DNA of 34,170 nucleotides. It comes from a virus. The notes beneath the pieces are model-generated. The model saw only the letters and a program-made list of their open reading frames with translations, had not been told where the DNA came from and made no database searches. The stretch covers positions 1 to 34,170 of the IMG/VR virus record IMGVR_UViG_3300046009_006291; one strand, written 5' to 3'. A program made the position numbers and the translations under genes. This document shows positions 1 through 34,170 of the stretch, piece by piece (positions within the stretch are counted from its first letter, which is position 1; each line of letters starts with the position of its first letter).

Positions 1-1371
1 GAGGAAACTGATAGTATATGTGCCACTTGTTGTAATTGCTGTTGTAGGTGTGATTGTTACGCCTGTACCGCCTACTAGCTGAATACTCGTAACAGTCCCG
101 CTACCTTTTGTATTTATTGCAGTCCTCAACGCACTTGCCGTATCTTTAACAATTTTACGTGCATACGTGCCTATTGCCCTTTGTGTAGGTGCTACCTTGT
201 TTGAATTATAAGGTGCTGCGAATGTGGTATCTTGCCCTATCGGTTCTGCTGGGTGTACGAATATTTTGCCATTATTGGTGCTATTTAAGGCAATACCAAC
301 CTTAACTACATTATGTGGGGGTGAAGGTATAACATTAGTAATTGTGCCATTGGTAGCACTTAAATAAAGTATATCACCGTCATTGTAACCACTTGTATTA
401 ATGCCGTTTACAATACCGAATGTGGTAACAAATCCTGTTCCATTATGTGCTATATTTTCAGTCGCTATACCAACGACCTCACTTGTTGTCACACTGTCTG
501 CATTAGCTAACGCAATAGTAGGATTGTTACCCTGTGCATCATTTATATAAACAACTTGCCCATCGTTTATTTGCACTCCTGTATTATTCCTAGCCCTTAT
601 ATGCTCCTCTTGACCTATCTGTAGTGTTACATTTGCATTCAGTGGGATTGAAGCGGTAACATTTGTAACATCCCAATATAGTTGCCCTACGTTTGTAAGT
701 GTGCCTGTTGGTGTTGTAGATAGCCTTACGCTGTTAGGTAGTATATTATGTGTGCCTAAATTTACATCGGTTGTAGCCCCTGTGTATGGTACGTAAGCCG
801 ATTTTATAGCCTGCAAACTATCATTAAGCATTGCCGTATCTACGTAATTTGGCAACGTATCATATAGAGTAGATATAGCACCAAATGCCACACCTAACGC
901 ACTGTCCAACACTAATATCGAATCATATACATTAGTAAATTCATTTTGCAAATTGCCTATCTCTATAAAAGCTTCACTGATATTGAAATTTGCTGTATCG
1001 ATTTCAGCGTATATTATAGTGTTGTTGCTGTCAACGTAATCACGTAATGAATCTATCCGCAATGCCAATACTAAGCTATCAAGATACATATTACTATAGA
1101 TATTACGCCTCATAGTATCGCCACGATAAACAGTAAAAAACACCGTACTATCAGCACTGCCGCCACCACCACTAGGAACACCAAATACAACATATCCGTT
1201 GCTATTTACTGTAAGGTATCTACTTGCATTACTATTAGCGTATGCACTAAATTTTAATTGACCTTTAGTAAGCCCTGTATCTGTTGACCTACTTGCGCCA
1301 AAGTTAATAGTACCTTGCCCAAATGCTGTACCGCTAATCAGCAGCAGTATTATTATAATTATATTTCTCAT
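1..1371 (-). CDS. Tail fibre / receptor-binding-type protein, partial (C-terminus beyond the window)
   Basis: The frame is open from the ATG at 1371 to the left edge: 457 codons without a stop. The N-terminus is hydrophobic (MRNIIIIILLLISGTAFGQ) and looks like a cleavable signal peptide, which is unusual for a virion protein. At about residues 197-206 is YTGATTDVNL, followed by GTHN, a motif common in phage tail fibres. Residues of about 255-380 (DGQVVYIND..., FVTTFGIVNG..., GDILYLSATNG...) resemble a beta-rich repeat domain found in many phage fibre and tail proteins. The distal end is rich in Gly, Thr and Ser. It starts one base after the stop of the upstream gene and is the last visible gene of the virion operon, the usual place for a host-recognition protein. 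The general class is reasonably sure; the receptor is unknown. Confidence 0.7.
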   Translation of the reverse strand, partial: MRNIIIIILLLISGTAFGQGTINFGASRSTDTGLTKGQLKFSAYANSNASRYLTVNSNGYVVFGVPSGGGGSADSTVFFTVYRGDTMRRNIYSNMYLDSLVLALRIDSLRDYVDSNNTIIYAEIDTANFNISEAFIEIGNLQNEFTNVYDSILVLDSALGVAFGAISTLYDTLPNYVDTAMLNDSLQAIKSAYVPYTGATTDVNLGTHNILPNSVRLSTTPTGTLTNVGQLYWDVTNVTASIPLNANVTLQIGQEEHIRARNNTGVQINDGQVVYINDAQGNNPTIALANADSVTTSEVVGIATENIAHNGTGFVTTFGIVNGINTSGYNDGDILYLSATNGTITNVIPSPPHNVVKVGIALNSTNNGKIFVHPAEPIGQDTTFAAPYNSNKVAPTQRAIGTYARKIVKDTASALRTAINTKGSGTVTSIQLVGGTGVTITPTTAITTSGTYTISFL

Positions 1372-1372
1372 A

Positions 1373-1897
1373 TTATGCTATTGCTAAAATTACTTGACCG
1401 TCATAAAATGTGTTACCATTAATCCACGTTATTGTGCTGCCATCTTGTGTAAAGTCAGTATCGTATATGTATGACTGATTGCTTGTTACTATCTCAATAA
1501 TGGTATGTTCACCAAAGAACGAGTTAGTAAAGCTATCACCATCAACATCTACAACAATACGTTTCTTAGCACCTATAGGTGGTGTAGGTGTAATGTTATT
1601 GCCAACACCCAATTTAAGTTTAGTGTATAGCTTGTAACAAGTATCATTCATCAATTCATTGGTGCTGTTGTATATACGCATTACATGCACGTAAGGTGGC
1701 ATCAGCATGTTAGGCAATACTATTTCTTCACCTTCGGTACATGCCAATTCAACCTCTTTTAAAGTGCCGTTAAACTCTACGAAAACAGTGTAGTCGTCTG
1801 TTTCTACTGCTAGTATTCCTGTAGGTATGCCTGTGTCGCAAGGATTGACATATAAATCCCTGCATTCTGTGGTTATACATTCGTTGCAAAGTGACAT
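1373..1897 (-). CDS. Unknown virion-operon protein (174 aa)
   Basis: Not recognised. The product is 174 residues, with six cysteines, four of them in the first 20 residues (C4, C7, C12, C20). The rest is polar and beta-prone, with a PTPPIG linker at about residues 104-109. Its ATG overlaps the stop of the upstream membrane-protein gene by one base (TAATG), so translation is probably coupled, and the fibre gene starts one base after its stop. The position between connector or membrane genes and the tail fibre suggests a minor tail or fibre-attachment protein. That is inference from context only. Confidence 0.6.
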   Translation of the reverse strand: MSLCNECITTECRDLYVNPCDTGIPTGILAVETDDYTVFVEFNGTLKEVELACTEGEEIVLPNMLMPPYVHVMRIYNSTNELMNDTCYKLYTKLKLGVGNNITPTPPIGAKKRIVVDVDGDSFTNSFFGEHTIIEIVTSNQSYIYDTDFTQDGSTITWINGNTFYDGQVILAIA

Positions 1898-2244
1898 TAT
1901 TTATTAAATTTTGTAAGAGCATATAGCCCTATAAATGCGAAAATAGTCCAACTTAACGTAAACCATAAGAAAGACATTAATAAGCCCAAATTTACGCCAA
2001 AAAGAGGCAAACAGAACATGAATAAAATAGTGTAAGGTAGTGCAAACCAAAATGAGGTACATTTCATGCACCCACCTAATACAGCCTCTAGTTTGTTTTT
2101 TTCATTAAACATCTTATTTAGCCATTTGCCCCACTTGCCGCCACTAAGAATATCAAACATCTCGCCATGTTGCATAGCTGCATAAAGTAGCGTAATAAAT
2201 GAGGCGTACCCCAAAGCAAAAAATAGTGTGTAAAGTACTAACAT
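1897..2244 (-). CDS. Small membrane protein with CxxC motif
   Basis: 115 residues with a hydrophobic N-terminal segment (about 2-23), an amphipathic middle (25-55), a G-G-C59-M-K-C62 motif, and two hydrophobic segments (about 66-85 and 87-110), so roughly three membrane spans. The CxxC before the second span could bind metal or form a disulphide. Its start lies inside the end of the upstream gene (7-base overlap) and its stop overlaps the next ATG by one base, so it belongs to the virion operon. A holin-like role is possible given size and topology, but no endolysin is visible nearby and no family was recognised with certainty. Confidence 0.65.
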   Translation of the reverse strand: MLVLYTLFFALGYASFITLLYAAMQHGEMFDILSGGKWGKWLNKMFNEKNKLEAVLGGCMKCTSFWFALPYTILFMFCLPLFGVNLGLLMSFLWFTLSWTIFAFIGLYALTKFNK

Positions 2245-2771
2245 GATTTACATGGATTTGGTAAACAATTAAGTTGCAATAGGTCTTGTGCTATTGTAAG
2301 TGTAAAGGTAATAGATATTAATGTAATATCGTCTGATACGCACTGAATAGCTTTCATTATTACATCATCAGTGCAATTAGCTAATTCGGTACTAACAACA
2401 TCTTCATTATGGATTAAGATAGTAGTAAATTTCTTTTGAAAGTTGCAAGCCCTACCAATAGTAGACATTAGGTTTAATGCTAACTTTTGTGGGTCTGCAT
2501 CACGAACAACCGCAACGCATGTAACATTTGTAGACACGCCTAATAAATTCCAGTTACCATTATTCATTATTGGGTCATAAATAATTGATAGCTTTGAAGG
2601 TATGCGCAAATAAAAGTAGTTGCCGTATGTATCATTCGGAAATACAACCTCATTGCTATTATGAATATACCCTAATTGTTCACTTTGCTCAACGTTAGTA
2701 AAGTAAGTATCGAAATACTTATTGTATAAAATTATTGTTGCTCCTATTTGGTCTAAATACGGTTGTATCAT
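2238..2771 (-). CDS. Putative tail-terminator or head-tail joining protein
   Basis: 177 residues, mixed alpha/beta, ending in a cysteine-containing tail (CLPNPCKSC). Residues 1-100 read like a small tail-completion fold: an N-terminal helix, then strands around FYLRIPSKLSIIYDP and VTCVAVVRDAD. No signature motif is conclusive. The gene overlaps both neighbours by 4-7 bases and follows a protein resembling HK97 gp10-type connectors. In many siphophages that is the place of the tail terminator. Function assigned from position; an unrelated minor structural protein is equally possible. Confidence 0.4.
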   Translation of the reverse strand: MIQPYLDQIGATIILYNKYFDTYFTNVEQSEQLGYIHNSNEVVFPNDTYGNYFYLRIPSKLSIIYDPIMNNGNWNLLGVSTNVTCVAVVRDADPQKLALNLMSTIGRACNFQKKFTTILIHNEDVVSTELANCTDDVIMKAIQCVSDDITLISITFTLTIAQDLLQLNCLPNPCKSC

Positions 2772-3385
2772 TGTTGTTCTATTGTTGGTGTGATAGTATT
2801 GCCGTTAATGACATCTCTAAACAACCTATTTGCTAAAAATGTAGTTTTATCTAAGTATTCTTTTTGTTCTGCTGCTGTAGGTTGGTAAAATTGCCCAAAC
2901 CGCCTAACTAAATCTTTGTAAATCTTTGCGCTACGTTGTGTAGTAATACCCATCAATACAGCGTTTTCACCTTTAGCCAATTGAAAAGCCCTTACCATTT
3001 TACCACTATACTTTAAATCAATAAAAGCAGTTTGTAGCCCTTGTATATCACGTAATTCTTTGTATCCATTACGCAAAAACATTGTTTTCTTTTGTACTGT
3101 ACGCTTTCTAGTTTTACCCCCTACCTTATACTTTATTGTGCTACTAACTGTATCTGTAGGGCTAAATACGCCTTTATTAATAAACTGTTCTTTTGTTACT
3201 GAAATTGGCTTTGTTGAATAATTACCTATTTGCTCTAAACTTGTATTTGCTCCATCTTGAACTACACGCCTTTTAATTTCACGCAACATTTTAGTAGCTG
3301 GTGAAAGTATAACTAAGTCTGTTATATCCCCACCAACAAATGTATATAACTCATTCAACCTATCCGCATATTCCTTTACAGTCAT
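2768..3385 (-). CDS. Putative head-tail connector / tail-completion protein (HK97 gp10-like)
   Basis: 205 residues and strongly basic in the middle (GGKTRKRTVQKK at about residues 89-100), followed by a helix-rich C-terminal half with many Lys and Arg (LKYSGKMVRAFQLAKGE). The size, basic loop and helical content fit the loose pattern of HK97 gp10 or virion-morphogenesis proteins. It starts one base inside the stop of the 327-residue gene and overlaps the following gene by 4 bases, so it is co-translated with the capsid-distal structural genes. The family call is a judgement from pattern and gene order and needs a profile search. Confidence 0.4.
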   Translation of the reverse strand: MTVKEYADRLNELYTFVGGDITDLVILSPATKMLREIKRRVVQDGANTSLEQIGNYSTKPISVTKEQFINKGVFSPTDTVSSTIKYKVGGKTRKRTVQKKTMFLRNGYKELRDIQGLQTAFIDLKYSGKMVRAFQLAKGENAVLMGITTQRSAKIYKDLVRRFGQFYQPTAAEQKEYLDKTTFLANRLFRDVINGNTITPTIEQQ

Positions 3386-4368
3386 TATATGTTAGTTTGG
3401 TATCTGATACCCCTACAATTTAAACAGTCATCTTGGTATTGCCTTAGTATATCCATTATACCACCACTAATCATAGCGTTAAATTTAGTAGCGTATTTGT
3501 TTTGCAAGTCGGGTATAATAACCTTCATTATTTCCTCTCTGTTGTATGTAGTCCAATTATTAAACCGATTGCTTTTATATTGCTCCTCATAAAACAACTC
3601 TTGCATTTTGTACCACAACAATTCACCAGTAAAAGCGGAAGTTAAATCGCAAATCAAATTATCATAATAGCAATCACAAGTAAATTGCACGTTCATGCCG
3701 TACCCTTCTTTCCTTACAAATGCCTCACCGTCATACCCTTGCACTGTAGCACAATCATTCTTAGCACTACCTCCACAACCTACACCACAAATAATATCAC
3801 TAGAACTAAAAGCAAGAGAAGTATTATCAATCAATACCGATATTTGGGAACTAACAGCAATGTAAGGAGTAGGTAAGGTGTGTATCTGCTTAGTATTAGC
3901 AACAAACGTAGTTGGGTATGATGTGGTAATAGGAACACCATTATCGAAATCAGCAATTACTATCTCACCTTCTCCACCTACAAGCGTGTATGTTTCAACG
4001 GAAACGATGCGTAATTGCCTCATATTGCCTCTTTGATACCTTGTATTAGCATGGATAGTTTGCCCCCTAAAACCAGCATAAAAACCGTTACCTTTAGCAA
4101 CATTAAACTTAGCACTATCATACACACGATTAGTAATAGTAGTTGCTATTCTATTACTTTGGAGAAATCCGTTAAAATCTGTCCGTAAAATACGAATAGC
4201 ATTTTGCTTTACAACTTCCAACATTTCAAGCATGTTGGCGTATTGCTCGGTAGTAACCTTAGATGCGTTTAGCGGTGACATACCACTAGCACCCATAAGA
4301 GTAAAGCCCGATAAACTCGGCTCGGTATCGCAAATACCAATAGTAACTATATTATCTATACACGCCAT
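3385..4368 (-). CDS. Structural protein of unknown role downstream of the capsid gene
   Basis: 327 residues. The N-terminus (MACIDNIVTIG) is followed by a helical stretch with TTEQYANMLEMLEVVKQNAIRI at about 39-60, a beta-rich middle, and a cysteine-dense segment (about residues 190-245, with CGVGCGG and CDCYYDNLICD). The C-terminus carries a CLNC pair. It could be a neck, head-completion or head-decoration protein. A TAAATTTG box lies at 4376-4383, just upstream of the ATG at 4368, directly after the capsid terminator. It could restart transcription, but it is only eight bases from the start codon, so it is uncertain. Family not recognised. Confidence 0.6.
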   Translation of the reverse strand: MACIDNIVTIGICDTEPSLSGFTLMGASGMSPLNASKVTTEQYANMLEMLEVVKQNAIRILRTDFNGFLQSNRIATTITNRVYDSAKFNVAKGNGFYAGFRGQTIHANTRYQRGNMRQLRIVSVETYTLVGGEGEIVIADFDNGVPITTSYPTTFVANTKQIHTLPTPYIAVSSQISVLIDNTSLAFSSSDIICGVGCGGSAKNDCATVQGYDGEAFVRKEGYGMNVQFTCDCYYDNLICDLTSAFTGELLWYKMQELFYEEQYKSNRFNNWTTYNREEIMKVIIPDLQNKYATKFNAMISGGIMDILRQYQDDCLNCRGIRYQTNI

Positions 4369-4384
4369 AATGGAACAAATTTAC

Positions 4385-4421
4385 AAAAAAAATAGCGGTT
4401 CACATTTCTGCTCCCCGCCAT
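4385..4421 (-). terminator. Rho-independent terminator after the capsid gene
   Basis: On the minus strand ATGGCGG pairs with CCGCTAT (one G-U pair) around a 16-base loop and is followed by eight T. It lies 23 bases after the capsid stop codon and would end the capsid transcript, leaving the downstream connector genes dependent on read-through or a new start. Confidence 0.7.
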
Positions 4422-4443
4422 TTTTCAGAACTCACAGCTTCGT

Positions 4444-5832
4444 TTATGCAAATGTGATAGTAATATCATTGTTGATTGACCCTGCAAGCGCAGTAAATCC
4501 AGTGTATCTGATATTAGAACCACTTACGGTAAATATGTTTTGACCGTTGTACGCTGCACCCATCAATGCTGCCAACTCTGTACGGTTTGTAGCTACTGCG
4601 GCAGGTGCGCTTGTAAAGTCACCTACTGTTATACTGCTAACCAATAGAGGGAATACATCGCCCGGATTCCAGTTAAACGTACTTGTACTTGGGTTTGGCG
4701 AAGGTGCGTCACCTGTTGGGCAAGCTGGTAACACAATAGGACAAGTTTTATAAGCCATGATACCGTTTATGCCTTGCTCGTTACAAGTTTGTATAGGAGT
4801 ATAGAACATATCATACTTCAATGTCAATTTCCAATCGAACGCACCATTTTTGCTACCATCAACGCATATTGTACGGTGTACATCAAGGTCGAATATTACA
4901 GGATAACCAGGCATTACAAATGAACCTAACAGCACACTTTCGTTACCGTTTTTGAACATTCTATCCATTGTATCACCGTCAAGCGAAGTAATATCAGTAG
5001 CCCAACGACCTGCGTTCTCAGATACCATTACCAGTTTTACCGCACGAGGGTCATAAGCTATGATTGTTTCAGCATCGCCTGGCTCATAACTTGTAATGTT
5101 ATCAAGGTTCACATCAAAGTACAGATTGTTTATACCTGCTTTGGTGAAATCTTGACCCAAAAACGTATTTTGAGTAGCCATACCGAAAAAGTTACGGAAG
5201 GTAAACACCTGACCGCTACCTATGATATATGGGTTTCTGTATGCCAAACGTGCAAATTCTTGCTTAATAGTATTCATACCTATTGGGGTAATCATACCAT
5301 CAGTAGTATTTACAAGGTTGATTCTGTCACCATATTCGCTACCACCTAAGTGAACACCTTTGTTTGCTAATAGGTCTGTAGTTAGGCGTGTTGCCCATGC
5401 TTGAACCAATGCACCAACACCCGACATTATCTGCTGTATAGCGTGTGCAGTAAAGCCCCATCCACCATCTACATAACGAATATCGTTAGGGTACAAACGT
5501 TGTGGAACGGTCTGTATTGTTTGGCTAATAGCAAACTGCAACTGTATAGGTGCTTGCACTTCACCAGCCTCACAAATTGAATTGCTTGGGCTGTCTGCAA
5601 CGACATCGCAACGTTGAGGATAGAATGACATCTTTACGCCACGTATCATACCACGCATTCCATCGTAAAGAAACTCATCTGCCATTAAGACATTATTTTC
5701 TGCACTTGAAGCGATAAGAGCATCGATAACCTCCATTCTAGGAGTGTTATATTCCATGTTCATTATAAACTTCATAAATTCCCGACCCGATTGGGTAAAG
5801 CCATTTGAACTAGCGGCTTGAGGTACTGCCAT
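4444..5832 (-). CDS. Major capsid protein (HK97-type, inferred)
   Basis: 462 residues. Residues of about 1-355 have the character of a major capsid protein: an N-terminal helical arm (GREFMKFIMNMEYNTPRMEV), a long mixed alpha/beta body, and a C-terminal beta region. After a Pro/Ser-rich linker (about 374-382, PTGDAPSPNPST) comes a separate segment of about 80 residues with an immunoglobulin-like, Ala/Thr/Asn-rich beta character that may decorate the capsid surface. It follows the scaffold-like gene, the normal order. It is the only gene here with a terminator immediately upstream, its own -7/-33 promoter, a leader of about 120 nt and a terminator downstream, as expected for the most abundant virion protein. 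The HK97 fold itself is inferred, not seen. Confidence 0.82.
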   Translation of the reverse strand: MAVPQAASSNGFTQSGREFMKFIMNMEYNTPRMEVIDALIASSAENNVLMADEFLYDGMRGMIRGVKMSFYPQRCDVVADSPSNSICEAGEVQAPIQLQFAISQTIQTVPQRLYPNDIRYVDGGWGFTAHAIQQIMSGVGALVQAWATRLTTDLLANKGVHLGGSEYGDRINLVNTTDGMITPIGMNTIKQEFARLAYRNPYIIGSGQVFTFRNFFGMATQNTFLGQDFTKAGINNLYFDVNLDNITSYEPGDAETIIAYDPRAVKLVMVSENAGRWATDITSLDGDTMDRMFKNGNESVLLGSFVMPGYPVIFDLDVHRTICVDGSKNGAFDWKLTLKYDMFYTPIQTCNEQGINGIMAYKTCPIVLPACPTGDAPSPNPSTSTFNWNPGDVFPLLVSSITVGDFTSAPAAVATNRTELAALMGAAYNGQNIFTVSGSNIRYTGFTALAGSINNDITITFA

Positions 5833-5953
5833 TTTTCTATTATTTTATTAGGTTAGACAATCTTTGCTGTGAGTTGTTAAACCTTATTGCTTTTTAGAAA
5901 GGGTAGCTACCTCGAAATGATTACCGTTTGGGGAAAGGTGGTAAGCCTCGAAT
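5833..5953 (-). other. Long structured leader of the capsid mRNA
   Basis: If transcription starts about seven bases after the -7 box at 5960-5967, the capsid mRNA has a leader of about 120 nt without an obvious ORF. It contains two copies of TTCGAGG (plus-strand CCTCGAA at 5946-5952 and 5910-5916), each followed by a TACC-containing stretch, a perfect 10-base palindrome GGTAGCTACC (5902-5911), and AACTCACAGC (minus strand, 5875-5866). The last element is exactly complementary to a segment of the capsid 3' region at 4429-4438. It could act in mRNA stability or translation. Confidence 0.5.
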
Positions 5954-5959
5954 ACATTG

Positions 5960-5989
5960 CAAATATAATCAACTTTTGTAAATACCAAA
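5960..5989 (-). promoter_or_regulatory. Bacteroidota-type promoter of the capsid gene
   Basis: The minus strand reads TTTG (5989-5986), 18 bases, then TATATTTG (5967-5960). This matches the TTTG...TAnnTTTG consensus of Bacteroidota primary sigma factor promoters, with a spacer close to the usual 19. It sits just beyond the terminator at 5999-6032, so it would restart transcription for the capsid gene. Confidence 0.7.
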
Positions 5990-5998
5990 AATTATTTT

Positions 5999-6032
5999 AA
6001 AAAAATGGCACTTTTTTTAGGAGTGCCATTTT
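5999..6032 (-). terminator. Rho-independent terminator after the scaffold gene
   Basis: A perfect 10-bp stem, AAAATGGCAC (6002-6011) with GTGCCATTTT (6023-6032), and an 11-base loop. On the minus strand a run of seven T follows. It is 14 bases after the scaffold stop codon and separates the scaffold unit from the capsid unit. Confidence 0.8.
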
Positions 6033-6045
6033 AATACTGTTTTTT

Positions 6046-6882
6046 TTAGTCTTTATACATGCCTTTTAATGTTTCCATTTGAGCGTGTGGGCTTTTACCG
6101 CTTGGGGCTGGTGTATTTGCTGTAGTGCTTAAACTAGCTGCTTTACTTGCTGCGGTAAGTGCGTTTACATCACTTGTATTATCTTTCCACAATCCCAATT
6201 CAGTATAGTGACCTTTAAGAAAATCATTTACAGTTATGTTGGCTGTTTTGCTACTGTTAAGCAGTCTTGTACTTGGGTCATTGCGGTCATATATTTCAAT
6301 GTCGCTACCATCTTCGTTTAACTTCAATACCCCTTTTCTTTCCAACTCAGATAAAAAAGCCTCTGCCGCTTTATCCTTATTCATGTCAACTGGTAGCCCT
6401 GTAGCGTTTTTGTGCGCCTTTGCAAGTACATCAACCAATGATTTACGTGTTAGCTGCCCTGTTACTTCGTTGTGCTTTTTTTCCCAATCGCTTGTGATAC
6501 GTGTAACTTCTTCACTGTGTGCTTTTAGTATTTCGTCTATTTTCTTTTGCTGTGACTTTTCGGTATCGGTTGTATTTAACCTATAATGTTCAATAGCTTT
6601 TTCAAGTATTGCATCACTTTCCAATCCGTTAAGGTCTGCAAGTGGCACACCAAATTTAGATGATATACTTTTACGGTAAGCGTCATTTACTTTACGTGAA
6701 GCCTCGCCATGAATTTCAGTTTTTAGCAACTGGCGAATGATTGGGGTTCTTGTTCCGTCAACTGCTGATAACAATGTATCCTCATTGTAATCTGAATCAG
6801 TGTCATTTTCCACAAGTTCCACACTTTGGTTGGTTAGCTTGGAAAACAGGTCTGTTAGTTGCTTTGTTGTTAATTTTGCCAT
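6046..6882 (-). CDS. Capsid scaffolding-like protein
   Basis: 278 residues, highly charged and almost wholly helical. Residues of about 95-175 are a Glu/Lys-rich probable coiled coil (TDTEKSQQKKIDEILKAHSE and on), and the C-terminus is Ser/Thr/Ala/Pro-rich and probably disordered (STTANTPAPSGKSPH) before a basic end. This is the typical composition of phage scaffolding proteins, and it lies directly upstream of the capsid gene. No protease domain was seen. The segment before the ATG (CAATCATAACTCA on the minus strand) is a 13-base exact match to the leader of the probable tail-tube gene. Confidence 0.65.
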   Translation of the reverse strand: MAKLTTKQLTDLFSKLTNQSVELVENDTDSDYNEDTLLSAVDGTRTPIIRQLLKTEIHGEASRKVNDAYRKSISSKFGVPLADLNGLESDAILEKAIEHYRLNTTDTEKSQQKKIDEILKAHSEEVTRITSDWEKKHNEVTGQLTRKSLVDVLAKAHKNATGLPVDMNKDKAAEAFLSELERKGVLKLNEDGSDIEIYDRNDPSTRLLNSSKTANITVNDFLKGHYTELGLWKDNTSDVNALTAASKAASLSTTANTPAPSGKSPHAQMETLKGMYKD

Positions 6883-6912
6883 GAGTTATGATTGTTTTAG
6901 TTATTGTGCTGT

Positions 6913-7173
6913 TTAATGCTTTTTTTTTAATCGAAATCCGTTATTATTGGCGTAAAACTTATCGTATGTGTTTTCGCCTATTAAAAAGTCAGTATTAGGT
7001 TTTTCTACACCATCAGGCGTAATCATACATACTAATACTTGCCCTTTAGGTACATCAGGTGAACTTTCATACACCGTTACTGGCGAAATAGTTTTAATTA
7101 CTGTAGCCGTAACTGGCAATAAAACTTCTTGTACCACTATATCTCTTTGATTATTCTTTTTTTTATCAGGCAT
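6913..7173 (-). CDS. Unknown small protein (86 aa)
   Basis: 86 residues with a basic N-terminus (MPDKKKNNQRD), a beta-prone middle (VLLPVTATVIKTISPVTVYES) and a basic end (FRLKKKH). No cysteine pairs, signal peptide or membrane segment; a single Cys at about residue 49. It lies between portal and scaffold, one base after the preceding gene's stop. Small proteins in this place can be head decoration or scaffold-associated, but no family was recognised. Confidence 0.55.
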   Translation of the reverse strand: MPDKKKNNQRDIVVQEVLLPVTATVIKTISPVTVYESSPDVPKGQVLVCMITPDGVEKPNTDFLIGENTYDKFYANNNGFRLKKKH

Positions 7174-7174
7174 T

Positions 7175-7465
7175 TTATATTTCAGTTATAATGTAACGAT
7201 TAGGATTAGCACGTACCATTTGTTCGGCAACTGACCGCTTTATTTCAGTACCTAAACCTGTACTGTTGGCGTTCTTTATTCTTACCTTTTCATTGCGTAC
7301 AACATGGCTTGCCATAATTGGTCTGATTACATTGCCCCCCAATTGTGGGTAATTGGCTGCACTGATAATGTTGTTTTGACCTATCGGTGCTACGTTTTGA
7401 TTTGGGTCAATAATGTTGTTTTGACCGCCTGTTGTTGTTGCGCTGTTATTCCTTTCTCTTGGCAT
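7175..7465 (-). CDS. Unknown small protein with repeated GQNNII motif (96 aa)
   Basis: 96 residues. The first 45 are Asn/Gln/Pro-rich with GQNNII twice (about residues 14-19 and 29-34), suggesting a disordered arm. The C-terminal half is basic and mixed (VVRNEKVRIKNANSTGLGTEIK). It is the first gene downstream of the TATCTTTG box at 7486-7493, so it may head a transcript running into the 86-residue gene and the scaffold. Function unknown; a capsid-associated accessory protein is a guess from position. Confidence 0.55.
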   Translation of the reverse strand: MPRERNNSATTTGGQNNIIDPNQNVAPIGQNNIISAANYPQLGGNVIRPIMASHVVRNEKVRIKNANSTGLGTEIKRSVAEQMVRANPNRYIITEI

Positions 7466-7485
7466 TGTTTTATGTTTATTTGTTA

Positions 7486-7493
7486 CAAAGATA
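7486..7493 (-). promoter_or_regulatory. Possible promoter (-7 box) for the scaffold group
   Basis: Minus-strand TATCTTTG, a perfect match to TAnnTTTG, 20 bases before the ATG at 7465 in the gap after the portal gene. No clear TTTG was found 17-20 bases upstream, so only half of the promoter is supported. Confidence 0.4.
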
Positions 7494-7499
7494 TGAATA

Positions 7500-9320
7500 T
7501 TAAACTACTTCTTTTACTTGTACCGTTTCTTTAGGAATTTGAGGTACTGGCATAGCGTCAAATAGTGTTTTCACTTCAGCCTCAATCATATCAAAATCAG
7601 CATTTAAAAACCACTTTTCGCCACGCTTATTAACAATTCTGTTTAGTAGCATTGGTAAGTTATCCGACATTCTAATTTGCTCAATAGATGCCACACCGTT
7701 ATTGATAGCAATAGTTTTATCTGCTGGTGTTGATACGCTGTAAGGGTCTATGTAGTTAATAAACTTTGACTTCTTAACCATCAACTCATTACCACCATAA
7801 ACCTTATCAACATAGCTTTCAACAATGCTTTGTTTTACGTATTCGGGTATTTGGCTGTCTGTAGCCTCTTTATATTCTGAAAGTAAATCAAACTCGGTTT
7901 TAAGGTCGAATGACGTAGGTGGTGCAAATGTGTAATTCGGCAAATTTACGCTTACCGTATCATTAGATTTGGATATATTGCGCAATGACAAAATACTAAT
8001 TAGTATAGGCTCAATCAAACCATACCACATACCATCACTACACGTTTTATACCACATTCTTTCACCATCCCTATCTATCTCTTTTGCAACTCCGCTTTGT
8101 GCCTCTTTAATGTATTGTTGGTGTAGTGCATCTTTTATGTTCTCATAAATTGAGTCTTTGTGTTTAACCAAAAATTCATTTACGGCAACATCAGGATTAA
8201 TGATTTTTATCAAATCATCTTTCATTAATTCAGACGGAACTATAAGCCAATCCCCTGGGTTTATTGATTGCAATTTAGTACCATTACATGAACGGCATGT
8301 ACTAATACTATATGCACTTTTATCGCAGTTACAATTTTGGTCGGGTCTATTGTTACAAGTGCTGCAAAATTGAGTATAACCCACACCTTCGCAATCTTTA
8401 CATTCGGGTGAAGCTGCTATTATAAATGGGTGTGCCGCCTCTTTATTAACCATTTGCACCGCACTTTGCGCACCTACAAATTCATCACAAAAAGGTATTG
8501 CAGCCTGTATGTAGCTATCATAAAAACCATGACTATTCCAAACACCACCAGCAGTATGTACAGGCAATCTACCTAGCATGTGGGCGTAATAACCTTGCCT
8601 ACCATCCATGTGGTTAAAGTCACCTTTATTACTACGTTCAAATCGCAAATATGCAGCAGGGTTAATATACCATGCGTACATATCATTAGTCCCCTCATGA
8701 TATATTAATTCACTTTCGGAACTATAACGAATACGCCTTGACGGAACGTGTATTATTTCAACCTCAACCTTTTTATTGCTTTGGTCTTTAGCTGCTTTTT
8801 TAGGTCTTACTATAAACTTGCTATTGGGGTCTTCACATATTGTTTTGAAGTGCCAAAATATAAACTCAACTAGGTTTTTGCCGTCAAAGTTTTTACCCCA
8901 AATATAGTCGTTGTCTTCTTTGTCATCTACAAATAAAGTGTACTTGTTTTCAGCAGAAATTACCGCTTTACACTTATCAATAGCTTTGGTTAGTGGGGCT
9001 TGCTGGTGGGGCTTATACAATGATTTGCGTAACTCCCTTGTAGCGTGTGGTTCTCTAGGGTGCATACCAAATAAACGGTCAAATACTATGTCATATTCGG
9101 GGTATATCCAGTAGAAAGGATATATCATACTTTCACCCAAAATAACGGAACGTGCCTTGCTATTACCTTCATAACGTAGAGGGTAATAAGCAGGGCATAC
9201 ACCTGTAGTATGTACAGAAATATTGTAGTAAATGTTTTTCCATTTACTTAGAATGGCAAGGGGGTCTAATTTCTCCTTGCCATTCAGTATCTCTGTGACC
9301 TTTTTTATTATTTCTGACAT
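7500..9320 (-). CDS. Portal protein with inserted cysteine-rich (zinc-type) segment
   Basis: 606 residues, in the size range of siphophage portals, and the only large helical protein next to scaffold and capsid. The N-terminal 290 residues and residues 360-590 have portal-like alpha/beta and long-helix character. Between them, residues 307-345 contain C307-x2-C310, C319-x2-C322, C330-x-C332 and C342-x2-C345. Two of these pairs are in CxxCxG form (CKDCEG, CRSCNG), like the zinc-binding repeats of DnaJ. I know of no such insertion in textbook portals. The gene is followed by the small head genes and preceded by the tail-tube candidate. The portal assignment rests on size, position and overall pattern. 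Confidence 0.65.
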   Translation of the reverse strand: MSEIIKKVTEILNGKEKLDPLAILSKWKNIYYNISVHTTGVCPAYYPLRYEGNSKARSVILGESMIYPFYWIYPEYDIVFDRLFGMHPREPHATRELRKSLYKPHQQAPLTKAIDKCKAVISAENKYTLFVDDKEDNDYIWGKNFDGKNLVEFIFWHFKTICEDPNSKFIVRPKKAAKDQSNKKVEVEIIHVPSRRIRYSSESELIYHEGTNDMYAWYINPAAYLRFERSNKGDFNHMDGRQGYYAHMLGRLPVHTAGGVWNSHGFYDSYIQAAIPFCDEFVGAQSAVQMVNKEAAHPFIIAASPECKDCEGVGYTQFCSTCNNRPDQNCNCDKSAYSISTCRSCNGTKLQSINPGDWLIVPSELMKDDLIKIINPDVAVNEFLVKHKDSIYENIKDALHQQYIKEAQSGVAKEIDRDGERMWYKTCSDGMWYGLIEPILISILSLRNISKSNDTVSVNLPNYTFAPPTSFDLKTEFDLLSEYKEATDSQIPEYVKQSIVESYVDKVYGGNELMVKKSKFINYIDPYSVSTPADKTIAINNGVASIEQIRMSDNLPMLLNRIVNKRGEKWFLNADFDMIEAEVKTLFDAMPVPQIPKETVQVKEVV

Positions 9321-9326
9321 AGTTTA

Positions 9327-9938
9327 TTATGGCATTGGTATATCGGAATCAATCAAGTTGAAAGAAACCAGCGTATTAAAGTCTATTGGGTCGCCTTGAA
9401 AGTTTATTCTCCATTGTTTAATTTCAGTAGATGGACCGCCAGCCTGACCTGAACGAAGGTAGTTCAAAATACCACGAATTGTAAACTTTTTGTTGATTAT
9501 TTTAGCATCACCATTACAATAGATAAGTATTGGTTTTAGGTTTGCCTGATTGTCAACTATGAATTGAGAAAGTACATAGTCAAAGTACTTACTACCTGTA
9601 AACGGTGAAATAGTACTTGTATCTATTTTGTTTCTGTCTTCATACGTAATTTCACGAGTTGCAACAATCTGTAGTGGAGTGTTACAATCAGAAACTTGTA
9701 TTTCATCGTAGGTTGGGTCGGCAAAGTTAAACAATGTTAACTCTGGTGTAATCATCAACCCACCAGCATCATAAATTGCTTTGATTGCTGCACCCATTAC
9801 CGCAGGGTCGTTTGTGGTCGGAAGTTCCGTATCACAGTTGTAGAATGCCCATCTTGACGGTGTTGTTTGGCGTATTTGACCCAAACATAACCCTTCTGGG
9901 ATAGTTATTAATTCCGTAGGAACGCAAGAACAAATCAT
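9327..9938 (-). CDS. Probable major tail (tube) protein
   Basis: 203 residues, mostly beta-prone. The C-terminal part, around EIKQWRINFQGDPI (about 173-186), resembles the strand pattern of tail-tube proteins, and the size is right. It has its own promoter (TTTG-18-TACTTTTA at 9989-10018) and a leader of about 44 nt containing AACTCACAGC, an element also found in the capsid leader. Separate expression fits an abundant virion protein. It lies between tail-tip genes and the portal. No motif is decisive; a head-tail joining or fibre protein is the alternative. Confidence 0.45.
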   Translation of the reverse strand: MICSCVPTELITIPEGLCLGQIRQTTPSRWAFYNCDTELPTTNDPAVMGAAIKAIYDAGGLMITPELTLFNFADPTYDEIQVSDCNTPLQIVATREITYEDRNKIDTSTISPFTGSKYFDYVLSQFIVDNQANLKPILIYCNGDAKIINKKFTIRGILNYLRSGQAGGPSTEIKQWRINFQGDPIDFNTLVSFNLIDSDIPMP

Positions 9939-9988
9939 ATACTCTATTTTAATTGTTTAAAAATATGCTGTGAGTTATGATTGCAGTG

Positions 9989-10018
9989 TAAAAGTAAATG
10001 TTTTTCGGAACAAACAAA
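9989..10018 (-). promoter_or_regulatory. Promoter of the probable tail-tube gene
   Basis: The minus strand reads TTTG (10018-10015), 18 bases, then TACTTTTA (9996-9989). It has the same spacing as the capsid promoter; the last base of the -7 box is A instead of G, as in the divergent promoters near 26220 and 26314. Confidence 0.5.
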
Positions 10019-10025
10019 AAAATAT

Positions 10026-11162
10026 TTATGGTCTATCAATTGTTACTAAATTATTTGGGGATATTTCACCGCAACAACCAACAAAAGTTACATAATATCT
10101 TATCTGTGTTTGGCTTGGCGAAATATTTAAGTTTGGCGAAATTGGGTAGTCTATTGTTAATGGGAACGAACCGCCACAAGGTATAATGTTGCTGTTGTTA
10201 ACTCCTATATCATTACCCCCTGATAGTAATAAGTTGTTTTGATTCCATGAAAAGTTAGCTTGATGACAACAACCTCCACAATCTGCATAAATAGCCCTTA
10301 AATAATAAACAGAACCAACAAATACAATACTTAATGTTGGTGGTATGGTAGGTCCATCACAATCGGTAGTTAAACTAATAGTTCTAGTAGTTACTAATCC
10401 ACAACAATCCGTTACAGATACATTAAATCGCACAAGTTGGTTAACTCCTACCGATGTCGGGAATACTTGAAATGACCATGTACCGTCAGTTGTTATTGTA
10501 GTTGTAGCGGTATCGGAATAAACAGATGTCGGTGCTGTTTGTGTGAAGTTTGCATTTAGCAAACATGGTGCGGTAACTCCTGAAAAGTCAACATCTATAA
10601 AAAATGTTCTTGTTGTTTCGCACGTTCCCTCTTGCCTTAGTGTAATACTATCTATTGTTGGTGAAACGCAATCTTCATTAGTTACATACCCCTCAACGCA
10701 TGGTGTTCCGCTTGGGTCATCCATTAAAGTAACCACATAATAAATATCAGTCCTACCGCCTATCAATGTTGTTTTACGCCCCAAATCAGACGATACAAAA
10801 GTTAAATCAGCAAGCGTATTAATTGCGTATGTAGCGGAAAAATATCCGATACTTTCAACGTAAATAAAGAATGGGCAAAAAGTCCAACCCGATAAATCAA
10901 ACTCAATGTTAAAGTAAAAAAACACATCGTTTGGAGTGCTAATAAATGCTTGCAAAAACGGTGGGCATTCACACGCACTAATAGTAAAACAATGCACTGG
11001 CGTTTCTGCACCATCAATAAACATTTCATAGTCACCAGCCGTTGTTATTGCAGGGTCAAATACTTCGTTACCATGCGTAGCACTATAAACAGTTGTACCT
11101 ACACTGTTTTTTATCACTACATCAAATGTGCCACCTAAAGGGGCTGTTATTTGTAAATTCAT
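10026..11162 (-). CDS. Cysteine-rich beta-sandwich virion protein, probably tail tip or fibre
   Basis: 378 residues, nearly all beta-prone and rich in Thr, Ser, Val and Asn, with many cysteines in pairs (CECPP at about 69-73, CGGCC at about 294-298, DCCG, GCCGE). The sequence splits into about four units of 80-100 residues that look like immunoglobulin-like domains (for example FFIDVDFSGV..., TTTITTDGTWSFQVFPTS). No signal peptide. Its ATG overlaps the preceding Fn3-like gene by one base, and it ends a series of three beta-rich genes after the tail hub. An adhesive or decorating tail-tip component is likely; the exact role is unknown. Confidence 0.5.
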   Translation of the reverse strand: MNLQITAPLGGTFDVVIKNSVGTTVYSATHGNEVFDPAITTAGDYEMFIDGAETPVHCFTISACECPPFLQAFISTPNDVFFYFNIEFDLSGWTFCPFFIYVESIGYFSATYAINTLADLTFVSSDLGRKTTLIGGRTDIYYVVTLMDDPSGTPCVEGYVTNEDCVSPTIDSITLRQEGTCETTRTFFIDVDFSGVTAPCLLNANFTQTAPTSVYSDTATTTITTDGTWSFQVFPTSVGVNQLVRFNVSVTDCCGLVTTRTISLTTDCDGPTIPPTLSIVFVGSVYYLRAIYADCGGCCHQANFSWNQNNLLLSGGNDIGVNNSNIIPCGGSFPLTIDYPISPNLNISPSQTQIRYYVTFVGCCGEISPNNLVTIDRP

Positions 11163-11437
11163 TAGCTACCTGTTGTAAATGTACCTGTTTCCCAATCTGA
11201 TGCCTCATTACTGTTGTTAAATCGTCTTACCTGATACTCATACACCGTACTATCTGCAAGCGGCTGTATGCCTATGTATGCGCTGTTAATTGCAGGGCTA
11301 ACCGATGTGTATATCGGTAGTGGGTAATTGTATGTTACCTGTGTCCATGCGGTAGTATTTTGTATCCGATACCAAAGTTCATAGAACAATGTAGCGTTTG
11401 TATCTCCGTCTATAAATAATCTAACTGATTGTGCCAT
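11162..11437 (-). CDS. Single fibronectin-type-III-like domain protein
   Basis: 91 residues that read as one Fn3 domain: LFYELWYRIQNTTAWTQV in the first sheet, an aromatic-rich centre, then the characteristic STVYEYQVRRFNNSNEASDW and a closing GTFTT strand. Stand-alone Fn3-like modules are common on phage tails, where they are thought to bind surface glycans weakly. It is one base after the 550-residue gene's stop region and its stop overlaps the next ATG, so it is expressed with the tail-tip proteins. Confidence 0.6.
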   Translation of the reverse strand: MAQSVRLFIDGDTNATLFYELWYRIQNTTAWTQVTYNYPLPIYTSVSPAINSAYIGIQPLADSTVYEYQVRRFNNSNEASDWETGTFTTGS

Positions 11438-11438
11438 A

Positions 11439-13091
11439 TTAAAGTGAGTATCTTATCATAAATAATTCAACGTAATAATTGTTTCCTTGATTGCTTGTAG
11501 ATGTGCCTGTATAAGTCAAACTACCATCTGCACCAATGATTAATATACTAGACACTGGCATATTACCGTTGTCTGTATCTGTAATCATTATATCTCTACT
11601 TGGTCTACCTTCTACACCTATTGTTGCTATCACTTCACTAATATATGGTGAAACATTAGCAGTTGACAATGATAAGTTTAACACACCTTGACCTTCAAAA
11701 TTAGTAGCTGATGTGAAAGCACCTTGCACAGTAAAATTAGCACCTGCCGTTACTTGTATTGTTTCGGCATTAGCACTTACACTGTCATATCCTGTTACAT
11801 CTACCAAAGGTACGTTAATATCGTTGCTATCGTAACCAGTTACAACTACTATCGGTACTTGATTATTGGCAGTTACACCATTACACAATGAGTTAAGGTT
11901 TACAGCGTTTATTGGTAGTGTTTTGGGGTAAATTCTATTGTTTGGGAATAGGTTATCAACGTAAATAAACTTAGGCAACACACCGCTTGAAATTACCTTA
12001 AACACCGCATACGGTTGACACTGTAATGTAAATGGCATTTCGCCAGCAAAAGTAGTACCTTCTATTGACCTAAAATATAATTCAAGTTCTGTTTTATCAT
12101 CTGCTATTGGTCTAAGTGCATCGTCATACAACCTTGTAAATTCATCAGGAAATAAATAGTATGATGCCAATGATTCACAATTAGGCACACACCCAAATAT
12201 TTGCCACTGTAAGCACTTATTGACAATAGAATTAAACTTATAAATGTATTCGCAATTCTTAGGAGTTCCTACCTCTTCAAAATACACACCGCCATCTGCT
12301 TCATATTGCTCCCCCTCAATGTATAGCTTGTTAGCTAAAAACATACCCTCAATATCTCCCATTTTCCACGATGGAAAGTGAGTAGTGCCAAAGAATTGCA
12401 ATGACGGTTTTATCTGTGTCCTTTGCGTTCTACAGTTCTTAGATACAGTTCTGCTTATCTCATTTGGTATCGGTCTAAGCCTTGACGGTATGTAACTAAA
12501 TCGAGTGTAAGTAAACAGTTCGCCAACGCTAGTTAACACATCACCTTCGGCATATATATCGCCACTAAAACTATCTAAGCAATCAAATGTAACTTCAAAC
12601 CTTAGTAAACTACCTGCTTGAATACCACATAAAATAGGATTGTCAAACGGTACGCAAGGCTCTAATAATTCACCGTCACGAAATACGGTAGGGGCTACTG
12701 TTGTACTAAATGTGGCAATCTTGTATTGTTGTGTCCATCTTGTATAAACAACTTCGCTTGTAGTGGTATCTGTAATAACAACCTTTAAAGTAAAACACCT
12801 ATTTGCGGTCATGTATGTGCTGTAAGTATCAGCACGCAAGTTGCAATAGTAGTAGGTAAGCCCACCAATAACAATACTTCTAAAACTATATGTAAAATTA
12901 GATGTTACCGTTTCTTGTACTGCACCTGTAATGTCGCAAGCAAATACAGCCAAAGTAAACGTACCACTACCAACAAAACCGTTAGCTTGTAGTAGTATGT
13001 CATTAGGCTGTAAAATAGAGTCGGCATAACATGGTAATGGTTCATACCTGTTGTAATACTCTAAATCATATATGCTTGGGTATAATCTCAT
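11439..13091 (-). CDS. Large tail protein of unknown family (550 aa)
   Basis: 550 residues. The N-terminus (MRLYPSIYDLEYYNRYEPLPCYAD) is followed by a beta-rich region in which several cysteines are scattered (for example YYCNL, NRCFTL, CGI, CLD, CEYI, CLQW, GCVPNC). Near residues 415-445 a short duplicated segment reads VTGYDSNDINVPLV then VTGYDSVSANAETI. The last 110 residues form a beta-rich domain (TIQVTAGANFTVQGAF..., ILIIGADGSLTYTG). It follows the 798-residue hub-like gene with a 9-base gap. A distal tail or baseplate-type protein is inferred from order. Confidence 0.55.
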   Translation of the reverse strand: MRLYPSIYDLEYYNRYEPLPCYADSILQPNDILLQANGFVGSGTFTLAVFACDITGAVQETVTSNFTYSFRSIVIGGLTYYYCNLRADTYSTYMTANRCFTLKVVITDTTTSEVVYTRWTQQYKIATFSTTVAPTVFRDGELLEPCVPFDNPILCGIQAGSLLRFEVTFDCLDSFSGDIYAEGDVLTSVGELFTYTRFSYIPSRLRPIPNEISRTVSKNCRTQRTQIKPSLQFFGTTHFPSWKMGDIEGMFLANKLYIEGEQYEADGGVYFEEVGTPKNCEYIYKFNSIVNKCLQWQIFGCVPNCESLASYYLFPDEFTRLYDDALRPIADDKTELELYFRSIEGTTFAGEMPFTLQCQPYAVFKVISSGVLPKFIYVDNLFPNNRIYPKTLPINAVNLNSLCNGVTANNQVPIVVVTGYDSNDINVPLVDVTGYDSVSANAETIQVTAGANFTVQGAFTSATNFEGQGVLNLSLSTANVSPYISEVIATIGVEGRPSRDIMITDTDNGNMPVSSILIIGADGSLTYTGTSTSNQGNNYYVELFMIRYSL

Positions 13092-13100
13092 TTTTATATC

Positions 13101-15497
13101 TTAAACTATTCCGCTTAATTCAATGTATTGTCCTATGCCGTCTTGTTCCTCATTTTCGTAGCTTACTACAATCTTTGTTATAATACCGACATTATAAAAT
13201 GGCACATCTAACAAAACCGAAGATAGTAACATTTGTTCATTTATTGTACCTACCAACTTTAGTTTCTCTATATCTTCACAACACAAAGGTATCTTTAAAT
13301 TCCATTGTTTGTTTAATCTTGGGTATCTTCTTGGGTCATCTATAAAATGAAACCTATCCCACAACGTATCTTTATAATGTGGTTCAAAGTACATCGGGTA
13401 GTTTACAAGTATTGCGGCTGCGCTCAACTCCACACCACCTACTATATTTCTAACTTGATATACCCCATCAGGTGCGGTTGAAAATGGGAATTTCATGTTT
13501 ACATCGGTCTGCGGTGGGTGGTTCACTACCCACGCTATCGGGCTACCAATAGTTGAAGGTACTAAGGTTGTACCACCTGACGGTATCTGACTAAGGTACA
13601 AAGGGTTAATAGTTGGTACATCTATAGCAGGTACAGTCCCACTCCATCCAGACTTACCCAAAGTATAAACAGTACCAGCTATGTTTATTTTATCACGAAT
13701 AGCAGTAGCGTTTAAATAGTTCGGAACGCTTGGATTATCCGTATCGCCATCCCAAATTAGTATTTTTGGCAATGACATTGTTTCGGATTGCAGTAGTAGT
13801 TTATAATCTGCATATCGCTGTATTTTGTTGGCTAATTCATCAGCAAGCAACACAGCGGGCAATCCTATACCTGACAAATTAGCAACGGTGTAAACTGCCT
13901 GTAATGAATCATAAAGATAGTTTATTGAAGTACCATCACAGTTAAATCTAGCAGCACTAAATCCCGACAACTTATTTAATGTACCTTCAAAAATTGGGTT
14001 AATTACGGTATTGCCAAATGATAATGTTTGCACACCATTGTAAAAATCCCCAGCCTCTACGCCACATTTATCAGCAGGGTCATCTTGGTATAAAAAACTA
14101 CATGAAGCAGGATAATTTACCTCTTGGGGCTGGTAGCAAATACCGTCTATTATTTTAGCCCTATCAGCACCACCAAAACTAAAATCATACAATGGTACGC
14201 CTCTATATGGTGCATCTTTGCGATATATGTACAGATATGCTCCACTTGTAGCGGTGTTTATTACTTTCCATTGTTGGTTAAATATATTTGAAAGTTCGTC
14301 TAAAAACATTGAACCCGATATATTTGGAGCGTTACCCCTTTGATAGTATGTTGTTGTGTCGGGGTCTGCCTCTGCGGTGAATAAGTTGATACGCCTGAAA
14401 CGCCTAATACCTCTGCTTACAGTTGCTTTTAAATAGCAAGCGTTAAAATATGGGTTTGGTTCTGTATACAGTACATTATCGCTTTTTGTGTCGGTAACTA
14501 TTGGAGCAAAAAATAAAGGTGCAGTAGTTGCATTTACTTCAATGCCACATTTATTACACACATTCAGTAGGTAATCACGTATCAATGGTGCAGGGTGTTC
14601 ACGCCCACATCCAGCAGTTTCAATCATTAAATTTGAGTAGTTCAAAAACACTTCAACTGGCGTAACTGGTGCAACTGGTATGGGGTTATCTATTGGGTCT
14701 AATGGCGTACCGGGCAATATTGTATTTACAGCAGCAATTACAACGTTAATTGCTGCAATTAGTCCATAAATAACCAATCTTATAGTGTATATAACCAATA
14801 GTAGCGGGAACACAACGGTGTAAAATGCGGTTACTATTACGCCTACAAGTGCAGTTAAAACCCAAAGTAATACAAGTGTCCAATTGGGTCTTTTTTCAAT
14901 GCAATATCCAAAACGAGGGTGTTTTTTAGGCGCACCTGTAGTTCCGCCTTCGGGTTCTGCCTGAAACCAACCTTGCCAATTATCATTTATTAGTGTACGC
15001 CTTATGCAATTGATTGGGTCGTCAACTTGTTTAAGGTTCAAATCAAATACACATAGTGCATCGAATTGACACCATTCTAACTGCCTACTTGTAATAACAT
15101 ATCCAATATACCTACCGCAATTAGTATCGGTTATTTGTACCTCTACTTGGTTTAAAGGGGCTGCTACATCGTTTACTAACCAATTCTTTAAAAACTCATA
15201 GCTTTCACGTTCAAATGTCAAAGCCCCTGATACCGCTTTTGGTGTTGAAAATTGTCCTGATTGTAGTTCCCCGCTATCTCCTTGCTCAACTGTCCACTCT
15301 AAAGCTATTTTATCCAACCCATCAACATAATCAGTAAAATCAAACCACGTACTATCAATAGTGCCAAATGTTTCAACTAATGATTGCGGATTAGCACCTG
15401 TATAAAATACTGGCTGTGGCGCACCAAAAGCATCAGGAACGATACTAAATAGTTGTCGTTTACGTAATTGGATTGTTAACTGACGTGGGTATATCAT
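13101..15497 (-). CDS. Tail hub / tail-associated protein with internal hydrophobic segments
   Basis: 798 residues, two genes downstream of the tape measure, where siphophages encode distal tail and hub proteins. Residues 1-190 look like a distal-tail-type beta domain (MIYPRQLTIQLRKRQLFSIV...). Residues of about 206-262 are strongly hydrophobic (LVLLWVLTALVGVIVTAFYT, FPLLLVIYTIRLVIYGLIAA, NVVIAAVNTIL), enough for two or three membrane spans, followed by a Pro-rich linker (LPGTPLDPIDNPIPVAPVTP). The remaining 520 residues are mixed with several cysteines. Membrane spans in a tail hub could insert into the host envelope during DNA entry; this is inference. The ATG overlaps the lipoprotein stop by one base. 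Confidence 0.6.
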   Translation of the reverse strand: MIYPRQLTIQLRKRQLFSIVPDAFGAPQPVFYTGANPQSLVETFGTIDSTWFDFTDYVDGLDKIALEWTVEQGDSGELQSGQFSTPKAVSGALTFERESYEFLKNWLVNDVAAPLNQVEVQITDTNCGRYIGYVITSRQLEWCQFDALCVFDLNLKQVDDPINCIRRTLINDNWQGWFQAEPEGGTTGAPKKHPRFGYCIEKRPNWTLVLLWVLTALVGVIVTAFYTVVFPLLLVIYTIRLVIYGLIAAINVVIAAVNTILPGTPLDPIDNPIPVAPVTPVEVFLNYSNLMIETAGCGREHPAPLIRDYLLNVCNKCGIEVNATTAPLFFAPIVTDTKSDNVLYTEPNPYFNACYLKATVSRGIRRFRRINLFTAEADPDTTTYYQRGNAPNISGSMFLDELSNIFNQQWKVINTATSGAYLYIYRKDAPYRGVPLYDFSFGGADRAKIIDGICYQPQEVNYPASCSFLYQDDPADKCGVEAGDFYNGVQTLSFGNTVINPIFEGTLNKLSGFSAARFNCDGTSINYLYDSLQAVYTVANLSGIGLPAVLLADELANKIQRYADYKLLLQSETMSLPKILIWDGDTDNPSVPNYLNATAIRDKINIAGTVYTLGKSGWSGTVPAIDVPTINPLYLSQIPSGGTTLVPSTIGSPIAWVVNHPPQTDVNMKFPFSTAPDGVYQVRNIVGGVELSAAAILVNYPMYFEPHYKDTLWDRFHFIDDPRRYPRLNKQWNLKIPLCCEDIEKLKLVGTINEQMLLSSVLLDVPFYNVGIITKIVVSYENEEQDGIGQYIELSGIV

Positions 15498-15946
15498 TAT
15501 CTGCCAAAGTAAATATTAGTACCTGTAGTGGCGAAATTAGGGTATCTAGTTTGGATAGTAAGGTATTGTTGTTGATACTTGTGTGTGTTATCGCCTACGC
15601 TAAAAGAACGATAAAAACCTACATTACATTTACTTAATGCGGTAGTTGAATCAAAGGGAGTTGCACCAATCCAAACAGTATTAAATACAGCTAGTTTTGT
15701 TGTGTCAAAGTTATATCCAAATACATACAAAGTATCACCGTTATAGACTACTCCTGTAGTGTCATTGCTGTTAAATGCAATCATAGTATCAGTAGCACTT
15801 ATCCTATAATTATTCATAAGTGTATCTGCTTTCCAAATTGGCACAAATTCAAGTGGTGGATTGTCGGGTAAAAGTGGCGATGGTGTTTCACTCCTTGTAC
15901 ATGACAATGAAATTAATGCGAACCAAAGTAATAGTAATTGTTTCAT
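15497..15946 (-). CDS. Putative lipoprotein between tape measure and tail hub
   Basis: 149 residues. MKQLLLLWFALISLSC is a short signal peptide ending in a cysteine, as in lipoproteins. The -3 to -1 positions (S-L-S) are looser than the LAGC-type consensus, which Bacteroidota often tolerate. After the cysteine comes a Ser/Pro-rich tether (TRSETPSPLLPDNPP) and a beta-prone domain. The gene lies within the tail operon, 36 bases after the tape-measure stop. Known phage lipoproteins (T5 Llp, Streptococcus TP-J34 Ltp) block superinfection, so exclusion is a plausible role. A tail assembly or adhesion role is the alternative. Function not shown by sequence. Confidence 0.6.
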   Translation of the reverse strand: MKQLLLLWFALISLSCTRSETPSPLLPDNPPLEFVPIWKADTLMNNYRISATDTMIAFNSNDTTGVVYNGDTLYVFGYNFDTTKLAVFNTVWIGATPFDSTTALSKCNVGFYRSFSVGDNTHKYQQQYLTIQTRYPNFATTGTNIYFGR

Positions 15947-15982
15947 TTTGTTTGCTGTTTAGTTTATGCAAATGTATGATAT

Positions 15983-18900
15983 TTAATTTACTTGCCCATA
16001 CTTGCGCCTATCCATTCTTTTTTGTTCCTTAACCATAGTTGCAATGTGGTCACGAGTAGTTATTGTTTCAACGCTCATTTGTTTTCCGTTAATAGCATCA
16101 ACTACACTATCAAAACCCTTCCTTAGTTCCATAAATTCACCACGACTTACGCCACCACTGCCAATACTATTAACCGACACTGATTGCCTTGGGTCAATAC
16201 CTGATTGCATTAATTTTAATTGGTCTTTAAATCGTTCTGTAGCTTTTGCAGTCATAACACTTTCACCACGAGATATGCGCACTACATTACTATCAGATGT
16301 TGCAGTGCCTTGCCCTTGAAAATCAATAACCCCATCTTTAAACGCTGGTGTTTGTGTTGATTGCGATGCAGTACGCACCAATCCATAACCAGCAACTAAC
16401 GCACCTATAGCAGCCGCAACGGTAGCAATTGACCCAATACCACCACCCTCTGCTGCCGCCTTAGCAACTGCTACAAGCGCATAACTCAACTGCAATGCAC
16501 TATTTATTGCCTGTTGTTCTAATGCCGCCTGTCGCTGTTCCTCTCTAGCTTGCTTCAATGCGTTACGCTGTTCATCTAATAGTTGAGTATTACCCAATTT
16601 AGCTAACTCAATGCCAACGCTTAATTGCTTTTCCCTTGCAGATATTTCACGCTGTATATCTTGTTGCCTATATTCGGCAATCTGATTGTATGCGTTCTGT
16701 GCAACTTGCGCAATCTGCATGTAAGCATCGGTGTAGGCATTTACCTTTAATTTAAGCGCCTCACGTTCATTATCAACAATGCGTTTATTAGAAACATTTT
16801 GTTTTGTTTCTAAGGTATTGATATTTGTTTCGGCATCTCTAATAGCCTCTTGAGCCGCCTTTTTGTCTTCGGGTGTTTGCGCACTTTTCTCCGCTTTTGT
16901 GGCATCTTCAAGTTGTTTTCTTGCGTTAATTAATGCTTTTGCTGTTTGTTGTATGTTGTTTAATTCCGTAGCTGTACTTTGGTCTAACTGTGATAATCTT
17001 TGCTGGAAATTACGCCCAAATAAGCCCCCTCCACCTTCTGATATACCTAACTGCTCACCACTAAAAGAACGGTTAATAGCCGCCTGTAAATCAGCCGTTT
17101 CACGTTCAATTACTTTGATAGCATCCGCAAACCCTATTTGGATATTTTGTATTCTTTTTACATTTGCATCACGCTGTATTCTCTCTTGTTCGGCTGCCGA
17201 TAGTTCGCCTATTTTAATAATGTCATTTTGGGTATCTTTGTAGTCTTGCGTTTCAGTTTCATTATTTTTACGCCTTTCCGCTTGTTTCTTTTCGTAAGAC
17301 TGTATTAATATTGAAAACTCGCTACTGTTTTTTGCAAGCAATAAACTTTCCTCTTCATCAACAACATTATTGCGCAATTCTAAATTTGCGGTCAAATCAA
17401 TGTTTGTAAGTTGCTGTAAGTTTTGGTTTGCGTTTTTTAATTCACTTTCTAATAGTTTAGCGTTTATTTGCTCTTCTTCACGCAATCTATCAGTGTTGTA
17501 TTTACGCAATGCAGATAGTTCATCAGCACGACCTTTGCGCCTAATGTTTGCTATCTGTTTATTTAAATCCGCCTCTATGTCATTGCCATTATTTGGTAGT
17601 ATTGCACCATCAGCACCAACTGGAAATTGTTTTCTTAACTTTTCTCTTTCCTTTTCAACTTCATTTACTTGAAAGTCAATTGAACTTTTTATGCTTTTTT
17701 TAATACTCTCAGCAGTTGTTTCACGCCTATTAAATTGCTCTTGTTCAAAAGATTGGTCACTAGCCCTTAACTGCTTTTGCAACTGTATGTTTAAATCAAA
17801 TATTTCACGTTGTGTTTGCTTTTCAAATGCAATTTTTTTAATGGCGTTTTGCTCCTCTAGTGCATTTATTTTACTTGCATTATCAGCAGCCAACTTCACT
17901 AACTCATCATTTTCAGATAGCCTTAAATTACGCAATGCGCTATTTCTTTGCGCTCTTGGCAAATCATTTATTCGCTCAAACGTTTCCTTTATTGCTTTTT
18001 GCGCCCTTGCAAGTTCTACAGAAGACAACCCGATATTTTTAATATCTTGGTTTAATCTACCTAAATTCTTGCCCTTATCATAATCCAACAATGCGTTTCT
18101 TAACCTTCTATATAAAGCCTCTTGTTCTAACAGTTCCGATATTTCAGCGTTTCTAGCCTCTTGTTCCGCATCAAATTGCCTTACTCTAGCCTCATATACC
18201 TTACCATTTTCTATGCCTATTGCCGTTGACCTTTGCACAGCAGCATCAAAAGTATTAAGCCCCCCAAAAGCCTCTGAAATTGACTTATTTAGTGCGGTAA
18301 ACGCTGATAATTGTTGTGTAAGTGTGCTATTAAGTGCGTCTACACCTTCTTTTGCTGCAAATTCAGCACTTCTAGCATCTAATAATTTAGCGGTGTATTC
18401 GATTATAGATGATGTGATTGCTGGTAATATGCTAAATCCTACACCGATACCTAAACCCGCAAGCGAACCTTGCAATATCTGCTTACCTGCGCCTAATCCA
18501 GTACTTACGCCAAATAGATTAGCAAGCAATCCGCCACCGCCACCGCCACCACCACCTTCGCCACCCGATACTGAAACGTCTTTACCTAATTCCTTTAATT
18601 CTTTTAGCCTTACTTGTGCCTTCTCAAGTTCTTTATTAACTTTTGGTATATCTTCCTTCCCAACTGTTTTTAAAGTAGCTGATAGTATTTTAATCTGTTG
18701 TTCTTGTGCCTCAATAGCACCTACTTTACGTATAGTTTCAAGTGGTGCTATTAGTGCTTTTAATTGAGATTGCGCAACTTGTATTTGCTCGCTGTATCGT
18801 TTTATTTGGTTTACATCAGTTAAAGTTGACTGTTCTTTAGTAGCTTGAATTATAAAATCCTTCAACTGTTGTATTTTACCAACCTCATCATCAATGGCAT

Positions 18901-19171
18901 TGGTGAACGCCTTGTTTGCAGCTAGTGATTTTTGTGCCGCTTGTGTTTGTGCATCTATAGCTTTAGCGGTTGCAAGTATGGCTGTTGATAGTTTTTGTTG
19001 TTCATTGACATTGGTAGTCATTGACATTTTAGCCGACAAACTTTCCAATTTCTTTTCTAGTTTGTCGATTGCTGTTACCTGCTTTGCAAATTCATCTGTA
19101 ACGCCTTTAATGCTATCCTTATTCTCAATTTCAAACCCTAATTTTGTTATCAGTTCTACTATATCAGCCAT
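15983..19171 (-). CDS. Tape measure protein
   Basis: 1062 residues, the longest protein here. Residues 1-200 and about 440-850 are heptad-like and rich in Gln, Glu, Lys and Ala (coiled coil). A glycine run (about 203-214) precedes a hydrophobic segment (LAGLGIGVGFSILPAITSSI, about 238-257), and a second hydrophobic Ala/Gly region follows at about 890-935 (INSALQLSYALVAVAK..., AAIGALVAGYGLV). Length, coiled coils and hydrophobic patches are the standard picture of a tape measure. At roughly 0.15 nm per residue it would set a tail of about 160 nm. A TATTTTTG box at 19194-19201 could give it a separate start downstream of the glycan cassette. Confidence 0.9.
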   Translation of the reverse strand: MADIVELITKLGFEIENKDSIKGVTDEFAKQVTAIDKLEKKLESLSAKMSMTTNVNEQQKLSTAILATAKAIDAQTQAAQKSLAANKAFTNAIDDEVGKIQQLKDFIIQATKEQSTLTDVNQIKRYSEQIQVAQSQLKALIAPLETIRKVGAIEAQEQQIKILSATLKTVGKEDIPKVNKELEKAQVRLKELKELGKDVSVSGGEGGGGGGGGGLLANLFGVSTGLGAGKQILQGSLAGLGIGVGFSILPAITSSIIEYTAKLLDARSAEFAAKEGVDALNSTLTQQLSAFTALNKSISEAFGGLNTFDAAVQRSTAIGIENGKVYEARVRQFDAEQEARNAEISELLEQEALYRRLRNALLDYDKGKNLGRLNQDIKNIGLSSVELARAQKAIKETFERINDLPRAQRNSALRNLRLSENDELVKLAADNASKINALEEQNAIKKIAFEKQTQREIFDLNIQLQKQLRASDQSFEQEQFNRRETTAESIKKSIKSSIDFQVNEVEKEREKLRKQFPVGADGAILPNNGNDIEADLNKQIANIRRKGRADELSALRKYNTDRLREEEQINAKLLESELKNANQNLQQLTNIDLTANLELRNNVVDEEESLLLAKNSSEFSILIQSYEKKQAERRKNNETETQDYKDTQNDIIKIGELSAAEQERIQRDANVKRIQNIQIGFADAIKVIERETADLQAAINRSFSGEQLGISEGGGGLFGRNFQQRLSQLDQSTATELNNIQQTAKALINARKQLEDATKAEKSAQTPEDKKAAQEAIRDAETNINTLETKQNVSNKRIVDNEREALKLKVNAYTDAYMQIAQVAQNAYNQIAEYRQQDIQREISAREKQLSVGIELAKLGNTQLLDEQRNALKQAREEQRQAALEQQAINSALQLSYALVAVAKAAAEGGGIGSIATVAAAIGALVAGYGLVRTASQSTQTPAFKDGVIDFQGQGTATSDSNVVRISRGESVMTAKATERFKDQLKLMQSGIDPRQSVSVNSIGSGGVSRGEFMELRKGFDSVVDAINGKQMSVETITTRDHIATMVKEQKRMDRRKYGQVN

Positions 19172-19178
19172 ATTTATG

Positions 19179-19186
19179 TATATTTG
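19179..19186 (+). promoter_or_regulatory. Possible -7 box of the plus-strand gene at 19212
   Basis: TATATTTG matches TAnnTTTG, 25 bases before the ATG at 19212. No good TTTG upstream at the expected distance; upstream DNA is the start of the tape-measure gene on the other strand. Confidence 0.4.
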
Positions 19187-19193
19187 CGTTTCA

Positions 19194-19201
19194 CAAAAAT
19201 A
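19194..19201 (-). promoter_or_regulatory. Possible -7 box of the tape-measure gene
   Basis: Minus-strand TATTTTTG matches TAnnTTTG and lies 22 bases before the ATG at 19171. It interleaves with the opposing box at 19179-19186 in a 40-base divergent gap. The -33 element is not clear. Confidence 0.35.
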
Positions 19202-19211
19202 ACTATATTTT

Positions 19212-19685
19212 ATGCAACCACAGCAGAAAAGAAAAATCAGTGACGAAGGCGCAAAGGCTTTTAATGAGTTTATTGCAAAAGAGATTTACACAATACCAGT
19301 CAATCTACTGCCAAAACAGTACAGTTTTAAAGCTGCGGTAAGGCAAGCATTAAATTGTGTTTCACCTGCCGCAATTGGTGTGCCACCTGCCTTTATGATT
19401 GAAATGTTTAGCATTGATTGTAAAACATTTACACTCCAAACGTTCCATATCTTAAAACAGATAATGGCACAAGCTACAGGTCGGGCAATGGGATTGCAGC
19501 CAACACAATATTGCGAATACATACAAGTGTTGGAAATACTAAATGAGGACTTTGCAAAGGTGTGGAACGCTACAATCGAACGCTTTGAAACCGAATATCC
19601 ATTTGTTGATGAAGTTCAAGTAATAGATGTTGAACACAAAACAGAAGGTAAAACGATTGAGTTTCCTATTACTGGTCAAGCGTAG
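19212..19685 (+). CDS. Isolated plus-strand gene of unknown function (moron-like)
   Basis: 157 residues, encoded against the direction of all its neighbours. The product looks like a real soluble protein: a basic N-terminus (MQPQQKRKISDEG), helical body (FIEMF-like helices, FTLQTFHILKQIMAQATGRA, EYIQVLEILNEDFAKVWNAT) and a short acidic C-terminal strand region. No signal peptide, membrane segment or known motif. It has a possible -7 box at 19179-19186 and a stem-loop terminator 25 bases after its stop. Its last 17 bases overlap the end of the convergent glycosyltransferase gene. Own promoter, own terminator and opposite strand are the marks of a moron. Function unknown. Confidence 0.65.
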   Translation: MQPQQKRKISDEGAKAFNEFIAKEIYTIPVNLLPKQYSFKAAVRQALNCVSPAAIGVPPAFMIEMFSIDCKTFTLQTFHILKQIMAQATGRAMGLQPTQYCEYIQVLEILNEDFAKVWNATIERFETEYPFVDEVQVIDVEHKTEGKTIEFPITGQA

Positions 19686-20250
19686 TAGAATAAAAAGTAC
19701 AAAATAAACTAGCTGCCTCATTTTGGGGTAGCTTTTTTATTAGTGGTATGGTCTTGTGACCGCATGTATTTGCACCATGTACAGTAGCAAGGAAATACGG
19801 ATTGTGATAGCTTGCAAACTTCATGTTCTGCATTACGTGCCACCCTTCATTTGTGTGTTTATTTGGGAATCCACAAAACCCATCACGCATATACACGAAT
19901 GTTGCCTCAGCTATGTACCCAACATTATTAAACAAATGAAATGTGTTATTCGCTACATGGTGCATATAAAAGTTATGCAGCCCTAATAAACCGTACTTTG
20001 ATTGGGTAATTGCATTTACCGCTAATTCTACATATTGAGGTAAATAAATATCGTCACTATCGAAGTTAATTATAATATCCCCAATAGCAGACCGAAATAA
20101 CCGCTCTCTTTTAGTTCCTATGTTATCAGTGCTGTAGTCAAATAAATGCTCTACAATCGCACCGTATGTTTGATTACGTGCCATTGATACACACCTATCG
20201 TTAAACTCTTTACGGTCATGTGTAGTAGGGGTAACTATTGATACTGTCAT
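19669..20250 (-). CDS. GT-A fold glycosyltransferase (GT2-like)
   Basis: 193 residues. The N-terminus MTVSIVTPTTHDRKEF is the opening strand and loop of GT2-type enzymes, and IINFDSDDIYLP (about 61-72) carries the metal- and sugar-nucleotide-binding DxD-type motif (DSDD, 64-67). The usual long donor-binding segment between them is short (about 45 residues), and the protein is shorter than typical GT2 enzymes of 220-300 residues. It could glycosylate virion proteins, phage DNA or host surface glycan. The start overlaps the KTSC gene by 4 bases. The 3' end overlaps the plus-strand gene, and the terminator stem at 19711-19733 lies within its last codons. Confidence 0.72.
   Translation of the reverse strand: MTVSIVTPTTHDRKEFNDRCVSMARNQTYGAIVEHLFDYSTDNIGTKRERLFRSAIGDIIINFDSDDIYLPQYVELAVNAITQSKYGLLGLHNFYMHHVANNTFHLFNNVGYIAEATFVYMRDGFCGFPNKHTNEGWHVMQNMKFASYHNPYFLATVHGANTCGHKTIPLIKKLPQNEAASLFCTFYSTTLDQ
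19711..19738 (+). terminator. Terminator of the plus-strand gene
   Basis: AGCTGCCTC pairs with GGGGTAGCT (nine pairs including two G-U) around the loop ATTTT, followed by six T. It is 25 bases after the stop at 19685. On the minus strand the T-run is weak, so it is probably not an efficient terminator in that direction. Confidence 0.7.
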
Positions 20251-20468
20251 CTTAGCCTTGTGTATTGGTAAACACCTTTAACGTATTGATTGTAAAAGTA
20301 ACCATAACTAGCAGTCTTTCTAAAGTGTTGCCACATCAGTAACGGAAAGTCCCGATATGAGTACCTACCATAATTTACCATGTCTACTATTAATTCTTTA
20401 CTCTTTTCATCGTAGCTAATTTCTGTAAACATGCTGCTACCTCGTGTTTCCATGTGTTCCCTAGCCAT
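20247..20468 (-). CDS. KTSC-domain protein
   Basis: 73 residues matching the pattern of the small KTSC domain: an N-terminal GSSMFTEISYDEKSKELIVD, then YGRYSYRDFPLLMWQHFRKT and SYGYFYNQYVKGVYQYTRL. In this family the fold is an SH3-like barrel of uncertain function, found in phage and bacterial proteins and near lysyl-tRNA synthetase in some cases. Here the K of the family name is not obvious, while Ser-Ser near the start and the YGYFYN segment are kept. The gene overlaps its neighbours on both sides by 4-8 bases and sits between two glycosyltransferases. Confidence 0.7.
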   Translation of the reverse strand: MAREHMETRGSSMFTEISYDEKSKELIVDMVNYGRYSYRDFPLLMWQHFRKTASYGYFYNQYVKGVYQYTRLR

Positions 20469-21156
20469 GATATGTGTAATTATGTTTGTTAATCAAATAG
20501 TCAACGCCTTTGTGTGTCTGTGACTTTATGGCACGTTGGTATAAATGCACGCTTGTTGCATTTAGTTCTAACTGGTCAAGTAGGTAAATGATAGATGTGT
20601 TTACGCTATAAATGTGTTTTGCGCTCTGCATTACACCAGCCCAATCGAATAGTGAATAACCGTCTATTACTCTCATTTTAATTGCATTTGGGAATGTTGG
20701 CACATTTGATTTTAGTTTGCAATCACTGCCAAATGTATCATTTACCAAAGTATTACCATTGCCTACTAACTTACTCAATTTACTTTCTTTTGCCTCATCC
20801 CTTACCCACATTGCATGTTCTTTCCAATCTCTGTAGTCCATGCCGTACATATCATACTTTGACCGCATCCACTGCTCATACCCCACTTTCATAATGCTAT
20901 CAGCCCACCTAATAGGGATAATCACACACTTGCCATATTCAGCGTGATATATTTCTTTATGCTGTTTGGTGTTGTAATCAATGCCTAACTTAGTCCAATC
21001 TACAAAAGTTACATCAGGGTAAGCCCTGTTAAGCCCTTCGACAAAATGAGGCATTACACCCCAAACAATAGGATTGCCGTTCGCTATACGCTTTATTAGG
21101 GTCATTGAAAAGATTATATCTCCAATGCCGAACGCCTGTAATGGTAGTACCGTCAT
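20461..21156 (-). CDS. GT-B glycosyltransferase, family-9-like (heptosyltransferase type)
   Basis: 231 residues. MTVLPLQAFGIGDIIFSMTL is the phosphate-binding Gly-rich start of GT-B enzymes of the ADP-heptose:LPS type, followed by IVWGVMPHFVEGLNRAYPDV. The C-terminal half has SLFDWAGVMQSAKHIYSVNT then SIIYLLDQL, resembling the donor-site helix of GT9, where a small-residue-rich loop is followed by a helix in which the sugar nucleotide binds. It is shorter than cellular GT9 enzymes (about 320-350 residues), so part of a domain may be lost. Co-translated with the GT2 gene upstream (4-base overlap) and the KTSC gene downstream. Confidence 0.65.
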   Translation of the reverse strand: MTVLPLQAFGIGDIIFSMTLIKRIANGNPIVWGVMPHFVEGLNRAYPDVTFVDWTKLGIDYNTKQHKEIYHAEYGKCVIIPIRWADSIMKVGYEQWMRSKYDMYGMDYRDWKEHAMWVRDEAKESKLSKLVGNGNTLVNDTFGSDCKLKSNVPTFPNAIKMRVIDGYSLFDWAGVMQSAKHIYSVNTSIIYLLDQLELNATSVHLYQRAIKSQTHKGVDYLINKHNYTYHG

Positions 21157-21830
21157 ATCCTTCTTAATGCTTTAAACTTACTGTTATTGACAATTGGTTT
21201 TTCAACCATGTTTGACACATCTGCATTGCCGTTAAAATCTTTAGCCTCATCAGGTGGGTAATGACCTAAGCTACTAACCTTTCCAATATGCTGTACACAT
21301 GAAGGTATTGTAATTGCAAACTGTCTTAAATTACCACTCAACGTTAAATCCCAATCTTTACCAGTACCACACAATGATAACAGCATGTGGCGTAAATATT
21401 GCTTATTGTCAAAGCACATATTTATCCCATTGGCATTACTTTTTATACCATAATCGCCATGCAGACTAATAAACTTACGATTGGGATTATTAAACCCACT
21501 GACAATATGACCGCTTTTCTTATGCACACTTACCATTCTATCAACAAAATCAGCTTTAACTATTGCATCGCTGTCAAGGTTCATTATCAGCTCATAACCT
21601 AAACTAAAAGCATGGTCAATAACGCAATGTAATGCGTATTTAACACCGCTATTTTTATGGGTTGATACATACGTAACATTAGGTAAATTGAGCATCGGCA
21701 TCTTAACCGTACTGCAATCATCTATTATAAATATGTGGTCGGGCATGGTCGACATTTCACACAATGATTGGTAGCACTGTGTTACGTACTCAGGTCTATT
21801 AAACGTGGGAATTACGATTGCTGTTCTCAT
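21153..21830 (-). CDS. GT2 family glycosyltransferase
   Basis: 225 residues with the classical GT2 start MRTAIVIPTFNRPEYVTQCY, the D-D pair in HIFIIDDCST (about 32-41), and the DxD metal site in ELIMNLDSDAIVKADF (DSD at 86-88). The second half contains acceptor-side segments with several aromatic residues and a His/Cys-containing stretch (SCVQHIGKVSSLGHYPPDEA). It overlaps the FkbM gene and the GT-B gene by 4 bases each, so the three are translated together. It acts on a sugar nucleotide; the acceptor is not evident. Confidence 0.85.
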   Translation of the reverse strand: MRTAIVIPTFNRPEYVTQCYQSLCEMSTMPDHIFIIDDCSTVKMPMLNLPNVTYVSTHKNSGVKYALHCVIDHAFSLGYELIMNLDSDAIVKADFVDRMVSVHKKSGHIVSGFNNPNRKFISLHGDYGIKSNANGINMCFDNKQYLRHMLLSLCGTGKDWDLTLSGNLRQFAITIPSCVQHIGKVSSLGHYPPDEAKDFNGNADVSNMVEKPIVNNSKFKALRRI

Positions 21831-22498
21831 TTTGGTAGTAATAATAGGTCAAACCCTTCATTTAGTTTAACAAGTTCTTCAAACCTTTGCACATCTAACA
21901 ACTCAACCCCATACAAATATACATTGAATGAAAATATAAAGTCCTTTAGTTTTGCAGTATCTGACCAAAATGGGTGCAACGATAAGTGAATAGGGTACTT
22001 ACATAGTATGTCTATTGCATTTGGTAGTATATCAACTTCCGCACCTTCAATGTCTATTTTTATCAGGCTTATATTTTGTGCATCTTGTATTAGTTCGCTT
22101 ATGGTAATTGTTTCTACCTCTTTACCACCAAATCCATGTACTAGCGAACTCATTGAGCTGCCATATCCCCCATGATGGTATAATATTGCTTTGCCTGTAG
22201 CATTACCTATAGCTGCGTTAATTACTTTGCCGCTTACGTTGTTCAATGCAAAGTTATCAATCAAATAACCATGTGCTATTGTGTCAGGCTCAACCGATAT
22301 AGTTTTTGCGCCATTCTTAGCTGCATACATTGACAATACGCCATTCCATGCACCAATGTCAACGAATGTGCTATTTGGTGTTACAAGCCTATCTATAATG
22401 TCAAAGGTATGCTGTTCCCATGTTGATATATTTGCCTTACACCAAAAGTCAGGCTGGCTATTACTGCTTATCTCTGTACCTCTTATTGTTGTTTTCAT
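21827..22498 (-). CDS. FkbM-family SAM-dependent methyltransferase
   Basis: 223 residues. The SAM-binding motif I is TFVDIGAWNGVLSMYAAKNG (about 44-63), motif II follows at ISVEPD, and the family hallmark IKIDIEGAEVDIL (146-158) is complete. FkbM enzymes O-methylate sugars or other hydroxyls, and in polysaccharide loci they modify glycan chains. Next to three glycosyltransferases, sugar methylation of a virion or host glycan is the natural reading. It overlaps the HNH gene (4 bases) upstream and the GT2 gene downstream. Confidence 0.88.
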   Translation of the reverse strand: MKTTIRGTEISSNSQPDFWCKANISTWEQHTFDIIDRLVTPNSTFVDIGAWNGVLSMYAAKNGAKTISVEPDTIAHGYLIDNFALNNVSGKVINAAIGNATGKAILYHHGGYGSSMSSLVHGFGGKEVETITISELIQDAQNISLIKIDIEGAEVDILPNAIDILCKYPIHLSLHPFWSDTAKLKDFIFSFNVYLYGVELLDVQRFEELVKLNEGFDLLLLPK

Positions 22499-23061
22499 GT
22501 GTTTAATTTATATTTTGTTTTGTTTGTTCTTTCCCCTTTTACCATCATTGTTATATGCCTTGCCGTATAACCATATTCTTTTGCTACTTCGCAAATAGGC
22601 TTTATTTCTTGCGTTTCTGTATTTATTAATACATGAGATTGTTTGTTCTTTAACCCATAACTATGGTGGTATTGCCCCGACTTTGAAACGTTAAGCCCAA
22701 TTAATCTTGCATGTCTGTTGTTCTCTGTTGATGAACACCATTCAAGGTTACAAAAACAATTATTTAATTTATTACCGTCTAAGTGATTAATTTGATTGTG
22801 GGGCGTGTTGTTGTCTATAAATGTTAAAGCTACCAACCTATGTACTGAATAGTTTTTACGTTTGCTATTTTTCATTAACAAACACCTTAAATAGCCTACT
22901 TTGCTTTTTGCTGGTTTTAATACGACTGACTTTCTTACAGCATCGTTTCCCCATTTACCATTTACAATCCTTTCTACACTCCTGATGTTGCCTTTATTTG
23001 AGGCTTGATAAAACCCAACATAATTAGGAATGTCTTTCCAAATTTCATTAACTTTGCACAT
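22495..23061 (-). CDS. HNH homing-type endonuclease (NUMOD4-HNH, NUMOD1-like end)
   Basis: 188 residues from ATG 23061. The NUMOD4 segment is at the start (EIWKDIPNYVGFYQASNKGN), the HNH core is HRLVALTFID, then NQINHLDGNKLNNCFCNLEW and CSSTENNRHA. The C-terminal region (EICEVAKEYGYTARHITMMV-like) is a NUMOD1-type DNA-binding helix-turn-helix. An upstream TTG start at 23079 would lie within the promoter spacing, so I take the ATG. A terminator and a TATCTTTG box lie immediately upstream, so it is independent of the terminase transcript. Such genes are mobile and cut target DNA at specific sites; no intron or self-splicing element was recognised. Confidence 0.88.
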   Translation of the reverse strand: MCKVNEIWKDIPNYVGFYQASNKGNIRSVERIVNGKWGNDAVRKSVVLKPAKSKVGYLRCLLMKNSKRKNYSVHRLVALTFIDNNTPHNQINHLDGNKLNNCFCNLEWCSSTENNRHARLIGLNVSKSGQYHHSYGLKNKQSHVLINTETQEIKPICEVAKEYGYTARHITMMVKGERTNKTKYKLNT

Positions 23062-23081
23062 ATCTTTTGTTTTTAGCAATT

Positions 23082-23089
23082 CAAAGATA
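23082..23089 (-). promoter_or_regulatory. -7 box starting the HNH and glycan cassette transcript
   Basis: Minus-strand TATCTTTG, 20 bases before ATG 23061 and just past the terminator at 23092-23120. A TTTG at the -33 position is not present, so the strength is uncertain. Confidence 0.5.
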
Positions 23090-23091
23090 CG

Positions 23092-23120
23092 AAAAAGCCC
23101 ACAATTATTAGTGGGCTTTT
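23092..23120 (-). terminator. Rho-independent terminator between methyltransferase and HNH gene
   Basis: A perfect 10-bp stem, AAAAGCCCAC (23093-23102) with GTGGGCTTTT (23111-23120), with loop AATTATTA. On the minus strand it ends in a run of five T and begins one base after the methyltransferase stop codon. T-rich sequence on the other side could make it bidirectional. Confidence 0.85.
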
Positions 23121-23121
23121 C

Positions 23122-23628
23122 TTATTTTTCGCACATAGCCATGAATGAATTGTTTAAATCTACACCTGATACAAATATATTTTTCATCTTCCTATCTTCT
23201 AAGTAATCACGTACTAGCTGTGGGAAAAATGTATGTATGTGTTTCCTATTTGAAAACACTCTCCAATATGTTTGAGAGTAGTCAGGTAGGTATAAAAACA
23301 GCACGCCACCAACCTTTAATTTGCCAATCCAATAATCAAAAGCATCGACCCAATTATCTAAGTGTTCTCCGCAATGGCTCGATATGACATAGTCATAGTT
23401 CATATTCGGAAAGTTAAGTGCATGGTATTCACTGCAAATAACTGGGTCAATACATAACGCCTCAACTCCGTCAGCATCGACATAAGCCCATTCTTTGCGA
23501 TTGCAGCCCACATCAACCCCCACCCCCTTACATACCTTTTGCGCAAATGGTCGGCAAAATTGCGCTGCATTACCTTCACATTGAAAGTGTGGGTATTCTA
23601 TTCCGTTGTGCTGTATTGTTTTTATCAT
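23122..23628 (-). CDS. Class I SAM-dependent methyltransferase
   Basis: 168 residues. Motif I is GVGVDVGCNRKEW (35-47), followed by EALCIDPV (acidic ribose-binding motif). Then YDYVISSHCGEHLDNWVDAF (78-97) and LKVGGVLFLYLPDY are typical of Methyltransf_11-type enzymes. Substrate unknown; SAM methyltransferases of this type beside glycosyltransferases often act on sugars. The ATG overlaps the stop of the frameshifted chaperone frame by one base, so it is translated with the terminase transcript, whereas the HNH and glycan genes lie beyond a terminator. Confidence 0.8.
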   Translation of the reverse strand: MIKTIQHNGIEYPHFQCEGNAAQFCRPFAQKVCKGVGVDVGCNRKEWAYVDADGVEALCIDPVICSEYHALNFPNMNYDYVISSHCGEHLDNWVDAFDYWIGKLKVGGVLFLYLPDYSQTYWRVFSNRKHIHTFFPQLVRDYLEDRKMKNIFVSGVDLNNSFMAMCEK

Positions 23629-23918
23629 TAGCTGTTTTGTTTTGGATTAATATAATCTGAATATTCTATACTGTGTGCTATTCGGTTGTACCATTCAAAG
23701 TAACTGCAATTCATTATAAATTCCGCTTCACTATGCTTGCCACCTGCTATTCTCAAAGCTGTTTGGTAATCGTTTCTAAACATGGCATCTACTTTACTTA
23801 TTGGGTTATCGGTTTTACTACTTTCAATTGCTGCCCCCGATTTGTCAAATATTCCTCTGCCGTCAAACCACGCAAGAGATTGCCGTATTCGGGCGTAAAT
23901 GCCAAACCCATTTGCAAA
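23628..23918 (-). CDS. Tail-assembly-chaperone extension (gpT-like, probable -1 frame product)
   Basis: This -1 frame is entered by slipping at the T9 run and continues for 96 codons to the stop at 23628. It is acidic and helical, with SKVDAMFRNDYQTALRIAGG and SEAEFIMNCSYFEWYNRIAH. If joined to residues 1-141 of the upstream frame it gives a 237-residue product. The open frame extends upstream to an ATG at 23987, giving a 119-codon reading, but that start overlaps the upstream gene by 190 bases and is unlikely to be used. The downstream methyltransferase ATG overlaps its stop (TAATG), which supports translation of this frame. In phages such as lambda the second frame (T) is expressed only by frameshift. 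Confidence 0.65.
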   Translation of the reverse strand, partial: FANGFGIYARIRQSLAWFDGRGIFDKSGAAIESSKTDNPISKVDAMFRNDYQTALRIAGGKHSEAEFIMNCSYFEWYNRIAHSIEYSDYINPKQNS

Positions 23919-24340
23919 AAAAAAGCGTAAATATCGGGGTGTTGCTGTGCTAAATCCATTTTCTTTTTCAACCATGCGTAATTGCATACATCGGGGTATT
24001 CATCAGCGTGTATCATAGCTATTGCACCCATTCTTATAGCGCATAGTTCATCAACTGGATTACGTAACCTGAGTAGTAGGTTAGTGGCAATTACAGACAC
24101 ATTACTACGCAATCTATCCTTTTGTGCTGTATTGTTCGCCTCGTCTAGTAGTTGCTGCGCAAATGCCTGTAATGTATCAGGGTCTATGCCCGACCTACTG
24201 AACTGGTCTTGTGCTGCCATTGCTAATTCTCTACTCTTATGGTAGCTTGTAATGTCGGTAGGCTTATAAAATACGTGTTCACCGCATGTAAATGCAACTT
24301 CGTAATCGGGGTGCTGTTTTGCTGTGAGTGTGCTGTTCAT
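23798..24340 (-). CDS. Tail-assembly-chaperone-like protein (gpG-like)
   Basis: 180 residues in frame 0. It starts with MNSTLTAKQH and a beta part (VAFTCGEHVFYKP), then is mainly helical (RELAMAAQDQFSRSG, DTLQAFAQQLLDEANN, NPVDELCAIRMGAIAMIHAD, YAWLKKKMDLAQQ). The FF at 140-141 is encoded within a T9 run; after it 39 more residues finish the unshifted product. Small helical chaperones with a -1 slippery site are encoded upstream of the tape measure in most siphophages. Here TerL precedes it and the tape measure follows after the inserted cassette. The role is inferred from frameshift architecture and position, not from a motif. Confidence 0.6.
   Translation of the reverse strand: MNSTLTAKQHPDYEVAFTCGEHVFYKPTDITSYHKSRELAMAAQDQFSRSGIDPDTLQAFAQQLLDEANNTAQKDRLRSNVSVIATNLLLRLRNPVDELCAIRMGAIAMIHADEYPDVCNYAWLKKKMDLAQQHPDIYAFFLQMGLAFTPEYGNLLRGLTAEEYLTNRGQQLKVVKPITQ
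23918..23924 (-). promoter_or_regulatory. -1 ribosomal frameshift slippery heptamer (T TTT TTT)
   Basis: The minus strand carries nine T (23924-23916). In frame 0 the codons are GCT TTT TTT TTG, so T TTT TTT is a perfect X XXY YYZ heptamer. Slipping back one base after Phe141 makes the next codon start at 23918 (TTT GCA AAT), exactly the frame of the 96-codon extension. No clear pseudoknot was found by eye downstream; short GC-rich arms (GGC ATTTAC GCC) are present. Confidence 0.65.
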
Positions 24341-24353
24341 TATGCAAATATAG

Positions 24354-25784
24354 TTAAATTCTAAATCGTTTACTATGGTCTTCTACTTCTCTACCTTGAT
24401 TGTGAACTATTTTCATTTGTTTTATTGGTTTTTCGGGTGGTAATGCTGCGATATTGTTAATTGTGATACCTTTAAGATAAGTGGAGCGTACGTGTTCATT
24501 ATAGTATGTCTGAAAGAAATAACGCATACTATCGAAATAATCCATCTTGTTTTCGCCTCTATCTTTCAATAGCTGACTACCTAATTTATGGTTAATGTCA
24601 ACCTTTGCCTTACGTATATCAGCTATTAAATTCTTACAACATGGGTCAATGGTTATGTCATACTTACCAAACATTACATTACATAACATTCTACTGTCAA
24701 AGTGTTCAAGGTTTGAACTATTCAAATGTAATTGAGCGTTGGATAAATGTAACAATGACTGTATCATCTGGTATGCTGTCTGATTACGCCCTATATCCTC
24801 ATTTTGACCGCTTCTATCACCTGTGACATAAAATATGTGATTAGGGTAAGATGTCTTAATTTGGGCGCATAATTCGTCTATCTTCAAATGTCCACCGAAC
24901 TCATCAATACACCTACACCAACCACCATTGCCAGCAACATTAGGCGAACGTTGCCAAACTGTACAACTCATCGGGTTTGCATTAAAGTCAAATGACAGGT
25001 ATATTGGGAACGTTTCTATCACTTGAACTGGCTTAATGTGTACATCCTCATCCATTGCATAAATCCAAGGGTGTTCATTCATATTTACATCCCAATTACC
25101 CAATACAAACACCTCATATTGCAAGCGAGGTAAGTTATTCAATGATTCCATATAATCCTTATCCTCTGTAATATATGGGTTTTCATGTATCAATGCTGAT
25201 ATGTACTGAAAGTCGGGCGGTAAAGTACCATTTTTAGCCCTATCGTAAAACGTTGTCTTTACCCAACCCCATGATGGGTTACAAGTAAGTCCTATAAATG
25301 GTTTTGGTTTCTTGCATCCTACTGGCGGTATGTGTGACCCTGCACGCTCAATAGCTTTGTAAAATGATAGTTCCTGTAATTCGTTCGCCTCCTCTAATAA
25401 AAAGCCGTTAACCTCAAGACCTCTCCACCTGTTTAACTCCTTATCATCATCGTAGTTCTCAGCAAAGAATATAATCTGCGAACCGTTGTTAAATGTTACT
25501 GTTTGTGTGTCTTGATTGTACGACCTTACAAAGTTAGTCGGCACTAACTTATTAAATGATACAATAGTATTACGCTTTAAATCGGGCAAGGATTTGCGGA
25601 CTACCGCCCATCGGCTATATGGGTACACCTTACACAATAAAATGAACGTACCAAGCCCGCAGAACGTTTTGCCGCCACGAATACCACCACCATACAGCGC
25701 ATATTTTGTGACCTTATCGAATGCAAATTCAATAAACTTTTGTTGCTTTGGGAACGGCTCAAATAGTACTACTTTATTCTGCAT
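24354..25784 (-). CDS. terL: Large terminase subunit (TerL)
   Basis: 476 residues. The ATPase Walker A is GGGIRGGKT (32-40), followed by a typical helix; the Walker B-like strand is GFLLEEANEL (127-136). The C-terminal nuclease has its first acidic site in LSFDFNANP (263-271), a second in YVTGDRSGQN (319-328), and a third in KMDYFDSMRYFF near 437-449. The protein packages DNA into the prohead through the portal and cuts concatemers. Its ATG overlaps the small-subunit stop by one base (TAATG). Length and motif order are normal. Confidence 0.95.
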   Translation of the reverse strand: MQNKVVLFEPFPKQQKFIEFAFDKVTKYALYGGGIRGGKTFCGLGTFILLCKVYPYSRWAVVRKSLPDLKRNTIVSFNKLVPTNFVRSYNQDTQTVTFNNGSQIIFFAENYDDDKELNRWRGLEVNGFLLEEANELQELSFYKAIERAGSHIPPVGCKKPKPFIGLTCNPSWGWVKTTFYDRAKNGTLPPDFQYISALIHENPYITEDKDYMESLNNLPRLQYEVFVLGNWDVNMNEHPWIYAMDEDVHIKPVQVIETFPIYLSFDFNANPMSCTVWQRSPNVAGNGGWCRCIDEFGGHLKIDELCAQIKTSYPNHIFYVTGDRSGQNEDIGRNQTAYQMIQSLLHLSNAQLHLNSSNLEHFDSRMLCNVMFGKYDITIDPCCKNLIADIRKAKVDINHKLGSQLLKDRGENKMDYFDSMRYFFQTYYNEHVRSTYLKGITINNIAALPPEKPIKQMKIVHNQGREVEDHSKRFRI

Positions 25785-26200
25785 TACATGGCTATTTCGG
25801 TATCACCGATTTTAAATACTTGTGTAGTAGTTGTGGTTGCGTTTACCTCAATCTTATCTCCGTACTCTTTCGGTGCAAGTTTAGATAACAACCATTTACG
25901 GCTATCAGTCTGCAACTTAGCACGGTTAACCGCAGCACTATTACCAGTCTTACCCAAATCACCGTCTAACACATCACCGCTTTTATCGTCTGATATTGTA
26001 AGTATCTCACCAGCAAGTATAAGTAACTGCATATTCTTCGCACGTGCGTATTGTTCAATTCTTTGTGGCGAACTCTCTTTAAAGTTCCAAAAAGTGCCAA
26101 CACTTATATCATAATCTTGCATTATAACTTGAATACCTTTAGAAGTATTTGAGGTTATTTCACATATTTGGGTGAATATCTCATCATTCATTTTGCCCAT
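25784..26200 (-). CDS. terS: Small terminase subunit (TerS)
   Basis: 138 residues from ATG 26200 (an in-frame ATG three codons later at 26191 is the alternative). The N-terminal half reads as a helix-turn-helix pattern (IFTQICEITSNTSKGIQVIM, QDYDISVGTFWNFKESS), followed by helices (ERIEQYARAKNMQLLILAGE-like), an acidic loop and KWLLSKLAPKEYGDKIEV, a segment common in TerS proteins of this type. It recognises the packaging site. A longer open frame to 26350 starts with TTG and runs through the divergent promoter region, so it is rejected. The -7 box TACCTTTA lies 19 bases before the ATG. Confidence 0.85.
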   Translation of the reverse strand: MGKMNDEIFTQICEITSNTSKGIQVIMQDYDISVGTFWNFKESSPQRIEQYARAKNMQLLILAGEILTISDDKSGDVLDGDLGKTGNSAAVNRAKLQTDSRKWLLSKLAPKEYGDKIEVNATTTTTQVFKIGDTEIAM

Positions 26201-26219
26201 AACATATATATTTTGAGTG

Positions 26220-26227
26220 TAAAGGTA
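26220..26227 (-). promoter_or_regulatory. Divergent -7 box for terminase and the late operon
   Basis: Minus-strand TACCTTTA followed by CA, the same -7 sequence as the plus-strand promoters at 26314 and 26723. The upstream half differs: the TTWGTAWTAC element is missing, and TTTT lies 19 bases upstream in place of TTTG. The leader contains CTCAAAATA, an inverted copy of the element at 26279-26287. Confidence 0.45.
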
Positions 26228-26269
26228 TGTAAAATACACCAACCTAAAAACCCTATGCAGTATTACAAT

Positions 26270-26288
26270 AAAAAATATCTCAAAATAA
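26270..26288 (+). repeat. 19-base direct repeat, copy 1
   Basis: AAAAAATATCTCAAAATAA, six bases before the TTTGTATTAC element of the first plus-strand promoter. An identical copy lies at 26669-26687 before the second. Its core CTCAAAATA also occurs inverted at 26209-26217. Possible binding site of a regulator or an AT-rich upstream element. Confidence 0.8.
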
Positions 26289-26294
26289 ATGTAC

Positions 26295-26321
26295 TTTGTA
26301 TTACATAATGAATTACCTTTA
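26295..26321 (+). promoter_or_regulatory. Plus-strand promoter family, copy 1
   Basis: TTTGTATTAC, nine bases, TACCTTTA. Consensus of the four copies: TTWGTAWTAC-N9-TAYCTTTR. The start codon of the first gene is 20 bases downstream. Confidence 0.7.
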
Positions 26322-26340
26322 CAGTCTAAACACAAACGAT

Positions 26341-26661
26341 ATGAACGCAAATAAAAACTTAATCGAAAACACTTGCAAGACTTTAAGAACTAAAGATGCT
26401 ATGTACGCTACATCAACTAAAAAAGTAGCTGGTAATATGTGGAACATAATGTGGGTATTTGGTAGCTCAAATTATGTATCGGTTACTAAAATGACTAATA
26501 ACCCCGCTTATAGATTTGGCGGTAAAATATACAAATCATTTGAAGATGCTGCAAAGAACTACAAAAGCCCTGAAATGAAAACAGCATTAATGATGGCTGA
26601 AATTGAACTAAAAGAATACATAGCAATAGAAGAGATTAAAAGAGTATCAGTACTTAACTAA
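26341..26661 (+). CDS. Unknown early-type protein (106 aa)
   Basis: 106 residues from ATG 26341. The frame continues upstream to a TTG at 26296, but that part lies within the promoter and its -7 box, so the ATG is the start. The product is basic and mixed: a central strand region (GNMWNIMWVFGSSNYVSVTK), a second short sheet (YRFGGKIYKSFEDAAKNYKS), and a helical end (KTALMMAEIELKEYIAIEEI). The middle looks like a small DNA- or protein-binding fold, but no family was recognised. First gene of the rightward block, with its own promoter. Confidence 0.7.
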   Translation: MNANKNLIENTCKTLRTKDAMYATSTKKVAGNMWNIMWVFGSSNYVSVTKMTNNPAYRFGGKIYKSFEDAAKNYKSPEMKTALMMAEIELKEYIAIEEIKRVSVLN

Positions 26662-26668
26662 TACTGAA

Positions 26669-26687
26669 AAAAAATATCTCAAAATAA
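26669..26687 (+). repeat. 19-base direct repeat, copy 2
   Basis: An exact second copy of AAAAAATATCTCAAAATAA, seven bases after the stop of the 106-residue gene and 16 bases before the second promoter. Confidence 0.8.
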
Positions 26688-26703
26688 TTCCACAATAATA
26701 CAC

Positions 26704-26730
26704 TTTGTATTACTTTTTGAATTACCTTTA
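26704..26730 (+). promoter_or_regulatory. Plus-strand promoter family, copy 2
   Basis: TTTGTATTAC, nine bases ending in TGAAT, TACCTTTA, then CA. The two halves and the spacing are identical to copy 1. A leader of about 30 nt rich in A and C (AAAAACACACAAAA) leads to ATG 26768. Confidence 0.7.
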
Positions 26731-26767
26731 CATCATCAAAAACACAAACAACTAAAAACACACAAAA

Positions 26768-27382
26768 ATGAACACTTACACATTAGCATCAATCAGCAAA
26801 CAGTTCCCATTGCTTACAGACAAATCTGTTATTGAATTTACCGAACTTTTTGAAGTAGTAAAAGGCGGTTACAAATGTGATGAACTATTTGAGAAACAAA
26901 TTGAAATAGTTGAAAACGTTAATCTTTGCCTTGTAAACTTTGATAGCTTTATTGGTGACTTATCAGACTTTGAAGGTATGTTATTAGATAACATTCTAAA
27001 AACAAGAATAGCAAAACAGGTAGAAATGGAGTACACTGTTAAGTATGCTGGTGTTGTTCCACACGTAGCAAACAAAATAGAATTGGGTGCTGTTTTGTAC
27101 TCATCATGGGGCTATGACCAAACAAATGTAGATTACTATTGTGTAGTTGAAATGACAAAATCAATGTGTAAACTATTGCCATTATGCGGTGAAATGGTAG
27201 AGGCTTTATGTAGTATGTCTGAAATGGTAACAGCTACAAAAACTATAGATTTTAGCGGTGAATTATTAAGAAAGAAAATACAGTTTTCACAATACAATGA
27301 AGGCGGTTATGTTACAATTGCATCATACGCAAGCGCTAGATTATGGGACGGTAAAGAAAAATATCAATCACACTATCATTAA
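26768..27382 (+). CDS. Unknown protein with GYDQTNVDYY motif (204 aa)
   Basis: 204 residues. The N-terminal 100 are mainly helical and acidic. The C-terminal half starts with GAVLYSSWGYDQTNVDYYCV (about 107-126) and ends with YVTIASYASARLWDGKEKYQ. I recall the combination of a G-Y-D/E-Q-T-N-V/I-D-x-Y motif and a final LWDGK from a widespread phage and mobile-element family of unknown function, but this is memory and not a search. Its middle has several cysteines (CKLLPLCGEM, CSM). It has its own promoter and starts after an ACACAAAA leader. A structured GCAGCATC repeat follows the stop. Confidence 0.7.
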   Translation: MNTYTLASISKQFPLLTDKSVIEFTELFEVVKGGYKCDELFEKQIEIVENVNLCLVNFDSFIGDLSDFEGMLLDNILKTRIAKQVEMEYTVKYAGVVPHVANKIELGAVLYSSWGYDQTNVDYYCVVEMTKSMCKLLPLCGEMVEALCSMSEMVTATKTIDFSGELLRKKIQFSQYNEGGYVTIASYASARLWDGKEKYQSHYH

Positions 27383-27402
27383 TCTTTAACAACACACAGG
27401 GC

Positions 27403-27419
27403 GCAGCATCTTACACTGC
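27403..27419 (+). repeat. GCAGCATC stem-loop, copy 1
   Basis: GCAG pairs with CTGC around a nine-base loop beginning CATC, 20 bases after the stop codon at 27382. A second version of the motif occurs at 28443-28463. No T-run follows, so it is not a simple terminator. Confidence 0.4.
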
Positions 27420-27434
27420 ATTAAACTAAACGAC

Positions 27435-27611
27435 ATGAACATAATAATTATTTTTAGCAAATCGGGTGAATTTATTAGACAATGCAACTATCGTACTGCT
27501 GCTATTGCTAAGAAACAACATAGGCATTTTTTAAAGCATGGTGCAATATGTGCTGATACTTATGAGGTTATAAAAGGGGCTAAATTTGAATTGATAACTA
27601 CTAAAAAATAA
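27435..27611 (+). CDS. Unknown small basic protein (58 aa)
   Basis: 58 residues: MNIIIIFSKSGEFIRQCNYR, then TAAIAKKQHRHFLKHGAICA and an end DTYEVIKGAKFELITTKK. The N-terminal strand, a helix rich in Lys, Arg and His, and a final strand pair suggest a small compact domain. It sits in the gap between the 204-residue gene and the gene at 27615 (three bases apart) and fits the tight spacing of this block. Codon pattern is like its neighbours. Function unknown; a small DNA-binding or host-takeover protein would be a guess. Confidence 0.6.
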   Translation: MNIIIIFSKSGEFIRQCNYRTAAIAKKQHRHFLKHGAICADTYEVIKGAKFELITTKK

Positions 27612-27614
27612 CAC

Positions 27615-27836
27615 ATGGAATACACAAACATTATACGTAACGGAGATATTTATTTAAACGTGTTTAACAACGGTAATTTAGGGCTACCAATGATAGCCAA
27701 CATACCAATGGAGAACGAAGCTAAGGTACTTGCATTGTACGGTAATAAGCCAAATTATACTATTGAGTATTGCGGTTGCAGATACATTATGAACTGGGTA
27801 GTAGGTAGAGAACCAGGCTATTTTAAATCATGCTGA
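27615..27836 (+). CDS. Unknown small protein (73 aa)
   Basis: 73 residues with a beta-prone start (MEYTNIIRNGDIYLNVFNNG), a Pro-Met segment (LPMIANIPMENEAKVLALYG) and a C-terminal part with a Cys-Gly-Cys element (YCGCRYIMNWVVGREPGY). It starts three bases after the previous stop and one base before the next gene, so it is part of a tight operon. No membrane or signal segment. Family not recognised. Confidence 0.6.
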   Translation: MEYTNIIRNGDIYLNVFNNGNLGLPMIANIPMENEAKVLALYGNKPNYTIEYCGCRYIMNWVVGREPGYFKSC

Positions 27837-27837
27837 G

Positions 27838-28059
27838 ATGAAAACAATAAACAAAATACAGTCAATCATAGATTATTGGTACAAGATAAAAACCGATAAA
27901 CAATACCAAAAGTTTACCGATATGGTTAAAAATACTCGGTTTGGTACTTACGGAACTATTACAGTGCAAAGGTTCTACCATGATAATGAAAGTGAGTTTA
28001 AACACATGAATGACTGGCATCGGAAACAGTTTAGAAAGGAGTTAGAAAATATTTTTTAA
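27838..28059 (+). CDS. Unknown small helical protein (73 aa)
   Basis: 73 residues, basic and helical: MKTINKIQSIIDYWYKIKTD, KQYQKFTDMVKNTRFGTYGT, and a C-terminal helix YHDNESEFKHMNDWHRKQFR. The aromatic- and basic-rich amphipathic character could fit nucleic-acid binding, but no motif decides it. One base separates it from the preceding gene. The third promoter copy begins 21 bases after its stop. Confidence 0.6.
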   Translation: MKTINKIQSIIDYWYKIKTDKQYQKFTDMVKNTRFGTYGTITVQRFYHDNESEFKHMNDWHRKQFRKELENIF

Positions 28060-28080
28060 AATAGTTGTACTTTTATTTGA

Positions 28081-28107
28081 TTAGTAATACAGACTGAATT
28101 ATCTTTG
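28081..28107 (+). promoter_or_regulatory. Plus-strand promoter family, copy 3
   Basis: TTAGTAATAC, nine bases ending in TGAAT, TATCTTTG. This copy also has TTTG at 28076-28079, 20 bases before the -7 box, so it fits the general Bacteroidota consensus best. ATG 28131 follows after AAACAAACACACAA. Confidence 0.7.
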
Positions 28108-28130
28108 ATAAAAATTAAACAAACACACAA

Positions 28131-28427
28131 ATGAAAAAGACAAATCAAAAGTTTACACCAGTAAATGCAGTAAAATTAGAAATGCTAAAAAAGCAATATA
28201 CAGTAAACCTACTGGAAGAATATGCGCCATACTTTACGCAGTCGGGGAAATCAGATATAATGGCAGGTATGCCGTATGGTAGCAATGTGAAGTTTTCAGG
28301 TATAAAAAAAATAGGAGAAAAAGTTATTGAGTTTGTTTATGGCACAAATCCTGATTGCAGTACAGACATGGTCTTACTTGGTCAGTACACTGTAAGTAGT
28401 AGAATATTTGATGAGTTTAAAGGTTAA
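28131..28427 (+). CDS. Unknown early-type protein (98 aa)
   Basis: 98 residues. The basic N-terminus MKKTNQKFTPVNAVKLEMLK is followed by an amphipathic helix (LEEYAPYF) and a beta-prone second half (SNVKFSGIKKIGEKVIEFVY, VLLGQYTVSSRIFDEFKG). No signal or membrane segment. It has its own promoter at 28081-28107 and is followed by a GCAGCATC stem-loop and the fourth promoter. Unrecognised family. Confidence 0.65.
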   Translation: MKKTNQKFTPVNAVKLEMLKKQYTVNLLEEYAPYFTQSGKSDIMAGMPYGSNVKFSGIKKIGEKVIEFVYGTNPDCSTDMVLLGQYTVSSRIFDEFKG

Positions 28428-28442
28428 ATAATATTTTCGGGG

Positions 28443-28463
28443 TGCAGCATCCGAGCAACTGCA
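28443..28463 (+). repeat. GCAGCATC stem-loop, copy 2
   Basis: TGCAG pairs with CTGCA around an 11-base loop beginning CATC, 15 bases after the stop at 28427. It shares GCAGCATC and the closing CTGCA with copy 1 at 27403. Confidence 0.4.
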
Positions 28464-28485
28464 AAACTTTTCAAAATAAATTAGG

Positions 28486-28512
28486 TTAGTAATTTACTTT
28501 GTATTACCTTTG
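28486..28512 (+). promoter_or_regulatory. Plus-strand promoter family, copy 4
   Basis: TTAGTAATTT, nine bases, TACCTTTG. The -7 box overlaps a TTG at 28510 that opens a longer frame. This rules that TTG out as a start and moves the start of the next gene to 28540. Confidence 0.65.
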
Positions 28513-28539
28513 AAAAAACAAAAACACAAACACACAGTT

Positions 28540-28728
28540 ATGACAACTCTAACAAACACATCAGGTAGCAAAGCAGTTAAAATATCTACAAGCGGTAACG
28601 GTACAATAAATGCCGCTTATGTTCAATACACTAAAACTGGCATTGATACTCAAGAAGATTTACTGCAACTCAAATCATTTAGCAACGAAAAAACAGCAAC
28701 TAAATGGGCTAACAAAATACTAGCCTAA
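28540..28728 (+). CDS. Unknown small protein (62 aa)
   Basis: 62 residues from ATG 28540. The in-frame TTG at 28510 lies in the promoter's -7 box and is not used. The product has a Thr/Ser/Asn-rich beta-prone start (MTTLTNTSGSKAVKISTSGN) and a short helical end (SFSNEKTATKWANKILA). The leader contains ACACAAACACACAG. No family recognised. The downstream gap holds a two-part stem-loop (28746-28785). Confidence 0.6.
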   Translation: MTTLTNTSGSKAVKISTSGNGTINAAYVQYTKTGIDTQEDLLQLKSFSNEKTATKWANKILA

Positions 28729-28745
28729 TTACATCACAACACTCC

Positions 28746-28785
28746 CCCACCGAGCCGCACTGTTAATTCAGGCGGCTATTGTGGG
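28746..28785 (+). other. Two-part stem-loop in the gap before 28807
   Basis: CCCAC (28746-28750) pairs with GTGGG (28781-28785), and inside it AGCCGC (28753-28758) pairs with GCGGCT (28772-28777), with a 13-base loop. The stem is GC-rich in an AT-rich region, without a T-run. It could protect the mRNA end or control the 28807 gene; neither is shown. Confidence 0.5.
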
Positions 28786-28806
28786 CAAAACTAAACACAC
28801 ACCACA

Positions 28807-29256
28807 ATGACATTAGAACAGATAGTATCAACACACCCATGCCCGATTATTAGGGGCAAGATAATGGAGAATGTAAATAAAGAACGTACATACACCTACC
28901 TAGATGAAATATTATGGGATGGTTTTATTTGGAACGTTAGCCCAGAAGGAACAAAATTTTGGAGTAAAGTATCTTTTGATTTTAATGCCCCATACTCCGA
29001 CCTTAAACACCTCGACAATAGCTACGTACCTGAACCAGCAAAACCGCCCGTAATGTGGCGTAAAATTGACGCAAATAACCTATGTATAGATACTGTTGTA
29101 GCTATGCACATTAATGAACCTACAATTATATTTATGGGAAGTTTAGAATTAGATAGACATAATGAAATAACTCTTTATATTGGTAACGGTCAATACTTGC
29201 CAAATTTTACCCACTACATTGCATTAAGCGACCTTAGCAGCCTACCAATAGAATAG
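28807..29256 (+). CDS. Unknown protein (149 aa)
   Basis: 149 residues, mixed alpha/beta. The start MTLEQIVSTHPCPIIRGKIM is followed by an aromatic-rich region (YLDEILWDGFIWNVSPEGTK, FWSKVSFDFNAPYSDLKHLD) and a beta-rich end. It is preceded by an ACACACACCACA leader rather than an SD sequence. The C-terminal half (IIFMGSLELDRHNEITLYIG) lacks recognisable motifs. A C9 tract follows the stop within ten bases. Family unknown. Confidence 0.65.
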   Translation: MTLEQIVSTHPCPIIRGKIMENVNKERTYTYLDEILWDGFIWNVSPEGTKFWSKVSFDFNAPYSDLKHLDNSYVPEPAKPPVMWRKIDANNLCIDTVVAMHINEPTIIFMGSLELDRHNEITLYIGNGQYLPNFTHYIALSDLSSLPIE

Positions 29257-29316
29257 GCTTTACCCCCCCCCACGGTTTTTTGGAAAAAAAAATTACACCC
29301 CCTTAATTTTAACTAC

Positions 29317-29382
29317 ATGATACGCAAAATAATAATATTCCTAACGCTGCTGATACTTGCGGCATTAATACAAAACTTTTAA
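29317..29382 (+). CDS. Very small hydrophobic peptide (21 aa)
   Basis: ATG at 29317 opens 21 codons: MIRKIIIFLTLLILAALIQN plus F. It is a textbook single membrane-spanning peptide with two N-terminal positive charges. It ends one base before the ATG of the next gene, the spacing of translational coupling. It could be a phage membrane microprotein or a leader peptide. It is too short for a family assignment, and chance occurrence cannot be excluded. Confidence 0.45.
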   Translation: MIRKIIIFLTLLILAALIQNF

Positions 29383-29383
29383 C

Positions 29384-29704
29384 ATGCCTAGAACAATCAT
29401 AAGTAAAGTCAAAGTGCTTGAAGTTTACCCCGATGCGGATTGCGTAGAGCAAATATACCCACTCAAAGGATTTTACATAAGGTCAAACAAAAAAGGCTTT
29501 ATGATTAGTAACAACATGCAAACCTCCGAACCCAAAGCATGGGCAAACGCATGGCAGATTATCCGAGCCGAACAACGAAAGAAACAAGGTAACGCACCTA
29601 AAGAGATTACCACTATCAGAATAAAACCCACCATAAAAGCCGCTATAATCAGCAAACATGGTAGCGTTCAAAAGTGGGTTGATGCAATGACCACCACAAT
29701 ATAG
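29384..29704 (+). CDS. Unknown protein with RHH-like C-terminus (106 aa)
   Basis: 106 residues. An N-terminal mixed region (SKVKVLEVYPDADCVEQIYP, LKGFYIRSNKKGFMIS) is followed by a helix and then ITTIRIKPTIKAAIISKHGS and VQKWVDAM. This last part recalls the strand-helix-helix of ribbon-helix-helix DNA-binding proteins. If so, it may regulate phage or host genes, but the match is loose. It follows the 21-residue ORF by one base and is the last rightward gene before the bidirectional terminator. Confidence 0.55.
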   Translation: MPRTIISKVKVLEVYPDADCVEQIYPLKGFYIRSNKKGFMISNNMQTSEPKAWANAWQIIRAEQRKKQGNAPKEITTIRIKPTIKAAIISKHGSVQKWVDAMTTTI

Positions 29705-29708
29705 CATT

Positions 29709-29744
29709 AAACCCCCCTAATCTTTCGATTACGGGGGTTTTTTT
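29709..29744. terminator. Bidirectional terminator between converging blocks
   Basis: AAACCCCCCTAATC (29709-29722) pairs with GATTACGGGGGTTT (29727-29740), 13 of 14 positions, with a TTTC loop and a T-run on the plus side. An A-run on the left side gives shorter T's on the minus strand. It separates the rightward block (stop 29704) from the leftward block (stop 29759). Confidence 0.8.
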
Positions 29745-29758
29745 ATTGTAGGTAGGTG

Positions 29759-30397
29759 TTATCCCCATTGGTCTGCCATAGCTTTTGAAATGCCTGGGAA
29801 AGACTTACTTCTAATTTTTGCCCTATCTGCGCATCTTTTACTTGTATCCCAATACCATTTATTAAACGTTTTACCTGTTGTAGTAGTTATCATTTCTCCA
29901 GGTGAAACATGCGTTTTTTTATTAAATAAATCATCGTTTTTGTAGTGAACTAATAAAGGTAATCCATACAACCACAAACAAGTAGTTTTTTGCGCTTCAT
30001 CACCAAAATAATAAGGCTGTATTATCTGTGGCTTTGGTAGCCTTTTATCGGGATTCATTGCGCCCATAGGATTTTCCATGTAAACCTTATCACAGACGGA
30101 AGTTGCTAAATTCCATAAATTAATAGTCCATTCTACCGATTGAAGTCTTAAATAATGCTTTTCTTTACCTGGTGCGTAGGTTCTGTTACCTGATAGTGTC
30201 ATAGCTGTACACATTGGGTGAAGTCCTATAAAATCCCAACTATCTGATAAAATAGCTTCTATTACATCACCTTTAATATGCCATTCGGTATGTCCACCGC
30301 TACAATCTTGTATATCACAGCTATATGCCTCATGCCCTTTATTTCTAAACGCTTTACATACTGTTTGGCTTTCTTCGCAGCCTATTAATACTTTCAT
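29759..30397 (-). CDS. Cytosine-C5-methyltransferase-like protein (orphan)
   Basis: 212 residues. MKVLIGCEESQTVCKAFRNK starts like the SAM-binding motif I of C5 enzymes with a C-x-E-x-S pattern; SCDIQ follows. The catalytic region reads FIGLHPMCTAM (57-67), with Met where the usual Pro-Cys motif has Pro, and VYMENPMGAM (105-114) holds the E-N-P motif. Phage proteins of this type are often called DNA cytosine methyltransferases, but the altered P-C motif makes activity uncertain. Protection of phage DNA from restriction is the plausible job. The start overlaps the HNH-like gene by 4 bases. Confidence 0.7.
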   Translation of the reverse strand: MKVLIGCEESQTVCKAFRNKGHEAYSCDIQDCSGGHTEWHIKGDVIEAILSDSWDFIGLHPMCTAMTLSGNRTYAPGKEKHYLRLQSVEWTINLWNLATSVCDKVYMENPMGAMNPDKRLPKPQIIQPYYFGDEAQKTTCLWLYGLPLLVHYKNDDLFNKKTHVSPGEMITTTTGKTFNKWYWDTSKRCADRAKIRSKSFPGISKAMADQWG

Positions 30398-30714
30398 TTT
30401 TTACATTTTTCAAAGTGGAAAATTACATCGTTTGTTACATCTGCTACTAATCCATAATCCTTACACAAACTGTATTTACTATTTAGATACTGTAGCTGCT
30501 TATGTACCACTGCTATATGTAGCCTAAACTGCTCAATACCCTTACTCCCCTTACGCCTCTTACACCTCATACAAGATGGGTATATACTATCGGGTGTGGG
30601 GTCTAGTTTTAATGTGGCTATGGTTAAGTTGTTACCGCAATATGCACATTTGCAGCCATACTTGTTTAGCACTATATCTCGGTCTTGTCGGCTTATTCTG
30701 ATTTGTGTTTTCAT
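30394..30714 (-). CDS. HNH-like zinc-binding protein, possibly inactive
   Basis: 106 residues. Two zinc-type pairs, C23-x2-C26 (CAYCGNNL) and C48-x2-C51 (SCMRCKRRKG), have the spacing and context of small phage HNH proteins, and the C-terminal IFHFEKC recalls a conserved end of that group. The catalytic His that normally follows Asp at the start of the second segment is absent: the sequence reads LKLDPTPDSI instead of a D-H pair. It may be a non-catalytic relative. It overlaps the VRR-NUC gene and the methyltransferase-like gene by 4 bases each, so the three make a co-translated trio. Confidence 0.7.
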   Translation of the reverse strand: MKTQIRISRQDRDIVLNKYGCKCAYCGNNLTIATLKLDPTPDSIYPSCMRCKRRKGSKGIEQFRLHIAVVHKQLQYLNSKYSLCKDYGLVADVTNDVIFHFEKCKK

Positions 30715-31088
30715 AGGGTTAAGTTTTCAATTACATTAATCCAATCACTTGCCGTTCTGCAAACATGCACGTAATGCCCGTTTTTAGCCCAAATAAGGTG
30801 TAGTTCTTTCTGTTCCCTACTAAGTACACCACTAGCCCCATTTTTAAGCTCTATTGCCGTTAATTTGCCGCCATATACACAAAGCATATCAGGTACACCT
30901 GATGTAAGCCCTGTCGCTTTCATTTTCATAACCTCTATTTTGTTTCTGTACCCACCATTCGGAACGCTAAACAATGTACCTCTTATTTCAGGATAGGTGT
31001 TATGCGCCCACTGATAACATGCGGCTTGTAGTTTGTCCTCTGATGCCCAACCTATTGCATCTTGTTCAAGTAGTTGTTGTTTTGTCAT
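30711..31088 (-). CDS. VRR-NUC domain nuclease
   Basis: 125 residues, essentially one VRR-NUC domain of the PD-(D/E)xK superfamily. It has SVPNGGYRNK (about 41-50), the first acid in GVPDMLCVYG (64-73), the E-x-K site in TAIELKNGASG (77-87, E80 and K82), and a later REQKELHLIWAKNGHYVHVC (Q93). Length fits stand-alone phage members, which process DNA structures in replication or repair. It follows the GTTACA-repeat region and the primase-helicase, so it belongs to the replication set. All key residues are present. Confidence 0.88.
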   Translation of the reverse strand: MTKQQLLEQDAIGWASEDKLQAACYQWAHNTYPEIRGTLFSVPNGGYRNKIEVMKMKATGLTSGVPDMLCVYGGKLTAIELKNGASGVLSREQKELHLIWAKNGHYVHVCRTASDWINVIENLTL

Positions 31089-31157
31089 TGCGCCTGTAAG
31101 TTATTTTAGTTTAAATTGTGTTTTGTTATTTAAATGTTGGGGACTGCTACATATTAG

Positions 31158-31476
31158 AAAGTTACAAAGTTACAGACTTGCATTTTCGTTTTTTTCAAAG
31201 TTTGTAACCGCTAACTCATTGATAATCAGTGCTTTTTTCGCCCAAAATGCCGAGTTACAAACTTTTACCCATTTTTAACCCCATTCTATATAAATAAAAA
31301 AAGTTGCAGCCTCTTACTTTTTTACTTTTACTACTCTTCTTTTTTTTTCTCTTCATGCGTTAATAGGAAAAAAGTCTGTAACTCTGTAACTTTAGTTATA
31401 AGTAGTTGATAATCAGTTAGTTATCGGTTACAGAGTTTGAAAAAAAGTTTGTAACAGTTACAGACTTCCTTGTAAC
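31158..31476. repeat. GTTACA repeat region, candidate replication origin or control region
   Basis: The gap 31089-31491 has no gene. It holds ten copies of GTTACA or its complement TGTAAC (starts at 31161, 31169, 31203, 31254, 31377, 31385, 31427, 31450, 31457 and 31471). A 22-base inverted repeat, 31158-31179 against 31372-31393, has one mismatch, and its 12-base end AGTTACAGACTT recurs directly at 31456-31467. TTGATAATCAGT occurs twice (31219-31230 and 31407-31418). Between the arms is an AT-rich and pyrimidine-rich stretch (about 31281-31350) of the sort that could unwind. It is adjacent to the primase-helicase gene. Confidence 0.6.
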
Positions 31477-31491
31477 TTTTGGCTAAAATGG

Positions 31492-34002
31492 CTAAAAAGG
31501 TACTAAATCGGGTGCTGAATTATCATTTTTTTGCTCTCCATTAAATAACTTATATCTGTCAAGTATGCCATTTTCCTTCATTACTACTTGTTTTTCAAAG
31601 TGTATTTCGTGTTTTTGACAGTAGCTTTCTAGTGCTGAATTAAGCCGAATAGATGATAACTTATACAATTTGTTTCCCCCATTATCAGAATAAAAGGTAT
31701 CGTAGGTGTTATTGAACGCTTTAACCTGCACTTTTTTTATAAGTTTCCATTCTGTAATATTTTCCTCTATGAACTGCAAAGTTAATAATCCATACTCCTG
31801 TTCAAATTGTTTTTGCCATCCACCTTCGGTTAATTGGGGGGCTGTAAGCCTCATGACCTTAAGCCATTGTTGAATAGATGCAAGGATAATGTTATCATAG
31901 GCTTGCCAATCTTCGGTAGTCCAATCGGTAGGAAACATCTTTCCAAAGTGAGTATTTACGCCCCCTGCTTTAGTAAAAAAGTCAGTAAATTCTATCGGGA
32001 TAATTCTACGCCTTAACCCACCGTCTGACACCTCATAACTGTAATTTGTGCTTACTAATAACTTTGGCATATCGCCCACATCAACAGTACTTATATTTTT
32101 GAATAGCTTTTTGTTGATACCGTTACCTGATGACAATTCTTTAAGGAATAGAAAGTCAAACTTTTTCGGCACATCTGATATAGATAGCACCTTTTCGTAG
32201 TCCCATGACTGTAAAAAATCCTTATCTAAAACAACTTGGCTACCGGGTAGGTTCTTAACACTTGTAGCGTATTTAAGCATATTTGAAAATATGTTTTTAC
32301 CGCTACCACCACCCGATTTAGGGTCGGGGCATTGCTCAACTAATACTACTATATATGCGTCTGATTCGTCTTTAAATTCATGGCATAAATAGCCAATACA
32401 TTGCAATACATGCGGTGTAACGCTAACTGATAGGTCAAGATATTTGTAATATAGTGATTGCTTATGGCTGTTATCTGTTGTTACTGTTAGGTCACGTAGT
32501 TGTATTTTGTTTTCCCATATCAATTTATTGGTGGGTAGAGCTGAGTAGGGTAGCACTTCTACACCATCTTTATCAATAGTCGCATAGCAATTATTATAGA
32601 ATTTATACGATAGGTGTTTAGTGGGGGTCAGTATGACTGATGTATCTAATATGGGTAGGCTGGCAATTATGTGCTTACCCGACTTCTGTATAAATTCATC
32701 TAAGGCATTAAAAACAGTTTCGTATTCGTCTGCATCTTCGATATGTATATATGCTTTAAGTTCATCAAAGTATGTACGTGCATCGGTACGACATATCTTA
32801 TATCCTTGTATTTTGGTTACATCTTCTTTATGTAGCCTATACCCTAAACCATGCGATACGGTGTACAATTTTTCTCGGCTGATGTATGTGCCGCCCTTGT
32901 CGTTTATTGCCCAAAATATGCCATGTGGGTGCGTTTCTGTAGCCTTTATTAGTATGTCCTGTACAAACTGCTTAGCCTCATCTGATATGTTAGCAGGTGT
33001 AGGGGTATTATAGGCTGTAGCGGTCTTAATTATCCTTTGTTCGTGTTCATGTTTTATTTTACCATATCCACTATCTACTAAGTGACGGTATAGTTTTTTG
33101 TAGTCCCCACCGAATTGTAAAGTACATAGTACTGCTGCTGGTGTTAACCATTTGCCCGCCTCAAATTCTGTTGATGTAGTGAAAAAATAGTATAATCGGT
33201 AATCCTTACGAAATGTTACAGATACGCCCCCTTCATTTCTGTTAGGTCGTGTCCATCTTCTGTACATATCGTGGTCATTAAATATTTTATAACCATTAGC
33301 TGTTAATATGTCCTCTGCTGCTATGCTACCGTTAAAATGGTCAAATGGGTTTTCATCGTAGTAATCGGTCTGTTTTTTAGTCGGCTTGTAGCTTACTTCT
33401 GCTTTGATGCGTTGGTTGTAGCTGATGCATAAATTAATCAAGCTATCACGCTCTGATTGTGTGATTAGTGGTATGTTAGCACCCTGATGTATTGAGTATC
33501 CCATTGAGGGGGGTGCGAGTGCATAACCACCTTCTCCCCTTGTTTCAATGCCACACTCTTTAACATCTGCTTTCCATGCTAATTTTTTATTTCCTTGCGC
33601 TTTACCGTCTGCAATCCTGTATAGTATATGATAGCCTCCTGACGGTGTTTTGTGTATGCGTAACCTGTACCATAGTTCGGGGTATATTTGGCGTATATCG
33701 CTGAAAAGTCTACCATCTATACCGTTCCAGTGCTTACAGTCTATGTCTATTATTTCTAAGTTGCCCGATACGCTACCGCATACCATAGCAATAGCGGTGG
33801 TATTATGTTTATCCATTTCATACCATAACGCCTCTTTGCTGATAATGGTTGATTGGTATTGTTTCCATCCTGAATAGGCTACTTTAGCAGGTATGATAGT
33901 CCCATCTTGTTTTGTTTCTGCTTTGTCACGTACTGGTACAATGGATATACCAGCAGATAATAATTCCTGTACTTGCCCGAATACGGCAGATAGTTCTTGC
34001 AT
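31492..34002 (-). CDS. Primase-helicase: AEP-type primase/polymerase fused to SF3 helicase
   Basis: 836 residues. The N-terminal primase-polymerase part has the acidic site LEIIDIDCKHW (82-92, DID), SGGYHILYR (121-129) and ETRGEGGYALAPPS (153-166), in the order of Prim-Pol enzymes. The C-terminal helicase has the Walker A SGGGSGKN (563-570), a following KVLSISDVPKK strand, VSTNYSYEVSD and an arginine finger GGLRRRI (661-667), as in D5/SF3 proteins of the DUF5906 type. It primes and unwinds phage DNA. No DNA polymerase gene is in the window. The GTTACA-repeat region lies beyond its 3' end, and inverted repeats precede its start. Confidence 0.88.
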   Translation of the reverse strand: MQELSAVFGQVQELLSAGISIVPVRDKAETKQDGTIIPAKVAYSGWKQYQSTIISKEALWYEMDKHNTTAIAMVCGSVSGNLEIIDIDCKHWNGIDGRLFSDIRQIYPELWYRLRIHKTPSGGYHILYRIADGKAQGNKKLAWKADVKECGIETRGEGGYALAPPSMGYSIHQGANIPLITQSERDSLINLCISYNQRIKAEVSYKPTKKQTDYYDENPFDHFNGSIAAEDILTANGYKIFNDHDMYRRWTRPNRNEGGVSVTFRKDYRLYYFFTTSTEFEAGKWLTPAAVLCTLQFGGDYKKLYRHLVDSGYGKIKHEHEQRIIKTATAYNTPTPANISDEAKQFVQDILIKATETHPHGIFWAINDKGGTYISREKLYTVSHGLGYRLHKEDVTKIQGYKICRTDARTYFDELKAYIHIEDADEYETVFNALDEFIQKSGKHIIASLPILDTSVILTPTKHLSYKFYNNCYATIDKDGVEVLPYSALPTNKLIWENKIQLRDLTVTTDNSHKQSLYYKYLDLSVSVTPHVLQCIGYLCHEFKDESDAYIVVLVEQCPDPKSGGGSGKNIFSNMLKYATSVKNLPGSQVVLDKDFLQSWDYEKVLSISDVPKKFDFLFLKELSSGNGINKKLFKNISTVDVGDMPKLLVSTNYSYEVSDGGLRRRIIPIEFTDFFTKAGGVNTHFGKMFPTDWTTEDWQAYDNIILASIQQWLKVMRLTAPQLTEGGWQKQFEQEYGLLTLQFIEENITEWKLIKKVQVKAFNNTYDTFYSDNGGNKLYKLSSIRLNSALESYCQKHEIHFEKQVVMKENGILDRYKLFNGEQKNDNSAPDLVPF

Positions 34003-34021
34003 TTTGTAAAAATATTAATTT

Positions 34022-34164
34022 GGTTAGGAAATAATAACCTCTCCCTTGTAGTGGGTATGGTGCGAGTATGTTACAAAAAAATTAACCTTTAATGAGTTCA
34101 GCTCGGCAAAGCATCCCCCACTAAAGGTTAGTTATAATATCTTTGTCACTAGTTGCCGCTAGTG
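34022..34164. promoter_or_regulatory. Control region upstream of the primase-helicase
   Basis: Two inverted repeats share the GGTTA/TAACC unit: GGTTA (34022-34026) with TAACC (34035-34039), and TAACCTTTA (34083-34091) with TAAAGGTTA (34122-34130), nine exact bases around a 30-base spacer. A third hairpin, CACTAG-TTGCCG-CTAGTG (34147-34164), lies at the right edge. TATCTTTG on the plus strand (34138-34145) is a possible -7 box pointing out of the window. Operators or transcript structures are possible. Confidence 0.45.
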
Positions 34165-34170
34165 GTCTGC

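Follow-up and report, generated by a model that had tools for sequence, protein, structure and literature searches.

The part of the described portals that bears most on this report is the clip. For SPP1 gp6, the account in PMC9701221 assigns residues 55-62, 81-87, 256-280 and 327-346 to the stem and residues 281-326 to the clip, attributes the most extensive inter-subunit contacts to the clip, and places there a pocket used first by the terminase and afterwards by the gp15 C-terminus. For JBD30, PMC11445458 describes an adaptor C-terminus that threads between adjacent clips, and a procapsid in which the clip touches the shell. In the virions described in PMC11445458, PMC12886913 and PMC9701221, the clip is exterior and contacts the adaptor.

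A portal clip with zinc was not reported in the part of the literature covered, which includes portions of PMC11445458, PMC12886913, PMC3853051, PMC9038755 and PMC9701221; the zinc passage found in PMC11445458 concerns a T5 tape-measure protein, not a portal. Two described proteins come near. The stopper of phage 812 has a four-cysteine zinc loop in a head-tail connector protein, but it is not a portal, and the loop is reported in PMC12886913 as conserved only in Herelleviridae. The HMO-2011-type DNA polymerase, as described in PMC9038755, likewise carries two CxxCxGxG motifs inside an unrelated phage protein, but it is a replication enzyme.

Here we analyze a virus record of 34,170 bases (IMG/VR class linear), which is called the window throughout. 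Its portal has eight cysteines in a short segment, and we consider it fairly probable that this segment belongs to a portal clip built round a zinc knuckle, with one site shared by the whole family and a second gained in the window.

Results

Identification of the portal

The ORF at 7500-9320 is a phage portal, the ring protein for DNA loading, and the identification is sound. Its sole match among the PHROGs families is phrog_7376 (portal protein) with an E-value of 1.6e-7, while a Pfam scan of this ORF did not find a portal family. Bacteroides phage BF486P1 has a portal with a phrog_7376 match of E 2.8e-196 and 71% identity to the portal annotated in B124-14. When the window portal was searched against the named phages by tblastn, no relative was found at E 0.01, three Bacteroides phages matching at only E 2-6. 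A peptide-pattern search of viral_contigs and genome_contigs returned no close relatives of it.

Relatives of the family were gathered from named phages, viral contigs, genome contigs and genomes, with scan patterns placed mainly outside the cysteine region, although YEQDCDYI, from a set of six, includes a cluster cysteine. A scripted search recovered a portal ORF from every one of the 168 loci. Among these ORFs 115 were distinct, and dropping an 83-residue fragment (L078) left 114, which were aligned with the window protein to give 115 rows. The rows are distinct, but many are close kin, some nearly identical, and they do not count as independent; the 114 relatives were found via family seeds and selected by a profile that includes the cysteines. 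Among 395 genomes from the phylum of G013 (Bacteroides salyersiae), two carried a portal of this kind, one being already known. Every portal recovered in a scan with that of 80alpha (L084-L163) had 96-100% identity to the query, and the set was left unused.

Membership of the window protein in this family is independent of the cysteines because the match persists when the protein is masked. Without the window, a profile from 46 relatives recovers the window protein at E 1e-13, and the family profile still does so at E 4.2e-6 when residues 297-352 are masked (both at Z 1000). With all cysteines masked, recovery is at E 6.6e-6 (Z 1000) via residues 469-535 only, as the match then disappears around residues 157-400. 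The best of 200 shuffled controls for the family profile reached 3.2 bits. Identity between the window portal and the 46 relatives (set A4) is 12-20%; set A5 comprises 45 of the 46, L064 being excluded because it holds an X. In a tree of 60 portals, the window branch measures 6.18 changes per column, and because it is so long, the nearest kin of the window is unsure.

Table 1 Positions and assignment basis of the features discussed
Feature	Position	Strand	Basis
Portal protein	7500..9320	(-)	606 aa, ATG start; divergent phrog_7376 member (B40-8/B124-14 MP3 type)
Predicted long helix, taken as stem helix alpha3	8433..8507	(-)	Residues 272-296, AF2 secondary structure
Predicted clip region	8190..8432	(-)	Residues 297-377, between stem helices; models and SPP1 gp6 limits (PMC9701221)
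Predicted long helix, taken as stem helix alpha5	8100..8189	(-)	Residues 378-407, AF2 secondary structure
Eight-cysteine cluster	8286..8402	(-)	Residues 307-345; outer CxxC pairs shared by the family, inner pairs CSTC and CNC confined to the window
Probable adaptor	3385..4368	(-)	327 aa, phrog_8189 relative (E 1e-4), ends ...CLNCRGIRYQTNI
Adaptor C-terminal CxxC (CLNC)	3415..3426	(-)	Residues 315-318; alignment of 11 adaptors
Probable major capsid protein	4444..5832	(-)	By position only
Probable scaffold	6046..6882	(-)	By position, same place as BF486P1 scaffold-type gene; no convincing family match
Terminase large subunit	24354..25784	(-)	phrog_2, E 5.8e-28; ~15 kb from portal

Cysteines of the window portal and its relatives

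The window portal has 13 cysteines, at residues 42, 117, 162, 278, 307, 310, 319, 322, 330, 332, 342, 345 and 427. Eight of them fall within 39 positions, which occurred in 5 of 200,000 trials when 13 cysteines were placed randomly in 606 positions. They form the pairs C307KDC310EGVG, C319STC322, C330NC332 and C342RSC345NG, spaced as C-x2-C-x8-C-x2-C-x7-C-x1-C-x9-C-x2-C. The first pair is a strict CxxCxGxG, the last is CxxCxG, the second is CxxC, and the third is CxC.

None of the 115 aligned portals lacks a cysteine at any of the outer four positions (C307, C310, C342 and C345). Of all columns with at least 97% conservation, a full 115/115 is reached by these four and P253 alone. They are present from Bacteroides phage B124-14 to phages of Polaribacter, Pseudanabaena and Rhodobacteraceae, and on this alignment they are an invariant signature of the family members examined. 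The full CxxCxGxG pattern occurs at the first motif in 67/115 rows and at the second in 76/115. The first two cysteines are 2 apart in 81/115 rows (the window included), 4 apart in 3, and 8-10 apart in 31.

The inner pairs, CSTC and CNC, occur in 1/115 portals, that of the window, and none of the 114 relatives has a cysteine between the second and third outer cysteines. As far as the aligned portals go, the inner four are so far unique to the window. The loop from C310 to C342 has 31 residues in the window versus 10-25 in the 114 relatives.

Portals of the phrog_7376 type (Bacteroides phages BF486P1, B40-8 and B124-14 MP3, Parabacteroides phage PDS1, and chain A of PDB entry 9WWA) are of the same family as the window portal and carry four cysteines in matching alignment columns. 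They differ in having four cysteines instead of eight and, in some rows, a first pair spaced more widely than in the window. The portals of Polaribacter phage P12002L, Pseudanabaena phage Pan5 and Rhodobacteraceae phage LS06 are like that of the window in their 2-residue CxxC, often CxxCxGxG, but they lack the inner pairs and have a shorter loop between the outer ones. The unrelated portals HK97 gp3, with four scattered cysteines, and 80alpha, with zero, have no such pairs.

These counts divide what the first-pass annotation had claimed. Its four cysteine pairs within residues 307-345, two of them CxxCxG, are there as described (CKDC, CSTC, CNC and CRSC, with CxxCxG in CKDC and CRSC). Its term insertion suits the longer loop, but not the outer pairs, which are common to the whole portal family. 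Likewise, its statement that such pairs are not usual in portals agrees with HK97 gp3 and 80alpha, but not with this family. It had also proposed beforehand to look for relatives that lack the cysteines, and the answer is split: the outer four are retained throughout, whereas the inner four are missing from 114 of 114 relatives.

Position of the cluster in predicted structures

An AF2 model of the full window portal was of modest confidence, with a pLDDT of 67 and a pTM of 0.55. Foldseek matched it to eight chains at E <=0.001, all of them portal or neck entries, with the best E of 1e-5 to cyanophage A-1(L). VIA-align gave Z 14.4 against cyanophage Pan3 and 13.6 against SPP1, the Z maximum being over residues 1-468. 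In this model, the cysteines are located between two long helices, with short strands following the first helix.

A model of the fragment 258-412, also of modest confidence (pLDDT 72.7, pTM 0.38), has its elements in the same order as the full model. Its helix-clip-helix span aligned by VIA-align to the portals of T7 (267-360), phi29 (131-228), HFTV1 (216-313) and T4 (254-379) at Z 2.8-4.1, but all Z values of the fragment are <5, and unrelated chains score equal or higher, up to 4.8. VIA-align output omits some folds, and absence from it is uninformative. Foldseek on the fragment model gave nothing under E 0.001, the best E being 0.7.

Because a profile comparison of the window family with the HK97 gp3 and 80alpha portals gave no match by which to place the clip, the clip assignment rests on the models. 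By these, the cysteine cluster is likely positioned in the portal clip.

Likeness to zinc-binding domains

Taken together, the outer and inner pairs of the window follow the order in which the DnaJ cysteine-rich domain nests its eight cysteines. In DnaJ, this domain has eight cysteines as four nested pairs, and the cysteine motifs pair 1 with 4 and 2 with 3. The cysteine part of the fragment model aligned to E. coli DnaJ (1EXK) at Z 2.8 over 50 residues at 3.6 A, to DnaJA2 at Z 3.5, to BSD2 at Z 2.4-2.5, and to UvrA at Z 2.6-3.1. A profile of the fragment searched against PDB gave, after 9WWA, only sub-threshold matches at E 0.02 and up; these include many zinc binders, namely lambda Q, bL33, DnaJ, UvrA and LIM domains.

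PF00684, the Pfam family of the DnaJ cysteine-rich domain, did not match the window fragment, while 7/9 scanned relatives matched it below the cut-off (best 22.5 bits vs 32.7). The likeness thus consists of the nested pairs and the weak fold match. The differences are that PF00684 has four CxxCxGxG repeats and the window one strict repeat, that the third pair of the window is CxC, and that the protein is a different one. A Pfam scan of the whole window protein at E up to 1 found no J domain.

Although each single fold or profile match is weak, we interpret the cluster as a clip zinc knuckle that probably holds zinc. The authors of 9WWA may already have seen metal at the outer site.

The adaptor and its C-terminal tail

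Downstream of the portal gene lies the probable adaptor gene, with a weak match to phrog_8189. The BF486P1 member of phrog_8189 matches 9WWA chain I, named "adaptor protein", at E 1.3e-136. The portal in that entry, chain A, belongs to the phrog_7376-type family and has a 112-residue stretch identical to the portals of PDS1, C1_85S2P and PD491P1. The match of the window adaptor to the adaptor family is weak at 18.4 bits; it is 18.1 without the last 20 residues and 10.3 with cysteines masked, and the best of 200 shuffles reached 6.6.

A CxxC is found within the last 16 residues of 10/11 aligned adaptors (the window and nine related phages), LS06 being the exception. The tails are CLNCRGIRYQTNI in the window, CLTCRNGGIRFKST in BF486P1, and CLSCNNRGVKYRTT in PDS1. 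Most of the aligned adaptors have a second, mid-protein cysteine pair. The C-terminal CxxC is absent from adaptor candidates of three other loci (L061, L062 and L063). In this sample, the CxxC tail accompanies portals of the B40-8 and Flavobacterium types and that of the window, but not those of the LS06 type.

Other genes of the window

The probable scaffold gene, placed where BF486P1 has its scaffold-type gene, gave a weak pairwise match (E 0.001, 38 aligned residues). The probable major capsid gene has no convincing family match and no match to the capsid gene of BF486P1. Next to the portal gene, 10026-11162 (-) encodes a cysteine-rich protein of 378 residues with no family match and no relatives in viral_contigs. 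The long protein at 31492-34002 (-) matches in its first part the DNA polymerase/primase family phrog_19930 at E 3.1e-46.

The ~15 kb between the terminase large subunit and portal genes hold a glycosyltransferase, a methyltransferase, HNH and large unassigned genes, unlike B124-14, where terminase large subunit and portal are near neighbours. Twelve contigs with related terminases, many of them fragments, gave no portal match to the window protein. A phrog_7376 search of ten of these contigs and an A1 search of nine found no portal. The terminases of L002, L003 and L005 are 99-100% identical to that of the window, and these contigs had no portal match, probably because they are too short.

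Discussion

We propose that C307, C310, C342 and C345, which would be the first and fourth motifs of a DnaJ-like nest, would bind one zinc, and that C319, C322, C330 and C332 would bind a second one in the window lineage only. The pairing of motif 1 with 4 and 2 with 3 is borrowed from DnaJ, and for the inner cysteines it rests on one sequence because no relative has the inner pairs. The knuckle would sit between the stem helices, roughly at the place of the alpha4 segment of the SPP1 gp6 clip and the loop preceding it. By analogy with SPP1 and JBD30, it could stiffen the clip ring and shape the pocket that takes the terminase first and the adaptor's C-terminal tail afterwards.

The first-pass annotation had called this a portal-like protein with a DnaJ-like, zinc-type cysteine cluster. 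The first half is supported by phrog_7376, the family profile and the fold matches to solved portals; the second gains support from the eight cysteines in nested DnaJ order with the outer four invariant, as read from the alignment. It had also suggested that the cluster might stabilise the ring or bind the neck or scaffold. The ring and the neck fit the modelled clip, but the scaffold fits less well, as in the virions described the clip is exterior and contacts the adaptor, even if it touches the shell in the JBD30 procapsid; by the same analogy, docking of terminase and adaptor would be the likelier role.

The outer four cysteines could alone bind metal, the inner CSTC and CNC being part of a lineage-specific loop that makes no second site. 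The occurrence of the inner pairs in a single portal, the CxC form of the third pair, and the variable length of the loop in relatives (10 to 25 residues) are consistent with this, but two extra pairs nested in DnaJ order would be difficult to attribute to drift. We regard this one-site arrangement as somewhat unlikely, if a serious possibility.

A different arrangement brings in the adaptor, whose CxxC tail would join the portal cysteines or displace a ligand, so that metal aids the change from motor to neck. The tail is carried by nearly all aligned adaptors, and docking of the adaptor C-terminus at the clip is described for SPP1 (PMC9701221) and JBD30 (PMC11445458). On the other hand, the outer portal site already has its full set of four ligands, and the mid-protein pair of most adaptors could form a site of their own. 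Moreover, the adaptor CxxC is missing in phages with short-CxxC portals (LS06 and the three candidate loci), and because it is missing with LS06-type portals, a shared site is disfavoured as a general rule. Such sharing is quite unlikely. For the window lineage in particular, a complete two-zinc DnaJ-type clip domain might act together with the adaptor cysteine tail in a metal-dependent hand-over from motor to neck, which we hold to be improbable still.

Phage assembly occurs in the reducing cytoplasm, which counts against disulphides within or between adjacent clips that would lock the virion after release. The many cysteines and the position of the clip exterior to the capsid in the virions described (PMC11445458, PMC12886913) would suit such disulphides, but the CxxCxGxG spacing that recurs at both motifs is of the zinc type, and we set this very improbable explanation aside. 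Also set aside, as hardly credible, is a chaperone domain that recruits or mimics host DnaJ: the DnaJ-like cysteine order speaks for it, as do HMO-2011-type phages, which have part of a DnaJ domain in a different essential protein (PMC9038755), but the window portal lacks a J domain in the Pfam scan and a match to PF00684, and conservation is limited to the outer half of the pattern.

If the favoured reading of a clip built round a zinc knuckle is true, the metal site would give a direct handle, by chelation or cysteine changes, on the hand-over from motor to neck. The cysteine signature would also help to recognise divergent portals such as that of the window, which Pfam leaves unnamed.
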